From NCBI RefSeq assembly GCF_002917885.1, contig NZ_PQNY01000011.1, forward strand, positions 62,001-126,000: a DNA stretch of 64,000 bases, read 5' to 3'. Numbering within the stretch: the first letter of the stretch is position 1; every line of letters begins with the position of its first letter. Shown here piece after piece: positions 1 through 64,000 of this stretch. The notes under the pieces were generated by a model. That model had not been told where the DNA came from, searched no databases, and worked only from the letters and a program-made list of their open reading frames with translations. Origin of the DNA: Flavobacterium croceum DSM 17960 (GTDB taxonomy: Bacteria > Bacteroidota > Bacteroidia > Flavobacteriales > Flavobacteriaceae). The translations under genes were made by a program, and so were the position numbers.

Positions 1-1
1 C

Positions 2-781
2 GGTTTGTATGACTTAAATCACGGGCAAATATTTTGGAATGACAATGAGGTATTAGGGCCAAAATATCATTTGATACCAGGTATGGAATACATGAAATAT
101 TTAGCCCAAGATTTCGATTTGATGCCCTATATTACCGTAGCCGAAAATGTAGGCAAATATTTATCAAACTTTTTTCCAGAAGAAAAGCAAAAACGTATTA
201 CAGAATTGCTCGAAGTAGTAGAAATGTCTGATTTTGCACAAATAAAAGCTCAATATTTAAGTGGCGGACAAATGCAAAGAGTGGCTTTGGCCAAAGTGCT
301 AGCCAAAGAACCAGAAGTTTTACTACTAGATGAACCCTTTAGTCATATAGATAATTTTAGAAAAAATAGCCTGCGTAGAAATATTTTTAGTTATTTAAAA
401 GAAAAACAAATTACAACTATTATCGCTACTCATGATAGTACAGATATGTTATCTTTTACAGATGAAGTAATTGTTTTAAAGCAAGGTGAAATCATTGTAA
501 AAGATACTCCAAAAAAGGTATACCAAAATCCTATCAATTATTACACAGCTTCGTTGTTTGGAGATGTAAATACAATATATGTTCGAGAAAAACCAACCTA
601 TTTGTATCCAAATCAATTTCAAATAATAGATCAATCACCTATTGAAGCAGTAGTGAAAAATTGTTATTATAGAGGGAAAGATTATCTATTAGAACTTCTT
701 TCTGACGATGTTGTTTTATTTGTAGAATCTCAAAAAGAATACGCATTAAATTCAAAAGTTTGCATTGCTCTAAAAAAATAA
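2..781 (+). CDS. ABC transporter ATP-binding protein (5' truncated by window edge)
   Basis: This is the C-terminal part of an ABC-type ATPase that would power import or export across the inner membrane. The frame is open to the window edge (Gly-Leu-Tyr-Asp), so the Walker A end lies outside. Visible in order are the Q-loop (AQDFDLMP), the signature LSGGQMQR near fragment residue 86, Walker B LLLDEP and the switch histidine in ATHD. After about residue 200 a beta-rich tail resembles the TOBE accessory domain of PotA/FbpC/ModC-type importer ATPases. The substrate cannot be told without the upstream permease. A hairpin terminator follows directly. Confidence 0.88.
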   Translation, partial: GLYDLNHGQIFWNDNEVLGPKYHLIPGMEYMKYLAQDFDLMPYITVAENVGKYLSNFFPEEKQKRITELLEVVEMSDFAQIKAQYLSGGQMQRVALAKVLAKEPEVLLLDEPFSHIDNFRKNSLRRNIFSYLKEKQITTIIATHDSTDMLSFTDEVIVLKQGEIIVKDTPKKVYQNPINYYTASLFGDVNTIYVREKPTYLYPNQFQIIDQSPIEAVVKNCYYRGKDYLLELLSDDVVLFVESQKEYALNSKVCIALKK

Positions 782-807
782 GAAACTGCCAAAAGCAGTT
801 TCTTATT
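782..807. terminator. Rho-independent terminator between convergent genes
   Basis: A perfect 8-bp stem (GAAACTGC / GCAGTTTC) with a CAAAA loop starts right after the stop codon of the ABC ATPase gene and is followed by TTATT. It sits between two genes that end facing each other, so it could also serve the S9 peptidase gene. Confidence 0.75.
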
Positions 808-816
808 ATCTAAAAC

Positions 817-3225
817 TTATTCATTTTTTAAATATTTCTCTAGAAATTGGTCTTGTTCCCAAAGCAAATGTAAAATATTTTCTTTAGCAACATATCCATG
901 CGCTTCTTTAGGTAAAAGTACTAAGCGTACAGGTGCGCCTAGCCCTTTAAGTGCTTGAAAATAGCGTTCAGATTGTAGTGTAAATGTTCCCGGATTGTTA
1001 TCTGCATCACCATGAACTAACAATAATGGAGTTTTCATTTTATCGGCATTCATAAAAGGAGACATTTCATTGTAAATAGTTGGAATATCCCAATAATTGC
1101 GTTGTTCACTCTGAAATCCAAAAGGTGTAAGTGTACGATTGTAAGCACCACTGCGAGCAATTCCGCAAGCAAATAGGTTGCTGTGTGTGAGTAAATTGGC
1201 GGTCATAAATGCACCATAAGAATGTCCGCCTATAGCCACTTTCTTTCTATTAATATAACCCAAATTGTCTACAGCATCTATAGCAGCTTCGGCATTTGAA
1301 ACCAATTGCGGAATAAAAGTATCATTAGGTTCGGTAGTGCCTTCGCCAATAATAGGGAATGATGCGTCATCTAATACCGCATAACCTTTGGTTACCCAAT
1401 ACACAAATGAACCATAATTTGGAAAAGTAAATTCATTTGGGTTTTTATCATTTTGCCCAGCCGTATTTTTGTCTTTATATTCGGCAGGATATGCCCATAT
1501 TAATAAAGGTAGTTTTTCTTTTTTCTTAAAATCATAACCCGCAGGAAGGTATAATGTTCCCGATAGTTCTACACCATCTTTTCTTTTGTATTTAATAACT
1601 TCTTTGTACACATTCTTAATACTTTCAAATGGGTTTTTAAACGATGTAATGGCTTTTACTTTATTATTTTTGTAGTTTCTAATGTAATAATTAGGGTATT
1701 CGTTTTTAGACTGAAGCATAACTAAGGCTTCACCTTTTTGAATATTTTCTAATGAGAGGATATCTTCTTTTTGGTTTTTTAATTTTGATAGATACAATCG
1801 TTTTTTCTGAAAATTGTTTAAATTTAAAGCATCTATAAATGGGAATTGGCCTTCTTTGGTATGACCGTCACCAATAAGATATAGGTTGTTGTTTTCAATT
1901 ACCAAAGTTTGTCTTCCATATTTGTTTTTTTTGGTTTCAAAATTACCTGGGTCGCTATAAATATCTTGAGAATTTCTATCAGAAATAATTTTAGGACTCT
2001 CATTAAACGTAGACGGATTTATAAAGTATACTTTTTCGTTGCGGGTATCATACCAAGAATCGTAAACCAAAGCCATATTTTCATCGCCCCATATAATACC
2101 GTCATAGCGCTGTATGGTTTTTGCGATAGATTTAGGTTGCGTTGTAAAAGGAGCATTCCATAAAAATAATTCATCTCTAAAATCTACTTTTTTACTTTGG
2201 TCTCCTTCGTCTAGTGCTTCTACATAAAACAAAGTTGCAGGCATATCGTTTCTCCAACTCATACTGCGTTTACCTTTTCTTACAGAAGAGAAACCTTTTG
2301 GCATTATTTCGGTAAGTGGAACATTATTTACCGTTTGTATAAGTGTACCTTTCCAATCGTAAACCGATGTAATTTGAGGAAATCGATTTAAAGGAACTAT
2401 ATATGAAAAAGGTTTTTGTAAGGTAGTTATCATTACATAATTTGTATCGGGCGATATGCTTTCGCCAGCATACATGGCTGCTTCTTTAAAAAAAGTTTGA
2501 GTTCCATCTGTACTAACAATATAAAGCTCAGAAGTTACAATGTTTTCAAAATTTGCTTCATCAATAGGGTTTTTTAATAAATCTTGATATGTTCTGTTTT
2601 GAGATTTAGAACCATCGCTTATAGATACTGTTGGTCCTTTTGGTAAATCTTTGGTTGTATTAATAAGTGCAGGTTTATTTTTTGGCAATACTTTTATCAG
2701 TAAACTTGTATTGTCTTTCCAGCTAAAAGGATTTCCTAAATTAGCATTCAAATTATCAGAAGTTATTGCTTTTGCATTCCCTGTTTCTACATCGAGCACC
2801 CACAAAGAAACACCTTTGTTTGTAGTATGAGTAAAAGCAATTTTACTTTCGTTTGGCGACCAAAATATGTTTGTAATTTTTGGGTTCTCTGGTAAACCAG
2901 TTACATCATACTCTCTATTGGTTGTAAGATTTTTTAGTTTAAGATTGTTAATGTAAGTTACAGTACTCGAAATATTTGTTACAGGATTAATACGCAAACC
3001 TCCCAATCGAAGCTCTTCTTGGTTTAAATCGTCTAATGTTTTGTATGTATTTCTAAAACTTAGTAGCATAAACTTTTTTTGAGAATCTAAGCTTACACTT
3101 GGAGCACGTTGGTAATCTGCAAGAGCTAAAATTTCGGGCGATGGTTTTTGAAAAGTAATGTTTTCTTGCGCTTCTACTACAAATTGAGATAAAAGCAATG
3201 AAAAAAAGTAGATAAGTTTCTTCAT
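817..3225 (-). CDS. Secreted S9-family serine peptidase (glutamyl endopeptidase-like, S9D)
   Basis: An 802-residue prolyl-oligopeptidase-fold peptidase predicted to be exported to the periplasm or cell surface. A signal peptide of about 19 residues ends in VEAQ. Residues about 80-530 form a beta-propeller-like region. The C-terminal alpha/beta hydrolase holds the nucleophile elbow GGHSYGAF (Ser about 669), HGDADNNPG (Asp about 742) and EAHGY (His about 776), so the triad is complete. The wording around these motifs, including the RSGAYNRTLTPFGFQ stretch, fits the S9D glutamyl-endopeptidase-like branch rather than classical DPP IV. Cleavage specificity is inferred. It is monocistronic, divergent from the next gene. 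Confidence 0.9.
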   Translation of the reverse strand: MKKLIYFFSLLLSQFVVEAQENITFQKPSPEILALADYQRAPSVSLDSQKKFMLLSFRNTYKTLDDLNQEELRLGGLRINPVTNISSTVTYINNLKLKNLTTNREYDVTGLPENPKITNIFWSPNESKIAFTHTTNKGVSLWVLDVETGNAKAITSDNLNANLGNPFSWKDNTSLLIKVLPKNKPALINTTKDLPKGPTVSISDGSKSQNRTYQDLLKNPIDEANFENIVTSELYIVSTDGTQTFFKEAAMYAGESISPDTNYVMITTLQKPFSYIVPLNRFPQITSVYDWKGTLIQTVNNVPLTEIMPKGFSSVRKGKRSMSWRNDMPATLFYVEALDEGDQSKKVDFRDELFLWNAPFTTQPKSIAKTIQRYDGIIWGDENMALVYDSWYDTRNEKVYFINPSTFNESPKIISDRNSQDIYSDPGNFETKKNKYGRQTLVIENNNLYLIGDGHTKEGQFPFIDALNLNNFQKKRLYLSKLKNQKEDILSLENIQKGEALVMLQSKNEYPNYYIRNYKNNKVKAITSFKNPFESIKNVYKEVIKYKRKDGVELSGTLYLPAGYDFKKKEKLPLLIWAYPAEYKDKNTAGQNDKNPNEFTFPNYGSFVYWVTKGYAVLDDASFPIIGEGTTEPNDTFIPQLVSNAEAAIDAVDNLGYINRKKVAIGGHSYGAFMTANLLTHSNLFACGIARSGAYNRTLTPFGFQSEQRNYWDIPTIYNEMSPFMNADKMKTPLLLVHGDADNNPGTFTLQSERYFQALKGLGAPVRLVLLPKEAHGYVAKENILHLLWEQDQFLEKYLKNE

Positions 3226-3355
3226 AAAATTAGTATTTGTTTATTAGTAGTCTATCTAAATTATTTGTTACAAATAGAGATTGTTAATTTATGCTTAAAT
3301 ATTTTTTTATAATTATTTTAAAATCAGTACTTTTATATACTAAATTATTTTAATT

Positions 3356-3691
3356 ATGGGAAAATTTGTAATTACAACTAGAAAAAATGGAGAATGTCAA
3401 TTTACTCTAAAGGCAGGAAACGGTCAGGCAATATTAGCAAGCGAAGGCTATACAACCAAAGCGGCTTGCTTGAATGGTGTTGAATCTGTAAAGAAAAACA
3501 GCGCCGATTTATCTCGATTTGAAAAATTGGAATCAAAAAACGGTAAGTTTTATTTTAATTTAAAAGCAGGAAACGGACAAATAATAGGAACTAGTGAAAT
3601 GTACGAAAGCACAGCATCTCGAGATAACGGTATTGCATCGGTTCAAAAAAATGCTCCAGATGCCGAAATAGTAGACGAAACAGCAGCTTAG
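3356..3691 (+). CDS. YegP-family protein (two DUF1508 repeats)
   Basis: A 111-residue cytoplasmic protein made of two tandem copies of the DUF1508/YegP unit: residues about 3-50 and 53-101 each carry an F-x-L-KAGNGQ-I core followed by a YxSxAxxxxGIxSV-like segment. It has no signal peptide. The biochemical role of YegP proteins is not established. The gene is flanked by a divergent peptidase gene and a strong terminator, so it looks monocistronic. Confidence 0.9.
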   Translation: MGKFVITTRKNGECQFTLKAGNGQAILASEGYTTKAACLNGVESVKKNSADLSRFEKLESKNGKFYFNLKAGNGQIIGTSEMYESTASRDNGIASVQKNAPDAEIVDETAA

Positions 3692-3710
3692 TAAAAAATA
3701 TATGTATAAA

Positions 3711-3736
3711 AACCTCAGTGAGAACTGAGGTTTTTT
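3711..3736 (+). terminator. Rho-independent terminator of the YegP-family gene
   Basis: A 9-bp perfect stem (AACCTCAGT / ACTGAGGTT) with a GAGA tetraloop is followed by a T run, 19 bases after the stop codon. Confidence 0.85.
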
Positions 3737-3792
3737 AGTTTATAGAAATCAAACTAAATGAAATCTGTTAAAATTTAGTGCTAAAATATTAT

Positions 3793-3800
3793 TAACTTTG
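3793..3800 (+). promoter_or_regulatory. -7 box TAACTTTG for fabH
   Basis: The sequence TAACTTTG matches the Bacteroidota -7 consensus TAnnTTTG. Transcription would start near 3807, about 20 bases before the ATG at 3828. It contains an in-frame TTG at 3798, which is therefore unlikely to be the translation start. Confidence 0.6.
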
Positions 3801-3827
3801 TTTGACTTAACAAAACAATTCGAAACA

Positions 3828-4835
3828 ATGTATAATTCAAAAATAAGCGGATTAGGTTTTTACGTACCTGAAAATATTGTTACCAATGATGATTTATCCA
3901 AGATAATGGACACCAATGATGAATGGATTCAAGAGAGAACAGGTATTCAACAACGTAGACATGTAATAAGAGGCGAAGATACCACAACAAGCATGGGTGT
4001 AAAAGCTGCTAAAATAGCTATAGAGAGAGCAGGCATAACGGCACAAGATATAGATTTTGTTGTTTTTGCAACACTTAGCCCCGATTATTATTTTCCAGGT
4101 CCAGGAGTTTTGGTTCAACGTGATTTAGGTATGCGTACTGTAGGAGCATTGGATGTAAGAAATCAATGTTCGGGGTTTGTATATGCTATTTCTATTGCAG
4201 ACCAATACATAAAAACAGGAATGTATAAAAATGTACTTGTTATTGGTTCAGAATTACACTCGGGAGGTTTGGATATGACAACTCGAGGTAGAGGAGTATC
4301 GGTTATTTTTGGTGATGGAGCAGGAGCCGCTGTACTTACTCGCGAAGAAGATACTAAAAAAGGAATATTGTCTACACATTTACATGCCGAAGGGCAACAT
4401 GCCGAAGAATTAGCTCTTATAGCACCTGGCATGGGAAAACGTTGGGTAACTGATATTATCGCAGAGAACGACCCAAATGACGAAAGTTATTACCCTTATA
4501 TGAATGGTCAGTTTGTATTTAAAAACGCAGTAGTACGCTTTAGTGAAGTAATAAATGAAGGCTTGAAAGCCAATGATTTACAGGTTTCAGATATTGATAT
4601 GCTTATTCCTCATCAGGCTAATTTAAGAATTTCACAATTTATACAACAAAAATTCAAATTAGCTGACGATAAGGTGTACAATAATATTCAAAAATATGGA
4701 AACACTACAGCAGCTTCAATTCCAATAGCACTTACAGAGGCTTGGGAACAAGGTAAAATAAAAGAAGGAGATTTGGTTGTTCTTGCAGCATTTGGTTCTG
4801 GATTTACTTGGGGAAGCGTAATTGTGAGATGGTAA
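3828..4835 (+). CDS. fabH: Beta-ketoacyl-ACP synthase III
   Basis: This enzyme condenses acetyl-CoA (or a branched acyl-CoA) with malonyl-ACP to start fatty acid synthesis in the cytoplasm. The 335-residue protein carries the full triad: Cys114 in RNQCSG, His262 in IPHQAN and Asn292 in YGNTTAAS. The family's GDGAGAAVL motif is present. It is slightly longer than E. coli FabH because of an insertion around residues 185-225. I chose the ATG at 3828 because an upstream in-frame TTG (3798) lies inside the -7 box and the family usually begins just before ISGLGxYVPE. A small membrane-protein gene follows after 9 bases. No plsX or acpP is next to it, so a secondary KAS III role cannot be excluded. 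Confidence 0.93.
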   Translation: MYNSKISGLGFYVPENIVTNDDLSKIMDTNDEWIQERTGIQQRRHVIRGEDTTTSMGVKAAKIAIERAGITAQDIDFVVFATLSPDYYFPGPGVLVQRDLGMRTVGALDVRNQCSGFVYAISIADQYIKTGMYKNVLVIGSELHSGGLDMTTRGRGVSVIFGDGAGAAVLTREEDTKKGILSTHLHAEGQHAEELALIAPGMGKRWVTDIIAENDPNDESYYPYMNGQFVFKNAVVRFSEVINEGLKANDLQVSDIDMLIPHQANLRISQFIQQKFKLADDKVYNNIQKYGNTTAASIPIALTEAWEQGKIKEGDLVVLAAFGSGFTWGSVIVRW

Positions 4836-4844
4836 TTTTTTAGT

Positions 4845-5102
4845 ATGAACTCGATTGCATTTTTTGTAATAGTAGTCTTACTGCTTTTTTTGTTGTATTA
4901 TTTTGTTGTGCAAAAAAACAAATCATTACACAGCTTTACTACTACTGAAAAATATAAAACTATTGAAGATAAATACAACGAACAAAAATACCAAGAGAAA
5001 AAAGAACTTGATGTTTTATTGGAAAAAGTAAGCAATAAAGGATTAAAAAGTTTAACCAAATTGGAAATAGATAGACTAAACGAGTTGTCTGGTAAACTTT
5101 AG
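4845..5102 (+). CDS. Small membrane-anchored protein with a rhomboid-tail-like C-terminus
   Basis: An 85-residue protein with one N-terminal membrane segment (residues about 4-22), a charged linker and a helical C-terminus. The last 30 residues (ELDVLLEKVSNKGLKSLT and onward) closely resemble the tail of the second rhomboid protease in this window (DEILEKISKSGYDSLT, near 46.4 kb), which I associate with the DUF6576 tail of Bacteroidota rhomboids. No catalytic motif is present. It starts 9 bases after fabH and is probably co-transcribed. Function unknown. Confidence 0.72.
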   Translation: MNSIAFFVIVVLLLFLLYYFVVQKNKSLHSFTTTEKYKTIEDKYNEQKYQEKKELDVLLEKVSNKGLKSLTKLEIDRLNELSGKL

Positions 5103-5113
5103 AACACATAATT

Positions 5114-5160
5114 AAAAATCCCGAATTACATTTCATTTAAAATGTAATTCGGGATTTTTT
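5114..5160. terminator. Strong bidirectional terminator
   Basis: A perfect 20-bp stem (left arm 5114-5133, right arm 5140-5159) with a 6-base loop, A-rich on the left and T-rich on the right, separates the convergent small membrane-protein and outer-membrane receptor genes. It can work on either strand. Confidence 0.9.
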
Positions 5161-5175
5161 ATGCATTAGAATTTA

Positions 5176-7575
5176 TTACATAATTCCTCCGCTTCCTTGT
5201 GTTTCATTTTTATCGCGTTGTTTGCGTTGTAGAGCAGCATTTTTTCCACCGCCAAATCGGTAATTAAAGCCTATGTATAATGTATTGCTTTCCCAATAAA
5301 AAGCACCTTCTTGGTTGTATGGTAAATCGCCTACAAATCTATAATGCATTGTTTTAAAAATGTCACTATAACGAGCACTCAAAGTACCTTTACCTTTTAA
5401 AACATTTAAACTAGCACCAATATCTGTTCTAAACATATATTTTCTGTCCATTTGTAAGCTTCTTTCATTACCTCTATACATGGCAAACCATTGAAATCTT
5501 AAATTTTTATTGGCTTTGAAGGTGTTATTAATACGTGTGTTAAAAACTTGGGCTTGTTTTTCTACAAAGTTATTAGAAACAGTTCCTCTAATAGTTCTAA
5601 AGTATATATCGGCAGAAACATTTGCGCTCCACCATTTTGTAAAATCTAAATTACTCGAAATTTCTGCGCCATACGAATTGTTGTTTTTGAAATTGGTATA
5701 TGACAATATATTTTTTGTAGCATCATTTGGATCAATTTCTACTACACGAGTAATTTCATCAGTAAGATTTCTATAAAATACAACAGTATTTACCGTACCA
5801 ATTTTGGTTCTTGTGCTATAACTAAATTCAAATGAATTGGTAAATTGTGGTACTAAATAAGGATTACCAACAGATGTTACAGTAGGAGTACTCCATTCTC
5901 TAATAGGGTTTACTTGACCAATACCTGGGCGATCTACACGACGTGAATAGTTAAAAGAAAAAGTGTTTTTATCATTTAGTTTATACGAAATATATCCAGA
6001 AGGATATACCGTATTGATTACATCGCTAAACGGTTTAGTAATAACTTCAGTAGTATTTCCATTGTTGTTTTCATCTGTAGCATCAACAGATTTAAAAGTA
6101 GCTTTTGCTGTGTAGTTTTCAAATCGAGCACCTACTTGCATTCCCCACTTTGTCCATTGTTTTCCATAGGTTGCATAGAGTGAATTTATGTTTCTTTCGT
6201 AATAAAAATCAGAATTGTAGGTTGCATTTTTGTCGAAACCATTTGATGTATTTTCAATTCTAGTTTCTGCTCCAAGCTCTAGTTTACTATTATCTTTAAA
6301 CGGTTTAGTATAATCTAAATTGGCTTTGGTGTTTTTATTCAAGCTCGAAACATTATTAGAAAAACTATTTGAAAAAGCATTGCTGTAAGTATTAAAATAA
6401 GACAATTCTTTACCATTGTTTTGGTTGTAGTTTACTTCCAATTCTATATTTTCTCCTTCTTTGTTAAATAAGTGCTTGTAGTCTAAATTGTAAGTTTGCG
6501 ATTGATTTTTGTTTTTAGAATCTTGCGATTGATTTTGGTCTATATTAAGCCAATTATCAAAATAATCTACAGTAGTTAAACTTGTACCCGTTGCTCTAAA
6601 ATCGTTTTGTGTTGTGTAGAATGAAATGGTGTTCATATCATTTATATAAAAATCCATACCAACTTTATATAAATGCGATGTGTTTTTATTTCTAAAATTA
6701 AAATCTACATTGCTTTCTTTTGTCGGATTGTATCCATTTATATATCCATGATTTGCTTGATAACCGTGATTAAAACCATAATTTCCGTAAAGATTTACTT
6801 TACCTACTTTGTAATTTAAATCTATAGACGAATTTATTTTTGGTGTTTTTCCAAAAGTTACACCATTGTTTACACTACCATTAAAACCTTTTGAAGCATT
6901 TTTATTCAAAACAATATTAATAATACCACTCATTCCTTCAGGATTATATTTTGCAGAAGGATTGGTAATAAGCTCTACCTGCTTTATCGATGCAGAAGGA
7001 ATTTGTTTTAAAAGTTGAGCTACATCTACATTGGTCGGTTTTCCGTCTACCAATACGCGAACATTTTCATTTCCTCTTAGGCTTATAGCATTGGTTTGCG
7101 GATCTACGGCTACCGATGGTATGTTGTTTAATATTTCGCCAGCAGTAGCACCAGCAGAAATTAAATCTTTACCTACATTAATCACTTTTCGATCTATTTT
7201 TTGCTCAATAGTAGACTTTTCTTTTACAATTTCTACTTCTTGTAGCTTAGCGGCTTCTTCCTCTAAGGCAATTACACCCAAACTTTGTACACGGTTTTCA
7301 GTAGATAGGCTTACTTGTTTATGAATGGTTTTATATCCAATGTATTGAATATCTATATCATAATTTTTTAATCCCAATCCTTTTATAGAAAAACTCCCAT
7401 TGTCAAAAGTTACGCCGCCACCTACGGTTTTTCCTTTTTCTTTCAAGATAATGTTTACAAAGCTCAAAGGGCTTTTACTCTTACTGTCAATAACTTTTCC
7501 TGTAATAATTCCGTTTTGCGCTACCAGATAATAACTGTTTAACAACAAAAGAAATAAAATTGATTTTAGTTTCAT
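5176..7575 (-). CDS. Outer-membrane TonB-dependent receptor-like barrel with CarboxypepD_reg-like domain
   Basis: A 799-residue outer-membrane protein. It has a signal peptide (about 1-19), a carboxypeptidase-regulatory-like beta sandwich (residues about 22-95: ITGKVIDSKSKSPLSFVNI), a plug domain (about 130-225, including SLRGNENVRVLVDGKPT and GIINIVLNKN) and a long OMP_b-brl_3-type beta barrel ending in aromatic-rich strands. The final residues after the last strand (KNAALQRKQRDKNETQ) form a polar tail. No SusD-like partner is adjacent, so the ligand is unknown and a SusC role is not supported. It is monocistronic. Confidence 0.87.
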   Translation of the reverse strand: MKLKSILFLLLLNSYYLVAQNGIITGKVIDSKSKSPLSFVNIILKEKGKTVGGGVTFDNGSFSIKGLGLKNYDIDIQYIGYKTIHKQVSLSTENRVQSLGVIALEEEAAKLQEVEIVKEKSTIEQKIDRKVINVGKDLISAGATAGEILNNIPSVAVDPQTNAISLRGNENVRVLVDGKPTNVDVAQLLKQIPSASIKQVELITNPSAKYNPEGMSGIINIVLNKNASKGFNGSVNNGVTFGKTPKINSSIDLNYKVGKVNLYGNYGFNHGYQANHGYINGYNPTKESNVDFNFRNKNTSHLYKVGMDFYINDMNTISFYTTQNDFRATGTSLTTVDYFDNWLNIDQNQSQDSKNKNQSQTYNLDYKHLFNKEGENIELEVNYNQNNGKELSYFNTYSNAFSNSFSNNVSSLNKNTKANLDYTKPFKDNSKLELGAETRIENTSNGFDKNATYNSDFYYERNINSLYATYGKQWTKWGMQVGARFENYTAKATFKSVDATDENNNGNTTEVITKPFSDVINTVYPSGYISYKLNDKNTFSFNYSRRVDRPGIGQVNPIREWSTPTVTSVGNPYLVPQFTNSFEFSYSTRTKIGTVNTVVFYRNLTDEITRVVEIDPNDATKNILSYTNFKNNNSYGAEISSNLDFTKWWSANVSADIYFRTIRGTVSNNFVEKQAQVFNTRINNTFKANKNLRFQWFAMYRGNERSLQMDRKYMFRTDIGASLNVLKGKGTLSARYSDIFKTMHYRFVGDLPYNQEGAFYWESNTLYIGFNYRFGGGKNAALQRKQRDKNETQGSGGIM

Positions 7576-7663
7576 TTAGATTTAATTTTCAAATTTGCTC
7601 AATTATTAAGTATGCTTCATTTAGTTTTTGTTACAAAAAGCTTTAAAAAAGTTTCTAAAAATT

Positions 7664-7671
7664 TATCTTTG
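7664..7671 (+). promoter_or_regulatory. -7 box TATCTTTG for argS
   Basis: A perfect TAnnTTTG match 19 bases before the ATG at 7691. It also argues against the longer in-frame start at 7628, whose first codons would lie upstream of the transcription start. Confidence 0.6.
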
Positions 7672-7690
7672 CAACCTAAAATTTATAATT

Positions 7691-9469
7691 ATGACACTTC
7701 AAAATTTATTACAGCCCCATATTTTTGATGCAGTAAACAAACACTACAATGTTGAACTTGATAAAATTGAATTTCAGGCTACTCGTAGGGATTTTGAAGG
7801 CGATATTACAATGGTTATTTTTCCTTTATTAAAACAAATAAAAGGAACCCCTGTAGAAATAGGAACTACCATAGGCAATTACTTATTACAAAACACAACA
7901 ATAGTAACCAAGTTTAATGTAGTTCAAGGTTTTTTAAATATTGTAATAGCCGATAGTTATTATACAGAACTATTTTCTACTATATTTTCTCAAGATAAAT
8001 TTGGTTTTGTAACACCCAATCCAAATGATAAAGCCGTAATGGTAGAATATTCTTCGCCCAATACAAACAAACCTTTACATTTAGGACACATACGAAATAA
8101 TTTATTAGGTTATGCCGTAGCCGAAATTTTAAAAGCATCGGGTAAAAAAGTTTACAAAACCCAAATTATTAACGACAGAGGTATACATATTTGTAAATCG
8201 ATGCTTGCTTGGCAAAAGTTTGGACATGGAGAAACGCCTGAAACAGCAGGTATAAAAGGAGACCATTTGGTTGGGAAATACTATGTTGTATTTGATAAAC
8301 AGTATAAAACAGAAATAAATGAATTAATAGCAAACGGACTTACAGAAGAGGAAGCCAAAAAACAAGCACCTAGTATACTCGAAGCTCAAGAAATGTTGCG
8401 CAAATGGGAAGCTGGAGATGATGAGGTTGTAGGTTTATGGAAAACAATGAACCAATGGGTATACGATGGTTTTGCTCAAACATACAAAGAACTAGGAGTA
8501 GATTTTGACAGTTATTACTACGAGTCAAATACTTATTTATTAGGTAAAGATGTCGTAACAACAGGTTTGGAAAAAGGTGTTTTCTACAAAAAAGAAGACG
8601 GTTCGGTTTGGATAGATTTAACCCAAGATGGCTTAGATGAAAAATTGGTTCTTCGTGCCGACGGAACTTCGGTGTATATGACACAAGATATAGGTACAGC
8701 CATTCAACGTGTTAAAGATTTTCCAGATGTAGGTGGTATGGTGTACACTGTGGGTAACGAGCAAGATTATCATTTTAAAGTACTCTTTTTAATACTTAAA
8801 AAACTCGGATTTGATTGGGCAGAAAACTTGTATCATTTAAGTTACGGTATGGTAGAATTACCTTCTGGAAAAATGAAATCTAGAGAAGGTACAGTAGTAG
8901 ATGCAGACGATTTGATGGCAGAAATGACGCGAACTGCTGAACAAATTTCTGAAGAACTAGGTAAACTTGAAGGGTATGATGCACAAGCCAAAAAGGAACT
9001 ATACAACATTATTGGTAAAGGAGCTTTAAAATATTTTATGCTAAAGGTAGATCCTAAAAAACAAATGATGTTTAATCCAGAAGAATCGGTAGATTTTAAT
9101 GGAAATACAGGCCCATTTATTCAATATACTTATGCTCGTATACAATCTATTTTAAGAAAAGCAGATTTCAATTTTTCGCAACAAATAGATTTGAGCGATT
9201 TGCACGAAAAAGAAAAAACACTTATCAAACAAATAGCATTGTTTCCTGAATTGATACAAAATGCAGCACAAAACCATAGCCCAGCCTTGATAGCCAATTA
9301 CACTTACGATTTGGTTAAAGAATATAACTCTTTCTATCAGTCTGTTTCAATTCTTGGAGAACAAGATGCTCATAAAAAAGTTTTTAGAGTACAACTTTCC
9401 AAAAAAGTAGCCGATACAATTCAGCTTGCATTTTCATTATTAGGAATAGAAGTGCCAGAAAGAATGTAA
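7691..9469 (+). CDS. argS: Arginyl-tRNA synthetase
   Basis: This class I aminoacyl-tRNA synthetase charges tRNA-Arg in the cytoplasm. The 592-residue protein has the N-terminal Arg-tRNA-synthetase additional domain (about 1-90), the HIGH-type motif HLGH at residues 130-133 within EYSSPNTNKPLHLGH, a KMSK-type motif (GKMKS) near residue 395, and the helical anticodon-binding DALR domain at the C-terminus (ending FSLLGIEVPERM). The start at 7691 fits the family N-terminus and the -7 box at 7664. A terminator follows, so the gene is monocistronic. Confidence 0.97.
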   Translation: MTLQNLLQPHIFDAVNKHYNVELDKIEFQATRRDFEGDITMVIFPLLKQIKGTPVEIGTTIGNYLLQNTTIVTKFNVVQGFLNIVIADSYYTELFSTIFSQDKFGFVTPNPNDKAVMVEYSSPNTNKPLHLGHIRNNLLGYAVAEILKASGKKVYKTQIINDRGIHICKSMLAWQKFGHGETPETAGIKGDHLVGKYYVVFDKQYKTEINELIANGLTEEEAKKQAPSILEAQEMLRKWEAGDDEVVGLWKTMNQWVYDGFAQTYKELGVDFDSYYYESNTYLLGKDVVTTGLEKGVFYKKEDGSVWIDLTQDGLDEKLVLRADGTSVYMTQDIGTAIQRVKDFPDVGGMVYTVGNEQDYHFKVLFLILKKLGFDWAENLYHLSYGMVELPSGKMKSREGTVVDADDLMAEMTRTAEQISEELGKLEGYDAQAKKELYNIIGKGALKYFMLKVDPKKQMMFNPEESVDFNGNTGPFIQYTYARIQSILRKADFNFSQQIDLSDLHEKEKTLIKQIALFPELIQNAAQNHSPALIANYTYDLVKEYNSFYQSVSILGEQDAHKKVFRVQLSKKVADTIQLAFSLLGIEVPERM

Positions 9470-9491
9470 AAAAAAAATTAGAATTGAATAT

Positions 9492-9523
9492 AAAAAAGAA
9501 AGAGCTTTTTCTCTTTCTTTTTT
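9492..9523 (+). terminator. Terminator of argS
   Basis: A stem of AAAAAAGAAAGAG pairing with CTCTTTCTTTTTT around a short CTTTTT loop, with a T run, 22 bases after the argS stop. Confidence 0.75.
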
Positions 9524-9558
9524 AGTTATATACTTTTCGTACTTCAATTTCAAATGCT

Positions 9559-9566
9559 TAAATTTG
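9559..9566 (+). promoter_or_regulatory. -7 box TAAATTTG for ffh
   Basis: A TAnnTTTG match 25 bases before the ffh ATG at 9592, downstream of the argS terminator. No clear -33 TTTG is visible. Confidence 0.55.
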
Positions 9567-9591
9567 CACTTCATTTTTAAGAAAATTAACT

Positions 9592-10935
9592 ATGTTTAAC
9601 AACCTTAGCGATAAACTAGACAAAGCATTCCATATATTAAAAGGGCATGGTAAAATTACAGAAGTTAATGTTGCCGATACTTTAAAAGAAGTTCGTAGAG
9701 CGTTACTCGATGCCGACGTAAACTTTAAAATAGCCAAAGATTTTACATCAACAGTAAAAGAAAAAGCACTTGGGCAAAATGTATTGACTACTTTAGAACC
9801 AGGTCAATTAATGGTCAAATTAGTCAAAGATGAGCTTACCGAGTTAATGGGTGGCGAAGCATCGGGGATTAATTTATCGGGCACGCCTAGCATCATATTA
9901 ATGTCGGGTTTACAAGGTAGTGGTAAAACTACTTTTTCGGGTAAATTGGCTAATTTTTTAAAAACTAAAAAGAACAAAAAACCTCTTTTAGTTGCTTGTG
10001 ATATTTACCGTCCTGCGGCAATCAATCAATTGCATGTAGTAGGAGACCAAATAGGTGTAGAGGTTTACTCTGAACCCGAAAACAAAAATGCTGTATCTAT
10101 TGCACAAAACGCTATTCAATATGCAAAATCAAACGGATTTAATGTTGTTATTGTAGATACTGCTGGTCGTTTGGCTGTAGATGAAGAAATGATGGCCGAA
10201 ATAGCCAATGTTCATGTAGCTATTAAACCGAGTGAAACTTTGTTTGTGGTAGACTCTATGACGGGTCAAGATGCTGTAAACACAGCCAAAGCATTTAACG
10301 ACAGATTAAATTTTGATGGTGTAGTACTTACAAAACTTGATGGTGATACACGAGGTGGAGCTGCATTATCTATTAAATCGGTAGTAAACAAACCTATTAA
10401 GTTTATTGGTACTGGAGAAAAAATGGATGCTATTGATGTATTCTACCCTTCTCGTATGGCCGATCGTATTTTGGGTATGGGAGACGTTGTGTCTTTGGTA
10501 GAGCGTGCTCAGGCTCAATATGATGAAGAAGAAGCAAGAAAACTTCAAAAGAAAATTGCTAAAAATGAATTTGGGTTTGACGATTTCTTAGCACAAATTC
10601 AGCAAATAAAAAATATGGGAAGCATGAAAGATTTAGTAGGAATGATTCCTGGTGCTTCCAAGGCTTTAAAAGATGTAGAAATAGAAGACGATGCCTTTAA
10701 GCATATAGAAGCCATTATTCACTCCATGACACCCAAAGAGCGTAGTAAACCTTCTCTACTAGATGCCAAAAGAAAAATACGCATAGCAAAAGGATCTGGA
10801 ACAAAAATAGAGCAAGTAAATCAACTCTTAAAACAATTTGACCAGATGAGCAAGATGATGAAAATGATGCAAGGAGCAGGAGGTAAAAATTTAATGCGAA
10901 TGATGGGCGGAATGAAAGGCATGCCAAGAACGTAA
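9592..10935 (+). CDS. ffh: Signal recognition particle protein Ffh
   Basis: The GTPase subunit of the signal recognition particle binds 4.5S RNA and signal peptides of nascent inner-membrane proteins and delivers them to FtsY. The 447 residues show the N domain (about 1-90), the G domain with P-loop GLQGSGKTT (about 106-114), the DIYRPAA and DTAGR motifs and TKLDGD, and the methionine-rich M domain (about 325-447), ending in MMKMMQ and MRMMGGMKGM. Length is normal for the family. It has its own promoter and terminator. Confidence 0.98.
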   Translation: MFNNLSDKLDKAFHILKGHGKITEVNVADTLKEVRRALLDADVNFKIAKDFTSTVKEKALGQNVLTTLEPGQLMVKLVKDELTELMGGEASGINLSGTPSIILMSGLQGSGKTTFSGKLANFLKTKKNKKPLLVACDIYRPAAINQLHVVGDQIGVEVYSEPENKNAVSIAQNAIQYAKSNGFNVVIVDTAGRLAVDEEMMAEIANVHVAIKPSETLFVVDSMTGQDAVNTAKAFNDRLNFDGVVLTKLDGDTRGGAALSIKSVVNKPIKFIGTGEKMDAIDVFYPSRMADRILGMGDVVSLVERAQAQYDEEEARKLQKKIAKNEFGFDDFLAQIQQIKNMGSMKDLVGMIPGASKALKDVEIEDDAFKHIEAIIHSMTPKERSKPSLLDAKRKIRIAKGSGTKIEQVNQLLKQFDQMSKMMKMMQGAGGKNLMRMMGGMKGMPRT

Positions 10936-10945
10936 AATAAATAAG

Positions 10946-10993
10946 TTAAGGTTTAAAGTTTCAAGAGTTGAAAGTTTAAACCTTAATTTTTTT
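10946..10993 (+). terminator. Terminator of ffh
   Basis: A 19-bp stem (10946-10964 with 10968-10986, one mismatch) with a three-base GAG loop is followed by seven T residues, 10 bases after the stop codon. Confidence 0.85.
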
Positions 10994-11030
10994 ACAAAAA
11001 CAAAAATTAAAATTAAGAAACACACAAATT

Positions 11031-11915
11031 ATGCAACTACTAGACGGCAAAAAAGTATCAGAAGATATTAAAAATGAAATTACTGCTGAAGTTCAAAAAA
11101 TGAAAGCCAATGGCGAAAAAGTTCCGCATTTGGCTGCCATAATTGTCGGTAATGATGGGGCTAGTCTTACTTATGTAAACAGCAAAGTAAAAGCTTGTGA
11201 GCGAGTAGGTTTTGAGTCTACTTTGGTTAAGATGCCTAGTACAACATCAGAAACAGAATTACTCAAAAAAATAAAACAGCTTAATGAAGATGATACTATT
11301 GATGGTTTCATTGTTCAATTGCCTTTGCCCAAGCAAATAGATACACAACATATTATTATGTCTATTGATCCGAGTAAAGATGTAGATGGTTTTCATCCTG
11401 AAAATTTTGGAAAAATGGCACTCGATATGAGTACATTTATACCCGCTACTCCTTTCGGAATTTTAGAATTACTTGAAAGATACAACGTACCTACCGATGG
11501 AAAACATACCGTTATTATAGGAAGAAGTCACATTGTAGGGCGACCAATGAGTATTTTAATGGGACGAAATCATTTTCCAGGAAATTCTACAGTTACCTTA
11601 ACCCACAGTCATACAAAAAACATTAGCCAAATTACAACACAAGCCGATATTATTATTACAGCACTGGGTGTTCCAAACTATTTAAAAGCCGAAATGGTAA
11701 AAGATGAGGTTGTTGTTATTGATGTTGGTATTACTCGTGTAGCAGATGAAACTAGCGAAAAAGGATATAAAATTGTAGGTGATGTAGATTTTGAAAATGT
11801 ATCAAAAAAAGCTTCATTTATTACACCTGTACCGGGTGGAGTAGGCCCTATGACTATTGCCATGCTGTTAAAAAATACATTGCTAGCTAGAGAACAGAAA
11901 AAATTTAAGCTATAA
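11031..11915 (+). CDS. folD: Bifunctional methylenetetrahydrofolate dehydrogenase/cyclohydrolase
   Basis: FolD interconverts 5,10-methylene-THF, methenyl-THF and 10-formyl-THF, feeding purine synthesis and initiator-Met formylation. The 294-residue protein has the catalytic Tyr48-x3-Lys52 (YVNSK), the QLPLPKQ motif, the DVDGFHPEN loop, the Rossmann motif GRSHIVGRP and the terminal PVPGGVGPMT signature. A GNAT gene overlaps its stop codon by one base, so the two are probably translationally coupled. Confidence 0.97.
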   Translation: MQLLDGKKVSEDIKNEITAEVQKMKANGEKVPHLAAIIVGNDGASLTYVNSKVKACERVGFESTLVKMPSTTSETELLKKIKQLNEDDTIDGFIVQLPLPKQIDTQHIIMSIDPSKDVDGFHPENFGKMALDMSTFIPATPFGILELLERYNVPTDGKHTVIIGRSHIVGRPMSILMGRNHFPGNSTVTLTHSHTKNISQITTQADIIITALGVPNYLKAEMVKDEVVVIDVGITRVADETSEKGYKIVGDVDFENVSKKASFITPVPGGVGPMTIAMLLKNTLLAREQKKFKL

Positions 11916-12403
11916 TGGTTCAAATTGTAGAAGCAACTCAAGTCGATTTTTCAATTATTCAGGCTTTGGCCTACAGTATTTGGAATAAAACCTATGTGGA
12001 AATTATTTCAAAAGAACAAATAGATTATATGCTTAATAAAGGATATAGTTTAAATTCGTTGGAAGATCAATACACTGCGGGACATCGATTTATTCTTCTA
12101 AAAAAGGAAGAAAAGTACATTGGCTTTGCATCGTATGAGCATCATTTGGAACAAAAAACAAAACTGCACAAACTGTATTTAGAACCCAGTGAGCACGGAC
12201 AAGGGTATGGTATTTTAATGCTTGATTACATAAAAGATAAAGCACTTGAAAATAAAGATATAGCTCTGTTTTTAAATGTAAATAAATACAATAAAGCAAA
12301 GTTTTTTTATGAAAAATATGGCTTTTTTGTAGCTTCCGAAACAGTAATAGATATTGGAAATGGTTTTGTAATGGACGATTACATTATGGAGTATGTATTG
12401 TAG
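11915..12403 (+). CDS. GNAT family N-acetyltransferase
   Basis: A 162-residue cytoplasmic acetyltransferase of the GCN5 fold. Motif A (LYLEPSEHGQGYG) supplies the acetyl-CoA pyrophosphate-binding Q/R-x-x-G-x-G loop at about residues 88-97, and motif B follows with NKAKFFYEKYGF. The acceptor substrate cannot be predicted. Its ATG shares one base with the folD TAA, which suggests coupling rather than a shared pathway. It converges with a small membrane-protein gene 23 bases downstream. Confidence 0.88.
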   Translation: MVQIVEATQVDFSIIQALAYSIWNKTYVEIISKEQIDYMLNKGYSLNSLEDQYTAGHRFILLKKEEKYIGFASYEHHLEQKTKLHKLYLEPSEHGQGYGILMLDYIKDKALENKDIALFLNVNKYNKAKFFYEKYGFFVASETVIDIGNGFVMDDYIMEYVL

Positions 12404-12426
12404 TTTTTCAAAACAATAATCATTAC

Positions 12427-12744
12427 TTATTTTGATGATTTTTTGGAGAATAAAAATCCTAATCCTACTCTTGATAAAAATTTTTTTTCTATTTCAAAAA
12501 AGAATTTGAATTGTCCAAATATTGTTCCGAAGAAAAGTAATAACACTTGGTATATAGGAAAAATAAGAATAATGTATAAAGGATAATATAACCAAGCAGA
12601 AAAATCAGATTTATTTATTCCTAAAAAACTAAGTATTGGTTTGGCAATATATGCAGATGTAGAACCTGTAACTGCAAATACAATTAAAATTAATACGAAT
12701 TGAAAATTACTCGTGATATTCCACTTCTTTTTTAAACTGCTCAT
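12427..12744 (-). CDS. DUF6787-type small membrane protein
   Basis: A 105-residue inner-membrane protein with two hydrophobic segments (about 15-38 and 50-75) and a basic C-terminus (RVGLGFLFSKKSSK). The phrases WNITSNFQ, FAVTGSTSAY and FGQFKFFFEIEKKFLSR are those I recall for the conserved flavobacterial DUF6787 family, which has no known function. It lies 9 bases downstream of a lipoprotein gene and is probably in one operon with it. Confidence 0.8.
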   Translation of the reverse strand: MSSLKKKWNITSNFQFVLILIVFAVTGSTSAYIAKPILSFLGINKSDFSAWLYYPLYIILIFPIYQVLLLFFGTIFGQFKFFFEIEKKFLSRVGLGFLFSKKSSK

Positions 12745-12753
12745 AAAATACTA

Positions 12754-13182
12754 TTATAACCTTGCTACAAATCCGCCTAAAGATTGTTTGTTTGTAAGTT
12801 GAAAATAAACCAAATAATGATAGAGCATATAGTTTACTTCGTACCCATAATTTATATTGTTTTGGTAATCTATTTGCATTTCATACAGCATACTATTGTA
12901 TTGCATAGGTAGCATTGCTCTTCGGTTCCATTCTTGTACCCAAACCCTGTTTCTTGCTTCTAGATAAGATTGTGAATAATAATTTCTGCTTTTGGCAAAA
13001 GTATTAAACCAACTGCTAAATCCAGCATCGATAATGATTACTTCATACTCAATATCGCTGTTGGCTATTTTAATCGTATCGCTTTCTAGTTTGGGTTTGT
13101 CTTCACTTATTGCTTTGTGTTTTGCTGTACAAGCTACAATTGTAATAGATAGAAATAAAACAACAAATAATATCTTCTTCAT
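12754..13182 (-). CDS. DUF6146-type lipoprotein
   Basis: A 142-residue protein with a lipoprotein signal: a hydrophobic stretch followed by a lipobox-like TIVAC at about residues 14-18. I chose the ATG at 13182 because the longer in-frame start would put a hydrophobic, non-signal-like extension ahead of the MKK n-region. The mature part (YEVIIIDAGFSSWF, RNYYSQSYLEARNRVWVQEWN, YNSMLYEMQIDYQNNINYGYEVNYML) matches the DUF6146 family of Flavobacteriia as I remember it. Function unknown; anchored in the inner or outer membrane. Confidence 0.78.
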   Translation of the reverse strand: MKKILFVVLFLSITIVACTAKHKAISEDKPKLESDTIKIANSDIEYEVIIIDAGFSSWFNTFAKSRNYYSQSYLEARNRVWVQEWNRRAMLPMQYNSMLYEMQIDYQNNINYGYEVNYMLYHYLVYFQLTNKQSLGGFVARL

Positions 13183-13210
13183 CGGTATTATTTTATGATA
13201 TAAAAATACA

Positions 13211-13238
13211 AAAAGCATCAGAATAAACTGATGCTTTT
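13211..13238 (-). terminator. Terminator of the 42-residue membrane-peptide gene
   Basis: A perfect 11-bp stem (AAAAGCATCAG / CTGATGCTTTT) with an AATAAA loop. It lies 22 bases past the stop codon at 13260 on the minus strand and upstream of the lipoprotein gene. Confidence 0.8.
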
Positions 13239-13259
13239 AACACTGTATTTTTTGAAATT

Positions 13260-13388
13260 CTATTTTTTTAAACAGTCTTGTATACCTTTTCTATATCCAG
13301 CACCTTTTCCTATAAAATAGCCAATAAGAAATACTATAATTATTGGTAAAATCAAGATAATTATCTCAGAACCTCCTATTCTTCCCAT
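13260..13388 (-). CDS. Small membrane peptide (42 residues)
   Basis: A short reading frame on the minus strand (ATG complement at 13386-13388, TAG at 13260-13262). The peptide begins MGRIGGSEII, continues with a hydrophobic segment ILILPIIIVFLIGYFIG (about 11-27) and ends with a basic tail GAGYRKGIQDCLKK. It follows the DUF937 gene by 16 bases and is closed by a clean terminator, which supports it as a real gene. Single-span topology is predicted. I do not recognise a family. Confidence 0.65.
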   Translation of the reverse strand: MGRIGGSEIIILILPIIIVFLIGYFIGKGAGYRKGIQDCLKK

Positions 13389-13404
13389 AAATAATATATT
13401 TAGT

Positions 13405-13971
13405 TTATTTTTTACCAAACAATTTTCCTAAAAGTCCGCCTAAGCCTCCAGAGTTTTTTGTAACTGCCGAAACAGCATCGCTCATACCTACTTGTCCGTC
13501 TCCATCTTGGTCTAATCCAAACATTCCTCCGTATTTAGATATGGCATCCATGATGCCGCCTCCGCCATTTCCATTGGTTAATGCTCCAATAATATCTGTA
13601 ATTTGTATGCTTGAATTGTTAGGGTCTTTTGCACCACCAATAAGCGAGCCTAAAACTTTTGGAATTAAACTTCCAGCTACACCAGAAGCATCATCGGCAC
13701 TTAAGCCAAATTTTTCTCCCAAACTTCCCGATAATTGATTGGTAATTTGTTGTACTACGGGATTAGATCCATCTTCGGCATTGTCACCTTGAAATAAACT
13801 TCCTATTAAATCTGCACCACCTTCTTGCGAAGCAATATTTTTTAGAGTATCTAGTATATTTCCGCTAGCGTGTTCTAGTACAGCATCATTTTGTTCGTTG
13901 GGAACGGCAGGATTATTTACTACTGCATCTGCTCCAAACTGTTTTACTAAATCTGTTAGTTGTTCAAACAT
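13405..13971 (-). CDS. DUF937-family protein with an EF-hand-like loop
   Basis: A 188-residue, glycine-rich, mostly helical protein without a signal peptide. The N-terminal two thirds resemble the DUF937/YidB family (MFEQLTDLVKQFG, ITNQLSGSLGEKFGLS, GSLIPKVLGSLIGG). Near the C-terminus a DQDGDGQVGMSD loop has acidic residues at positions 1, 3, 5 and 12 of an EF-hand or dockerin-type calcium site, followed by GGLGGLLGKLFGKK. The biochemical role of the family is unknown. A -7 box lies at 13998, and a 42-residue membrane peptide gene follows in the same direction. Confidence 0.8.
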   Translation of the reverse strand: MFEQLTDLVKQFGADAVVNNPAVPNEQNDAVLEHASGNILDTLKNIASQEGGADLIGSLFQGDNAEDGSNPVVQQITNQLSGSLGEKFGLSADDASGVAGSLIPKVLGSLIGGAKDPNNSSIQITDIIGALTNGNGGGGIMDAISKYGGMFGLDQDGDGQVGMSDAVSAVTKNSGGLGGLLGKLFGKK

Positions 13972-13997
13972 TTTTTTGTTGTTAATTTGTTATTAAT

Positions 13998-14005
13998 CAA
14001 ATGTA
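13998..14005 (-). promoter_or_regulatory. -7 box (TACATTTG on the minus strand) for the DUF937 gene
   Basis: CAAATGTA on the plus strand reads TACATTTG on the minus strand, a TAnnTTTG match 26 bases upstream of the ATG at 13971. Confidence 0.55.
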
Positions 14006-14030
14006 TAATTTTTTTACTAAAAATGAAAAT

Positions 14031-14987
14031 TTAATTTCTTTTCAGTAAATGTATAATTTGTTCGGCAAGTTCTGTGCCAATTCTATCTTGAGCTTCTAGA
14101 GTAGCGGCACCAATATGTGGTGTAAGTGATATTTTTGGGTGCATTAATATTTGAATTTCTGGAGAAGGCTCATGTTCAAAAACATCTAGACCTGCAAAAG
14201 ATAAGGTGTTGTTTTCTAAAGCTTCTACCAAAGCCACTTCATTAATTACACCACCTCGCGCACAATTTATAATACCGCAGTTAGGTTTCATAAGTTCTAT
14301 TTCGGCTTTGTCTATTACATATCCGTTTTGTGCAGGCACATGTAATGTAATAAAATCTGATTTTTCTAAAACTTCTTCAAAAGAAATTGTTTTTATGGTA
14401 AAATCTAACTTTTGCCCATCGAAAAAATCTAAACTTATACTAGCTTCTGGTACAAATTTATCAAAAGCCAAAACGTGCATACCCAAACCAATTGCCATTT
14501 TGGCTACGGCTTGTCCAATGCGCCCAAATCCTATAATACCCAAGTTTTTCCCACGAAGTTCTATACCATTTGCGTATGCTTTTTTCAAATTTTCAAAGTT
14601 GGTATCGCCTTCCAAAGGCATATTTCTGTTGGAGTCTTGTAGAAAACGAACGCCTGAGAATAAATGAGCAAAAACAAGTTCTGCTACACTTTCGCTAGAC
14701 GATGCAGGAGTATTAATCACATGAAGTCCTTTACTGCGAGCGTATTCTACATCAATGTTGTCCATGCCAACGCCTCCGCGACCTATTATTTTTAAACTAG
14801 GGCAAGCATCTACAATATCTTTTCGTACTTTGGTTGCGCTTCGTACCAATAGTACATCAATATGGTTTTGATTGATATAGTTTGCAATTTGTTCTTGAGC
14901 TACTTTTGTAGTGATTACTTCAAATCCACCTTTTTCTAAAGCAATTTTTCCAGCTTGTGAAATTCCGTCGTTGGCTAAAACTTTCAT
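14031..14987 (-). CDS. serA: D-3-phosphoglycerate dehydrogenase
   Basis: This NAD-dependent dehydrogenase oxidises 3-phosphoglycerate to 3-phosphohydroxypyruvate, the first step of serine synthesis. The 318-residue protein is the short form without an ACT domain. It has the NAD-binding GFGRIG at 153-158 and the family's Arg-Glu-His catalytic set: Arg about 241 in NCARGG, Glu about 269 in FEHEP and His about 290 in TPHIGAAT. The next pathway enzyme, SerC, is encoded 1.2 kb upstream in the same direction. Lack of an ACT domain suggests no serine feedback through that route (inference). A GC-rich hairpin element lies just upstream of the start. Confidence 0.93.
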   Translation of the reverse strand: MKVLANDGISQAGKIALEKGGFEVITTKVAQEQIANYINQNHIDVLLVRSATKVRKDIVDACPSLKIIGRGGVGMDNIDVEYARSKGLHVINTPASSSESVAELVFAHLFSGVRFLQDSNRNMPLEGDTNFENLKKAYANGIELRGKNLGIIGFGRIGQAVAKMAIGLGMHVLAFDKFVPEASISLDFFDGQKLDFTIKTISFEEVLEKSDFITLHVPAQNGYVIDKAEIELMKPNCGIINCARGGVINEVALVEALENNTLSFAGLDVFEHEPSPEIQILMHPKISLTPHIGAATLEAQDRIGTELAEQIIHLLKRN

Positions 14988-14989
14988 GT

Positions 14990-15034
14990 ATGCCCCCTAA
15001 CCCCAAAAGGGGAAAACCTACTAGGGGTAAGTAG
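14990..15034. repeat. GC-rich double-hairpin element (REP-like)
   Basis: A run of CCCCTAACCCCAAAAGGGG (starting near 14994) forms a CCCC-AAAA-GGGG hairpin at 15001-15012, and AAAACCTACT (15013-15022) pairs imperfectly with AGTAGGGTTT (15030-15039) around an AGGGGTA-like loop. It is strikingly GC-rich for this window. I noticed no second copy here. Similar C/G-run palindromes occur repeatedly between genes in flavobacterial genomes, so I read it as a repetitive extragenic element. Confidence 0.5.
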
Positions 15035-15070
15035 GGTTTAAGTATTATATTTTATTTTTTGTAAACTTTT

Positions 15071-15679
15071 TTACGAATTGGTATTACTAATTCTGTTTTT
15101 TAAATTGTTTTTTACTGATGTAAACCATTCATTTTTTAGAATGCTTAATACTATTGCATCAATACGATTTCCTTTAGCATCTGTATTAAAATTTCTTAGT
15201 ATTCCCTCTTTGATACAACCTATGCTTTTCATGGCATTGATGCTTCTTTGATTTAAATTATTAGCTCTAAAACCAACACGTTCTAAATTCATTTTTTCGA
15301 AGGCAAATTCCAAAAGTAAATATTTGCAATTTTTGTTTAGCAAGGTTCCTTGAAACTCTTTACCATACCAAGTAAAACCTATTTCTAAATGTTTTGCTTC
15401 TAGATTGATGTTGTAAAAACGTGTACTTCCTGCAAATTTATTTTTAGTTTTATCAAAAACAATAAATGGATATTCTACTAGTTTTTCTCTTTGTGATAAA
15501 GCCTTTTCAATATATTTTTTCAAATGCTCTGGGCTATCTGGGCCATTTGCATTGTAACTCCAAAGTTCGGGTTCGTTTATAGAAAATACAACTAATTTTT
15601 CAAAATCAGAATTTTGTAGTGGTTGTAAACGCACAACATCATTTTCTAAAATATAATCTTCTTTGCAGTTAAAATTCAT
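15071..15679 (-). CDS. RimJ/RimL-type GNAT N-acetyltransferase
   Basis: A 202-residue acetyltransferase. The N-terminal VVRLQPLQNSDFEKL opening and the LEIGFTWYGKEFQGTLLNK plus ERVGFRANNLNQRSINAMKSIGC segments are typical of the RimJ/RimL branch, which acetylates protein N-termini or small molecules. The usual pyrophosphate loop R/Q-x-x-G-x-G is degenerate here (KEFQGTLLNK). It lies 3 bases downstream of a secreted NTF2-like gene inside the serC-serA interval. Confidence 0.83.
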   Translation of the reverse strand: MNFNCKEDYILENDVVRLQPLQNSDFEKLVVFSINEPELWSYNANGPDSPEHLKKYIEKALSQREKLVEYPFIVFDKTKNKFAGSTRFYNINLEAKHLEIGFTWYGKEFQGTLLNKNCKYLLLEFAFEKMNLERVGFRANNLNQRSINAMKSIGCIKEGILRNFNTDAKGNRIDAIVLSILKNEWFTSVKNNLKNRISNTNS

Positions 15680-15682
15680 TAT

Positions 15683-16198
15683 TTATTTTCTCTTTTTGGG
15701 TTCTGGATTATATTTTTCAGTTTCGTATGAAAAAATTACGCTTGTAATTTTCCATTCTCCATTAATTTTCATTAAACCCCAACTTTCTTTACCCCAATTT
15801 ATTTTAACGTTATTTTCCCAAAAACTGTAGTCAAAAATTACAGTAGCAATGGCGCCATCTTCTTTTATAATAATGTTATAAAATTTTTCTTCATCGGTTC
15901 CTGAATCTGAGATACTTCTATAAAATGTTTTGTAATCGCCTGAAAAATTATCTTTTTTGGAGCTATCTTTTTTTAAACGTTCTTGTTGAGTTTTCTCTTT
16001 AAAAACACCACACCAAACTACTTTTTCGGGTTTGTCGTAAAATAGATTATAAAATTTTACACTGTCTTTTTTTACAAGACATTGCATGAATGTACTAATT
16101 ACATTTTTAATTTGAACAGAGTTTTCGCTTTCCTTTTTTTGAGAAAAAGAATTCTGTGTTATAAAAACTAATGCTAAAAAAAGAAATAAATTTTTCAT
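15683..16198 (-). CDS. Secreted NTF2-like (SnoaL-fold) protein
   Basis: A 171-residue exported protein. A signal peptide (about 1-19, ending NSFSQ) is followed by an NTF2/SnoaL-like pattern: a helix with VISTFMQCLVKKDSVKFYNLF, then beta strands ending GLMKINGEWKITSVIFSY, as in 'DUF4440-like' periplasmic proteins. No catalytic residues can be assigned. It starts 2 bases after the serC stop, so it is likely in the serC transcript. Confidence 0.7.
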   Translation of the reverse strand: MKNLFLFLALVFITQNSFSQKKESENSVQIKNVISTFMQCLVKKDSVKFYNLFYDKPEKVVWCGVFKEKTQQERLKKDSSKKDNFSGDYKTFYRSISDSGTDEEKFYNIIIKEDGAIATVIFDYSFWENNVKINWGKESWGLMKINGEWKITSVIFSYETEKYNPEPKKRK

Positions 16199-16200
16199 AC

Positions 16201-17271
16201 CTAAACTGCTTTTTCTAATGCTTGCATTACATCTACTAATACTTGCACACTTTCGATAGGTAAAGCATTGTACATAGATGCTCTATAGCCGCCTACAGAA
16301 CGATGGCCTGCCAAACCAGAAATACCTGCCTCTTTCCACATTTTGTCAAAAATAGAAGTGTGGTTTTCATCGTGTAATAAGAACGTGGCATTCATAATAC
16401 TTCTGTCTTCAACGGCTGCAGTTCCTTTAAACAATGGGTTTCTATCTATTTCGTTATACAATAGTGTGGCTTTGGCTTGGTTTTTTTGCTCTATAGCACT
16501 AATGCCACCCTTGTTTTTAAGCCATTGTAATGTTAATAAAGAAGCATAAATAGGAAAAACAGGCGGCGTATTGTACATACTTTCTGCTTTAATATGTTTT
16601 TGATAATCGAGCATACTTGGAATTGTACGACCAGATTTTCCTAAAATTTCTTCTTTTACAACCACTAATGTTGTTCCTGCTGGACCCATATTTTTTTGAG
16701 CTCCAGCATAAATTAAATCAAATTGTTCAAAATCTAAAGTTCTTGAAAAAATATCCGAACTCATATCGCAAACCAAAGGAATATTGGTTTTTGGAAATGA
16801 TTTCATTTGTGTACCAAAAATGGTATTGTTGCTTGTACAATGAAAATAATCGGCGTTTGTTGGAATTTCGTAATTTTTTGGAATAAAATTAAAATTACTA
16901 TCGCTAGAACTCGCTACTATCTGAGTTTCTCCAAACAATTTTGCCTCTTTTATTGCATTAACAGCCCAAGTGCCTGTTTCTAAATAAGCTGCTTTTCCAT
17001 TTACTTTCATTAAGTTGTAAGGCACCATTAAAAATTCTAAACTAGCACCTCCAGCCAAAAATAAAACTTGATATCCTTTGTTTTGTAAACCTAGCAGTTC
17101 TAAAACTAAGTTTCGGGCTTCTTCCATTACAGCTACAAAGTCTTTACTTCTATGTGATATTTCTAATATTGATAAGTCAGAATTGTTAAAATTGAGTAAG
17201 GCTTGTGCCGATTTTTCAAACACTTCTTGCGGAAGTATACATGGACCTGCACTGTAGTTATGTTTTTTCAT
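16201..17271 (-). CDS. serC: Phosphoserine aminotransferase
   Basis: This PLP enzyme transaminates 3-phosphohydroxypyruvate with glutamate to give phosphoserine, and also acts in pyridoxal phosphate synthesis. The 356-residue protein starts with the family hallmark NYSAGPCILP. It has the PLP-binding lysine at about residue 193 (AGAQKNMGPAG), GGASLEF near 74-80 and the C-terminal GHRSVGGYRASMYNA substrate loop. It heads a minus-strand run of four genes ending with serA. The unusually long upstream gap carries several inverted repeats that could be regulatory. Confidence 0.96.
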   Translation of the reverse strand: MKKHNYSAGPCILPQEVFEKSAQALLNFNNSDLSILEISHRSKDFVAVMEEARNLVLELLGLQNKGYQVLFLAGGASLEFLMVPYNLMKVNGKAAYLETGTWAVNAIKEAKLFGETQIVASSSDSNFNFIPKNYEIPTNADYFHCTSNNTIFGTQMKSFPKTNIPLVCDMSSDIFSRTLDFEQFDLIYAGAQKNMGPAGTTLVVVKEEILGKSGRTIPSMLDYQKHIKAESMYNTPPVFPIYASLLTLQWLKNKGGISAIEQKNQAKATLLYNEIDRNPLFKGTAAVEDRSIMNATFLLHDENHTSIFDKMWKEAGISGLAGHRSVGGYRASMYNALPIESVQVLVDVMQALEKAV

Positions 17272-17606
17272 TTGGATACGTTTTTTAGAGATAATAAGAA
17301 TATGAGTTGCAAAATTCGTTCATAAGGTTTTATAACAAAATTTATAATCTATAGAAAAAGAACTAGGTTATTAACGAAAACGTTATAGTTGATAACAAAA
17401 TTGTTAATTTGATGTATATTGAGTAACGATTTTTGCAAAACGTTGATTTTTTTTAAGTGCTAAATAAAAGGCTTTCATGTAATATATTACTATTGAATGG
17501 ATTTGAATGTTGTATTGTTTTTAGTTTTATTCTAGAAAAATACTTTCGAAACGGATTAAAGTTTACTATTTATAAGGCATTTGCTTTTGGAACAATATCT
17601 TAAAAT
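17272..17606. promoter_or_regulatory. Long serC upstream region with AACG/CGTT inverted repeats
   Basis: This gene-free interval precedes serC. It holds three inverted repeats in a row: TAACG-AAAA-CGTTA (17372-17385), TAACAA-AA-TTGTTA (17393-17406) and AACG-AT-TTTTGCAAAA-CGTT (17425-17444). A near-consensus -7 sequence, GAATTTTG on the minus strand, lies about 40 bases before the serC ATG. I see no coding frame I would trust. The repeats resemble operator sites, but no regulator can be named. Confidence 0.4.
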
Positions 17607-17635
17607 AAAACGCCTCAAATAGTAGAGGCGTTTTT
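17607..17635 (-). terminator. Terminator of the PD40-M28-PDZ peptidase gene
   Basis: A 10-bp stem (AAAACGCCTC / GAGGCGTTTT) with an 8-base loop ends 6 bases before the peptidase stop codon at 17641; on the minus strand it follows the gene with a T-rich tail. Confidence 0.8.
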
Positions 17636-17640
17636 GTTAT

Positions 17641-19851
17641 TTATAGTTTTGTTTTTACTACAAAGGATTCACCATTTCTTTTAAACTCAATTGTAACTTC
17701 ATCACCAGCATTAAGTTTTGAGAGGCATTCCATATAGCTGTATACTTCTTTTATAACGCAATCGTTAATTTTTGTAAGAATATCACCCTCTTTAAGTCCG
17801 GCTTTTTGAGCAGGGCGGTTTTCAGTTACACCATCAATATGTAAACCATCTCCTTTATCTGTATAATCGGGCATAATACCCAATGTAACTTTATATTTTG
17901 GAGTTGTTTTTTGAGCATTAATCTTGGTTTTTGTAAAAGTTACAGTACTTAGATTCGACAATTCATTTGAAATTCTAAATACATAATCGGTAATGTTTTT
18001 TACACCATAATAATTTATTTTATCTTCATCGTCACTAGGCTTGTGGTAGTCGTTGTGCGTTCCGGTAAAGAAAAATAAAACAGGAATATCTTTTAAATAA
18101 AATGAAGTATGATCTGAGGGGCCAATGCCATTTTCGTCTAATGTTACATGAAACCCTGCGGGTTTATTTTTTTCTACAATATTTTTAAAATCGGGGCAAG
18201 TGCCTATACCTCCAACGGTTAGGTTTTTATCTTTGTCCAATCGGCCAACCATATCTAGGTTTATCATGGCAGTTATGTTTGGAAACTTATTTTTTAAAGT
18301 TTCGGCAAGATGTTTCGAGCCTATTAGTCCATCTTCTTCTCCAGAGAAAAAAGCAAAAATATAGTTGGTATCTTCTACTGTTTTATTTGTACTAAACATT
18401 CTAGCCAATTCAAGTACAGCAGAAACTCCAGAGGCATTGTCATCTGCTCCGTTGTGTATTTCACCTTTTGAATTTGCTTTGGTAGAATTGTTGTGTTCGT
18501 TTCTGCCCAAATGATCGTAATGTGCACCAATAACTATTGTTTTTTTGGCTTTATTATCTAGATATCCAATTACATTTCGGCCAGAGTTTGCTGCAACTTG
18601 TAATGTATCGTGTGGGTTTAGCCTTACTTTGTAATCAAAATCTTGAAAAAATGTTTTGTTGTAAGGTTTTAGTTTTAATGTTTTTAATTCTTTTGCAAGA
18701 TATTCTGCTGCTTTTTTTTCTCCTTTAGAGCCTGTTAATCTTCCTTCTAAGGCATCTGAAGACAAAAATTGAATATGCTTTTTTAAGTTTGGTTCTTGTG
18801 TAATTTCGCTAGCATCACCTTCTACCCAATCGGCAATAAATACATTGGTTTCTCTAGGTTTGCTTTGCTGACGATTGCTCGAAAACACTAATTTTTTGCC
18901 ATCGGGAGAAAACATTGGAAAGGCATTAAACTCGCTTTCATACGTAATTTGTTGTAGATTATTACCCTCAGTATCTATCGTAAACAACTGAAAATCATAA
19001 CCTTTAGTAGAATGATGATTGGAAGAAAAAATAATTTTTTTATCTGAAGGATGAAAAAAAGGAGCCCAATTTGCTTTTCCTAAATGTGTAATTTGTTTTA
19101 AATCGCTACCATCTATATTGCATGTATAAATTTCCATTTCGGTAGGAGCGACAAGGTTTTTGGCTAGCAAATCTTTATATTCTTTTATGGCTTCATCGGT
19201 TTTTGGTCTTGATGAACGGAATACTAATTTTTTACTATCGTGCGAAAAAAAACTTCCTCCATCGTAACCTAAACCATTTGTAATTTGTTTTATATTGCTG
19301 CCATCGATATCCATTGTGTAGAGTTCTAAATCGCCACTACGAGTACTTGTAAAAGCAATTTTTTTTCCGTCGGGCGATACAACAGCTTCGGCATCATAGC
19401 CAGGTGTATTGGTAAGTTGTTTTACAATATTGCCTTGTAAGTCGGCCATATAAATGTCAAATTCTGGATATACTGCCCATAGATATTTTCCGTCGATAGG
19501 TTTTGGAGGTTCGGGGCAAGCATTATTATAAGCATGTGTAGAGGCGTATAGTATATGTTTTCCGTCTGGCATAAAATAAGAGCATGTAGTTCTTCCTTTT
19601 CCAGTAGAAATTCTTTGTAGGCTTTGTGTATTAATTTCTTTTAATTTTAAATCTAATAAATAAATTTGGTCGCAACTTGCTCCAATTTCTGAATTGGTCA
19701 CTTGAAGTGTAAGTTTAGATCCATCGGGACTAAAATAAGCTTCGGCATTATCACCACCAAATGTTAATTTTTGTATGTTTTTAAGATGCTTTTCTTGAGC
19801 CTGCGCTATGTTGAGCACAACAAAAAATAGAATGAATAGTTTTTTTGCCAT
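17641..19851 (-). CDS. Secreted M28-family aminopeptidase with PD40 propeller and PDZ domain
   Basis: A 736-residue exported zinc peptidase. It has a signal peptide (about 1-18, AQAQ); PD40/TolB-like beta-propeller blades with repeated FSPDGKKLVFSSNR motifs (about 25-345); an M28 domain (about 355-625); and a C-terminal PDZ domain (about 655-736, GLKEGDILTKIND). The five expected zinc ligands are all visible: His about 440 (GAHYDH), Asp about 465 (GADDNASG), Glu about 502 (SGEEDG), Asp about 529 (NLDMVGR) and His about 602 (DYHKPSDD). Probably periplasmic or surface peptide degradation. It is 5 bases downstream of a small membrane-protein gene. Confidence 0.9.
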   Translation of the reverse strand: MAKKLFILFFVVLNIAQAQEKHLKNIQKLTFGGDNAEAYFSPDGSKLTLQVTNSEIGASCDQIYLLDLKLKEINTQSLQRISTGKGRTTCSYFMPDGKHILYASTHAYNNACPEPPKPIDGKYLWAVYPEFDIYMADLQGNIVKQLTNTPGYDAEAVVSPDGKKIAFTSTRSGDLELYTMDIDGSNIKQITNGLGYDGGSFFSHDSKKLVFRSSRPKTDEAIKEYKDLLAKNLVAPTEMEIYTCNIDGSDLKQITHLGKANWAPFFHPSDKKIIFSSNHHSTKGYDFQLFTIDTEGNNLQQITYESEFNAFPMFSPDGKKLVFSSNRQQSKPRETNVFIADWVEGDASEITQEPNLKKHIQFLSSDALEGRLTGSKGEKKAAEYLAKELKTLKLKPYNKTFFQDFDYKVRLNPHDTLQVAANSGRNVIGYLDNKAKKTIVIGAHYDHLGRNEHNNSTKANSKGEIHNGADDNASGVSAVLELARMFSTNKTVEDTNYIFAFFSGEEDGLIGSKHLAETLKNKFPNITAMINLDMVGRLDKDKNLTVGGIGTCPDFKNIVEKNKPAGFHVTLDENGIGPSDHTSFYLKDIPVLFFFTGTHNDYHKPSDDEDKINYYGVKNITDYVFRISNELSNLSTVTFTKTKINAQKTTPKYKVTLGIMPDYTDKGDGLHIDGVTENRPAQKAGLKEGDILTKINDCVIKEVYSYMECLSKLNAGDEVTIEFKRNGESFVVKTKL

Positions 19852-19856
19852 AAAAT

Positions 19857-20360
19857 TTATTGATTTTTAATTGTCGTATTTTTAATCTTTAAACTTTTAA
19901 AAACACTTAATAATATAAGTATGTTAAAACTAATAAATACTACAAAAGGTACTAATTTAATACTATGTGAAACATACAAATACAGTATTGCTGCCAAGCT
20001 TAGTATTGTGAGTACAAGCGTAATTAATTTAGCTATTGTTTTATTTTGATAGTATAATTTTATGATGTAAATAATTGATGCAGCAATGATAATAAATAAA
20101 AATTTCAATAAATAATTATTAAAATCATAAGCACTGTAAACTGTTGCCATAAATACCATAATTAAAAACACTAATCCAGGGAAAAAGTAAGATAGCGTGT
20201 CAAAATAATCGGTATCTACATGGTTAAAAATGGCAATATGCTCATTTATTTCTTCTTGTGTAAAACCTTCTTCAAGTAGGCGTTGTATTGCTATTTTTTT
20301 GGAATAATTACTTTTGTGGTAACGTTCAATTTCTTTTTTTATATCGAGATTTCTGCTCAT
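19857..20360 (-). CDS. Hypothetical membrane protein with N-terminal helical domain
   Basis: A 167-residue protein. The first 50 residues (MSRNLDIKKEIERYHKSN, LLEEGFTQEEINEHI) form a charged helical, SHOCT/UBA-like pattern, and four hydrophobic segments follow (about 58-75, 83-103, 108-126 and 131-152). The start at 20360 overlaps the end of rluF by 35 bases; no other Met occurs before the membrane segments, so a long overlap or a non-ATG start is needed. No family recognised. Confidence 0.7.
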   Translation of the reverse strand: MSRNLDIKKEIERYHKSNYSKKIAIQRLLEEGFTQEEINEHIAIFNHVDTDYFDTLSYFFPGLVFLIMVFMATVYSAYDFNNYLLKFLFIIIAASIIYIIKLYYQNKTIAKLITLVLTILSLAAILYLYVSHSIKLVPFVVFISFNILILLSVFKSLKIKNTTIKNQ

Positions 20361-21126
20361 GATTTGGGTTTGATTTTTTTACATTTTGTTTGGGTAAACT
20401 AGCTTCTTCGGTTTTGCTAGACGGTGCAATAAGTTGGTTGAGAACTTCTACCTCTTTGGTGGTTAAATCTCTATATTTTCCTACAGGAATATCCAAAGAA
20501 ATATTTATTATTCTTGTTCTTTTTAAGGCTACAACATCGTATCCTAAATATTCGCACATTCTGCGTATTTGTCTGTTTAATCCTTGTGTAAGTATTATTT
20601 TGAAAACAAACTGACTTATTTTTGTTACTTTACATTTTCGGGTAACAGTTTCCAAAATTGGAACGCCATTACTCATTTTTTCAATAAATTTTTCGGTAAT
20701 AGGCTTGTTTACGGTAACAATGTATTCTTTTTCGTGATTGTTTCTTGCTCTTAATATTTTATTTACTATATCTCCATCATTAGTCATAAAAATTAGACCT
20801 TCGCTAGCTTTGTCTAGTCGGCCAATTGGAAATATTCTTTCGGGGTAATTAATATAATCTACAATATTGTTTTTAACAGAAGTATTGGTTGTACACTCGA
20901 TACCGACAGGTTTATGAAAAGCAAGGTAAATTCTAGCTTGTTTCTTTTCTCCTATTTGTTTACCGTTTACACGTATATCGTCGTTAGCACTTACTTTGGT
21001 TCCCATTTCTGGAACAGCACCATTTATAGTTACTCTGCCTTGTTCGATAAGTTTGTCGGCTTCTCGGCGCGAGCAAAAGCCAATTTCTGATAAAAATTTG
21101 TTTATTCGAACTAAATTTTCTTCCAT
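20326..21126 (-). CDS. rluF: 23S rRNA/tRNA pseudouridine synthase RluF
   Basis: This enzyme isomerises uridine to pseudouridine in RNA; E. coli RluF modifies 23S rRNA U2604 and also tRNA-Tyr. The 266-residue protein has an S4 RNA-binding domain (about 5-60: INKFLSEIGFCSRREADKLI), the catalytic Asp in GRLDKASEGL, and RluF-type signatures NNHEKEYIVTV and QGLNRQIRRMCEYLGY. A basic, low-complexity tail (after about residue 235) is typical of bacteroidotal homologues. A terminator separates it from the upstream coiled-coil gene, and a -7 box lies almost at its start codon. Confidence 0.9.
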   Translation of the reverse strand: MEENLVRINKFLSEIGFCSRREADKLIEQGRVTINGAVPEMGTKVSANDDIRVNGKQIGEKKQARIYLAFHKPVGIECTTNTSVKNNIVDYINYPERIFPIGRLDKASEGLIFMTNDGDIVNKILRARNNHEKEYIVTVNKPITEKFIEKMSNGVPILETVTRKCKVTKISQFVFKIILTQGLNRQIRRMCEYLGYDVVALKRTRIINISLDIPVGKYRDLTTKEVEVLNQLIAPSSKTEEASLPKQNVKKSNPNHEQKSRYKKRN

Positions 21127-21130
21127 ACCG

Positions 21131-21138
21131 CAAAAATA
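21131..21138 (-). promoter_or_regulatory. -7 box (TATTTTTG on the minus strand) at the rluF start
   Basis: CAAAAATA on the plus strand gives TATTTTTG on the minus strand, only 4 bases from the ATG at 21126. If used, the mRNA would be leaderless or nearly so. Confidence 0.45.
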
Positions 21139-21170
21139 AACTTTTGTTTCGGTATTTAATTCATTTAGAA

Positions 21171-21199
21171 CATAAAAAAACCACGACTAAGCGTGGTTT
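21171..21199 (-). terminator. Terminator downstream of the coiled-coil protein gene
   Basis: An 8-bp perfect stem (AAACCACG / CGTGGTTT) with a 6-base loop; on the minus strand it is followed by a run of T. It closes the NIF3/coiled-coil operon before rluF. Confidence 0.85.
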
Positions 21200-21205
21200 A
21201 ATTTT

Positions 21206-21985
21206 TTATAGTTTGGCGAAAAGTTCGTCCATTTTATTTTTTTCTTCTAGTGCTAAGGCATTGTCTACCAAAATTCTACCAGAATGCTCATCTGTAATTA
21301 TTTTTTTACGAGAGGCAATTTCTACTTGTGTTTGTGGTGGAATTGTAAAGTATGAACCTGCCGAAGCACCACGCTCTATAGAAACTACAGCTAAACCGTT
21401 GCGTACACTACCGCGAATTCTTTTGTAAGCCGCAAGTAAGCGTTCGTCTATCATTTTTTCATATTCAGCAGATTTTTCCAACAAAAAGTTTTCTTCTTTT
21501 TGAGTTTCTGCCATAATATCGTTTAATTCTGATTTTTTGTGTGTAAGGTGAGTTAATTTTTCTTCTAGTTTTTCTTTAGAAGTTTCAACTACATTTTTCT
21601 TAAACTCGATAGATGCTTTTAACTCTTTTATTTGTTTTTCTGCCAATTGTATTTCAAGTTCTTGAAACTCAATTTCTTTTGACAATGAGTTAAATTCTCT
21701 ATTATTTCTTACTTCTTTTTGTTGTTCGTTGTATTTTTTTATAGCTGCTTGATGTTCTTCAATAGCACTTTTTTTAGTTTTGATTTGTTCATCAATACTT
21801 ACCAATTCATTTTGAAGCTTTTCCAAACGTATCGTTAAACCTGCTACTTCGTCTTCCAAATCATCAACTTCTAGAGGTAATTCACCTCTTACATTTCTAA
21901 TTTCGTCAATTCTGGTATCGATTATTTGTAAATCGTATAGCGCTCTTAACTTCTCTTCAACGCTCATTTCTTTTGTAGTAGCCAT
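21206..21985 (-). CDS. Coiled-coil protein with a cysteine-free 'zinc ribbon' (CT398/C4-ribbon family)
   Basis: A 259-residue cytoplasmic protein. Residues about 10-190 form a long antiparallel coiled-coil hairpin rich in E, K and L. The C-terminal 55 residues follow the family's C4-type zinc ribbon (RGASAGS, FTIPPQTQ, KKIITDEHSGRILV), but the four positions that normally hold zinc-binding cysteines are Ser208, Ser211, Asp232 and Ser235, and the protein contains no cysteine. It therefore cannot bind zinc in the usual way, although the scaffold is preserved. It lies 2 bases from a NIF3-family gene, a common pairing. Function unknown; a nucleic-acid or ribosome-related role is only a guess. Confidence 0.88.
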   Translation of the reverse strand: MATTKEMSVEEKLRALYDLQIIDTRIDEIRNVRGELPLEVDDLEDEVAGLTIRLEKLQNELVSIDEQIKTKKSAIEEHQAAIKKYNEQQKEVRNNREFNSLSKEIEFQELEIQLAEKQIKELKASIEFKKNVVETSKEKLEEKLTHLTHKKSELNDIMAETQKEENFLLEKSAEYEKMIDERLLAAYKRIRGSVRNGLAVVSIERGASAGSYFTIPPQTQVEIASRKKIITDEHSGRILVDNALALEEKNKMDELFAKL

Positions 21986-21987
21986 AT

Positions 21988-23082
21988 TTATAAGTACTTA
22001 ACTGGATTTGTATTTATTTCTGATAAAACGATTGCAAAATTAGTAATTTTTTCTTTAAGAAAATCAACAATATAATTTTTTGTAAATCTTTCACTTTCAA
22101 AATGACCAATATCAGCAACAACTAGTTTGTTTTCAGCTTTGTAAAAATCGTGGTATTTTAAATCGGCCGTTACATAAATATCGGCTTGAGCTGTAATTGC
22201 ATTGGGTATAGCAAAACTTCCAGAGCCTCCTAAAACAGCTACTTTTTTAATGTTTTTACCCAATAATTTTGAATGCCTTATTCCTCCGCATTGCATGGTT
22301 TTCTTTACAAAATGTAAAAAATCTATTTCGTTTATTTCATGTTCAAGTTCGCCTATCATACCTAGTCCAACTTGTTGGTGTTTGTTTTCTAGATTATAAA
22401 TTTCATAAGCTATTTCTTCATAGATATGACTTGAAAATAAAGCATTAATGATTTGTTTTTGTAGATGTTTTTCAAAAATAACTTCTATTTTTTGTTCAAG
22501 TGTGTGTGTAAGAACCCCTTTTGTACCTATTGTTGGATTACTGAGCTCGTTACCTCTATAGCTTCCAATTCCTTCCGATGTAAAACTACAGTTGTCGTAG
22601 TTTGCTATGTTGCCTGCGCCAGCATTAAATAAGGCTTGTTTTACAGCATTTGCACAATCAATAGGGGCATAGGTAACTAGTTTTTGTATAAAATTTTGCT
22701 TAGGTACTAATATTTTAGTGTTTATTAAGCCCAGTGCATTGCAAAATATTTTATTAACGCCATTTCTATGGTTGTCTAGAGCTGTATGAATGGCATAAAT
22801 AGCAATATCATTTTTTATAGCTTTTATTACAGATTTTTGAACATAATCTTGTCCGGTAATTTTTTTAATGCCCGAAAATAGAATAGGATGAAAGCATACT
22901 ACGAGGTTACAATTTTTTGCTATAGCCTCATCAATTACTTGTTCCAAAGCATCGTGGCATACCAAAATTCCTGTACAAATAGTGTTTTTATCGCCTACCA
23001 ATAGGCCAACATTGTCAAAATCTTCAGCATAGGCTAGAGGAGCTAATTCTTCTAAAACAGTAATTACAGAACTTATTTGCAT
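21988..23082 (-). CDS. NIF3/YbgI-family dinuclear metal-centre protein
   Basis: A 364-residue member of the NIF3 (DUF34) family, which forms toroidal hexamers with a two-metal site; E. coli YbgI is tied to GTP cyclohydrolase-like or metal roles without a settled reaction. Metal-ligand motifs are visible: VCHDAL, VVCFHPILF and IHTALDN near the N-terminus and IGHFESER near the C-terminus. The middle (about 125-235) carries the PII-like insertion seen in long family members. I chose the ATG at 23082, since the region upstream in the same frame contains the -7 box at 23110. It is followed 2 bases later by the coiled-coil gene. Confidence 0.9.
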   Translation of the reverse strand: MQISSVITVLEELAPLAYAEDFDNVGLLVGDKNTICTGILVCHDALEQVIDEAIAKNCNLVVCFHPILFSGIKKITGQDYVQKSVIKAIKNDIAIYAIHTALDNHRNGVNKIFCNALGLINTKILVPKQNFIQKLVTYAPIDCANAVKQALFNAGAGNIANYDNCSFTSEGIGSYRGNELSNPTIGTKGVLTHTLEQKIEVIFEKHLQKQIINALFSSHIYEEIAYEIYNLENKHQQVGLGMIGELEHEINEIDFLHFVKKTMQCGGIRHSKLLGKNIKKVAVLGGSGSFAIPNAITAQADIYVTADLKYHDFYKAENKLVVADIGHFESERFTKNYIVDFLKEKITNFAIVLSEINTNPVKYL

Positions 23083-23109
23083 AGAAAAGTATTGTGTTTT
23101 TTTAAGTTT

Positions 23110-23117
23110 CAAAGATA
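23110..23117 (-). promoter_or_regulatory. -7 box (TATCTTTG on the minus strand) for the NIF3-family gene
   Basis: CAAAGATA on the plus strand is TATCTTTG on the minus strand, 27 bases before the ATG at 23082. It supports that start over a longer in-frame one. Confidence 0.55.
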
Positions 23118-23168
23118 CTAAATGAAAGTTTAAATTTGGTACAGAAGATTTTTTACCGTTGTGTTTTG

Positions 23169-23176
23169 TATCTTTG
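23169..23176 (+). promoter_or_regulatory. -7 box TATCTTTG upstream of lpxK
   Basis: A TAnnTTTG match on the plus strand, divergent from the NIF3-family promoter and about 90 bases before the lpxK ATG. A second match, TAAATTTG, lies at 23131-23138; the sequence does not show which is used. Confidence 0.4.
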
Positions 23177-23267
23177 CTTTTGGTAATAATCATTTTTATA
23201 GTGTTACAGCTTATTATAGGCTCGTATCATTACTATAATGATTAAAATAGTTTGCTAAATTGCTCGT

Positions 23268-24293
23268 ATGAATTTATTGCGAAAAATTCTTTTTCCTTTT
23301 TCTATCTTATATGGTTTGATAACTACAATTCGTAATTTTTTATACGATGTTCAACTTAAAAAATCTACTAGTTTTTCAATTCCAATTATAGCCGTAGGAA
23401 ATTTAAGTGTTGGGGGTACAGGTAAAACCCCACAAATAGAATATTTGATACGTTTATTATCACCTCATTATAAATTAGCAACATTAAGTAGAGGATATAA
23501 AAGAAAAACCAAAGGTTTTTTGGTAGCGAATTCATCTACAACTCTAGAAATGATTGGAGATGAACCTTTTCAAATCTATAAAAAGTTTCCTCAAGTTACC
23601 GTTGCAGTAGAGGCGAATAGAACTTTAGGCATAAAAAACTTAATAAACCAATACAAGCCTGATGTAATTTTACTTGATGACGCTTTCCAACATAGAAAAG
23701 TTAAAGCAGGTTTTTACATCTTGCTCACAGCATTTGACGATTTATTTGTAAAAGATTTTGTGTTGCCTACAGGAAATTTAAGAGAAACAAAACCTGGAGC
23801 AAAAAGAGCCGATGTGATAATTGTCACAAAATGCCCCAATGATTTGTCGGATATTGTGCGCCAAAAATATATTGAAAAAATAAAGCCTTATAGTAAAAAA
23901 GAAGCATCTGTGTTTTTTACAACTATTGGTTATGACAACAAGCTGTACAGTAATATAGATGATATAGAAGTACAACAAATAAAACACACAAATAAAGTAT
24001 TGGTAGCAGGTATAGCCAAACCTGAACCATTTTTTCGATATTTGCAAAATGAAAATGATGAGATTATGGTTTTTCCAGATCATCATTATTTTTCTGAAAA
24101 AGAATGTGTTACAATAAAAAATAAAGCAAATAATAAACCAATTGTAACCACCGAAAAAGATTATGTGCGTATGCCTAACAATTATTTTGAAAAATTATAT
24201 TATTTACCTATTCAAAGTAAGTTTATTTCTGGTGGAGACAATTTTGATAAATTAATAGTAGATTATGTGGGAAAAAGTTCAAGAAACGGTTGA
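23268..24293 (+). CDS. lpxK: Tetraacyldisaccharide 4'-kinase
   Basis: LpxK phosphorylates the 4' position of the lipid A disaccharide precursor at the cytoplasmic face of the inner membrane. The 341-residue protein begins with an amphipathic membrane-associated helix (about 1-28) and has the P-loop VGNLSVGGTGKTP at 43-55, SRGYKRKTKG, DDAFQHRKV and the family's FPDHHYFS motif. Its 3' end overlaps the purine nucleoside phosphorylase gene by 29 bases, so the two genes are probably co-transcribed. Confidence 0.95.
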   Translation: MNLLRKILFPFSILYGLITTIRNFLYDVQLKKSTSFSIPIIAVGNLSVGGTGKTPQIEYLIRLLSPHYKLATLSRGYKRKTKGFLVANSSTTLEMIGDEPFQIYKKFPQVTVAVEANRTLGIKNLINQYKPDVILLDDAFQHRKVKAGFYILLTAFDDLFVKDFVLPTGNLRETKPGAKRADVIIVTKCPNDLSDIVRQKYIEKIKPYSKKEASVFFTTIGYDNKLYSNIDDIEVQQIKHTNKVLVAGIAKPEPFFRYLQNENDEIMVFPDHHYFSEKECVTIKNKANNKPIVTTEKDYVRMPNNYFEKLYYLPIQSKFISGGDNFDKLIVDYVGKSSRNG

Positions 24294-25077
24294 TTTTATT
24301 TTAGAAAAAACCCAATTTACACCAGAATATGGTGTTATTTTAGGCTCTGGATTAGGGAGTTTTACAAACGATATAGATGTAGAATATGTATTGGATTATG
24401 CTTCAATACCCAATTTTCCTGTTTCTACCGTACAAGGGCATAAAGGTGCTTTGGTATTTGGTGAAGTAGGAGGTAAAAATGTAGTAGCTATGCAAGGAAG
24501 GTTTCATTATTATGAAGGATATTCTATGCAAGAAGTTACTTTTCCTGTTCGAGTAATGAAATATTTAGGCGTTAAAAAACTGATTGTTTCCAATGCTTCT
24601 GGTGGTGTAAATACCTCATACAAGGTTGGTTCTATCGTTTGTATTACAGACCATATAAACATGATGCCCGAGCATCCTTTGCGAGGCAAAAATGATGAGC
24701 GATTTGGTCCAAGATTTGTAAACATGAGCGAGCCATATAGCAAAGCTATGATTTCAAAAGTTAAACAAATAGCCAACGAAAATGACATTACAGTTCACGA
24801 TGGCGTGTATTTAGGTTTACAAGGTCCTACTTTTGAAACTTTGCATGAGTATAAAATGGTGAAAATTTTGGGTGCAGACTGTGTAGGTATGTCTACAGTA
24901 CCCGAAGTGATTGTAGCACGACACATGGAGCTTGAAACTTTTGGACTTTCTGTAATTACCGATATGGGCGATGAAGAAAACATAGAAGAAGTAAATCATG
25001 CAGAGGTACTCAAGGCTGCACAGCAAGCAGAACCTCATGTAAGAAAACTTATAAGAGAATTAATACATCAATATTAA
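24265..25077 (+). CDS. Purine nucleoside phosphorylase (trimeric, inosine/guanosine type)
   Basis: This enzyme cleaves purine nucleosides with phosphate to the base and ribose-1-phosphate in purine salvage. The 270-residue protein has the family-2 PNP marks: GVILGSGLGSF for phosphate (about 23-33), GRFHYYEGY (about 78-86), NASGGVN, and GLQGPTFETLHEY with the base-binding region VGMSTVPEVIVARH. The length fits trimeric PNPs. The start lies inside the end of lpxK (29-base overlap); starting later would remove the conserved N-terminus. Confidence 0.94.
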   Translation: MWEKVQETVDFILEKTQFTPEYGVILGSGLGSFTNDIDVEYVLDYASIPNFPVSTVQGHKGALVFGEVGGKNVVAMQGRFHYYEGYSMQEVTFPVRVMKYLGVKKLIVSNASGGVNTSYKVGSIVCITDHINMMPEHPLRGKNDERFGPRFVNMSEPYSKAMISKVKQIANENDITVHDGVYLGLQGPTFETLHEYKMVKILGADCVGMSTVPEVIVARHMELETFGLSVITDMGDEENIEEVNHAEVLKAAQQAEPHVRKLIRELIHQY

Positions 25078-25111
25078 AAAAAATAGTTGCTTTTTGAGCA
25101 ACTATTTTTTT
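25078..25111. terminator. Bidirectional terminator between PNP and GAPDH genes
   Basis: A 13-bp stem (AAAAAATAGTTGC / GCAACTATTTTTT) with a TTTTTGA loop begins right after the PNP stop. The right arm overlaps the end of the convergent GAPDH gene. Confidence 0.85.
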
Positions 25112-26109
25112 ATCAAATTCATGTAGAGTATTAAATCTATTAATCTATTAGAATATCCAATTTCATTATCATACCATCCTACAACTTTCACCATATTGTC
25201 TATTACAGAAGTTAGTTGAGCGTCAAATACACACGAATGAGGGTTATCAAGAATATCCACCGAAACAATAGGATCTTCAGTATAATCTAGTATGCCTTTT
25301 AAGTATGTTTGAGATGCTGTTTTGAATGCCAAATTGATTTCTTCTATCGAAATAGATTTGGATACATTGCAAGTAATATCGGTAAGTGAACCATCGGGCA
25401 CAGGTACTCGTATACCACAACCTCCTAATTTGGTATCCAATTTAGGAAAAATTTTGGTTAAAGCTTTAGCAGCACCTGTAGTAGTAGGCACTATGCTTTG
25501 TGTTGCACCACGCGCTCTACGAAGGTCTTTATGAGGTTGATCGTGCAAACTTTGATCTGTAGTATAAGAATGTACCGTTGTGATATAAGCTTGTTCAATA
25601 CCACAAAGTTCATCAATTACTTTTATCATGGGTGCAGCATTGTTGGTTGTACAACTTGCATTTGAAACTATTGTTTCAGTACCGTTTAAAGTAAATTCAT
25701 TAACACCAAGCACTATGGTTTTAATTTCTTCTACTTCGCTAGGTGCAGAAAGAATTACTTTTTTTGCTCCAGCGTCAATATGTTGCTGTATTTCTTCAAA
25801 AGTTTTAAATTTTCCTGTACATTCAATTACAAAATCAACAGCCAAATTTTTCCAATGAAGACGGCTAATTTCTTTTTCATGGAAAAATAAGAAAGGGATT
25901 CCATCAACCAAAATGGCATCATTTGTAAAAGTAACTTCTTGTGGTAGTTTACCATGAATACTATCATATTTAAGTAAATGAGCCATGGTACGATTGTCTG
26001 CAATATCGTTTATAGCAACGACTTCAATCGTAGGATGATTGATAAGTAGTCTAAAAAGGTTTCTTCCTATTCTACCAAAACCATTTATAGCAATTTTTAT
26101 TTTTTCCAT
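25102..26109 (-). CDS. gap: Glyceraldehyde-3-phosphate dehydrogenase, type I
   Basis: This glycolytic enzyme oxidatively phosphorylates glyceraldehyde-3-phosphate to 1,3-bisphosphoglycerate. The 335-residue protein has the NAD-binding INGFGRIGRNLFR (about 8-20), an acidic residue after strand 2 (AIND, about 32-35, favouring NAD), the nucleophile Cys153 in SNASCTTN and His180 in TTVHSYT. The usual second active-site-region cysteine is replaced by Asn (CTTNNAAP), a variant that does not remove catalysis. The gene appears monocistronic. Confidence 0.96.
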   Translation of the reverse strand: MEKIKIAINGFGRIGRNLFRLLINHPTIEVVAINDIADNRTMAHLLKYDSIHGKLPQEVTFTNDAILVDGIPFLFFHEKEISRLHWKNLAVDFVIECTGKFKTFEEIQQHIDAGAKKVILSAPSEVEEIKTIVLGVNEFTLNGTETIVSNASCTTNNAAPMIKVIDELCGIEQAYITTVHSYTTDQSLHDQPHKDLRRARGATQSIVPTTTGAAKALTKIFPKLDTKLGGCGIRVPVPDGSLTDITCNVSKSISIEEINLAFKTASQTYLKGILDYTEDPIVSVDILDNPHSCVFDAQLTSVIDNMVKVVGWYDNEIGYSNRLIDLILYMNLIKK

Positions 26110-26215
26110 TGTATTTTTACTGCCGAAATTGTGTCTAATTCAAGTCGTTCTTTTGAAAGGATTTCAAAATTAGGATTATTATAAAAAAGGATATTATACT
26201 AACTAATAATATACA

Positions 26216-26223
26216 TATATTTG
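26216..26223 (+). promoter_or_regulatory. -7 box TATATTTG for the interrupted membrane gene
   Basis: A TAnnTTTG match 34 bases before the ATG at 26258, in the interval between the divergent GAPDH gene and the frameshifted reading frame. It supports transcription of that gene. Confidence 0.45.
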
Positions 26224-26257
26224 ATTTAAATGAATGGATGTTTAAATTAAATTTTTG

Positions 26258-26652
26258 ATGAGTAGATTTATTTTATTTTTAGTAATATTAATTATAAAAA
26301 ATTTCGTTTGTTATAAATGGTTCTACCAATATAAAAAAATCCTTTAATATTTTTAATTATATATTATTTTGTAATCCTATTTATATTTTTCATTAATAGT
26401 TTTTGGACCAATAATAGTATTACCGAAGCTTTACCTATAATAATTAGTCTTGATTTTATGTTTCTATCATTGGCTTTATTAATAAATTTTTATAATAAAA
26501 TTGTAGATAAATTAATAGAAAAAAATAACATTCAATTAATAAATCCAATGAAGATTTTTGATGTTAGATATAATTCTTTTTCTTTTTATATTATTGTAAC
26601 TCTATTAGAGTTATTTCTTCTAATACTAATATTAAAGAATGAAATTGTCTAA
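26258..26652 (+). pseudogene. Membrane-protein gene interrupted at a poly(A) tract (frameshift, slippage or decay)
   Basis: An ATG at 26258 opens a 29-codon frame (MSRFILFLVILIIKNF and onward) that stops at 26345. The reading frame one base back is open from 26335 to the TAA at 26650-26652. Joining the frames at the run of seven A (26333-26339) gives one protein of about 131 residues with roughly four hydrophobic segments, ending LELFLLILILKNEIV. One extra A, or a -1 ribosomal slip, restores it. Base composition is even more AT-rich than the neighbours. It may be a sequencing error, a phase-variable gene, a slippage-expressed gene or a true pseudogene. No family recognised. Confidence 0.5.
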
Positions 26653-26682
26653 AAAAATCCATTAGATTTAATAGTTTTATTC

Positions 26683-27555
26683 TTATAAAATATGTTTCTC
26701 GGCATGATAGCTAGAGCGTACCAAAGCACCACTTTCTACATGTCTAAAACCTAATTCTTTACCTATTTGTTCATATTTTGCAAATTCATCGGGTGTAACA
26801 AAATATTTTACAGGTAAATGTTTTTTACTAGGTTGCAAATATTGCCCAATGGTGATGATATCTACATTTTGGTTGCGAATATCGTGCATGGTTTCGATAA
26901 CTTCTTCTTGTGTTTCGCCCAATCCTAACATAATACCCGACTTGGTTCTACGAATACCTTGTTCTTTTAAATAGTTTAAAACTTCAAGACTACGATCGTA
27001 TTTTGCTTGTATGCGTACTTCACGTGTTAGCCTACGGACTGTTTCCATATTGTGTGAAACTACCTCTGGATTTGCCTCTACAATTCTATCTATATGTTTG
27101 TGTATGCCTTGAAAATCTGGAATAAGTGTTTCTAAGGTAGTTTGCGGGTTCATTCTTCGTATAGCTTCTACGGTTTCTTGCCAAATTATAGAACCCATAT
27201 CTTTCAAGTCATCTCTGTCTACACTTGTAATTACTGCATGTTTTATATTCATGAGTTTTATAGAGCGTGCTACTTTTTCGGGTTCGTCCCAATCTACATC
27301 TTCTGGACGCCCTGTTTTTACACCACAAAATCCACAAGAACGTGTGCAGATGTTGCCCAATATCATAAAAGTTGCTGTGCCTTCGCCCCAACATTCGCCC
27401 ATATTAGGGCAACTACCTGATGTGCAAATGGTGTTGAGTTTATATTTGTCTACCAAACTGCGCAGTTCGGTATAGTTTTTTCCTGTAGGGAGCTTTACTC
27501 TTAGCCATTTTGGTTTTCCTACCGGAGGAAATATATTGTTTGAAGAGTTTTCCAT
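26683..27555 (-). CDS. lipA: Lipoyl synthase
   Basis: This radical-SAM enzyme inserts two sulfur atoms into octanoyl-lipoyl domains to make lipoate cofactor for the 2-oxoacid dehydrogenases. The 290-residue protein has the auxiliary-cluster cysteines Cys44, Cys49 and Cys55 ([12 protein letters not shown]) and the radical-SAM Cys70-x3-Cys74-x2-Cys77 (CTRSCGFC). The serine ligand region VRSSYHAE near the C-terminus is also present. A -7 box lies 20 bases upstream, so the gene is monocistronic. Confidence 0.97.
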
Positions 27556-27574
27556 AGTAAAGATATATTGCCTG

Positions 27575-27582
27575 CAAAGATA
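27575..27582 (-). promoter_or_regulatory. -7 box (TATCTTTG on the minus strand) for lipA
   Basis: CAAAGATA on the plus strand is a perfect TAnnTTTG match on the minus strand, 19 bases from the lipA ATG. Confidence 0.6.
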
Positions 27583-27629
27583 CTAATATTTACATCTATA
27601 AATTCTTATATTGATTGATAAAAATAACT

Positions 27630-27660
27630 AAAAATGCCTGTTTACAATAGCAAACAGGCA
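27630..27660 (-). terminator. Terminator of the TonB-family gene
   Basis: A 9-bp stem (TGCCTGTTT / AAACAGGCA) with an 8-base loop; on the minus strand it ends in TTTTT. It lies 30 bases past the stop of the TonB-family gene, upstream of lipA. Confidence 0.8.
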
Positions 27661-27690
27661 CAACCAAACTAAAAACTAAAATCAGATTAT

Positions 27691-28518
27691 TTATGGATTG
27701 ATTCGAATAGGAATTTTATATTGAACACGAACAGCTTTGTCGCCCATTTTACCAGGATTCCACTTTGTTTTTAAAGATTTAAGCACACGTACAGCTTCTT
27801 TATTGGCTTCTTCATTATTGCTTTTAACGACTTCAACATCGGTAATCTGACCATTTTTTTCAACAATAAATTGAATTAAGAGGTTTATACTTTCATCATC
27901 GTCTGATTCAAATCTAAAATTACTGCCAATAAACTGACGAAACTTGTCTACTCCACCAGGAAAACTTGGTTCTATTTCAACAGCAGAAGTATCAAAAATT
28001 TCACCACCATTTCCGCTTGAATCTGTATTTGTTCCGCCTGTATCTGTACCACCACCTAATTGTCCTACGTTTTGACCTGTACCTCCAGTAACTCCCGTAG
28101 AAGATGTATTTTGTTGTTGTTTTAATAAATCTTCGTTGGTTAAAATATTTTGTTGTGCTTGCGAACTGCTAGATACCACCAAATTGGCTAAAGATGGTTT
28201 TTTTGGCATTGTTTCGCTTTTGTTACTTGGAGGTGTAACCAATTTTTTTTCCTTTGATAGATTTTGCACATGATGTACAAATTCGTCAATTGATACAGCG
28301 GGTTTTAATATTGGTCCATCATCTGTTACTATAGGTTTTGTGGTGGCAAACGAGCTTAAAATAAAAACACCACTTCCTATAATGCTTATTCCTGTAAGAA
28401 AAGCAAAAAAAGTTGTTTTTGAGTTTTCTCTACGCAATTGATAGGCTCCATATTCTTTGTTTTTTCCTTCAAAAACAAGATCAAGCCATTTTTTTTCAAA
28501 AATACTAACGTTGAACAT
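27691..28518 (-). CDS. TonB-family energy transducer
   Basis: A 275-residue inner-membrane protein that would couple the ExbB/ExbD proton motive force to outer-membrane receptors. The N-terminus (WLDLVFEGKNKEYGAYQLRRE) is the cytoplasmic segment typical of Bacteroidota TonB proteins. One membrane span follows (about 36-56), then a Ser/Gly/Thr-rich periplasmic linker (about 60-185) and a C-terminal TonB domain (about 190-275) with VDKFRQFI, VEKNGQITDVEVVKS and KIPIRINP. The linker is unusually rich in GGTGT-type repeats rather than Pro. ExbB/ExbD are not in the window. It lies downstream of an ECF sigma gene in the same direction. Confidence 0.9.
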   Translation of the reverse strand: MFNVSIFEKKWLDLVFEGKNKEYGAYQLRRENSKTTFFAFLTGISIIGSGVFILSSFATTKPIVTDDGPILKPAVSIDEFVHHVQNLSKEKKLVTPPSNKSETMPKKPSLANLVVSSSSQAQQNILTNEDLLKQQQNTSSTGVTGGTGQNVGQLGGGTDTGGTNTDSSGNGGEIFDTSAVEIEPSFPGGVDKFRQFIGSNFRFESDDDESINLLIQFIVEKNGQITDVEVVKSNNEEANKEAVRVLKSLKTKWNPGKMGDKAVRVQYKIPIRINP

Positions 28519-28631
28519 AATTTATAAAATTTATTAATTGTTAGGTATTTTTTTGTCATATAGCGGTTATTTGTAATAATAACGCAAACAATTGTGTTAT
28601 ATTGTAATGAAAGTGAAATTTAATTTTACAG

Positions 28632-29186
28632 CTATTTATTTTTTTGCAAAATAACTTCAGCAAGTAACTTTTTTGCTCTTAATAGTTTGATTTTTACGTT
28701 GCTTAGTGGCTCGTTAAGTTGTTCGGAAATTTCTTGATAACTTAGCTCTTGAAAGTAACGAAGCTGTATAATTTCTTGATAATGAGGTTTCAATTCTTTA
28801 ATGAATTGTAGCAATTGAGAAAGATTTTGTTCGGTAATTAAATCATCTTCAGCAGAAGGAGAAGAATCGGCTACATTGTATGCTTGGTGATCTTCTTCAT
28901 CTGTAATTTCGATAAACAAAGAAGATTTTTTCTTTCGTAATAAGTCAATATGAACATTTTTTGCAATAGCAATAAGCCATGTATTAAATTGATAATCTGG
29001 GTTGTAATTTGCTATTTTGTCAAATGCTTTTGAAAAAGTTTCAATGGTAATATCTTCGGCATCGGTTTCGTTTTCGGTACGCTTTAGCATAAAGCCATAT
29101 ACCTCATTCCAATACTTATCGAGTAAGTAAGTAAAAGCGACTTGATCGCCAGCTTTGGCTTTGACTATATAATCTTTTATTTCCAA
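28632..29186 (-). CDS. ECF-type RNA polymerase sigma factor
   Basis: A 184-residue sigma-70-family regulator. Sigma region 2 (about 10-80) contains YGFMLKRTENETDAEDITIETFSKAF and the promoter-melting segment FNTWLIAIAKNVHIDLLRKKK. Region 4 (about 125-175) has QEIIQLRYFQELSYQEISEQLNEPLSNVKIKLLRAKK. No anti-sigma (FecR-like) gene is adjacent, so the trigger is unknown. Its start overlaps the upstream glycosyltransferase gene by 10 bases. The next gene is a TonB-family transducer, 113 bases downstream. Confidence 0.93.
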   Translation of the reverse strand: MEIKDYIVKAKAGDQVAFTYLLDKYWNEVYGFMLKRTENETDAEDITIETFSKAFDKIANYNPDYQFNTWLIAIAKNVHIDLLRKKKSSLFIEITDEEDHQAYNVADSSPSAEDDLITEQNLSQLLQFIKELKPHYQEIIQLRYFQELSYQEISEQLNEPLSNVKIKLLRAKKLLAEVILQKNK

Positions 29187-30289
29187 TGTACAGGTTTTGA
29201 AAATAGATTAGTAGTAAATACTTGAAATTGAGTAAGTATAAGCGCGATTTCTATAAAAGGCAACCAATACAAGGTATCTTTTTCTTTTAGTTTACTTGCT
29301 GAATATCCCATAGAAATATACACAAAAATAAATCTAAACGCAACTATGGATACTACTGCAATCCATTGAAATAAAGTGCTTAACAAAATAATGGCAAGTA
29401 TATAAAATAAGAGTTGCGAAGTATAAAATAAACCAAGTTTTACTTTATCACTAAGTTTATAGTGAGATGCTGTAGAAACGTGCCTTCTTTTTTGCATAAA
29501 CCAATCTTTAAAGCGTGTTTTAGGCATCGAATAGGTAAAACTTTTATCGGTAAAGCAAATAGCGGTATTTTGGTTGTTTGCAGCTTGATTGATAAACAAG
29601 TCATCATCACCAGAGCGTATTTTCATGTGATCCATAAACCCTCTTACTCTAAAAAATTCTTCGCGTTTGTAAGCCATATTTCTTCCAACACCCATATAAG
29701 GTTTGCCTAATTTTGCCCACGAAAAATATTGCGTTGCAGTAAGTAAGGTTTCAAATCGAATTAATTTATTTAAGAATGAGTTTTTAATTTTTTCGTAAGC
29801 ACCGTAACCTAACACAATTTTCTTTTCTATAGAAAAACAAGCTGTAATTTCTTTCAACCAATCTTCAGATTCTGGATAACAATCGGCATCTATAAAAACC
29901 AAATATTCGTTTTTTGCAGCTTTTATTCCCAAAGTGAGTGCAAATTTTTTATTACCCCAAAAAGCCTCATTGTTTTCAACTTTTACTAGTTTTATGTTTG
30001 AGTATTGTTTTTCAAAAGCTTCAAAAATTTCTAAAGTTTCGTCTCTAGAAGCATCGTCTATAAGCACTATTTCGTAATTGGGATAATTTTGTTTTGCTAA
30101 AAAAGGTATAAATTTTTTTACATTTTCTTCTTCGTTTTTTGCACATACTATTACAGATACGGGAAGATTTTTTTGGGTATTATTTTGTTTTTTAGCAAAA
30201 GAAAATTTACCAAAGATAATAATGTAGTATACAAATTGAATTGCTACAATAAGAATAAAAAACCAAAATAATATATCTAATAAGTACAT
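29177..30289 (-). CDS. Membrane glycosyltransferase, family 2
   Basis: A 370-residue inner-membrane GT2. It has one N-terminal span (about 4-24), a GT-A catalytic domain (about 42-250) and about two to three C-terminal spans (from about 285). The motifs are VSVIVCAKNEE, LIDDASRD (DxD-like UDP-sugar site), FIDADCYPE (metal-binding DxD), GDDD (catalytic base region) and a QxxRW-like QKRRH. The product may be a cell-surface glycan or lipid; the acceptor is not indicated. A -7 box lies at 30313. It overlaps the ECF sigma gene by 10 bases. Confidence 0.9.
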   Translation of the reverse strand: MYLLDILFWFFILIVAIQFVYYIIIFGKFSFAKKQNNTQKNLPVSVIVCAKNEEENVKKFIPFLAKQNYPNYEIVLIDDASRDETLEIFEAFEKQYSNIKLVKVENNEAFWGNKKFALTLGIKAAKNEYLVFIDADCYPESEDWLKEITACFSIEKKIVLGYGAYEKIKNSFLNKLIRFETLLTATQYFSWAKLGKPYMGVGRNMAYKREEFFRVRGFMDHMKIRSGDDDLFINQAANNQNTAICFTDKSFTYSMPKTRFKDWFMQKRRHVSTASHYKLSDKVKLGLFYTSQLLFYILAIILLSTLFQWIAVVSIVAFRFIFVYISMGYSASKLKEKDTLYWLPFIEIALILTQFQVFTTNLFSKPVHWK

Positions 30290-30312
30290 TTGTAAAAATT
30301 AATAAACGGGTG

Positions 30313-30320
30313 CAAAAATA
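30313..30320 (-). promoter_or_regulatory. -7 box (TATTTTTG on the minus strand) for the glycosyltransferase/sigma operon
   Basis: CAAAAATA on the plus strand is a TAnnTTTG match on the minus strand, 23 bases before the ATG at 30289. Confidence 0.5.
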
Positions 30321-30356
30321 CAAAATTTGACAATGATATAGAATATTATTCTCTGC

Positions 30357-30971
30357 TTATAATTTTCTATTATTTTTCATTTCTAAAGCAATTTCTTGCG
30401 CTTGGTTGTTTTGGCTTTGTTCAAGTTTGGTAATAATATGGTTGTAATTTTTATCGTCTCGGTTTTGAGATAGTTTTTTTACGGCTTGTATATCTTCAAT
30501 GGCAATAGTAAAAGCGAGAACACCTTTTGCTTCTTGCTGTACTTTTTTGGATAAATTTTCAAAACGAATAGAACTTTGAGCCTCACTTTCGTAATGATTC
30601 ATCATTTTTTGCAACGATACTAATGTTTCCTCATACGATAAAACAGTCAGTGTTCCATAAACATGTACGGCTGTATAGTTCCAAGTAGGCACATTTTCAT
30701 GGTCGTACCAAGAAGGTGATATATAACTATGAGGTCCAGTAAATATTGCCAATACCGATGGATTGCTTTCAAATAGCTTGCCTTGCTCATTTAGTTTCGA
30801 GATATGACCATGCAATAGCAACTGCTCATTGGTTTTTTCTAGAAGTAAAGGAATATGTGTTGCCCAAATTTTTTCGTGATTTTGGTTTACCAAAGTACAA
30901 AAACTATATTTTTTGATAAACTCTAGAATTTCCTCTAAATTTTCGAGGGCATATATTTTAGGAATGTACAT
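30357..30971 (-). CDS. PaiB-family FMN-binding regulator-like protein
   Basis: A 204-residue split-barrel FMN-binding-type protein. PaiB of Bacillus is described as a negative transcriptional regulator; members of the family elsewhere may be flavin-dependent enzymes. It starts with the family MYIPKIYALEN and has THIPLLL, HGHISKLNEQ, FTGPHSYISPSWY and VPTWNYTAVHVYG. No DNA-binding helix-turn-helix is visible. It is monocistronic and divergent from the first GLPGLI gene. Confidence 0.9.
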   Translation of the reverse strand: MYIPKIYALENLEEILEFIKKYSFCTLVNQNHEKIWATHIPLLLEKTNEQLLLHGHISKLNEQGKLFESNPSVLAIFTGPHSYISPSWYDHENVPTWNYTAVHVYGTLTVLSYEETLVSLQKMMNHYESEAQSSIRFENLSKKVQQEAKGVLAFTIAIEDIQAVKKLSQNRDDKNYNHIITKLEQSQNNQAQEIALEMKNNRKL

Positions 30972-30998
30972 TTGTATCTATATAGAATGTTAATATAG

Positions 30999-31006
30999 CA
31001 AATATA
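30999..31006 (-). promoter_or_regulatory. -7 box (TATATTTG on the minus strand) for the PaiB-family gene
   Basis: CAAATATA on the plus strand reads TATATTTG on the minus strand, 27 bases before the ATG at 30971. Confidence 0.5.
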
Positions 31007-31089
31007 CTTAATAGATTTTGCCATTTTGTAATGTTTATTAGTAATAAACATAAAAACAAAGCGTTAATAAATTGTCAAACCCATTAAAT

Positions 31090-31764
31090 ATGAAAAAAAT
31101 AACCTTTTTATTGATGTATACCTCCATAATTTTTAGTCAAACACAAGAGGTAACATACAGCATAAGTTTTAATACAGATGTAGATATGATAGAAGACTAT
31201 TTGGGTAAAAACGCTCAAGATAAGGTAAAGCTTTACACTACCACTTTGCTTTTTAATGATACTTTTATGAAATATTTTCAAAATCCTAGCAAATTATCTC
31301 GTGATGACTATTCTATTCTAGAAGCAGCCACGTATACAGAAGGAAATTATTATAAACAAAATAATTCTAATGTAGTTTTTTTGGAAGAAAAAGAACCCTT
31401 ACATAAAGATACATTACTGTCTTACAGGTATATAACCCATTGGGAATATGCCACCGATGTAAAGGAAATTTTAGGATATACATGCAAGAAAGCATCTTGT
31501 GTTTTAAAAATAGATTATGGAAACGGAAAGCTAGATACCTTATATCCCATAACAGCTTGGTACACCGAAAAATTGGCTTTTGGTTGTGGCCCAAAAGGTA
31601 TAAGTGTGCCAGAGGGTTTTATATTGGAACTAGAAGATAAAATAGTTACCTATACAGCGCAGACTATTTTAAAATCTACAGAAAATAATATCTTTTTTGA
31701 CACTCATAAAAAAGTGATTACTATGGAAGATTTGTTTAGAAAAGTATATAAGTTAAAAGAATAA
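31090..31764 (+). CDS. Divergent GLPGLI-family secreted protein (copy 1)
   Basis: A 224-residue exported protein, first of four in this locus. A signal peptide runs to about residue 17 (MKKITFLLMYTSIIFSQ). The beta-rich body has the family Cys after a Gly-Tyr turn (LGYTCKKAS). The eponymous motif is degenerate: GPKGISVPEGFILEL instead of GPxGxxGLPGLIxE, and extra cysteines are present. I chose the ATG at 31090, giving a proper signal peptide; an in-frame TTG lies 18 bases upstream. No terminator separates it clearly from the small Cys-rich gene. Function of the family is unknown. Confidence 0.78.
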   Translation: MKKITFLLMYTSIIFSQTQEVTYSISFNTDVDMIEDYLGKNAQDKVKLYTTTLLFNDTFMKYFQNPSKLSRDDYSILEAATYTEGNYYKQNNSNVVFLEEKEPLHKDTLLSYRYITHWEYATDVKEILGYTCKKASCVLKIDYGNGKLDTLYPITAWYTEKLAFGCGPKGISVPEGFILELEDKIVTYTAQTILKSTENNIFFDTHKKVITMEDLFRKVYKLKE

Positions 31765-31862
31765 ATACACTAGAATAATGTACTTAAACAAAAAAAAACT
31801 ACATATTTTACTTACAAAAAATATATTTATTGAGTATTTCATTGATAAATTTAACATAAAAA

Positions 31863-31893
31863 TTTGCAATTATCATTTTTTTTTTCACATTTG
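31863..31893 (+). promoter_or_regulatory. Promoter of the four-cysteine protein gene (-33 TTTG, -7 CACATTTG)
   Basis: A TTTG at 31863-31866 is followed after 19 bases by CACATTTG (31886-31893), one mismatch from TAnnTTTG. The spacing matches the Bacteroidota promoter model. The start would be near 31900, with a leader of about 38 bases to the ATG at 31938. Confidence 0.5.
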
Positions 31894-31937
31894 TATTGGT
31901 TAACCAACGCAAATGTTTAATTTTAAATTTTAAGAAA

Positions 31938-32204
31938 ATGAAAAAAGTAATTTTTACTGCACTAGCTTTTATAGCTTTTAGCGGTGTTAGTATGGCAAGT
32001 ACAATGGCCGATGAGGAAATAGTGAAAGAGAATAAAGTGCAAAAAAATGAACAATCTAATCAGATTGTTGTAGCAGATTGCAATCAAGTAGCAGGAGCAT
32101 GTATGGAACTTTTTGAAGACAGTTTTGGTTGTATTGAAAGCTCGAAAATGTATAATTCATTATACAATATGATGTACAATAATTGTATGAATTCACAACA
32201 TTAA
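31938..32204 (+). CDS. Small secreted four-cysteine protein
   Basis: An 88-residue exported protein. The signal peptide (MKKVIFTALAFIAFSGVSMA) is followed by an acidic/lysine-rich spacer (about 24-47) and a compact C-terminus with four cysteines (VVADCNQVAGAC, FGCIESS, YNNCMN). Two disulfides in the periplasm or outside are plausible. I chose the ATG at 31938 over an in-frame start 42 bases upstream because it gives a standard signal peptide and fits the promoter. It lies inside a GLPGLI cluster. I recall similar short Cys proteins beside GLPGLI genes in flavobacteria, but cannot name a family. Confidence 0.75.
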   Translation: MKKVIFTALAFIAFSGVSMASTMADEEIVKENKVQKNEQSNQIVVADCNQVAGACMELFEDSFGCIESSKMYNSLYNMMYNNCMNSQH

Positions 32205-32211
32205 TAATTCC

Positions 32212-32253
32212 AATTACAACCAAATTCAATTTTGTGTTTGGTTGTAATTTTTT
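32212..32253 (+). terminator. Terminator of the four-cysteine protein gene
   Basis: A 13-bp perfect stem (AATTACAACCAAA / TTTGGTTGTAATT) with a 12-base loop is followed by TTTTT, starting 8 bases after the stop. It may let the small gene be expressed more strongly than the genes behind it. Confidence 0.85.
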
Positions 32254-32265
32254 AAATAATATTAT

Positions 32266-33006
32266 ATGAAAAAGTTAATAATAATTTTAATGTTGCTAAA
32301 TTTTTTCTATGTCTACTCTCAAACAACACGAGTAATATACAAAAAAGCCAGATATAATACCGAAACAGAAGCAGATAAACTAAAAAATGCAAGCAATCCA
32401 GTTGCTAATAGCGAAATGTATTTAAAACTTAAAAAAAGTTTTGAACTTGAATTTAATAGAGAGTTTGAATTGCTGTACAATAACACTGAATCTCAGTTTA
32501 AGAAAATTGAAGTAATGAAGAATGACAATGATAAAGAACTATTAAATTTTGAAATTGATAACGAAATTTATTATAAAAACATAGAAACTAAAGAAAAATT
32601 TTATTTTGATAACTCATCGTTTGATGGAAAATATATAGTAGAATTGCCATACGACCAATACAAATGGAATATAACCAACGAAAGCAAAACCATAAATGGC
32701 TATCTTTGTTACAAAGCAACCACAACCTACGAGGATATTTATAACCCAATTACAAAAAGAAAACTAACAATAATGAAAGAAGTATGGTTTACACCAAGTA
32801 TACCGAGTTCTTTTGGGCCAATAGGGTTAGATGGTTTGCCAGGTTTAGTATTGGAAGCATCAATAAACAATAAAATGTATTTTTATGCTTCAAAAATTGA
32901 ATTTGATGTAAAAGATGCAAAAATTGAAAAAATTACAGAAGGCAAAAAAATTACACTTAAAGATGTAGAAAACATGCTCATAAAAATTCACAATGATAGA
33001 AATTAG
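32266..33006 (+). CDS. GLPGLI-family secreted protein (copy 2)
   Basis: A 246-residue exported protein with a signal peptide (about 1-18, ending YVYSQ). The body is beta-rich, with the family features YKWNITNESKTINGYLCYKATTT (conserved Cys in LCYKA) and WFTPSIPSSFGPIGLDGLPGLVLEA near residues 170-195, the motif that names the family (Pfam Porph_ging). It closely resembles copy 4 in this locus, so they are tandem paralogues. Molecular function unknown; likely periplasmic or outer-membrane associated. Confidence 0.92.
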   Translation: MKKLIIILMLLNFFYVYSQTTRVIYKKARYNTETEADKLKNASNPVANSEMYLKLKKSFELEFNREFELLYNNTESQFKKIEVMKNDNDKELLNFEIDNEIYYKNIETKEKFYFDNSSFDGKYIVELPYDQYKWNITNESKTINGYLCYKATTTYEDIYNPITKRKLTIMKEVWFTPSIPSSFGPIGLDGLPGLVLEASINNKMYFYASKIEFDVKDAKIEKITEGKKITLKDVENMLIKIHNDRN

Positions 33007-33024
33007 TAAATTATTTAACCGCAT

Positions 33025-33714
33025 TTGAAATATTTATTATACATATTATTACCGTTGTATGTAATGGGGCAAATTAAAAACGGCTCTGCTCAATATAGTT
33101 TAACTTTTGGAGAAGACGAAAAATTTGAAAAAAGTGAAATTTCTAGTTTTTACGAAATAGCAAAACAAAATGCTAAATACATTACATTTACTATTGATTT
33201 TAACGAAAGTGAAATGGTTTTTTATACCAATGAACACTTAGAGTCGGATAATCAAAATATTAGTTTTTCTCTTTCATTTTCTGGAGTAAACGGAGTTTAT
33301 TACAAAAACAAGTTTGATGATTTTTTATTTAATCAAGTAGAAATAGAAGGTTTAGGAAATCTTGTTGTTCAAAAAGATTGTGTTTACAATTGGAATTTTG
33401 CAAATGAAACAAAAATGATAAATGATTTTTTGTGTTATAAAGCCACAACTACAAAAACGATAGATTCATTTACTTTTCCTGTTATTGCTTGGTATTGTCC
33501 AAAAATTCCAGCGCCTTATGGACCTAAAGGTTATGGTGGTTTGCCAGGATTAATTCTCGAATTACAAGAAAGAAGCACATTATTCGGACTCGTTAAAATA
33601 GAATTAAATAAACAAGAAACTGTCAATATTAAAAAACCTTCAAAAGGTAAAGTAGTAACAGAAAAGCAATTGGAAGAGTTACTCGAAAAACAAATTTTTG
33701 ATAACCACGATTAG
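33025..33714 (+). CDS. GLPGLI-family secreted protein (copy 3, TTG start)
   Basis: A 229-residue exported protein with the family marks DFLCYKATTT and YGPKGYGGLPGLILEL. The only signal-peptide-like N-terminus begins at TTG 33025 (KYLLYILLPLYVMGQ); the first ATG (33064) would remove it, so TTG is the likely start. It lies 18 bases after copy 2, with no terminator between. The central region is shorter and its C-terminus is lysine- and glutamate-rich (EKQLEELLEKQ). Confidence 0.87.
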   Translation: MKYLLYILLPLYVMGQIKNGSAQYSLTFGEDEKFEKSEISSFYEIAKQNAKYITFTIDFNESEMVFYTNEHLESDNQNISFSLSFSGVNGVYYKNKFDDFLFNQVEIEGLGNLVVQKDCVYNWNFANETKMINDFLCYKATTTKTIDSFTFPVIAWYCPKIPAPYGPKGYGGLPGLILELQERSTLFGLVKIELNKQETVNIKKPSKGKVVTEKQLEELLEKQIFDNHD

Positions 33715-33749
33715 CCAAAATAATATTGTGGCATATAACCTTGTTGCTT

Positions 33750-34505
33750 ATGATATTAAGAAAAATAAAGTTTCTACTATTTATTTTTATACTATGTAAT
33801 ACTCTACTATTGCATGCTCAAAAAAGTACTACAGTTATTTATAATATAGCTTTGGGAGGTTTGAATAGAGTAGATATGCATGCTAAAGATACTATAAAGA
33901 AAGATGTTCCTTCAAAATTTTTGAAAAACCAAGAAAAAATACAATTTTCATTAGTATTTGATTCCATTTCAAGTATTTATCAAATAGTAGATAAACTCGA
34001 AGAAAAAAGTAACCATGATTACCGAATTGCAACCATAATTAACGGAGGTACTCTTGTATATTATAAAAATAATAAGCAAAAAGAAAAAATGTATCAAGCA
34101 GAGCTTCAAGGACAAAAATTTAACGTATCAGTACCATTTCAACAATATAATTGGGAAATCACAAGTGAAACCAAAGTTGTAAATGGTTTTAAATGTTATA
34201 AGGCAATAACAACGATAGAGAAGATAGATAAAGGTAGAGAAACTACTACCATTTTGCATCCTGTGGTTTGGTTTACACCAGATATACCTTCAAGTTTTGG
34301 CCCTATGGGATTAGACGGTTTACCTGGTTTAGTTTTAGAAGGTACACTAGACGGAATAAAATATTTATATGCAACAAAAATTAATTTAAATACAACAGAT
34401 AAAGTAGATAAACCCAACAAAGGAATGGAGGTAACAGAAAGTGAATTTCAAGATATTAATGCAAAAATATACCGTGAAATTCAAAAAATAAAAAATAATA
34501 ATTAG
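33750..34505 (+). CDS. GLPGLI-family secreted protein (copy 4)
   Basis: A 251-residue exported protein. The start at ATG 33750 gives a signal peptide (MILRKIKFLLFIFILCNTLLL, cleaved after HAQ); an in-frame TTG lies 24 bases upstream. It has NGFKCYKAITT and WFTPDIPSSFGPMGLDGLPGLVLEG. The motif region is nearly the same as in copy 2, pointing to a recent duplication. It precedes an outer-membrane barrel gene by 61 bases. Function unknown. Confidence 0.91.
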   Translation: MILRKIKFLLFIFILCNTLLLHAQKSTTVIYNIALGGLNRVDMHAKDTIKKDVPSKFLKNQEKIQFSLVFDSISSIYQIVDKLEEKSNHDYRIATIINGGTLVYYKNNKQKEKMYQAELQGQKFNVSVPFQQYNWEITSETKVVNGFKCYKAITTIEKIDKGRETTTILHPVVWFTPDIPSSFGPMGLDGLPGLVLEGTLDGIKYLYATKINLNTTDKVDKPNKGMEVTESEFQDINAKIYREIQKIKNNN

Positions 34506-34566
34506 TTATTTTAAATTTAGTCGAAGCGGTTATCCTTAAATCTCATAAAATCATAACTTACACATA

Positions 34567-37221
34567 ATGCCAAAAAAACTATTTCTTTTTCTATTTTTTC
34601 CATACATCATTTTTTCTCAAACGCTTACAGGTAAAGTTTTAGACCAGAGTACTTTAAAGCCTTTAGAAAGTGCCAATATAATAGCCAAGCCACTTCAACA
34701 AAAAGCCTCTCTTAAATTTGCCATAGCCGATAATTTGGGTAGATACAAACTTGAACTAGAAAACGGTATTGAATATGAGGTAAGTGTATCTTACATAAGC
34801 TATAAAGAAGAAATTTTTGTAATACAGCCCAATAGCACCATTACAAATCACGATTTTAAGTTAGTGCCAACAGGAGAAACTCTAAAAGAAGTAATAATAA
34901 AGCATGAGTATAAACCCATAGATATAAAGAAAGATACTTTAACCTACGATATAAAAGCGTTTGCAAATGGTAACGAGCGCAAAATGAAAGAAGTTCTTGA
35001 GAAATTGCCTGGAGTAGAAGTAGATAAAAAAGGCAATGTAACGGTTCAAGGAAAAAAGGTTACTAAAATGCTTGTAGAAGGGAAATCTTTTTTTGGAGGA
35101 GGAAGTAAACTTGCTGTTGAAAATATTCCGGCAAATGCTCTAGATAAAATTGAAGTAATAGACCATTTTAATGAAGTTGGTTTTATGAAACAAGTGTCAG
35201 ATAGTGAAGATCTTGCTATGAATGTAAAACTCAAATCTGATAAAAAGAAATTTGTGTTTGGAGACCTAGAAGCTGCCGCAGAAGTGGCAAATACTACAGG
35301 GTATCATCTAGCTCATGCAGCTTTGTTTTATTATACACCTAAAAACAATATTAGCTTTATTGGTGATATAAACAATGTAGGTCGAAGTACTTTTACATTT
35401 GAAGATTTATTACGTTTTGATGGAGGAATAAGCAGTTTTATTTCGGGTAGAAAATCGCTTACCAACTTATTTTCATTTACAAACGATAATACAGATGTCG
35501 TGCAAAATAAGTCTCAATTTGGAGCGTTAAACTATAGCTTTACAGCTCATAAAAAAATCACAATTTCTGGTTATTCAATTTTTTCTAAAATACTATTAAA
35601 TGCATTTCAAGAAAGTAATAATCAATACTTACAGAGCAGTTTTAGTTCATTCGAAAATAAAACATTAAATAATAGTTCAAAATCAATTTTGGGTATTACC
35701 AACATAAAGTTTGATTTTAATTTTAGTAAAACAAGTCGAGTTTTTTATAATATTCAATTTCAAGCAAGTAATAACAATACTGATAATTTGTTAAAATCGG
35801 TTACGAATACCCTAAACACCAATTTTCAAACGCTATCCAAAGCAGACAATATATCTTTTAAAGATTATTTTGAATGGCATAAATCTTACAATGATAACCA
35901 CAATACAACATTTGTAATTAATCATGCTTACCAAAAAACAAAACCACAAAATCATTGGTTTACCGATCAACCTTTTTTATCGGGGGTTATACCTATAGTT
36001 AGTGATGCTTTTTATGTTATAAATCAAACAAAAGAAATACAAAATCATAGTGTTGATATTTTAGGCAAACATTATTGGATAGTAAACAATAAAAACCATA
36101 TTTATTCTGTGTTTGGTAACAACTTTGAAAACACATTGTTTAGCACACAAGAGCAACAAGTCTTGTCTACCAATCTTGTAAATAATTTTGATGGCTTTGG
36201 TAATCGTTTGCATTATCAATTAAATGATTTTTATGTTGGACTTGAGTATAAATTTAAACTTGGAAAATGGATTAACAAACCAGCAATTTATTTTCATAAA
36301 TACCATTTAATTACGCAACAAATCAACAACAATACTATTACTAAAAACTTTTGGCAACCACAGTTTACAAGCGAATATGAATTTAACAAATCTGAGAAAA
36401 TACAGTTTGATTATAAGTTGATAAATTCTTTTGCTGAAGCCTCTGCGTATGCCGAAAATTATACACTGCAAAGCTATAATTTGGTTTACAAAGGAAACGC
36501 AATGTTGCAAAACGAACAGTATCATAACGCTAGTTTGTATTACAATAAAATGAATATGTTTCGGGGTATACTAATGAATGCGTATTTGTATTTTAACAAA
36601 AAAGAACAAACACTTCGTAATCAGGTGGTACTTTCTGGAATTAATCAAATAAACACTCCTGTTGTTACAAATAATCCAGAAACTTCGTGGAGATTATTAA
36701 CAGATGTGAGTAAAAAAATATACCGATTTACATGTAAACTAAAAACAAGTTTATCTTGGTACAATTATATCCAAACTACAAATAATGCAAATTTTTCTAC
36801 AAATAGAAATAATCAAAGTATTGGTGCTTCTGTAAAAACAGCTCACAAAAAATGGCCCGATTTTATGCTAGGATATACAAAAAACTTTACCCAATTATCA
36901 GGTTTATCTACTTCTCGATTTAGCTCCAATGAGTTTAGAGCAGAAACCGAAATCACCTTTTTTAAGAATCTAATTTTTAAAGTAAACTATGTAAGCTTGT
37001 CAAATTTTGAAAACAGTAAAAGCATAAACTTTTTTCAAGTTACAGATTGTTCTTTACGTTACCAAAAGAAAAACAATCCTTTTACTTTTGAATTATCTGT
37101 GAATAATGTTTTTGATACTAAACAAAAAAATAATTATTCTTTTTCAGATTACATAATATCACAGCAAACAACCTATATTTTACCGAGAATTGTATTGTTA
37201 AGTTTAAGTTATAAATTATAA
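34567..37221 (+). CDS. Outer-membrane barrel with CarboxypepD_reg-like domain (GLPGLI partner receptor)
   Basis: An 884-residue outer-membrane protein of the TonB-dependent-receptor-like class. It has a signal peptide (about 1-18), a carboxypeptidase-regulatory-like domain (about 20-100: LTGKVLDQSTLKPLESANIIAK), a plug-like region (about 130-225: EKLPGVEVDKKGNVTVQGKKV, IPANALDKIEVIDHF) and a long barrel ending LLSLSYKL. The plug carries KMLVEGKSFFGGG, as in the receptors I know beside GLPGLI genes. It is the last gene of a five- or six-gene plus-strand cluster. The ligand or client is unknown. It overlaps the convergent GNAT gene by 13 bases. Confidence 0.88.
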   Translation: MPKKLFLFLFFPYIIFSQTLTGKVLDQSTLKPLESANIIAKPLQQKASLKFAIADNLGRYKLELENGIEYEVSVSYISYKEEIFVIQPNSTITNHDFKLVPTGETLKEVIIKHEYKPIDIKKDTLTYDIKAFANGNERKMKEVLEKLPGVEVDKKGNVTVQGKKVTKMLVEGKSFFGGGSKLAVENIPANALDKIEVIDHFNEVGFMKQVSDSEDLAMNVKLKSDKKKFVFGDLEAAAEVANTTGYHLAHAALFYYTPKNNISFIGDINNVGRSTFTFEDLLRFDGGISSFISGRKSLTNLFSFTNDNTDVVQNKSQFGALNYSFTAHKKITISGYSIFSKILLNAFQESNNQYLQSSFSSFENKTLNNSSKSILGITNIKFDFNFSKTSRVFYNIQFQASNNNTDNLLKSVTNTLNTNFQTLSKADNISFKDYFEWHKSYNDNHNTTFVINHAYQKTKPQNHWFTDQPFLSGVIPIVSDAFYVINQTKEIQNHSVDILGKHYWIVNNKNHIYSVFGNNFENTLFSTQEQQVLSTNLVNNFDGFGNRLHYQLNDFYVGLEYKFKLGKWINKPAIYFHKYHLITQQINNNTITKNFWQPQFTSEYEFNKSEKIQFDYKLINSFAEASAYAENYTLQSYNLVYKGNAMLQNEQYHNASLYYNKMNMFRGILMNAYLYFNKKEQTLRNQVVLSGINQINTPVVTNNPETSWRLLTDVSKKIYRFTCKLKTSLSWYNYIQTTNNANFSTNRNNQSIGASVKTAHKKWPDFMLGYTKNFTQLSGLSTSRFSSNEFRAETEITFFKNLIFKVNYVSLSNFENSKSINFFQVTDCSLRYQKKNNPFTFELSVNNVFDTKQKNNYSFSDYIISQQTTYILPRIVLLSLSYKL

Positions 37222-37709
37222 ATTTCATACAAAACCCCTCGATGTTCTTCAAAATCTATAGTGCTTACATACGTCATACCTACTTTTCTTAAAACTTGTA
37301 TAGAAGCTTTGTTTTCTTGCATAGCTCTACCCACTATTTTTTGAAGTTTTAATTTTGTAAAGCCATATTCTATACAAGCTTGAGCCGCTTCTGTAGCATA
37401 ACCTTTATTCCAATATTTTTGAAAGAATCGAAATCCTAAATCTACTTGTTCGGTTTTGGGATTGTATTTTAGACCACACCATCCTAAAAAGGCATTGTTT
37501 TCTTTAAGAATTACTGCCCAGCGCCCCATACCAAAATCTAGATAGGCTCTGTAATTTTTTATAAATTCTAAAGCATCATCTACAGTTTCAAATGGTACAT
37601 CACCTGTGTATTTTAATACTTCACAATCACTGTTTAGGGAAAATAAATGGAAAGCGTCTGTTTCTTGAAACGTTCTTAAATAGAATCGATTGGTTTCTAT
37701 AATTTTCAT
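37209..37709 (-). CDS. RimJ/RimL-type GNAT N-acetyltransferase
   Basis: A 166-residue acetyltransferase. The opening IETNRFYLRTFQETDA is the RimJ/RimL pattern, and the acetyl-CoA loop reads YWNKGYATEAAQ at about residues 97-108. The conserved NKASIQVLRKVGM helix follows. Substrate unknown. Its ATG shares one base with the murB stop, so coupling with murB is likely. Its 3' end overlaps the convergent receptor gene by 13 bases. Confidence 0.9.
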   Translation of the reverse strand: MKIIETNRFYLRTFQETDAFHLFSLNSDCEVLKYTGDVPFETVDDALEFIKNYRAYLDFGMGRWAVILKENNAFLGWCGLKYNPKTEQVDLGFRFFQKYWNKGYATEAAQACIEYGFTKLKLQKIVGRAMQENKASIQVLRKVGMTYVSTIDFEEHRGVLYEIYNL

Positions 37710-38722
37710 TATATGATATTAACTTCGGCTTCAATAGCTATATCAAATTTATCTAAAACAGCTTTTTGTACTTCTTTTGAAAGGTTTAAAATATCTTGTC
37801 CTGTGGCGTTTCCGTAATTTACTAAAACCAATGCTTGATTTTTATGCACGCCTGCATCACCTTTTCTAAAGCCTTTGTAACCCGCTTGTTCTATAAGCCA
37901 ACCAGCAGGAACTTTAACCAAAGTATCCGATACTTGAAAATGTTTTATATCTGGAAATTTTTGCTGTACTGCATTAAAATGATCTTTTGTAATAATAGGA
38001 TTTTTAAAAAAACTACCGCTATTTCCCAATTCTTTTGGATTTGGCAATTTACTTTCTCTTATTGCAATTACGGCATTGGAAACATCTTTTATAGTAGGAT
38101 TTTCTATATGTTTTGAGGCCAATTGATTTTTTATATCGCCATATTCAACATTTATGTTATGATGGCGCTTTGTGAGTTTAAAAACCACCGAAGTTATAAT
38201 GTATTTTCCTTTGGCTTCTTGTTTAAAAATACTTTCTCTATACGAAAAATGACACTCATCTCTACTGAATGTTTTCAGTTGTTGTGTAGCTATTTCCATA
38301 GCGGTACAGCGTACAAATGTATCTTTTATTTCTGTGCCATAAGCACCTATGTTTTGTACAGGGGTTGTACCTACATTACCAGGTATAAGCGACATATTTT
38401 CGAGTCCGCCAAAGTTTTGATCAATACACCACACTACAAATTCGTGCCAATTTTCACCAGCATTTGCTTCTACCCAAACATAATCTTCATTTTCTTCAAC
38501 AACTTTCTTTCCTTTGATGTCAATATGTATAACCAAAGCGTCTATATCTTGAGTTAAAAGCATATTGCTTCCGCCACCCAAAATAAATAATTTGTCGCTT
38601 TTGTAAGTATGCAATACGTGCTCCAATTCAGATAAATTGGTTACCTTGATGTATCGTTTTGCAAACGCTTCGATACCAAATGTATTGTATTTTTTTAAAG
38701 GGAAATGTTCTTGAATTTGCAT
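37709..38722 (-). CDS. murB: UDP-N-acetylmuramate dehydrogenase
   Basis: MurB reduces UDP-GlcNAc-enolpyruvate with NADPH to UDP-MurNAc, the second committed step of peptidoglycan precursor synthesis. The 337-residue type I enzyme has an FAD-binding domain (about 15-180) with FILGGGSNML and PGNVGTTPVQNIGAYG, the catalytic Arg in FSYRES and the proton-donor Ser in GNSGSFFKNP. It lies between a GNAT gene (one-base overlap) and a DUF2461 gene 2 bases upstream, so it is part of a tight minus-strand operon. Confidence 0.96.
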   Translation of the reverse strand: MQIQEHFPLKKYNTFGIEAFAKRYIKVTNLSELEHVLHTYKSDKLFILGGGSNMLLTQDIDALVIHIDIKGKKVVEENEDYVWVEANAGENWHEFVVWCIDQNFGGLENMSLIPGNVGTTPVQNIGAYGTEIKDTFVRCTAMEIATQQLKTFSRDECHFSYRESIFKQEAKGKYIITSVVFKLTKRHHNINVEYGDIKNQLASKHIENPTIKDVSNAVIAIRESKLPNPKELGNSGSFFKNPIITKDHFNAVQQKFPDIKHFQVSDTLVKVPAGWLIEQAGYKGFRKGDAGVHKNQALVLVNYGNATGQDILNLSKEVQKAVLDKFDIAIEAEVNII

Positions 38723-38724
38723 AG

Positions 38725-39399
38725 TTATTCTTCTGTTTCTAGAGCTCTAGTAAGAAAATCGTTTAAAGGTTTTAAATGTAGCCACTTTTGAGTTACTTCT
38801 TGTACAAAGTTAGATTTGTTAAAGTCTTTATCATTAATTTTATACGAAGAAGTAAAACTCTTTAGTTTTAAAAATTCTATTGCGGGATGTTCGGGTTCAT
38901 AACCCTTAGGTGCTTTTTTTAGTTTACTAGACTCATCATCACTAAGTTTTGTAAAAGTCGATTTAAAATTAGTATTAGATACAATATTTTCTAAATCATC
39001 ATAAAAAAAAGCAATTTCCTTGCGTATTTTTTTTAATTCTTCACTTTCTGGACACCACACGCCACCAGCTATAAAAGAATTTCCTTTTTCATAGTGTAGA
39101 TAATATCCTGGACTATTTTTACTGTTTTTATTTTGACTTAACCAAATACCCATATTGGTTTTGTAAGGAGATTTGTCTTTAGAAAAACGAATATCCCTAT
39201 TTATTCTAAAAGTACAATGTTTAACTTCCAAGGGTTCTAGCTTTGGATCGTGTTTTTTCATTTCCTCCAGCAAGTCGGCAATCAATGCATAATACCATTT
39301 CTTATAGTCTTCATAGCGTTTTTTTTGACTGTGAAACCATTCGGTATTATTGTTGATTTTAAGTTCTTCCAAAAATTGAAATGCTTCTGCAGTAACCAT
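38725..39399 (-). CDS. DUF2461 domain protein
   Basis: A 224-residue cytoplasmic protein of the DUF2461 family, with the family phrases NNNTEWFHSQKKRYEDY, FRINRDIRFSKDKSPYKTNMG and GYYLHYEKGNSFIAGGVWCPE. No enzymatic role is established for the family. It sits between murB and a rhodanese-thioredoxin lipoprotein, separated by 2 and 1 bases, so all three are probably in one operon. Confidence 0.9.
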   Translation of the reverse strand: MVTAEAFQFLEELKINNNTEWFHSQKKRYEDYKKWYYALIADLLEEMKKHDPKLEPLEVKHCTFRINRDIRFSKDKSPYKTNMGIWLSQNKNSKNSPGYYLHYEKGNSFIAGGVWCPESEELKKIRKEIAFFYDDLENIVSNTNFKSTFTKLSDDESSKLKKAPKGYEPEHPAIEFLKLKSFTSSYKINDKDFNKSNFVQEVTQKWLHLKPLNDFLTRALETEE

Positions 39400-39400
39400 A

Positions 39401-40138
39401 TTATAAATGTTTTCGAACTTCTTCTTCGGGTAAATAGCCTACATTTTCCCACACTTTTTTACCATTTTCAAAAAGCATCAAGTGCGGAATTCCGTCTATT
39501 TTAAGTTCGCTCGATAGCGTAGGGTTTTCATCGACATCTATTTTAACAATTGCGATACCTTTACCTTTAAATTCTTCTTTCATTTTGTCTAAATAAGGTC
39601 CCATTTTTCGGCAAGGACCACACCAAGTAGCATTAAAATCGACTAAAACTTTTTTGTCTGAATTGATTAATTTTTCAAAATCGTTTTTAGTCATACCCTT
39701 AGCTTCTACAGCAGCGGTTTGTTGTACACCAGAATTTCGCCATTTAAGCATACCACCTTCAAGTTCAGTAAGGTTTGTAAATCCTAATTCTTTCATGGTT
39801 TGTATAGCCGATGCGCTTCTTCCTCCGCTTAAACAATATACAAATGTTGGTTTAGATTTATCTAATTTTTCGATTTCCGATTTAAACTCAGGGCTATTGT
39901 AATCTATGTTTATAGCACCTTCCAAATGATCGGAATCAAACTCTTTTGGCGATCGCACATCGATAAGTTGCGCATTCGGTTCTTTAGATAAAGCCTCGGC
40001 AAACTCGGCAGGAGCTATGGTTTGTATAGTTGTAACCTTGAGTTCTGTAGCTGTTTTTGTAGAAGAAGACTCAGTGTTTTGTTTGCAATTTACCAAAAGT
40101 AAAGCGGTAAGCGTAAGTATTAAAAAGTTTGTTTTCAT
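39401..40138 (-). CDS. Rhodanese-thioredoxin fusion lipoprotein
   Basis: A 245-residue periplasmic lipoprotein. The lipobox LLVNC puts the lipidated Cys at residue 18. The rhodanese domain (about 40-140) has the active Cys102 in CLSGGRSA. The thioredoxin domain (about 150-245) has WCGPC at 172-176 and IDGIPHLMLF with the cis-Pro. It would handle protein or small-molecule thiol and sulfane-sulfur chemistry in the periplasm (inference). A -7 box is at 40164. It heads the operon with DUF2461, murB and GNAT. Confidence 0.9.
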   Translation of the reverse strand: MKTNFLILTLTALLLVNCKQNTESSSTKTATELKVTTIQTIAPAEFAEALSKEPNAQLIDVRSPKEFDSDHLEGAINIDYNSPEFKSEIEKLDKSKPTFVYCLSGGRSASAIQTMKELGFTNLTELEGGMLKWRNSGVQQTAAVEAKGMTKNDFEKLINSDKKVLVDFNATWCGPCRKMGPYLDKMKEEFKGKGIAIVKIDVDENPTLSSELKIDGIPHLMLFENGKKVWENVGYLPEEEVRKHL

Positions 40139-40163
40139 TGTATTTGTCCGTTTAAATTTTTTT

Positions 40164-40171
40164 CAAAAATA
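40164..40171 (-). promoter_or_regulatory. -7 box (TATTTTTG on the minus strand) for the rhodanese-thioredoxin operon
   Basis: CAAAAATA on the plus strand reads as TATTTTTG on the minus strand, 25 bases before the ATG at 40138. Confidence 0.5.
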
Positions 40172-40203
40172 ATAGGGTAAAGATAGTTAATGTATAACTA
40201 TTG

Positions 40204-41283
40204 TTACAAATTAAAAATTTTATAGCTCTGATGTGTAGATTTTACAATGCTTTCTGTTCGTTCTGCATGGGTGTCAGATATAAAGAGTTGCCCAAATTCT
40301 TCTTGGTTTACCATTTTAATAATTTGACTTACACGATATTCGTCTAGTTTATCAAAAATATCGTCAAATAAAAGTATGGGTTTTTCGCCACTTTGCGATT
40401 GTACAAATTGAAATTGAGCAAGTTTTAAGGCTATTAAAAATGATTTTTGTTGCCCTTGTGAACCAAACTTTTTTATAGAATATCCTTCTATAAGAAAGTC
40501 TAAATCGTCTCGATGTATTCCAGTTGAGGTATACTGTAAAGCCTTATCTTTATTGTAATTTTGCTCTAATAAAGTCAATAAGTCTGCTTCAAAAAGAGAA
40601 CTTTGGTAGGTTATGCTTACTTTTTCAACGCCATTTGAAATAGCATGATAATAATTTTCAAAAATAGGTACAAAATTTTCCAAAAAAACTTTTCGTTTTT
40701 CAAAAATTGGTTTTGCTAATTGAGCCAATTGTTGGTTGTATATTTCCAAAGTTTCTTTATCAAAAGTATGATTGAGTGCAAAATACTTTAGCAAAGCATT
40801 GCGTTGCGCAAGTGTTTTTTGATACTGAATAAGCTTTTGTAAATAATCTTTATCTAGTTGCGAAATAACACTATCAAGAAACTTTCTTCGAGTATCGCTA
40901 CCTTCAACAATAAGGTTGCTGTCACTTGGAGAAATTATTACCAGAGGAATTAATCCAATATGATCCGAAAATTTCTCATACACTTTACCATTTCGTTTTA
41001 ATACTTTTTTTTGTCCTTTTTTTAAGGAACAAAGTATTTGCTCGGTTCTTTTCTGTTTTTCAAAAATACCGTCAATTACAAAAAAATCTTTAGTATGCTT
41101 AATATTTTGTAATGCCAATGGATTAAAATAACTTTTGCCGTTTGCCAAATGATAAATTGCATCGAGTAAGTTGGTTTTTCCAATACCATTTTTGCCTACA
41201 AAACAGTTAATTTTAGAGTCAAATTCAAAATTTGCTTCGTCAAAATTTTTATAATTGAGTAAGGATAATTTTTTCAAAAACAT
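40204..41283 (-). CDS. recF: DNA replication and repair protein RecF
   Basis: RecF is an SMC-like ATPase that loads RecA at gaps together with RecO and RecR. The 359-residue protein has the P-loop GKNGIGKT at 30-37, the LDSVISQLD region, the ABC-type signature-like [19 protein letters not shown] and Walker [14 protein letters not shown]. Length is normal. Unlike the E. coli arrangement it is not beside dnaA or dnaN. It is divergent from the TPR/ribH/mutL group. Confidence 0.95.
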
Positions 41284-41400
41284 GTAAAAACAGTACTAAA
41301 TTTTGCAGAAAATACATTTAATTTATCATGTATTTTTTAGAAGTGCGCAAATTATTGAAAAATATCGACAAAAATGACTTTTAAATTTGAATAAATATTA

Positions 41401-41408
41401 TATTTTTG
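41401..41408 (+). promoter_or_regulatory. -7 box TATTTTTG for the TPR-protein gene
   Basis: A TAnnTTTG match 21 bases upstream of the ATG at 41430. Confidence 0.55.
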
Positions 41409-41429
41409 CGCTCGATAAATTAATACTAA

Positions 41430-42236
41430 ATGGCAACATATAATAAAAGAGGTTATAAAGCACCTAAAGAAAAGGTTGAAGGAGACAATGTACAATTGGA
41501 TAACAACTATATTGAAGATGTTCCAAATGTTGATGCAAAAGATAGTACTACAGCCAAAGCATTTGATACATTAGATCAAACTGCTTCTAGAACAGAAGAG
41601 TGGGTAGCCAAAAACCAAAAGATAATATTGGGCGTATTAGGTGCTATTGCACTTGTAACTATAGGTTATTTATTATACCAACGTTTTGTAGTAGCTCCCA
41701 ATGAAGAGGAAGCAACAAACGATTTGTTTGTAGCGCAACAAAACTTTCAGTTGGCTCTAGATGAGCAAGATACTAAAAAACAAGATTCTTTATTTAATTT
41801 AGTGTTAAAAGGTTCTGAAGGAAAACAAGGTGCTCTAGGAGTTGCCGACCAATATTCTAGTACAGCTGCTGGAAATTTAGCACATTACTATGCAGGTATT
41901 GCTTATTTGAATTTGAAAAAATACGATGACGCTGTAAAAGAGTTAGAAAAATTCTCTTCTAAAGATCGATTTTTAGGTCCGTTAGCAACAGGAGCTATAG
42001 GTGATGCTTGGTCTCAAAAAAATGATGCAAACAAAGCATTAGAATATTATGAAAAAGCAGCACATCAAAATGAAAATGAATTGACTACACCTCGATTTTT
42101 ATTTAAAGCTGGGCAAACAGCCTTACAATTGAATAAAAAAGCAGATGCTGTAAAATATTTTACAGAAATTAAAGATAAGTTTGAATTAGCACCAGAAGCT
42201 CAAAATATTGATGCTTTAATTGGTATGGCACAATAA
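41430..42236 (+). CDS. Membrane-anchored tetratricopeptide repeat protein
   Basis: A 268-residue inner-membrane protein. The N-terminal 60 residues are polar and probably disordered, one span follows (about 65-84: IILGVLGAIALVTIGYLL), and the rest is periplasmic with TPR-like helices (LAHYYAGIAYLNLKKYDDAVKELEKF, ALEYYEKAAHQ, TALQLNKKADAVKYF). The layout recalls YfgM/BamD-like accessory proteins. It probably scaffolds envelope proteins (inference). A terminator-like hairpin separates it from ribH. Confidence 0.85.
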   Translation: MATYNKRGYKAPKEKVEGDNVQLDNNYIEDVPNVDAKDSTTAKAFDTLDQTASRTEEWVAKNQKIILGVLGAIALVTIGYLLYQRFVVAPNEEEATNDLFVAQQNFQLALDEQDTKKQDSLFNLVLKGSEGKQGALGVADQYSSTAAGNLAHYYAGIAYLNLKKYDDAVKELEKFSSKDRFLGPLATGAIGDAWSQKNDANKALEYYEKAAHQNENELTTPRFLFKAGQTALQLNKKADAVKYFTEIKDKFELAPEAQNIDALIGMAQ

Positions 42237-42278
42237 TATAAAAAAACAAATTACGGTTTAATACCTAACTTTTACTAT

Positions 42279-42321
42279 AAAAATGCGAATTTTAAGATAC
42301 AATCTGAGTTCGCATTTTTTG
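42279..42321 (+). terminator. Terminator or attenuator between the TPR gene and ribH
   Basis: A 9-bp stem (AAATGCGAA at 42281-42289 with TTCGCATTT at 42309-42317) with a 19-base loop is followed by TTTGTTC. It lies 44 bases after the TPR stop. It overlaps a 15-codon reading frame starting at ATG 42283 (see findings), so it could also act as an attenuator. Confidence 0.55.
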
Positions 42322-42352
42322 TTCTTATAACATTCTAAATTTTACTATAAAA

Positions 42353-42841
42353 ATGGCTACACAAAATAAAAACCTTTCTGAATATAATAAAAACGAGATA
42401 CCCAATGCGGCTGATTTTCGTTTTGGTATTGTAGTTTCTGAGTGGAATAGTCATATTACACAAGGGCTATATCAAGGCGCTATAGACGCATTGCTTGACT
42501 GCGGTGCTCTAGAATCAAACATTGTTACTTGGAATGTGCCAGGTAGTTTTGAACTCATATACGGCTCTAGTCAAATGATTAAAACACAACATGTAGATTG
42601 TGTTATTGCTATAGGTAGTGTTATAAAAGGAGAAACGATGCATTTTGAGTTTGTTTGTGAAGGTGTTACTCAAGGTATAAAAGATTTGAATGTTATACAT
42701 GATGTGCCTGTAATATTTTGTGTGCTTACCGATAATAACGAGCAACAATCTATAGATCGTAGTGGTGGTAAACATGGAAATAAAGGCACTGAAGCGGCTA
42801 TTGCAGCAATAAAAATGGCTTATTTAAGAAAGAATATTTAA
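42353..42841 (+). CDS. ribH: 6,7-dimethyl-8-ribityllumazine synthase
   Basis: This enzyme makes lumazine, the direct precursor of riboflavin, from 5-amino-6-ribitylaminouracil and 3,4-dihydroxybutanone phosphate; it forms icosahedral or pentameric shells. The 162-residue protein has RFGIVVSEWNSHIT, VPGSFELIYGS, AIGSVIKGETMHFEFV (proton-acceptor His in MHFE) and GTEAAIAAIKMA. No FMN riboswitch is visible upstream. Its start region repeats a 16-base sequence found 70 bases upstream. Confidence 0.95.
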   Translation: MATQNKNLSEYNKNEIPNAADFRFGIVVSEWNSHITQGLYQGAIDALLDCGALESNIVTWNVPGSFELIYGSSQMIKTQHVDCVIAIGSVIKGETMHFEFVCEGVTQGIKDLNVIHDVPVIFCVLTDNNEQQSIDRSGGKHGNKGTEAAIAAIKMAYLRKNI

Positions 42842-42918
42842 TAACTGTTTCTAAATATTTTTATAAACCAGCGCATAAATTATGAATCTATTAACCTAAT
42901 CGCGCTACTAATTTTGAT

Positions 42919-42926
42919 TATTTTTG
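42919..42926 (+). promoter_or_regulatory. -7 box TATTTTTG for mutL
   Basis: A TAnnTTTG match 34 bases before the mutL ATG at 42961. Confidence 0.5.
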
Positions 42927-42960
42927 TAGATTATCTTGCAATTTCTTTTACGTTTTAACT

Positions 42961-44811
42961 ATGTCTAGCATTATACAATTACTTCCAGATCATGTAGCCA
43001 ATCAAATTGCGGCAGGCGAAGTGGTACAAAGACCTGCTTCTGTTGTAAAAGAGTTGCTTGAAAATGCTGTAGATGCCAAGGCTAGCGATATTAAACTTAT
43101 TATAAAAGATGCTGGTAAAACACTTATACAAGTAGTAGACAATGGTGTAGGAATGAGTGTTACAGATGCTAGGTTGTGTTTTGAACGCCACGCTACATCA
43201 AAAATTAGAAACGCTGAAGATTTGTTTTCGCTTCACACCAAAGGATTTCGAGGAGAGGCATTAGCTTCTATTGCCGCCGTAGCTCATGTGGAGCTCAAAA
43301 CCAAGCAAGAACAAGATGAATTGGGTACGCATATTATTATAGAAGGCAGTAAAGTTACGACACAAGATCCTGCTGTGTTGCCCAAAGGAACTTCATTTTT
43401 AGTAAAAAATTTATTTTTTAATATTCCTGCTCGAAGAAATTTTTTAAAATCGGAAACGGTAGAACTTCGTCATATTTTAGATGAATTTCATAGAGTGGTG
43501 CTAGCACATCCAAAAATTAATTTTTCGATGTACAACAACGGAAACGAAATTTTTAATTTGCCTTTTGGAAACTACCGCCAACGGATAGTGAATTTGTTTT
43601 CTTTTAAAACGAATGAAAAGTTAGTGCCTATTGAAGAAAGTACCGAAATAGTAAAGATTCATGGGTTTGTAGGAAAACCTGAATTTGCTAAAAAAACACG
43701 TGGAGAACAATTCTTTTTTGTAAACGATCGATTTATTAAGAGTGGTTATTTGCATCATGCGGTAATGAGCGCTTATGAAGGTTTATTGAAAGAAGGCGCA
43801 CAACCTTCGTATTTTATTTACTTAGATGTTCCTAGCCATACGATAGACATTAATATTCATCCTACAAAAACCGAAATAAAGTTTGATGACGAGCAGGCGC
43901 TTTATGCCATACTTAGAGCTTCTGTAAAACATAGTTTAGGTCAGTTTAATGTTGCTCCTGTTTTAGATTTTGATAGAGATCCAAATCTAGATACACCTTA
44001 TAGTTTTCAAAATAAAGAAGCTAGTTTTCCTACCATACAAGTAGATGCAACTTACAATCCTTTTAAAGAAGAAGAACCAAAAAAAGTAAAATCTGGGTTT
44101 TCGGGAACTTCTCATTATAAAAGAGAGCCTTCGGCAAACTGGGAATCACTTTATGTGGGGTTACAACAGTCTGCACAAGAAATTGTCTTTGAAAATGAAG
44201 TGGTTACATCTTCTTTGTTTCAAGAACAAGATGAACCTGAGAATAATTTTGGTATAAGTTATCAAATTCAAAAAAAATACATTGTAAGTCCTATAAAATC
44301 TGGATTAATTGTAATAGATCAACACCGAGCCCATCAAAGAATATTGTACGAACAATTTTTGACTCATTTAACTTTGTCTCAAGCTCCAAGCCAACAATTG
44401 TTGTTCCCTTTGGAGTTGTCGTACACAACTCTAGAATTACATTTACTAAAAGAATTGCAACAACCTCTAGAAGCGATAGGTTTTCAGTTTGAAACCATAC
44501 ACGACAACGGCTTGATTTTAAAAGGTGTGCCTGTATCTATTCAAGAAAGAGAGGTCGTCTCAGTGCTAGATACATTATTACACCAGTTGCACGAAGGAAT
44601 TCCCAATGCTGGATTTAGTCAGAATGATTCTGTAGCAAAATCTATGGCAAAGTCTATGGCTATAAAAAGCGGTGTTCAACTTTCTGTTGAAGAACAGCAA
44701 GCTATTGTAAATAAGCTTTTTGCTTGTAAAGAACCCGATGTATCACCCTTTAATAAACCCACTTTTATTACTATTGATGTAGAAGAATTGGATAAAAAAT
44801 TTTTTAGATAA
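42961..44811 (+). CDS. mutL: DNA mismatch repair protein MutL
   Basis: MutL links MutS mismatch recognition to strand excision. The 616-residue protein has the GHKL ATPase domain with LENAVDAKA, DNGVGMS, FERHATSKI and TKGFRGEALASI (first about 100 residues), a transducer domain to about residue 330, a linker and a dimerisation domain. The C-terminal endonuclease motifs are poor: DQHRAHQR where endonucleolytic MutLs have DQHA-x2-E, and SPFNKPT where CPHGRPT is expected. Endonuclease activity is therefore doubtful. Its stop overlaps the first rhomboid start by one base. Confidence 0.95.
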   Translation: MSSIIQLLPDHVANQIAAGEVVQRPASVVKELLENAVDAKASDIKLIIKDAGKTLIQVVDNGVGMSVTDARLCFERHATSKIRNAEDLFSLHTKGFRGEALASIAAVAHVELKTKQEQDELGTHIIIEGSKVTTQDPAVLPKGTSFLVKNLFFNIPARRNFLKSETVELRHILDEFHRVVLAHPKINFSMYNNGNEIFNLPFGNYRQRIVNLFSFKTNEKLVPIEESTEIVKIHGFVGKPEFAKKTRGEQFFFVNDRFIKSGYLHHAVMSAYEGLLKEGAQPSYFIYLDVPSHTIDINIHPTKTEIKFDDEQALYAILRASVKHSLGQFNVAPVLDFDRDPNLDTPYSFQNKEASFPTIQVDATYNPFKEEEPKKVKSGFSGTSHYKREPSANWESLYVGLQQSAQEIVFENEVVTSSLFQEQDEPENNFGISYQIQKKYIVSPIKSGLIVIDQHRAHQRILYEQFLTHLTLSQAPSQQLLFPLELSYTTLELHLLKELQQPLEAIGFQFETIHDNGLILKGVPVSIQEREVVSVLDTLLHQLHEGIPNAGFSQNDSVAKSMAKSMAIKSGVQLSVEEQQAIVNKLFACKEPDVSPFNKPTFITIDVEELDKKFFR

Positions 44812-45605
44812 TGAATAATATAACACCAGTAGTAAAACAGCTACTTATTATTAATATTGTTTTCTTTTTAGGAACCCAATTTATAGGAAATGTAGATTTT
44901 AATTACAAACTATTTTCGCTATACTATTTTGAAAATCCTAATTTTAGAATATGGCAGCCCATTACGAGTATGTTTATGCACGCTCAAATGCCCAATTTAA
45001 CTCATATTTTGTTCAATATGATAGCTCTTGTTTCTTTTGGTAATGTATTGGAGCATTTTTGGGGGAGCAAACGGTTTTTGTTTTTTTATATTTCTTGCGG
45101 ATTGGGAGCAGCATTAATACATACAGGAGTAAACTATTATGTTATTCATAATACGTTACACCAATTGTCTTCTATAAATTTTACGCCACAAGATATACAA
45201 ACACTTCTTAATTACAGCTATAACCCTGGTGCTGTAGATGGAGAAGCAAGTAATATACTAGCAAGACTGCATGTAAGCCAACAGCAGTTTAATTTACTGA
45301 GTGAAGCTATACAGTCTTATCAAACATCTGCAGTAGGTGCCTCTGGTGCAATTTATGGCTTGTTGGTAGCTTTTGCATTTATGTTTCCAAATGCAGAATT
45401 GGCGATGATGTTTATTCCGATTCCTATAAAAGCAAAATATTTTATTCCAATTTTAATTGGTTTGGATTTGTTTTCTGGAGTTACAGGGTTTTCTGTTTTT
45501 GGCGCAGGAATTGCACATTTTGCTCATATAGGAGGTGCTGTTTTTGGTTTTATAATCATGATGTATTGGCGCAACAATAAGTTTAATCACAACCGATGGA
45601 ATTAA
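44811..45605 (+). CDS. Rhomboid family intramembrane serine protease (copy 1)
   Basis: A 264-residue inner-membrane protease that cleaves transmembrane substrates. Six spans are suggested. The catalytic dyad is visible: Ser in VGASGAIYGLL and His in HFAHIGGAVFGF; the oxyanion region HILFNMIALVSFG with the GNVLE segment is also present. A loop of about 60 residues between the second and third predicted spans (INFTPQDIQTLLN and onward) is longer than usual. The start overlaps the mutL stop by one base, and the second rhomboid gene follows 7 bases later. Confidence 0.93.
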   Translation: MNNITPVVKQLLIINIVFFLGTQFIGNVDFNYKLFSLYYFENPNFRIWQPITSMFMHAQMPNLTHILFNMIALVSFGNVLEHFWGSKRFLFFYISCGLGAALIHTGVNYYVIHNTLHQLSSINFTPQDIQTLLNYSYNPGAVDGEASNILARLHVSQQQFNLLSEAIQSYQTSAVGASGAIYGLLVAFAFMFPNAELAMMFIPIPIKAKYFIPILIGLDLFSGVTGFSVFGAGIAHFAHIGGAVFGFIIMMYWRNNKFNHNRWN

Positions 45606-45612
45606 GTATACA

Positions 45613-46503
45613 ATGAGCATAGTAAAGGATTTAAAATACCAATACAAAACAGGCAATATTGCTCTAAAAATAATTTTTTGGAATGTATTTTTATATGTAA
45701 TTCCCGAAGTTGTTTTTGCAGTACTCAAGCTGTTTGCTATTAATATACCTTACTTAAGCTATATAAGTTTGTCGTCTTCATGGCAACATTTAGCGAGTAT
45801 GCCTTGGACTATAGTTACCTATGCGTTTTTCCACAATGGTGCTATGCACTTGCTGTTTAATATGCTAATGTTGCATTTTGTTTCTAATTGGTTTGTTTCT
45901 TTTTTTACACAAAAACAATTGTTTGCCGTTTATGTTTTGGGTTCTATTTTTTCGGGGTTTATTTATATATTAGGTTATCAATATTTGCCTGCGCTTTTGG
46001 GTGTTGGAACCACTTATTTGGTAGGTGCTTCGGCCGGAATTATGGCACTTTTGTTTGCTGTAACAACATACCAACCTTATCTTGAAATAAAATCAATTTT
46101 TGGAACTGTTCGACTTTGGCATATTGCTTTTGTTTTTATTTTTTTAGATTTAGTACAAGCAACAGTAAGTAATACAGGTGGACATTTATCGCATATAGGT
46201 GGTGCATTATTTGGATTTATTTTTGCAAAATCGTTAATAAATGGAACAGATATTACTAGTTTTTTTAATAAAGCTATCGATAAAATAGTTACTTTGTTTA
46301 AGAAAGATAATGCTGTACCCTTTAAAAAAGTTCATGTAAATTATCACAAAAAAGCAGCTCCAAAAAGTGCTCCTAAAACCAAAATAATTATTAAAAACAA
46401 AGAGCAACAACAAATAGATGAAATTCTAGAAAAGATTAGTAAATCAGGTTATGATAGTTTAACCAAAGAAGAAAAGGAATTTTTATTTAAAGCCGGAAAA
46501 TAG
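45613..46503 (+). CDS. Rhomboid family intramembrane serine protease with C-terminal helical tail (copy 2)
   Basis: A 296-residue inner-membrane protease. The dyad is Ser in VGASAGIMALL and His in HLSHIGGALFGF, and HNGAMHLLFNMLMLH is present. After the last span (about 205) a cytoplasmic tail rich in Lys ends with the DEILEKISKSGYDSLTKEEKEF helix pair (DUF6576-like). This tail is also seen in the 85-residue protein at 4.8 kb. It lies 7 bases after the first rhomboid gene. Confidence 0.93.
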   Translation: MSIVKDLKYQYKTGNIALKIIFWNVFLYVIPEVVFAVLKLFAINIPYLSYISLSSSWQHLASMPWTIVTYAFFHNGAMHLLFNMLMLHFVSNWFVSFFTQKQLFAVYVLGSIFSGFIYILGYQYLPALLGVGTTYLVGASAGIMALLFAVTTYQPYLEIKSIFGTVRLWHIAFVFIFLDLVQATVSNTGGHLSHIGGALFGFIFAKSLINGTDITSFFNKAIDKIVTLFKKDNAVPFKKVHVNYHKKAAPKSAPKTKIIIKNKEQQQIDEILEKISKSGYDSLTKEEKEFLFKAGK

Positions 46504-46506
46504 TAA

Positions 46507-47556
46507 ATGAAGAAATTATCTTGGTTTAATAAATTGGTGTATTTTATCAATATGGTAGTTGTAGTACTAACCATATTGGCTTATGTATTGCCTTTTTTAT
46601 CTCCAAATTTCTTTCCTTTTTTGTCTGTACTCACACTTATTTTACCCTTGTTTTTAATTGTAAATGGGTTGTTTTTTGTGTATTGGTTTTTTCAATTTAA
46701 AAAACAAATGCTTCTTTCAGGCATACTTTTGTTAATAGGAATTACCTTTATCAATAAATTTTATAAATTTTCGCATCGAGATTTACCTGTATCCGAAAAC
46801 GATTTTACGGTAATGAGTTATAATGTGCGTTTATTTAACCTATTTCAGTGGTTGCCCAAAGAAACAGTAGGGCAGGAGATACGCACTTTTATTAACGAAC
46901 AAAACCCAGATATTTTATGTATTCAAGAGTATTCTGAAAATGCACATATAGATTTACGAGTATACAAGCATAAATATATTTTTATGCAAGGAAAAAACAT
47001 AAAAACAGGGCAAGCCATATTATCTAAATACAAAATAATTAATCAAGGTAATATAGAGTTTCCCGAGTCGGATAATTTGGTGGTTTTTGCTGATATTAAA
47101 AAAGGTAAGGACACTTTGCGTATCTATAATATGCACTTACAATCTATTAAAATATCTCCCGATGTTACTGAAATGCAAGACAATGTAGATGCTATCAACA
47201 AAAGTAAATCGCAAATGGTGTTTAATAGAATAAGTGAAGCCTTTAAAAAGCAACAAGCTCAAGCCGAAATTTTGGTAAATCATAAAAAGAATTGCCATTA
47301 TCCGATGATTATTTGCGGTGATATGAACAATAGTGCTTTTTCTTATGTATACCGAAATATAAAAGGAGGACTTCAAGACTGTTTTGAAGAGGCAGGAAAA
47401 GGCTTTGGGGAAACCTACAATTTTAAGTATTATCCTGCTCGAATTGATTATATTTTTGCTGATAAATCATTAAAAGTAAAATCTTTTGAAAACTTCTCCA
47501 ACTTTAAAAATTCAGATCATTACCCTGTAATTACAAGATTGGAGAGTATTAACTAA
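46507..47556 (+). CDS. Membrane-anchored endonuclease/exonuclease/phosphatase family protein
   Basis: A 349-residue protein with three N-terminal membrane segments (about 12-28, 34-55 and 60-83) and an EEP (DNase I/sphingomyelinase-like) domain from about residue 97. The catalytic motifs are all visible: MSYNVRLFN, CIQEYS (metal-binding Glu), NMHLQS, CGDMNN (Asp/Asn pair), DYIFAD and SDHYPV (His base). It could be a nuclease or a phosphodiesterase/phosphatase on the periplasmic or cytoplasmic side; the substrate is not indicated. It is 3 bases after the second rhomboid gene. Confidence 0.9.
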   Translation: MKKLSWFNKLVYFINMVVVVLTILAYVLPFLSPNFFPFLSVLTLILPLFLIVNGLFFVYWFFQFKKQMLLSGILLLIGITFINKFYKFSHRDLPVSENDFTVMSYNVRLFNLFQWLPKETVGQEIRTFINEQNPDILCIQEYSENAHIDLRVYKHKYIFMQGKNIKTGQAILSKYKIINQGNIEFPESDNLVVFADIKKGKDTLRIYNMHLQSIKISPDVTEMQDNVDAINKSKSQMVFNRISEAFKKQQAQAEILVNHKKNCHYPMIICGDMNNSAFSYVYRNIKGGLQDCFEEAGKGFGETYNFKYYPARIDYIFADKSLKVKSFENFSNFKNSDHYPVITRLESIN

Positions 47557-47562
47557 AATTCT

Positions 47563-48174
47563 CTACAGCGTTTGATTTTTTAAGTATTCTAAGGCATATC
47601 TTCCTTCATTGCACAACAAATCCAAAATACTCAAGTTATTAAGAAAGCCATGTTTGTCATCAAAAACTTGTTTGTATGGCGTTATTACGGTGTAGTCTTT
47701 TTTCCCGTTTACTAAATTTCTATAATCTATTTTGTTTGGTACTTCGGTAAAGTATTCTTCGGTTTCGTTGTAATCAAAATCCAATTGCAAACATTTGGAA
47801 GCTATTTCCATAGTTTTGTAGTTTAAATCCAATAAAAACTCATGTTTTTTTTCAAATATTGGATAAAACTCATCTTCAAAATATTCAAAAAAAGGAGAAG
47901 TTCTATAGGCTGCTTCTAGCGATTTAAAATGTTGTTTTTGCCAATTGAAAGCGGTTTCAATACGAACATCTTTTGTTTTTTGGTGTGCCTCTTTGCTATG
48001 TTTTACAGGTATATTTAGTAATTGTATTCCGTTTGGGCTATAAATATACATTCTATTTCTATTGGTTTGCTTTTGGAAATTATCTTCTATTTCAAACGTA
48101 ACCAAATTTGATTTTGCTATAGCAATAAAGTGACTTATAGAAGGAAAATAGCTAGGGTAGAGTAGTATATTCAT
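47563..48174 (-). CDS. WbqC-family protein
   Basis: A 203-residue cytoplasmic protein of the WbqC-like family (MNILLYPSYFPSISHF, NRMYIYSPNGIQLLNIPV, FEYFEDEFYPIF, LSILDLLCNEG). WbqC genes occur in O-antigen loci elsewhere, where the reaction is unclear. Here it sits downstream of lepB, as in other flavobacteria. It ends 6 bases from the convergent EEP gene. Confidence 0.9.
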   Translation of the reverse strand: MNILLYPSYFPSISHFIAIAKSNLVTFEIEDNFQKQTNRNRMYIYSPNGIQLLNIPVKHSKEAHQKTKDVRIETAFNWQKQHFKSLEAAYRTSPFFEYFEDEFYPIFEKKHEFLLDLNYKTMEIASKCLQLDFDYNETEEYFTEVPNKIDYRNLVNGKKDYTVITPYKQVFDDKHGFLNNLSILDLLCNEGRYALEYLKNQTL

Positions 48175-48191
48175 TTGTATATGTAAAAGCG

Positions 48192-48222
48192 TAAGAGTTT
48201 AGAAACAATTCCTAAACTCTTA
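48192..48222 (-). terminator. Hairpin downstream of lepB
   Basis: An 11-bp perfect stem (TAAGAGTTTAG / CTAAACTCTTA) with a 9-base loop lies between lepB and the WbqC-family gene. The T tail on the minus strand is weak, so it may only reduce read-through. Confidence 0.55.
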
Positions 48223-48240
48223 GCTATAAAATATCTATAT

Positions 48241-50001
48241 TTATTCGGATTTATTTTTTTTATTCTTTTTCCAGAAATATTCTCCAACAAAATACAGTGC
48301 TAAAAATACTAAAAAGTATTTGAAATAAGATTTTGGTTGTCCTTCTCCAGAAACGGTAGTAAACAATCGTTCCCAACGAATTTTATTTAGAATACCTTTA
48401 CCATTACTATCCCAACTCATCCAAATAAAAACAGGTTTTCCAACAATATGATTTTCAGGAGTAAAACCAAAATAACGAGCATCTAGCGAGTTATGGCGGT
48501 TGTCTCCCATCATCCAATAATAATTTTGTTGAAAGGTGTACGATGTGGCTTTTTTACCGTTTATATAAATATCGTTTCCTTTTACCTCAAGTTTGTTGTG
48601 TTCATATTCTCTAATTAATATTTTATATAGCGGAAGATTATCTATAGTAAGAGAAACTGTTTTTCCAGCCTGCGGTATCGTAATTGGGCCATAATTATCG
48701 CCACTCCAAGCATATTTTGTTTCGTCTGCGCCATCATGTGATTGGTCTGGAAAAATACCATGTTCACGACCTTTTTTAATAACTCTTATAACAGAGTCTA
48801 CAGATTTATTTTGTTTTAACTTATCTACAGCATCAAAGGTTAGAGTTGCCATCATTTTATTTTCTATCACTTCTTCTACAGATAGATTATATTTTTTAAT
48901 AATTTCATCAGGAATACCATTAGACGTTGTGTATGCCAAATAAAATCCTTTTGTATTTGATTCTTGAAGATCTGCAACCAAAAATGGCCTTACAGCATTT
49001 ACTTCTGTTTCATTATAGAACTGAATTTTATAAGTTCTAAAAAACTCGGTTGAACCTACATCAGATAATAAGCTACCACTTATACCTTTTTTTGAGTAAA
49101 TAGTATAATTATATTGAGGTTTGGCTCTTTCGGGTAATTCTAATTTTTTATCATTTATATAAACAAAGCCATCAATAATTTGCATTTTATCGCCAGGTAT
49201 GGCTACACAACGTTTTACATAATTTGTTTTTTTGTCTATAGGTTTGTCGTAACGTCTATCGGCTTCTAAATACATATGATATAGTGTATCTCTTGGCCAA
49301 TTGAATACTACAATATCGTTGTTTTTTATTTTTTCAAAACCTGGAATGCGCATGTAAGGAAGTTGCAATTTATTTTTCCAAGAAGTTGTGTCGTTATCGC
49401 TGTATAAATACGATTTTGTTTTAATAAACGGAAGTGTATCGTGAACCATAGGTGCAGCTACGGTAGTCATAGGAACTCTTGGTCCATAGTTTACCTTACT
49501 TACAAACAAAAAATCGCCAATAAGTAATGACTTTTCAAGTGATGATGAAGGTATTGTAAAGGGCTGAATAAAATAGGTGTGTACAAAAGTGGCTACAACT
49601 ATAGCAAACAATATCGAGCTAAAGGCCGTTTCTTTGGTATTTTTTTTAGGCTCGGCAATATATTCTGTTTGAGGGTTAAAATTGAAAGTATATAAATAAA
49701 AACCTAGTGTAAAAATGGTTAATAACGTTTCTTTTGCTTCATCTTTCATGCCTGGTTTTTTAAATGCTGCCAAAGAAGAAACCCATGTAGCAGGAAACAT
49801 AATTAAGTTTATGACAGGTAAAAATAATAAAAATGTCCACCAAGTTGGTTTGTGAATTATTTTCATCCAAATGATAGCATTATATATCGGGATAAAAGCT
49901 TCCCATGATTTTCTACCTGCTTTTTCGTAGAGTTTAAAAGTTCCTAGACCGTGTATGAACTGAATTAGTAGTATCAGTATTATCCATTCTGTAGTGTTCA
50001 T
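48241..50001 (-). CDS. lepB: Signal peptidase I with N-terminal DUF5684-like membrane domain
   Basis: Signal peptidase I cleaves signal peptides of exported proteins at the outer face of the inner membrane. The 586-residue protein is far longer than E. coli LepB. Residues about 1-115 form a multi-span DUF5684-like module (GLGTFKLYEKAGRKSWEAFIPIYNAI). The S26 domain follows with the catalytic Ser at about 154 (IPSSSLEKSL) and Lys at about 263 (YVKRCVAIPGD), a large insertion (about 290-470) and the MGDNRHNSLDARYFG box. A last span (about 560-580) ends in a lysine-rich tail. It is 10 bases downstream of dapB. Confidence 0.94.
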   Translation of the reverse strand: MNTTEWIILILLIQFIHGLGTFKLYEKAGRKSWEAFIPIYNAIIWMKIIHKPTWWTFLLFLPVINLIMFPATWVSSLAAFKKPGMKDEAKETLLTIFTLGFYLYTFNFNPQTEYIAEPKKNTKETAFSSILFAIVVATFVHTYFIQPFTIPSSSLEKSLLIGDFLFVSKVNYGPRVPMTTVAAPMVHDTLPFIKTKSYLYSDNDTTSWKNKLQLPYMRIPGFEKIKNNDIVVFNWPRDTLYHMYLEADRRYDKPIDKKTNYVKRCVAIPGDKMQIIDGFVYINDKKLELPERAKPQYNYTIYSKKGISGSLLSDVGSTEFFRTYKIQFYNETEVNAVRPFLVADLQESNTKGFYLAYTTSNGIPDEIIKKYNLSVEEVIENKMMATLTFDAVDKLKQNKSVDSVIRVIKKGREHGIFPDQSHDGADETKYAWSGDNYGPITIPQAGKTVSLTIDNLPLYKILIREYEHNKLEVKGNDIYINGKKATSYTFQQNYYWMMGDNRHNSLDARYFGFTPENHIVGKPVFIWMSWDSNGKGILNKIRWERLFTTVSGEGQPKSYFKYFLVFLALYFVGEYFWKKNKKNKSE

Positions 50002-50011
50002 ATAGTGTTTT

Positions 50012-50713
50012 TTATTCTAAATTAAGTACATCGCGCATTGTGAATACGCCTTTTTTTCCAAATAACCATTCTGCAGCTAGTACAGCTCCTAGTGCAAATC
50101 CGTTTCTGTTGTGAGCTGTGTGTGTAATTTCTATACTATCTACCTCAGATTGATATAGTATACTGTGCGTACCAGGCACATTTTCTAAGCGTTTTACATC
50201 TATATAAATGTTGGTTTCATTGTTGTTTTCAATACTCCAATCTGTTTTTGTAGAATTGGCAATGATATCTTTTGCTAATGAAATAGCGGTGCCGCTTGGT
50301 TTATCTAACTTTTGAGTATGATGTATTTCTTCCATACTTACATGATAGTCTTTAAATTTTGACATCATTTTAGCCAAATACGCATTGAGTTCGAAGAATA
50401 AATTTACACCCAAACTAAAATTGGAACCATATATAAAAGCTCCGTTTTTTGTTTTACATAAATCGACCATAGTATCATAATGGTCGACCCAACCCGTAGT
50501 TCCAGATACCACAGGAATATTGTTTTGCAAACAATATGTTATGTTTTCTACAGCAGATTGCGGCACACTAAAATCAATAGCAACATCGGCAGTTTCAATT
50601 CCAAGAAATGTATCAGTACTAGATTTTTTTAAAACAATGCTATGACCACGTTGTAGCGCTATTTGCTCTATTACTTTTCCCATTTTGCCATAACCTAATA
50701 ATGCTATCTTCAT
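50012..50713 (-). CDS. dapB: 4-hydroxy-tetrahydrodipicolinate reductase
   Basis: DapB reduces the dihydrodipicolinate precursor with NAD(P)H in the lysine and diaminopimelate pathway needed for peptidoglycan. The 233-residue protein has the dinucleotide motif GYGKMG (7-12), SGTTGW, and the active-site EIHHTQKLDKPSGTA with the catalytic His and Lys. It is slightly shorter than E. coli DapB. It lies between a DUF5683 gene and lepB, on one minus-strand run. Confidence 0.95.
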   Translation of the reverse strand: MKIALLGYGKMGKVIEQIALQRGHSIVLKKSSTDTFLGIETADVAIDFSVPQSAVENITYCLQNNIPVVSGTTGWVDHYDTMVDLCKTKNGAFIYGSNFSLGVNLFFELNAYLAKMMSKFKDYHVSMEEIHHTQKLDKPSGTAISLAKDIIANSTKTDWSIENNNETNIYIDVKRLENVPGTHSILYQSEVDSIEITHTAHNRNGFALGAVLAAEWLFGKKGVFTMRDVLNLE

Positions 50714-50785
50714 TCTAAAATGTATTATGAGCTAATAAGTAGCCTATTTTTAAGTATTGTTACTTTGAAAATTGTTAATCTAAAG

Positions 50786-51349
50786 CTAAAATTTGTAAGA
50801 CAATGTAAGCCCTAAGTTTTGCTTTGCTGTATAATCATTTTTATATAAATCGGGTTTAAGAGATAGATTATCATTTACATTGTATTGCATAAGGTGTGCA
50901 TCTACATTGGCATCTACAATATTTAATATGTAAAAAGCAGCCATTAAAAGTGCTGATAAATCTCTGTTTTTTTGATAAAATTTTTGAGCTTGTATTAATC
51001 TGGTATTATCCAAATAACTGTAATTGTCTGATATACCTGCCAATCTATTTTTGTAGGCATCTCTATACAAATGATACTTTTTATTATTATTGATATAAAA
51101 ATACAAACTGGTTCCAATAGCGCCATATACCAAAGGTAGTTTCCAATATTTTTTATTGTAAACTTGTCCCATTCCTGGAAAAACAGCAGAGTAAAAAGCT
51201 GCTTTTGAAGGTGCTAGCGGATTTATTTTTGGTGTTAAAGTAACAGAGTCTTTTACAATTAAGTTTGTTTCCTGCTTGTTTGGTATATTTTGACTCCAAA
51301 CAATAGGTAGACTTAACAAGAAAAATAATATCAAAAAAATGAATCTCAC
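50786..51349 (-). CDS. DUF5683 membrane-associated protein
   Basis: A 187-residue exported protein with a signal peptide (about 1-19) and the DUF5683 core KAAFYSAVFPGMGQVYNKKYWKLPLVYGAIGTSLYFY, followed by a membrane-like segment and a barrel-like C-terminus (LGLTLSYKF). It probably sits in the outer membrane or periplasm. Its role is unknown, but its place after parB and before dapB is common in Flavobacteriia. Its ATG shares one base with the end of parB. Confidence 0.87.
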   Translation of the reverse strand: MRFIFLILFFLLSLPIVWSQNIPNKQETNLIVKDSVTLTPKINPLAPSKAAFYSAVFPGMGQVYNKKYWKLPLVYGAIGTSLYFYINNNKKYHLYRDAYKNRLAGISDNYSYLDNTRLIQAQKFYQKNRDLSALLMAAFYILNIVDANVDAHLMQYNVNDNLSLKPDLYKNDYTAKQNLGLTLSYKF

Positions 51350-52248
51350 TAGCCGTTAATCTTTTTTAATATTCTATAAAAATCTTCTTCAGAGTGAAAT
51401 GGTATAGCTATTTTTCCTTTTCCTGTACCCGAAATTTTTACTTCTACTTTTGTTCCAAAAAAATCGTTGAAACTTTTTTGTTGCTCTTCTACAATTTCAA
51501 AAGATTGTTTGTTTGTGTTTCTAGAAGCTTTTGGTCTTAAGCTATCTTGGTATTTTTTTACTAAAGCTTCGGTATCGCGTACCGAAAGGTTTTGACTTAC
51601 AATTTTTTGGTAAATATCTGTTTGAACGTCTTGGTCTTCTATGTTAATAATAGCTCTACCGTGTCCCATAGATATAAAACCGTCCCGAATACCTGTTTGA
51701 ATTATGGGATCTAATTTTAATAATCGTAAATAATTGGCAATGGTAGAGCGTTTTTTACCCACACGGTCACTCATTTGTTCTTGTGTAAGTTGAACTTCTT
51801 CCATTAATCGTTGGTACGAAAGAGCAATCTCGATAGGGTCTAAATCATGACGTTGTATGTTTTCTACCAATGCCATAACCAACGATTCATTGTCGTTGGC
51901 AATACGTATAAATGCAGGAATGGTTTCTAAACCAACAAGTTTTGAAGCTCTTAAACGTCGCTCTCCAGAAATTAATTGGTATTTGTCGAAATCTAATTTA
52001 CGAACAGTAATAGGTTGAATAACACCAAGTTCTTTTATAGAAGTGGCAAGTTCGTGTAAGGCGTCTTCATTAAAATTGGTTCTTGGTTGAAACGGGTTAA
52101 TTTCAATAGAATCAATATCAAGTTCAATAATATTCCCTACAACTTTATCGGCATTTTTATCGTCTATCGATTTAATATCGTTTTCAGGATCTTTTAATAA
52201 TGCAGATAGTCCTCTACCCAAAGCTTGTTTCTTAACTGCTTTTGCCAT
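51349..52248 (-). CDS. parB: Chromosome-partitioning protein ParB
   Basis: ParB binds parS and spreads as a CTP-dependent clamp to organise the origin region. The 299-residue protein has the N-terminal ParA-interaction peptide (ALGRGLSALL), the CTP-binding GERRLRASKL motif, and the helix-turn-helix segment LTQEQMSDRVGKKRSTIANYLRLLKL. It is 3 bases downstream of parA. I could not find a parS palindrome in this window. Confidence 0.96.
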   Translation of the reverse strand: MAKAVKKQALGRGLSALLKDPENDIKSIDDKNADKVVGNIIELDIDSIEINPFQPRTNFNEDALHELATSIKELGVIQPITVRKLDFDKYQLISGERRLRASKLVGLETIPAFIRIANDNESLVMALVENIQRHDLDPIEIALSYQRLMEEVQLTQEQMSDRVGKKRSTIANYLRLLKLDPIIQTGIRDGFISMGHGRAIINIEDQDVQTDIYQKIVSQNLSVRDTEALVKKYQDSLRPKASRNTNKQSFEIVEEQQKSFNDFFGTKVEVKISGTGKGKIAIPFHSEEDFYRILKKING

Positions 52249-52251
52249 ATT

Positions 52252-53019
52252 TTAATTACTGTTTTTTTGTATAATTTCTTCAGCTAGGCTAATATAGTTT
52301 ATAGCTCCTTTGCTTGTAGCATCAAAGTTTATAATACTTTCACCAAAGCTAGGTGCTTCACTAAGTTTTACATTTCGTTGAATAATAGTTTTAAAAACCA
52401 TTTCACTAAAATGTTTTTGCACTTCTTCAACTACTTGATTTGACAATCTTAGTCGAGCGTCGTACATAGTGAGTAAAAGCCCTTCTATATCTAAGTTTGG
52501 ATTGTGTATTTTTTGTACGCTTTTTATCGTATTTAATAGTTTTCCTAATCCTTCGAGAGCAAAATATTCACATTGAATAGGAATTACCACACTATCTGCG
52601 GCAGTAAGAGCATTTAGTGTAAGTAGCCCCAACGAAGGAGCGCAATCTATAAGTATATAATCGTAATCATTTTTAATAGATTCTAATGCTTGCTTAAGCA
52701 TATATTCTCTTTGCTCCTTATCTACAAGTTCTATTTCAATAGCTACCAAATCTATATGAGCTGGTATTACATCTACATTTGGAGAAGAAGAAGCAATTAC
52801 AGCTTCTTTTGGTGTATTGCTATGTTCTAATATTTGATAAGTTCCTATTTCTACACTCTCAACATCTATGCCTAGACCAGAAGTTGCATTTGCTTGAGGA
52901 TCTGCATCTATCAGTAATACTTTTTTTTCTAAAACACCCAATGAAGCAGCAAGATTTACTGAAGTTGTGGTTTTTCCAACTCCTCCTTTTTGATTGGCGA
53001 CTGCAATAATTTTACCCAT
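52252..53019 (-). CDS. parA: Chromosome-partitioning ATPase ParA
   Basis: ParA is the deviant-Walker ATPase that moves ParB-parS complexes. The 255-residue protein has KGGVGKTT at 11-18, LLIDADPQANATSGLG and the YILIDCAPSLGLLT motif. I chose the ATG at 53019 because the protein then starts MGKIIAVANQKGG, the usual family start; a longer in-frame start at 53052 adds 11 residues without conservation. First gene of the parA-parB-DUF5683-dapB-lepB run. Confidence 0.97.
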   Translation of the reverse strand: MGKIIAVANQKGGVGKTTTSVNLAASLGVLEKKVLLIDADPQANATSGLGIDVESVEIGTYQILEHSNTPKEAVIASSSPNVDVIPAHIDLVAIEIELVDKEQREYMLKQALESIKNDYDYILIDCAPSLGLLTLNALTAADSVVIPIQCEYFALEGLGKLLNTIKSVQKIHNPNLDIEGLLLTMYDARLRLSNQVVEEVQKHFSEMVFKTIIQRNVKLSEAPSFGESIINFDATSKGAINYISLAEEIIQKNSN

Positions 53020-53131
53020 GTATCTTACTCGATTTAGGCGGTAAAAATACAATTTATTATTGTTTTGTCAATTGTATTTTCTTAACAAAATTGTAAAAGT
53101 TTTAAAATGAATTACATGAAATGTTAATAAC

Positions 53132-54013
53132 TTATTTGCTTCCTTTGGCTTTTATCATCATTTCTAGCATATCCCACATTTCTTGCGGAATTTTTTCTAA
53201 AATATTAAATTCTCCTGCACCTTGTAGCCATTCTCCACCATCTATGGTAATCACTTCTCCATTAATATAAGATGAAAAATCAGAAACAAGATAAGCGGCT
53301 AGATTTGCCAATTCTTGATGGTTTCCAACTCTTTTAAGAGGTACTTTTTTTGCCATATCAAATTTTTCGGCTAAGTCGCCAGGTAACAATCTATCCCAAG
53401 CGCCTTTTGTTGGAAATGGTCCTGGAGCAATAGCATTCATTCTAATACCATATTTTGCCCATTCTACAGCCAAGCTTCTCGTCATGGCCAAAACGCCTGC
53501 TTTTGCTGTAGCACTTGGAACAACATAGCCCGAGCCAGTCCAAGCATAAGTGGTTACAATATTAAGTACATTGCAATTGGTTTGTTTGGTACTGATCCAA
53601 TGTTTTCCAAAAGCCAAAGTACAATTTTTAGAACCTTTTAATACAATGTCGATTATGGTGTCAAAAGCATTTGCTGATAGTCTTTCGGTAGGAGATATAA
53701 AATTCCCTGCGGCATTGTTTAACAAAACATCTACTTTTCCAAAAGTTTTTAAAACTTCGGCTAGCATAGCTTCTACTTGATCGTAGTGTCGTACATCACA
53801 TTGTATAGGAATACATTTGCAATGAGTATTTTTTTCCAATTCGGAAGCGGTGGTTTTTAGTTTTTCTAAATCTCTAGAAGTGATAGCCACATTGGCTCCA
53901 AGTTCCAAAAAATATTTGGTCATAGCTTTGCCCAATCCGCTACCTCCGCCAGTAACTACAATAACTTTGTTTGCCAATGCATTGTCGCGAAGCATTTTTG
54001 CTGAAAAATCCAT
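53132..54013 (-). CDS. SDR oxidoreductase, 2,4-dienoyl-CoA reductase-like
   Basis: A 293-residue short-chain dehydrogenase. It has VVTGGGSGLGKAM for NADP, NNAAGNF and the DECR-type active site TTYAWTGSGYVVPSATAKAG in place of the usual YxxxK, plus IAPGPFPTKGA and INGEVITIDGGEWL. The resemblance to mitochondrial DECR1 is strong, so reduction of 2,4-dienoyl-CoA in unsaturated fatty acid oxidation is likely. I chose the ATG at 54013, because the longer start would overlap the -7 box. No other beta-oxidation gene is adjacent. Confidence 0.9.
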   Translation of the reverse strand: MDFSAKMLRDNALANKVIVVTGGGSGLGKAMTKYFLELGANVAITSRDLEKLKTTASELEKNTHCKCIPIQCDVRHYDQVEAMLAEVLKTFGKVDVLLNNAAGNFISPTERLSANAFDTIIDIVLKGSKNCTLAFGKHWISTKQTNCNVLNIVTTYAWTGSGYVVPSATAKAGVLAMTRSLAVEWAKYGIRMNAIAPGPFPTKGAWDRLLPGDLAEKFDMAKKVPLKRVGNHQELANLAAYLVSDFSSYINGEVITIDGGEWLQGAGEFNILEKIPQEMWDMLEMMIKAKGSK

Positions 54014-54031
54014 ACAGTAAAATTTTAGTTT

Positions 54032-54039
54032 CAAAGTTA
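54032..54039 (-). promoter_or_regulatory. -7 box (TAACTTTG on the minus strand) for the dienoyl-CoA reductase-like gene
   Basis: CAAAGTTA on the plus strand reads TAACTTTG on the minus strand, 18 bases before the ATG at 54013. Confidence 0.55.
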
Positions 54040-54297
54040 TTTGTTTTTGTTATGCAAGCATAGTTTTTTTTGAAATAAATTTAATTTTAATGTTAATTGA
54101 TGCGAAATTTGGTTTCGTTATGTTGTTTTTTTTCTAATGTCTGTTTTTTTGAATTGTTTTTAATAAATATTTGAAAACAAATGCTTTAACTCTCTTTTTT
54201 TTCTTTTAAAATTCAGTAATTATTAAAGTGCTTAACTCTATCAGATAGAATTTTATTCTAAATTTATACCATAACTCTAATCTGAATAAATTTTAAG

Positions 54298-57200
54298 ATG
54301 ATGCAGCAAAATTTACAATTACAATCAATTCAGAAAGCAAGTAGCGTTTTTAAAAAATTGTTACAACTGCTTTTTGAAAGAAGAAATTCAAATTCTAAAA
54401 TCCATAATTGGTCGTTCCGATTAATGATTGGACTATTTATGATAATTTCTTCAGCCATGTATTCGCAAATGGCATTGGAGTCTTTTGAATCGGGAATACC
54501 AGCTACTTGGAGTAAATTTCAAAATAGCTTTGGGACATCGGCTTGGACCACAATTCCCGATGGTTATTTAGGAGGTAGCGCAGCTTATATTAATCCTGCT
54601 GCAGATAATATTGGCGCAGGTAATACTGCCGAATATTATTTGGTAACACCTTCTGTAACTGCGCCTTCTAATGGTGAAATACGATTCTATACCAAACAAG
54701 GCAGTGCTACAAACAACGGTACAATTTATCAATTAAGATTATCCACTGCAAGTCAGCCAGATATTAATGGTTTTACAATTGTGTTGCAGTCTTGGACAGA
54801 GGCCCAACTTAACACCAACGCTACTACTTATGAAGAAAAAATAGTTGCTTTGCCTGCTAGTATTCCTGCAGGATTGAATTTTTATTTAGCCTTTGTTGCG
54901 GTAAATGCACAAACAGGGGCAACTGCATCTGGAGATTCATGGTATGTAGATAATGTTAGGATAATTTCTTCTTGTCAAAAGGTAGTTTCTACAAACTTTA
55001 CTACTTCTAATATTTCTGCATACGGAGCAAATTTATCATGGACGCATCCATCAGCCACTAATTTTCAGATTCAGGTATTACCTCAAGGTGGAACTCCAAC
55101 TGGAACAGGTACGTCTACTTCAAACAGTTATTATGCTTCAGGTTTGTCGCAAAACACTACTTATGATGTGTATATTAAAACAGTTTGTGATGCTACTACT
55201 GCGAGTGATTGGGCAGGTCCTTTTTCATTTAAAACTAAATTGATAGGAACATTATGTACTGAGCCAATTATTATTAATCCAACAACTACTACACCTTATT
55301 CTTTGAGTGGTAATTTAGCAAATTATCAAAATACAAGTGTAACTTATACCACACAAGGTACAAACTGTTTGTCTCCTGCTATAACAGGTAATTATCTTAA
55401 TGGAGCTAAAGTTTTTTTTAGTTTTACACCTACACAAACAGGTTTGATTACAGTTACAACATCTACTGCCAATACAACACCTTTGGCCACTACCAATTGT
55501 TATAATCATATAACGGGAACTTTTATATATAATGGATGTTCTAATGTTGGAGTAAACTGTTTAGCAGGTATGAATACGAGTGCTGCAAATACTCCAAAGC
55601 AAATACCTAATTTTTATGTACAAGCAGGACAAACTTACATTATAGTACTTTCATCTAGTTTAACTCAAACAGCAGGAATTTGCTTTAATATAAGTGTTAA
55701 TTATGCTACATGTCCTGCACCAGCTACTTTTACTTACAAAGATTTACAACAAACTTCTGGTTTATTCTCTTGGGATAATAACGGAAGTTTAGTATCTAAT
55801 TGGCAATATTTAGTACAACCAGCTGCTACAGCAGCTCCTTCGGCTTCAACAACAGGTACAGCTACTACAACCAATATTGATAATACTGTATCTGGACTAA
55901 CTGCTGCTACTGCTTATAAATTATATGTTAGATCAGTTTGTGGAGGTACTCCTGGGGCTTGGAGTGTAGGATACCCTTTTACAACTCAATGTAATACTTT
56001 TAATACGCCATATTCTCAAGATTTTACAGGTACTTCTACAACTGTTCCAGCACCTTGTTGGACAGCATTAGATGTTAATAATGATGGAGTAACTTGGTCA
56101 TATTTGTCGAGTGCTGCTACTATGCAAACGAGCACATATCAAAATTATAATAATGATATGTTTATTTCTCCTCAAATAAATTTTTCGGGAGTTCAAAAAA
56201 GAATTCGCTATAAATATGCTGTCAATTCGGGTACTTCAAAATACTCTGTAAAAATTTCAACTACAGGTATTGGAGCTTCAAATTTTACATATACGTTATT
56301 ACCTGAAACTACAATTACTAATACCACCTTGACAGAAAAGATAATTAATATTCCAACATCTGTAACGGGATTAGTTAATATAGCTTTTGTTGTTTCTCCA
56401 GGTACAGGTAGTACCGCTACTAGAATTAATATTGATGATGTTTTTATTGAAGACAAACCAGCTTGTTCAACTCCAATTACCCCAAGTGTTGTAACAGGAT
56501 CAATTACTACAACAAGTGCTCAGTTTCAATGGACTTTAGGCGATACAGAAACACAATGGGAATATGTAATTGTACCTCAGGGCGATGCAGTTACTACAGG
56601 TACACCAGTTTTAACAAGCTCGAATCCTTTAACCGTGAATGGTTTAACACATGCTACTCGATATGACTTTTACATAAGAGCATATTGTAGTTCAAGTTTG
56701 CAAAGTGCTTGGGTAGGACCATTAAACTTTGTTACACTATGTAGTTCGTTTGATGCACCTTATACAGAAACTTTTAATGATGTTGATCCTACAACCAAAA
56801 AGTTTTGTTGGAGTATAAATAATGTAAATAATGATGCTGCTAAATGGACAATTTCTGCCACAGAAGCTGCGATTTTGAGAGGTTTTAACGGACCTACTTC
56901 TTTTAATGATTGGATAATAAGCCCTGCAATTAATACGGTAGGAAATAAAAAACTTACATTCAAATATAGAGCATTAGCTACTCCTTTTACACCAAATCCG
57001 AGAGCAGGATTGGAAGTTTTAATCTCTACTACAGATACTAATCCTTCGAGTTTTACAGTAATTCAACCTTTGTTTGAATTTACAAATACAGTTTATGCAG
57101 AAAAATCATTATATTTTACAGGAAACGGACCAGTATATATAGCCTTTAGAGTACCGCCTACTATGACTTCTCCTGGAACTGTATCTACATTAAATTTAGA

Positions 57201-60200
57201 TGATATTAATATCGTAGATGCGCCGCCTTGTCCAAATCCAGCTAATTTAGTAGTTACCAATATAACTCAGACGAATGCTACTTTTTCTTGGTTGCAAGGA
57301 TATGCAGAGAATCAATGGCAAATAGCTATTCAACCACAAGGAACAGGTTTACCAACTTCTGGAACTGTAATAAATACAAATCCTTACACAACAACAGTAT
57401 TAACTCCAAATACAGCTTACGAAGTATATATTAGAGCAAATTGTACAAATAATAATACAACAAGTGATTGGGTAGGGCCTGTTACTTTTAGAACACTTTG
57501 TACTGCTTACAATACACCATTTGTAGAGACTTTTAACACAGACTCTACATCTGAAGAATGTTGGAGAGTAGTAAACAATAACAATGATGCTAACCCATGG
57601 AATATGAATGTTACGGTAAATCCGTATGAAGGGAACCAAATGGCAGGTATGTTTACAGGAAGTAATGGTGCCAATGATGATTGGTTGATTTCTCCACCAA
57701 TTAACATACAGCCAAATCAAAGATTAAGATATTACTACAGAGTTAATAATTCATCTTTTACAGAAGATTTAAAAATTAAAGTTTCCACAAATGGAGTAGA
57801 ACTATCACAATTTACAACTACAATTTACGATTCAGATACTGACCCTGTTTTAATAAATAATACGTATTATAAAGAAAAGGTAATTAATTTACCAGCTAGT
57901 TTAACTGGTATAATTAATATAGCCTTTCAAGTGCCGTATAGAGCTCCTGAGCCTATAGGTTATAGAGGACAATTGTTGTTTATAGATAAAGTAATTGTAG
58001 AAGATATACCTGTATGTGCAACACCTACAAATGTAATTATGCAAAACGTGTTAGATACATCAGCACAGGTAACTTGGAATGCCAATGCAGGAGAAACATC
58101 TTGGGAGGTAGTGGTTCAGCCATACGGAACACCAGCTCCAACTGCAACAGCAAATCCATTATATTCTCATATAGCCACTTCCATACCCTATACAGTAACT
58201 GGATTAAATGCTTCTACTAAATATCAAGTTTATGTAAGAGCAATATGTAATGCAAGTACTCAAAGTGTTTGGACAACTCCAATAGAGTTTAATACTAAAT
58301 GTAATATGAACGATTTGTGTGAATATACATTTACATTATCAGGAGGTACTTCAAATGGAGTAGGAGGTGATTTTGATATTTATCAGAATGGAGCTATAGT
58401 ACAATCATTTAGTTTTCCTACTGGGCCAGCAAATGTTACTCCGCCGCCAGTAGATGTAACCGTATTTTTATGCAACGGAACTCAATTTTCATTATTTTGG
58501 GATTCTATAGGGACTGCTTTAAATCAATATCCAAATGCAGTAATACAAATAAAAAATAGTTCAGGTACAGTGGTTTGGACAAGTCCAGCAGGCTTAGGAG
58601 TACCGAGAACAACATTGTATACAGGTGTTCCAACTTGTGGAACAATTACATGTCCGCAACCAACAAATCTAACTGTAAATAGTCAAGGTGTACTATCTTG
58701 GACTGCAGGAGGAACAGAAACCCAATGGGAAGTAGCTATACAGCCTGTAGGTAATGGAACGATACCTCAATCGGGTACGATAGTGTCTTCGCCAACATAT
58801 ACTCCCACAGCTACAGATTTTACCAACTTAACTTCTGGTACTTATGAATTTTTAGTTCGTGCTATATGTGGTAGTGGAAATACAAGTTATTGGTCTGGAC
58901 CTAAAGTGTTTATTACTAACGACGATGCTTCTCATGCACTTACTGTTCCAGTAAACAATACCAATCTTTGTACAAATACGGCAACTAAGGTTTCTTTTGT
59001 TGGGGCTACTCCTTCTTCAGAATCTAGTTCATGTTCAACGGTAAATAATGGCGATATTTGGTTCCAATTTGTGGCAACATCAAAAGTTCATGTTATAGAA
59101 GCCAATGGTTTTACAGGTAATTTTTATCAGAGTTCTGGTGATGAGCCTTATCCAAATATGATGATGACTTTGTATAAAGTTTTAACCGATGGAAGTTTGC
59201 AACAAGTAACTTGTAGTGAAAATAATTCTATTGTAGCTCAATATATGTCGGAGTTAGTTGTAGGAACTACTTATAAGTTGAGATTGACATTAATTTCTCC
59301 AACTCAAAATACAAGACAATTTGAAATTTGTATAAAAACACCTTCAGATTTATGTAATGTAGATGTTGTGAATGGAGGTTTTGAGGAGCCACCAATGCCA
59401 TTTGTTACTGGAGTTTCTACTATTTCTACTCAATATGTTGTACCTGGATGGAGAGTTAATTTGAATACTTGGAGTTCAATTTTCTTTACAGAGGAATTAA
59501 ATTCTTTAGGTGCAGGACCAATAGAAGGTGGGCAATGTATACAATTATTATCGGATCCTGAGGCAGATTGGAATCCTTCAGATCCAAATATCAAAGGTTT
59601 GTATAAAGATTTAGATTCATCAGAATTAACTCAAATTAATTATAATTTTGCTCATGCAGCTAGAAATACGTCTGGTAGTTCAGTTCAGCTATTTGCAGGA
59701 CCACCATCAGGACCTTTTACATTATTAACAGAGTCATATTCTCCGGGTGCTTTATGGATAATGAATAGTGGTTCGTACAATGTTCCAACAGGTCAAAATA
59801 TTACTCGATTTATATTTAGATCTAAACAAAATATTATTGGAAACTTACTAGACGCAGTAAATTTTAAGGGATTTAATGGTATAAATACTCCAAATAAAAC
59901 TTTAACTTGTAGTCAAGTAACCACTTCTGTAGATGCAGAAGGATTAGGGGTTTGGGAAGCAGATTCTTCTAATCCTGCCGAAACTATAATTGAAAATCCA
60001 AATAATGCTACTACAAATATTTCTGGTTTTAATACTTCTGGAATCTACAAGTATCATTGGAAAACAAGATATTGTGATAATATTATAACAATTACATACC
60101 AAGGCATATCTACTACACCTACTACTAGTCCAGTTGGTTTATGTCTTAATGAAACAGCATCGGCTTTAACTGCAACTGTACCTTCTGGATATACTTTAAT

Positions 60201-61152
60201 GTGGTATACTACTTCTGTAGGTGGTACAGGTAGTACAACGGCTCCTATACCTTCTACTAATTTGGTTGGAACTACTACTTATTATGTAAGTGCGGTAGAC
60301 TCAGCAGGATGCATTGGACCTAGAGCATCAATAGTAGTAACTGTAAATACTTTACCAACAGCAAGCATAAGCGGAACAACAACAATTTGTTCAGGAACAG
60401 GAGCAACGATAAGTTTTAATGGTACACCAAATGCTACAGTAAGTTATACTATCAATGGTGGAGCTACACAAACAATCGTATTAAACAATAGTGGAAGTGC
60501 GAGTGTAAGTACAGGCAACCTAAGTTCGAGTGCTAGTTATGCTTTAGTAAGTGTAAGTTCAGCCACTACACCATCATGTAGTCAAACTGTAACAGGAAGC
60601 GCAGTAATAAGCTTGTATTCAGTAATACAAACCGATGTTTCTGCAACATGTATTGACTATGAATTACAATTAACAACTTCACCTATAAATAATTCTTACA
60701 ATACTACTTCAGCTAGTTATCAATGGGTAGATTCAAATGGGGTTTCTGTAGGTTCTAACATTGATACTTTTAATGTGAATGATTATTTAGAAATGTATCC
60801 AAATGCAAGTTTCCCTCTTACATTTACAGTTATAGTAAGTCAAAATGGATGTTCAGGTTCAGATTCAATTATTATAGAAAACCATCCATGTAAGTTAATA
60901 CCAAAAGGAATTTCACCAAATGGAGATGGAGATAATGATCGTTTTGATTTGAATGGTTTAGGAGTAAATGAATTAGTAGTATTTAATAGATATGGTACCA
61001 AAGTATATGGTTTTCAAGGTAAATATACAAACCAGTGGAGTGGCTTATCAGATGATGGAAAAGAACTTCCAGACGGAACATATTTTTACAGTATTGTAAA
61101 AGACAACGGTACTACAGTAACGGGTTGGGTTTACATCAATAGACAATATTAA
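54298..61152 (+). CDS. Giant modular surface protein with FN3 and adhesin-like modules and CHU_C (type B) sorting domain
   Basis: A 2284-residue protein for type IX secretion. The long n-region (about 1-40) precedes a signal segment ending near 57. Four jelly-roll 'choice-of-anchor J'-like modules each end in a D-D-[VI]-x-I[VI]ED-like strand (about 58-222, 569-722, 816-978 and 1070-1238), separated by FN3 modules (about 223-314, 473-568, 722-815, 978-1070, 1240-1334 and 1450-1542). A 315-472 PPC-like region, a DUF642-like NGGFEEP module (about 1684-1860) and Ig-like parts (about 1938-2199) follow. The C-terminal 85 residues (PKGISPNGDGDNDRFD to VYINRQY) are the CHU_C type B sorting domain. 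It is likely an adhesin or surface-exposed glycoprotein; no catalytic module is recognised. Confidence 0.92.
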   Translation: MMQQNLQLQSIQKASSVFKKLLQLLFERRNSNSKIHNWSFRLMIGLFMIISSAMYSQMALESFESGIPATWSKFQNSFGTSAWTTIPDGYLGGSAAYINPAADNIGAGNTAEYYLVTPSVTAPSNGEIRFYTKQGSATNNGTIYQLRLSTASQPDINGFTIVLQSWTEAQLNTNATTYEEKIVALPASIPAGLNFYLAFVAVNAQTGATASGDSWYVDNVRIISSCQKVVSTNFTTSNISAYGANLSWTHPSATNFQIQVLPQGGTPTGTGTSTSNSYYASGLSQNTTYDVYIKTVCDATTASDWAGPFSFKTKLIGTLCTEPIIINPTTTTPYSLSGNLANYQNTSVTYTTQGTNCLSPAITGNYLNGAKVFFSFTPTQTGLITVTTSTANTTPLATTNCYNHITGTFIYNGCSNVGVNCLAGMNTSAANTPKQIPNFYVQAGQTYIIVLSSSLTQTAGICFNISVNYATCPAPATFTYKDLQQTSGLFSWDNNGSLVSNWQYLVQPAATAAPSASTTGTATTTNIDNTVSGLTAATAYKLYVRSVCGGTPGAWSVGYPFTTQCNTFNTPYSQDFTGTSTTVPAPCWTALDVNNDGVTWSYLSSAATMQTSTYQNYNNDMFISPQINFSGVQKRIRYKYAVNSGTSKYSVKISTTGIGASNFTYTLLPETTITNTTLTEKIINIPTSVTGLVNIAFVVSPGTGSTATRINIDDVFIEDKPACSTPITPSVVTGSITTTSAQFQWTLGDTETQWEYVIVPQGDAVTTGTPVLTSSNPLTVNGLTHATRYDFYIRAYCSSSLQSAWVGPLNFVTLCSSFDAPYTETFNDVDPTTKKFCWSINNVNNDAAKWTISATEAAILRGFNGPTSFNDWIISPAINTVGNKKLTFKYRALATPFTPNPRAGLEVLISTTDTNPSSFTVIQPLFEFTNTVYAEKSLYFTGNGPVYIAFRVPPTMTSPGTVSTLNLDDINIVDAPPCPNPANLVVTNITQTNATFSWLQGYAENQWQIAIQPQGTGLPTSGTVINTNPYTTTVLTPNTAYEVYIRANCTNNNTTSDWVGPVTFRTLCTAYNTPFVETFNTDSTSEECWRVVNNNNDANPWNMNVTVNPYEGNQMAGMFTGSNGANDDWLISPPINIQPNQRLRYYYRVNNSSFTEDLKIKVSTNGVELSQFTTTIYDSDTDPVLINNTYYKEKVINLPASLTGIINIAFQVPYRAPEPIGYRGQLLFIDKVIVEDIPVCATPTNVIMQNVLDTSAQVTWNANAGETSWEVVVQPYGTPAPTATANPLYSHIATSIPYTVTGLNASTKYQVYVRAICNASTQSVWTTPIEFNTKCNMNDLCEYTFTLSGGTSNGVGGDFDIYQNGAIVQSFSFPTGPANVTPPPVDVTVFLCNGTQFSLFWDSIGTALNQYPNAVIQIKNSSGTVVWTSPAGLGVPRTTLYTGVPTCGTITCPQPTNLTVNSQGVLSWTAGGTETQWEVAIQPVGNGTIPQSGTIVSSPTYTPTATDFTNLTSGTYEFLVRAICGSGNTSYWSGPKVFITNDDASHALTVPVNNTNLCTNTATKVSFVGATPSSESSSCSTVNNGDIWFQFVATSKVHVIEANGFTGNFYQSSGDEPYPNMMMTLYKVLTDGSLQQVTCSENNSIVAQYMSELVVGTTYKLRLTLISPTQNTRQFEICIKTPSDLCNVDVVNGGFEEPPMPFVTGVSTISTQYVVPGWRVNLNTWSSIFFTEELNSLGAGPIEGGQCIQLLSDPEADWNPSDPNIKGLYKDLDSSELTQINYNFAHAARNTSGSSVQLFAGPPSGPFTLLTESYSPGALWIMNSGSYNVPTGQNITRFIFRSKQNIIGNLLDAVNFKGFNGINTPNKTLTCSQVTTSVDAEGLGVWEADSSNPAETIIENPNNATTNISGFNTSGIYKYHWKTRYCDNIITITYQGISTTPTTSPVGLCLNETASALTATVPSGYTLMWYTTSVGGTGSTTAPIPSTNLVGTTTYYVSAVDSAGCIGPRASIVVTVNTLPTASISGTTTICSGTGATISFNGTPNATVSYTINGGATQTIVLNNSGSASVSTGNLSSSASYALVSVSSATTPSCSQTVTGSAVISLYSVIQTDVSATCIDYELQLTTSPINNSYNTTSASYQWVDSNGVSVGSNIDTFNVNDYLEMYPNASFPLTFTVIVSQNGCSGSDSIIIENHPCKLIPKGISPNGDGDNDRFDLNGLGVNELVVFNRYGTKVYGFQGKYTNQWSGLSDDGKELPDGTYFYSIVKDNGTTVTGWVYINRQY

Positions 61153-61166
61153 TATCAATAATAATT

Positions 61167-61197
61167 ACCTGTCTTTATATAATTTATAAAGGCAGGT
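61167..61197 (+). other. Intercistronic hairpin between surface-protein and PorP/SprF genes
   Basis: A 13-bp stem (61167-61179 with 61185-61197, one T-G pair) with a 5-base loop lies between the two genes. It has no T run, so it looks like an mRNA processing or partial-attenuation structure rather than a strong terminator. Confidence 0.5.
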
Positions 61198-61213
61198 TTA
61201 ATCGAAAACACGT

Positions 61214-62149
61214 ATGAAAAAAATATATTTTGCATTAGCGGTATTGTCTTTATTGAATAGTAAGATATTCGCACAACAAAATCCTCACTACACTCAATAT
61301 ATGTATAATATGAATGTGGTAAACCCTGCATATGCAGGTTCTAAAGAAACTTTGTCTGGAGGATTATTATATAGACAACAATGGGCAGGATTAGAAGGAG
61401 CTCCAAAAACAGCTACTTTAGCTTTGCATAGTCCGATAGGTAAAAATGTTGGATTAGGTATATCGGCTATTTCAGATAAAATTGGTCCAATTGAAGAAAA
61501 TAATTTTTACGCAGATTTTTCTTATAAATTAAATTTAGGAGGAAATCATAGATTATCATTTGGTTTAAAAGCAGGAGCTACTTTTCAAAAAGTTGGGCTT
61601 TTCTCCGAAATTGGAAATGGATATATTCAACAAGCAGGAGATATCTCTTTTAGACAAGATGCTAATAATACTTTTTTAAACATTGGTGCAGGAATATTCT
61701 ATCATACCAATAAATATTATGCAGCTTTTTCGGTGCCGAATATGCTAGATCAAAATTATTTAGACATTACCAATAATGGTCAAGTATACCAATTTGGTAG
61801 CACAAAACAACATTACTTTTTTACAGGAGGTTATGTGTTTGATTTATCATCAAATACCAAATTTAAACCTTCTTTTATGATGAAGTCTGCATTTAATGCA
61901 CCAATTTCATTTGACTTTTCTGCTAATTTTCTGTTTTTTGAAAAATTTGAAATAGGAGGAACTTATAGGCTAGATGACTCTATGGGGGCAATGATAAATT
62001 ATGCCATAACACCTAGTATAAGGTTAGGATATGCCTACGATCATGTTCTTTCAGATTTAAAAGTAACAACGACCGCATCGCACGAATTTATGTTGTTGTT
62101 TGATTTGAATTTTTCTAAAAAAGTATCCGTTTCACCAAGATTCTTCTAA
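61214..62149 (+). CDS. PorP/SprF-family type IX secretion membrane protein
   Basis: A 311-residue outer-membrane barrel. It has a signal peptide (about 1-20, FAQ) and the family hallmark QNPHYTQYMYNMNVVNPAYAGSKE, then alternating beta strands to the C-terminus (SVSPRFF). In F. johnsoniae, SprF is needed to secrete the adhesin SprB, and CHU_C proteins are often encoded beside a PorP/SprF homologue. This one sits 61 bases after such a protein, so it probably serves as its dedicated partner (inference). An OmpA-family gene follows 13 bases later. Confidence 0.92.
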   Translation: MKKIYFALAVLSLLNSKIFAQQNPHYTQYMYNMNVVNPAYAGSKETLSGGLLYRQQWAGLEGAPKTATLALHSPIGKNVGLGISAISDKIGPIEENNFYADFSYKLNLGGNHRLSFGLKAGATFQKVGLFSEIGNGYIQQAGDISFRQDANNTFLNIGAGIFYHTNKYYAAFSVPNMLDQNYLDITNNGQVYQFGSTKQHYFFTGGYVFDLSSNTKFKPSFMMKSAFNAPISFDFSANFLFFEKFEIGGTYRLDDSMGAMINYAITPSIRLGYAYDHVLSDLKVTTTASHEFMLLFDLNFSKKVSVSPRFF

Positions 62150-62162
62150 TCTAAGTAACATT

Positions 62163-64000
62163 ATGAAAAAAAATATTATATACTTAGGGCTATTATTAAC
62201 AAGCGGAATAATATATGCTCAAAACTCATTTACTGAAAAAGCAGACAAATTGTTCCAAACGTATCAATATGTTGGGGCTATAGACGAATACTTGAAAATT
62301 GCAGAAAGTAAAAATGCAGATACTTATGTATTTACTCAGTTGGCAGATAGTTACTATCATATATTTAAAAATGAAGAAGCAGCCAAATGGTATGCTAAAG
62401 CTGTAGAAAACACAAATAATCCAGAAACATATTACAAATATGCTCAAACTTTAAAATCTCTAGGTAAATATACAGATGCCAACAAGCAAATGGATGTGTT
62501 TTCTAAAATGGTACCATCAGATTCTAGGGCTATAGAACATACTAAAAACCCAAATTACATACCAAGTTTGGCAAATAAGTCAAAACTTTTTGATGTTTCT
62601 GAAGTAAATTTGGCTGTAAAAGAGCAAAATGATTTTGGAGCATTTTTAACCAATAATAATGAACTTTACTTTGTAAGTACTAGAAATACAACAAATAAAA
62701 AAGATAAATGGTCAAACCAATCATATTTAGATATTTATAAATCAATAAAAGGCAATGATGGAAAATTTTCTGAAGCTACACCAGTATCAGAATTGAATAC
62801 TGCATTTCACGATGGCCTCGTTTCAATATCTTCAGATGGTAAAACAATGTATTTTGCTAGAGATGGACACAGTGAAGGAAAATTTCAAAAAAGAAATGGT
62901 AACGTAAAATTAGCGCAACAGGGTTTGTATAAAGCTCAGTTTGTAGACGGAAAATGGACAAATATTGTAGCTTTACCCTTTAATAGTACAGAATATTCTG
63001 TTACAAACCCAAGTATTAGTAAAGATGGTAAAACCTTGTATTTTGCTTCTAATATGCCTGGTGGTTTTGGAGAATCAGATATTTGGAAAGTTCAAATAAA
63101 TGGAGATACATATGGAACTCCAGAAAATTTGGGAGCAAAAATTAATTCTAAAGAAAAAGAAAATTTTCCTTTTATTACAGATGATAATATTTTGTATTTT
63201 GCTTCAACAGGAAAACAAGGTTTTGGTGGATTTGATCTTTATAAAGTAAATACAACCGCTACACAAGAGCCTCAAAACTTAGGTAAACCTATCAATTCTG
63301 AAAAAGATGACTTCTCATTTTGTTTTAATACTCAAAATAATATAGGTTATTTTTCTTCAAACAGAAATGGGTTTGATACTATTTATGGTGCAACAACTAT
63401 TTGTTCATCTCAATTATTTGTAAATGTTTTGAACAAAAAAACAGGAGCGTTGGTGCAAAATGCAGAAGTAGCTATTTTGGATGCAAAAGGAAATACAATT
63501 ACCAAAAAAACAGTTTCAAACAAAGGAACTGTAGACTATGATATTGATTGTAATGCAGAATACGCTTTGGTTGTTTCTGCTCCAAATTTTGATACAGAGA
63601 AAGTATCAATTGCAGGTACTAAATTGGCTACAATGAACAAAACAGTAGAAATTACCCCAACAGAAGTTATTATTACAGATACAGAAGTTATATTAAACCC
63701 TATTTATTTTGACTTTAATCAAAGTGCAATTACTTCGCAAGGTGCTTTAGAACTTGATAAATTAGTAAAAGTAATGAAAGCAAATCCTGCTATGGTAATT
63801 TTTGTAAAATCGCATACAGATACCAAAGGAACTCTAGATTATAACTTAATATTATCTCAAAAAAGGGTTGATGCCACTCTAGAATATATTCGTTCCAAAG
63901 GAATTACACCTGATAGAATATCTGGAAAAGGATTTGGAAGTTCACAACCTAAAGTAGAATGTGGAGGCAATTGTACAGAAGAACAAGATGCTCAAAACAG
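62163..64000 (+). CDS. OmpA-family protein with TPR and PD40 repeats (3' truncated by window edge)
   Basis: At least 612 codons with no stop before the window ends. The signal peptide (about 1-20, IYAQ) is followed by TPR-like helices (about 22-125: KADKLFQTYQYVGAIDEYLKIAE), PD40/TolB-like blades (about 155-410: SSDGKTMYFARDG, SKDGKTLYFASNMPGGFG), a carboxypeptidase-like beta domain (about 415-505) and the OmpA peptidoglycan-binding domain (from about 515: NPIYFDFNQSAITSQG, KSHTDTKG). This layout is typical of the third gene of SprB/SprF-like modules. It probably links the secreted adhesin's partner to peptidoglycan (inference). Confidence 0.88.
   Translation, partial: MKKNIIYLGLLLTSGIIYAQNSFTEKADKLFQTYQYVGAIDEYLKIAESKNADTYVFTQLADSYYHIFKNEEAAKWYAKAVENTNNPETYYKYAQTLKSLGKYTDANKQMDVFSKMVPSDSRAIEHTKNPNYIPSLANKSKLFDVSEVNLAVKEQNDFGAFLTNNNELYFVSTRNTTNKKDKWSNQSYLDIYKSIKGNDGKFSEATPVSELNTAFHDGLVSISSDGKTMYFARDGHSEGKFQKRNGNVKLAQQGLYKAQFVDGKWTNIVALPFNSTEYSVTNPSISKDGKTLYFASNMPGGFGESDIWKVQINGDTYGTPENLGAKINSKEKENFPFITDDNILYFASTGKQGFGGFDLYKVNTTATQEPQNLGKPINSEKDDFSFCFNTQNNIGYFSSNRNGFDTIYGATTICSSQLFVNVLNKKTGALVQNAEVAILDAKGNTITKKTVSNKGTVDYDIDCNAEYALVVSAPNFDTEKVSIAGTKLATMNKTVEITPTEVIITDTEVILNPIYFDFNQSAITSQGALELDKLVKVMKANPAMVIFVKSHTDTKGTLDYNLILSQKRVDATLEYIRSKGITPDRISGKGFGSSQPKVECGGNCTEEQDAQN

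What the first reader, a model, noticed from the sequence alone, without database searches (positions are those of the whole stretch)
31090..37221. GLPGLI x4 / four-cysteine small protein / outer-membrane receptor locus
Four GLPGLI-family secreted proteins, one small secreted protein with four cysteines and one 884-residue plug-and-barrel receptor lie in a row on one strand. Copies 2 and 4 are near-identical around the GLPGLV motif, which shows local amplification. GLPGLI proteins have no known function, and the receptor carries a KMLVEGKSFFGGG plug motif I associate with GLPGLI neighbours. The small protein has its own promoter and a strong terminator, so it could be the highly expressed client (for instance an exported peptide or its carrier) that the others handle. 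The link between the parts is inferred from position only.
Basis: partly seen in the sequence, partly recalled or inferred. Interest (0 to 1): 0.62.

Follow-up and report, generated by a model that had tools for sequence, protein, structure and literature searches.

The report
Swappable secreted hairpin-peptide cassettes in Flavobacteria
Flavobacteria carry a locus in which a small secreted two-helix protein and a matching partner of the GLPGLI family (function unknown) are swapped as one cassette in front of a constant outer-membrane receptor, a pattern that suits rival-specific weapons or self-recognition tags but is not yet tested.

Summary
Of 57 relatives' loci with the window's receptor type and at least 1.5 kb upstream, 56 have a GLPGLI gene directly before the receptor and 48 a small secreted protein (SP) with a spaced cysteine pair before a GLPGLI gene. 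A related receptor family has GLPGLI neighbours (16 of 16) but no SP by the same rule (0 of 16). In other genera, 17 of 20 loci have it.

SPs keep their signal peptide, but the secreted part is mostly unalignable apart from two cysteines, commonly 32 residues apart. SP and the next GLPGLI protein vary together (r 0.52; receptor 0.08). Between loci with near-identical receptors this block, from the end of the signal peptide to the receptor start, is often replaced. Silent copies, start-codon losses, a T run and a palindrome upstream suggest switchable expression. GLPGLI folds like the PNGase F-II bowl domain and resembles RseB/LolA.

Best reading: polymorphic effector plus cognate GLPGLI binder (immunity-like) with a constant transporter. 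Binding and toxicity are untested. Local amplification of copies 2 and 4 is not supported.

The parts
31090..31764 (+). G1, divergent GLPGLI-family protein (224 aa) that has lost the GLPGL motif; no SP of its own
   Evidence: TIGR01200 61.3 bits, cut-off 50; Pfam Porph_ging 22.1, below 25; no SP signal remnant between 30972 and 34566 other than the SP itself
31876..31885 (+). T10 homopolymer run upstream of SP, presumed promoter spacer
   Evidence: T runs of 9 or more upstream of 22 of 100 SP sites against 0 of 254 control ORFs
31896..31907 (.). TTGGTTAACCAA palindrome, presumed operator or transcript-start element, 42 nt before the SP start codon
   Evidence: GGTTAACC core upstream of 32 of 100 SP sites, 29 of the 32 at -40 to -47
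31938..32204 (+). SP, secreted small protein (88 aa): Sec-type signal peptide, low-confidence linker, four-cysteine helical hairpin (helices 48-63 and 69-87)
   Evidence: no Pfam, PADLOC or above-cut-off NCBIfam family
32212..32249 (+). hairpin terminator after SP (14-bp stem, then T's)
   Evidence: fold -16.6 kcal/mol, z -4.9
32266..33006 (+). G2, GLPGLI protein next to SP: the presumed cognate partner
   Evidence: TIGR01200 145.8 bits; nearest relative among the loci compared is the SP-paired GLPGLI of L047, 51%
33025..33714 (+). G3, GLPGLI protein without its own SP
   Evidence: TIGR01200 136.5 bits; nearest relative outside the locus is an SP-paired GLPGLI in L085, 44%
33750..34505 (+). 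G4, GLPGLI protein next to the receptor, without its own SP
   Evidence: TIGR01200 134.3 bits; nearest relative is an SP-paired GLPGLI in L048, 50%; predicted fold
34567..37221 (+). outer-membrane receptor (884 aa) of the SP-associated family, with a CarboxypepD_reg-like N-terminal part
   Evidence: relatives at 37-64% identity in 60 other genomes of the genus (my count of the listing)

Best explanation
This is a polymorphic cassette locus. Each module makes a small Sec-exported effector (SP), a disulfide-pinned helical hairpin, and a GLPGLI protein, a periplasmic RseB/LolA-like bowl that binds its own SP. The constant TonB-type receptor downstream carries SP across the outer membrane, out of the producer or into a neighbour. 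The most likely purpose is antagonism or self-recognition among close relatives: SP acts on cells that lack the matching GLPGLI, and GLPGLI protects by sequestering SP. Modules are replaced as a block by recombination in the conserved signal-peptide DNA and at the receptor's start; displaced modules stay upstream as silent or GLPGLI-only copies. Shown here: architecture, co-variation, block replacement, silent copies and (by prediction) the GLPGLI fold. Inferred: disulfide, binding, passage through the receptor, toxicity, immunity and the recombination route. I put the cassette architecture at about 0.9; the figure below is for the whole statement, purpose included.
For: SP before GLPGLI in 48 of 57 loci; four of the nine misses have an SP site whose start codon is lost; 0 of 16 for the related receptor family; 17 of 20 in other genera. 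Within a locus, 38 SP pairs share a median 86% of signal DNA but 54% of mature DNA (shuffled 50%) and 26% of mature residues (shuffled 22%). SP-GLPGLI r 0.52 against at most 0.42 in 999 within-locus shuffles; SP-receptor r 0.08. In 28 SP-GLPGLI-GLPGLI triples, first GLPGLI r 0.66, second 0.25. Eight of ten locus pairs with receptor DNA at least 89% identical keep the signal (0.89-0.98) but have unrelated mature SP (0.50-0.57) and GLPGLI DNA (0.57-0.61, shuffled 0.54); L110/L114 break between -899 and -6. In two pairs the module is younger than the receptor split (SP dS 0.44 and 0.66, receptor 1.33 and 1.32). GLPGLI genes outnumber SP genes, 148 against 85: 77 of 85 SPs are followed directly by GLPGLI, 71 of 148 GLPGLI genes have no intact SP before them, as with orphan immunity genes. 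Ten of 100 SP sites have lost only the start codon. GLPGLI fold: PNGase F-II bowl domain Z 13, RseB 9.5, MucB 8.5.
Against: There is no toxicity, binding, secretion or expression datum. SPs are mostly acidic (median net charge -4), unlike cationic pore-forming bacteriocins (recalled). The related receptor family pairs with GLPGLI without an SP, so GLPGLI has a job besides immunity. GLPGLI genes without SP are not a random sample of paired ones (same-class nearest neighbours 98 of 150, shuffled mean 77, 0 of 1000 as high), so some may be a separate functional class. SP also correlates above chance with the second GLPGLI (1 of 999 shuffles as high), and GLPGLI itself correlates with the receptor (r 0.32). 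Two of ten close pairs do not fit the swap pattern (one shares its cassette, one differs in the signal too), the ten come from only three groups of related loci, and the 120 nt before SP agree at only 0.55-0.63 in six of the eight fitting pairs, so the upstream homology is short. In two pairs the order of ages is reversed (SP dS 0.86 and 0.92, receptor 0.62 and 0.51). The window locus itself has no receptor scar and no SP remnant, and its own SP spaces the outer cysteines by 35, not 32.
Confidence: 0.43

Rival explanations
1. Display system: GLPGLI is an SP-specific periplasmic carrier (LolA-like) that hands SP to the receptor for surface exposure, and SP is a variable surface tag or shield (for example against phages that use the receptor, or grazers). 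Diversity is antigenic variation, not toxin-immunity.
For: RseB/LolA-like fold; T runs upstream of 22 of 100 SP sites and start-codon-only losses resemble phase and antigenic variation; SPs are acidic; GLPGLI pairs with a related receptor without SP.
Against: GLPGLI genes kept without an intact SP in nearly half the cases (71 of 148) have no obvious use as carriers; SP does not covary with the receptor it would dock on (r 0.08).
Confidence: 0.28
2. Private ligand: SP is a secreted scavenger or pheromone-like peptide re-imported through the receptor, with GLPGLI as its periplasmic binding protein; diversity prevents piracy by neighbours.
For: TonB-type receptor downstream on the same strand; cognate SP-GLPGLI variation.
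Against: Import specificity should sit in the receptor, yet SP and receptor barely covary (r 0.08) and the receptor's first 1.4 kb stays 89-95% identical while SP is replaced in eight close pairs. I saw no conserved metal- or cofactor-binding pattern beyond the cysteines, but did not search for one systematically.
Confidence: 0.16
3. Neighbours by chance or ordinary paralogous expansion, without functional connection.
For: GLPGLI genes are common: one search finds ten motif matches in seven genes of this genome.
Against: Co-occurrence 48 of 57 and 17 of 20 against 0 of 16 and 1 of 198; covariation strongest with the adjacent gene.
Confidence: 0.02

Closest known systems
GLPGLI family (NCBIfam TIGR01200, Pfam PF09697 Porph_ging)
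   Same: All four G proteins are members by curated NCBIfam score.
   Different: Pfam lists the family as of unknown function; here it gains a recurrent partner (SP), a constant receptor and specific co-variation.
N-terminal bowl-like domain of PNGase F-II (Pfam PF22252; PDB 4r4x, 4r4z, 7zgn)
   Same: Predicted same fold (Z about 13 over 171 residues, 3.1 A); Pfam matches over the cut-off for G1, G2 and G4, G3 below it.
   Different: No glycanase domain; stand-alone secreted protein. PMC9522356 (passages read) says the bowl domain has unknown function.
RseB/MucB and LolA/LolB
   Same: Half-barrel fold that binds peptide or lipid (RseB Z 9.5, MucB 8.5, LolA 7.6).
   Different: About 5-13% identity; VioE and ependymin-related proteins score as high as LolA (Z 8.2 and 8.0), so the LolA match may be only a common arrangement.
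Bacteroidetocins (class IIa-like peptide toxins of Bacteroidetes; PMC6671954, passages read)
   Same: Small exported cysteine peptides made by Bacteroidota.
   Different: Bacteroidetocins have a 15-16-residue double-glycine leader, an ABC peptidase-transporter and mature peptides of about 42-48 residues; SPs have a Sec-type signal, a median of 62 residues after it and a predicted helical hairpin, and the window has no such transporter beside it.
Polymorphic toxin-immunity arrays and bacteriocin immunity regions such as pneumococcal blp (recalled, no call)
   Same: Conserved leader, hypervariable mature part, cognate downstream gene, displaced silent copies, partner genes without effector.
   Different: No homologous component found; GLPGLI and a TonB-type receptor as fixed parts; toxicity unproven.

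Membership tests
GLPGLI family (TIGR01200) | whole-protein score above the curated cut-off of 50 | tested here: met
   G1-G4: 61.3, 145.8, 136.5, 134.3 bits
GLPGLI family (TIGR01200) | GLPGL[IV] motif present | tested here: inconclusive
   present in G2, G3, G4; lost in G1
PNGase F-II N-terminal bowl fold | fold match to solved bowl domains | tested here: met
   4r4x/4r4z/7zgn Z 12.8-13.2, Foldseek E 1e-6 to 2e-5, for a model of modest confidence, pLDDT 68.5
LolA/LolB/RseB superfamily | half-barrel fold | tested here: inconclusive
   RseB Z 9.5, MucB 8.5, LolA 7.6; VioE 8.2 and ependymin-related 8.0 score alike
TonB-dependent receptor | plug domain and barrel by profile | tested here: inconclusive
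   CarbopepD_reg_2 32.0 against 32.2, Plug 14.2 against 23.9, no barrel model listed
Polymorphic toxin-immunity / bacteriocin locus | conserved N-terminus with exchangeable C-terminal part and cognate downstream gene | tested here: met
Polymorphic toxin-immunity / bacteriocin locus | effector is toxic and the partner protects | not testable with these tools
   needs expression and competition assays
Bacteroidetocin (double-glycine peptide) family | double-glycine leader and ABC peptidase-transporter next door | tested here: not met
   SP has a Sec-type hydrophobic signal without a double glycine; the flanking genes are an FMN_bind_2 protein and a GNAT acetyltransferase

The most novel reading that the evidence does not exclude
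A new class of interbacterial antagonism or self-recognition in Flavobacteriaceae: hypervariable disulfide-pinned hairpin proteins neutralised by cognate GLPGLI proteins (LolA/RseB-like bowls) and moved through a dedicated constant TonB-type receptor, diversified by cassette replacement and switched by promoter T runs and start-codon changes. This would give the GLPGLI family, and the PNGase F-II bowl domain, a first function: specific binding of small exported proteins.
Probability: 0.4. Interest if true: 0.9.

Novelty: new variant of a known kind. Interest (0 to 1): 0.8.

Why it matters
GLPGLI proteins have no assigned function, and neither has the bowl domain fused to PNGase F-II. A specific, co-varying small-protein partner turns that open question into a binding experiment with built-in specificity controls (cognate against non-cognate modules). 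If the effector/immunity reading holds, flavobacteria have an uncharacterised polymorphic antagonism system, with the receptor present in 61 of 398 genomes of the genus, one per species (my count). The small proteins have no family model that I found, and those without a standard start codon would be missed by ordinary gene calling (inference).

Tried and rejected
Recent local amplification of G2/G4: rejected, 35% identical, each closer to genes in other species. SP conserved in the family by sequence: a search of 299 family genomes at E 0.01 found only this genome; at genus level 144 of 398 genomes match at E up to 1, many only over the signal peptide, so the receptor became the anchor. Fold search with the SP model gave nothing better than E 1.0. 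Sequence search of solved structures with a GLPGLI profile gave only two weak hits (7zgn E 0.07, 2fpn E 0.13); the receptor gave one at E 0.69. Plasmid records: no receptor relative at E 1e-60. Families for SPs: the window SP has no Pfam or PADLOC hit, a 0.23 chance hit in NCBIfam and two weak PHROGs of unknown function (E 0.024, 0.058); ten other SPs gave only sub-threshold hits in Pfam and NCBIfam (best ChaB, E 5e-4, 21.0 against a cut-off of 27), five of them none in PHROGs. A strict TTG-N16-24-TAnnTTTG promoter pattern (recalled) occurs before only 9 of 85 SP genes (shuffled mean 1.5) and not before the window SP. A terminator-like hairpin after SP is enriched but not general (23 of 77; shuffled 26 of 385; 8 of 90 after other GLPGLI genes). 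The palindrome as a genome-unique signal: TTGGTTAACCAA occurs once in the genome, but so does the reversed control pattern, so only its position counts. GLPGLI genes without SP as a pure immunity reservoir: only partly supported. Literature: 'GLPGLI' gives 3 papers (listing; passages of one read, which are expression lists), 'Porph_ging' none; combined searches on Flavobacterium or Bacteroidetes with bacteriocin, phase variation, hypervariable or immunity terms show nothing on this locus in their listings, of which I opened none. Only open-licence PMC papers were searched.

Rows dropped before counts: two spurious SP calls (L072, L121) from 102 SP-GLPGLI pairs, the window pair added, giving 101; three of 40 receptor-scar matches lying further into the gene (one in L049, two in L074), leaving 37 in 23 loci; L055 has no receptor and dropped out of the census, L051 (a 3-kb contig) was never entered. 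The looser rule found one SP-like ORF in the 16 control loci (L107); the rule, with cysteine spacing, found none. The hydrophobicity threshold was 1.9 and 1.7; applies 1.7 to all sets.
Full report
WHAT IS THERE. The window lies in a 2.95-Mb genome (G000) of a large genus; the one named relative fetched is Flavobacterium phragmitis (L047), so I call the genus Flavobacterium by inference. On the + strand lie G1 (31090-31764), SP (31938-32204), G2 (32266-33006), G3 (33025-33714), G4 (33750-34505) and a receptor (34567-37221). All four G proteins pass the NCBIfam GLPGLI cut-off. SP is 88 residues: a Sec-type signal, a linker, and a part with cysteines at 48, 55, 65 and 83. It has no Pfam or PADLOC family and no NCBIfam family above cut-off. 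A strong terminator follows it. The flanking genes on the other strand (FMN_bind_2 protein, GNAT acetyltransferase) look unrelated.

A GENUS-WIDE CENSUS. The SP sequence alone finds only this genome among 299 of the family, but in the genus it picks up tandem series of small genes with the same signal peptide. I therefore anchored on the receptor. In 398 genomes of the genus it has, by my count of the listing, 64 matches of 570 bits or more (37% identity or more) in 61 genomes, this one included, followed by a gap down to 387 bits and about 31% for a second receptor family (two candidates per genome were scored). I fetched the other 62 loci (the two neighbouring receptors of G320 counted as one) plus L047. 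One rule for all sets: of 63 loci, 57 have at least 1.5 kb upstream; a GLPGLI gene lies within 500 nt of the receptor in 56; an SP-like ORF (signal, two cysteines 24-45 apart) lies just before a GLPGLI gene in 48. Four of the nine misses (L059, L066, L073, L081) have an SP site whose start codon is lost. Controls: the second receptor family, 16 loci including one of this genome, GLPGLI in 16, SP in 0 (1 of 16 by the looser rule); 198 unrelated large ORFs of the same loci, SP-like ORF in 1. In other genera of the family, the 20 best of 50 non-self matches give SP in 17 and adjacent GLPGLI in 18. In 295 genomes of the class, the four matches outside the family are at 30-32%, so the SP-linked receptor looks confined to the family in this sample.

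WHAT VARIES AND WHAT DOES NOT. Within a locus, 38 SP pairs in 17 loci share a median 86% of the signal-peptide DNA and 79% of the 100 nt upstream (lower quartile 52%), but only 54% of the mature DNA (shuffled 50%) and 26% of mature residues (shuffled 22%). What stays is architecture: of 85 SPs, 60 have exactly two mature cysteines, 32 of these 60 exactly 32 residues apart and 22 more 29-34 apart. The window SP, with four, spaces its outer pair by 35. AlphaFold2 (two sequences only) gives a helical hairpin at residues 48-63 and 69-87 (pLDDT 80-92 in the blocks beyond residue 50) and nothing reliable before residue 42; the outer cysteines fall at its open end, so a disulfide pinning the hairpin is the natural reading (inferred; distances were not measured). 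The genes are real: in 11 pairs of loci with similar SPs, mature SP shows dN/dS of 0.10-0.43 in ten and 0.75 in one with few changes (several dS values are near saturation).

SP AND ITS NEXT GLPGLI GENE TRAVEL TOGETHER. Over 101 SP-GLPGLI pairs, similarity of mature SPs correlates with similarity of the adjacent GLPGLI proteins (r 0.52; 0 of 999 within-locus shuffles as high, maximum 0.42) but hardly with the receptor (r 0.08); GLPGLI and receptor give r 0.32. With one module per locus (69) the values are 0.51, 0.08 and 0.34. Linkage alone could give this, so I compared the first and second GLPGLI gene after an SP: in 28 triples from 24 loci SP correlates at 0.66 with the first and 0.25 with the second, the second still above chance (1 of 999 shuffles as high).

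BLOCK REPLACEMENT. Among 37 loci whose receptor-adjacent GLPGLI has an SP, ten pairs have receptor DNA at least 89% identical. Eight keep the signal-peptide DNA (0.89-0.98) while mature SP (0.50-0.57) and GLPGLI DNA (0.57-0.61; shuffled 0.54) are unrelated; one shares its cassette (L054/L058) and one (L116/L117) differs in the signal as well. The ten come from three groups of related loci, so they are few events. The 120 nt before SP are well kept in two of the eight (0.89, 0.93) and not in six (0.55-0.63). L110 against L114 shows the break sharply: 90-93% identity along the flanks, apart from two extra GLPGLI genes in L114, and no alignment from -899 (about 29 codons into SP) to -6 (receptor start). 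In two pairs (L057/L087, L063/L079) SP and GLPGLI are about half as diverged at silent sites as the receptors; in two others (L065/L110, L110/L115) the receptor is the younger part. Both fit exchange of modules against a separate receptor history.

DISPLACED AND SILENT COPIES. 24 of 57 loci have DNA matches to the start of their own receptor gene further upstream (40 matches), none of 16 control loci; 37 in 23 loci remain after dropping three further into the gene. A GLPGLI stop codon lies within 200 nt before the implied gene start in 30 of the 37, and an SP ORF within 600 nt after the scar in 23. In seven of nine loci with several scars, at least two end within 5 nt of the same receptor position, although GLPGLI proteins of one locus are typically only 37% identical (median best match): a unit seems to have been duplicated and its interior replaced later. 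Of 100 SP sites in 54 loci, 84 are intact; ten have lost only the start codon (ATA, TAG, TAA, ACG or AAA) with the rest open; five lack the start and also the open frame or the cysteine pair; one has an alternative start; none has a good start with a broken frame. That is odd for random decay and suits copies silenced but kept as donors. Cautions: some share ancestry (three in L052, two in L064), ATA may initiate weakly, and L059 and L073 have an ATG three codons on. GLPGLI genes outnumber SP genes (148 against 85); 77 of 85 SPs are followed directly by GLPGLI, seven by another SP; 71 of 148 GLPGLI genes have no intact SP before them, 12 of the 74 such genes having a start-less SP site. These genes are not a random sample of the paired ones.

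SWITCHING AND CONTROL. A T run of nine or more sits 40-110 nt before the SP start in 22 of 100 sites (16 loci), against 0 of 254 control ORFs, 0 of 60 receptor genes, 1 of 148 GLPGLI genes, 23 of 6400 random stretches and 3% of shuffled SP upstreams: a spacer prone to slippage, if it is the promoter. GGTTAACC lies before 32 of 100 sites (23 loci), 29 of them at -40 to -47. The window has both; its TTGGTTAACCAA occurs once in the genome, as does the reversed control pattern, so position and recurrence, not rarity, are the evidence.

FOLD OF GLPGLI. The G4 model (five sequences, pLDDT 68.5, pTM 0.63) matches the N-terminal bowl domain of PNGase F-II at Z 13 over 171 residues, then RseB (9.5), MucB (8.5), VioE (8.2), ependymin-related proteins (8.0) and LolA (7.6). 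MucB is listed in complex with the periplasmic part of MucA, so peptide binding by such a bowl has precedent. PMC9522356 (passages read) states that the bowl domain has unknown function.

HOW IT MOST LIKELY WORKS (inferred from here on). SP is made separately from its own promoter and terminator, exported by Sec and folded in the periplasm. The adjacent GLPGLI protein binds it specifically. The receptor moves SP across the outer membrane in one direction or the other. Specificity sits in the SP-GLPGLI pair, not in the receptor, as expected if the receptor is a common gate and GLPGLI decides whether an SP does harm. Retained GLPGLI genes without SP, silenced SPs beside intact GLPGLI genes and cassette turnover fit antagonism with immunity best. 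A display or shielding role with GLPGLI as carrier is the main rival and fits the switching and the acidic SPs. I cannot separate them without binding, location and competition data.

COMPARISON. It works like polymorphic effector-immunity loci (recalled) but I found no component shared with one. It is not a bacteroidetocin: no double-glycine leader and no ABC peptidase-transporter beside it (PMC6671954 passages). GLPGLI membership is met; TonB-dependent receptor membership is inconclusive by profile; effector-immunity membership is untested in its defining functional feature.

Noticed in passing
G000:C3:106795-113191 (L092): A second, canonical GLPGLI plus receptor locus in the same genome (receptor 31% identical to the window's) without an SP; relatives are common in the genus and may show the ancestral GLPGLI-receptor function.
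   Followed up: partly
L060, L061, L084, L085, L086, L088, L116: Two SP genes in a row before one GLPGLI gene; in L084 and L086 the two mature parts look related to each other by eye under different signal peptides, like two-peptide systems.
   Followed up: partly
L055 (G550:C34:1-12000): A second SP-GLPGLI array in a genome whose receptor locus is elsewhere (L087); no receptor of this family lies in the 12 kb read.
   Followed up: no
L067 (G567:C1:672242-674875): A decayed receptor gene with 17 stops next to an SP of four cysteines; a dying copy of the locus.
   Followed up: no
G4 residue 148 and alignment A1: A cysteine in the motif GYxCYKAT is nearly invariant (90% or more) in 50 GLPGLI proteins and is the only mature cysteine of G4; its role is unknown.
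   Followed up: no
window 54298-62149: A 2284-residue protein is followed by a 311-residue protein that looks PorP/SprF-like (recalled, not searched); possibly a type IX secretion pair.
   Followed up: no
upstream of SP genes, e.g. window 31896-31907: The palindrome TTGGTTAACCAA or its core recurs at a fixed distance before SP genes of several species; the regulator is unknown.
   Followed up: partly
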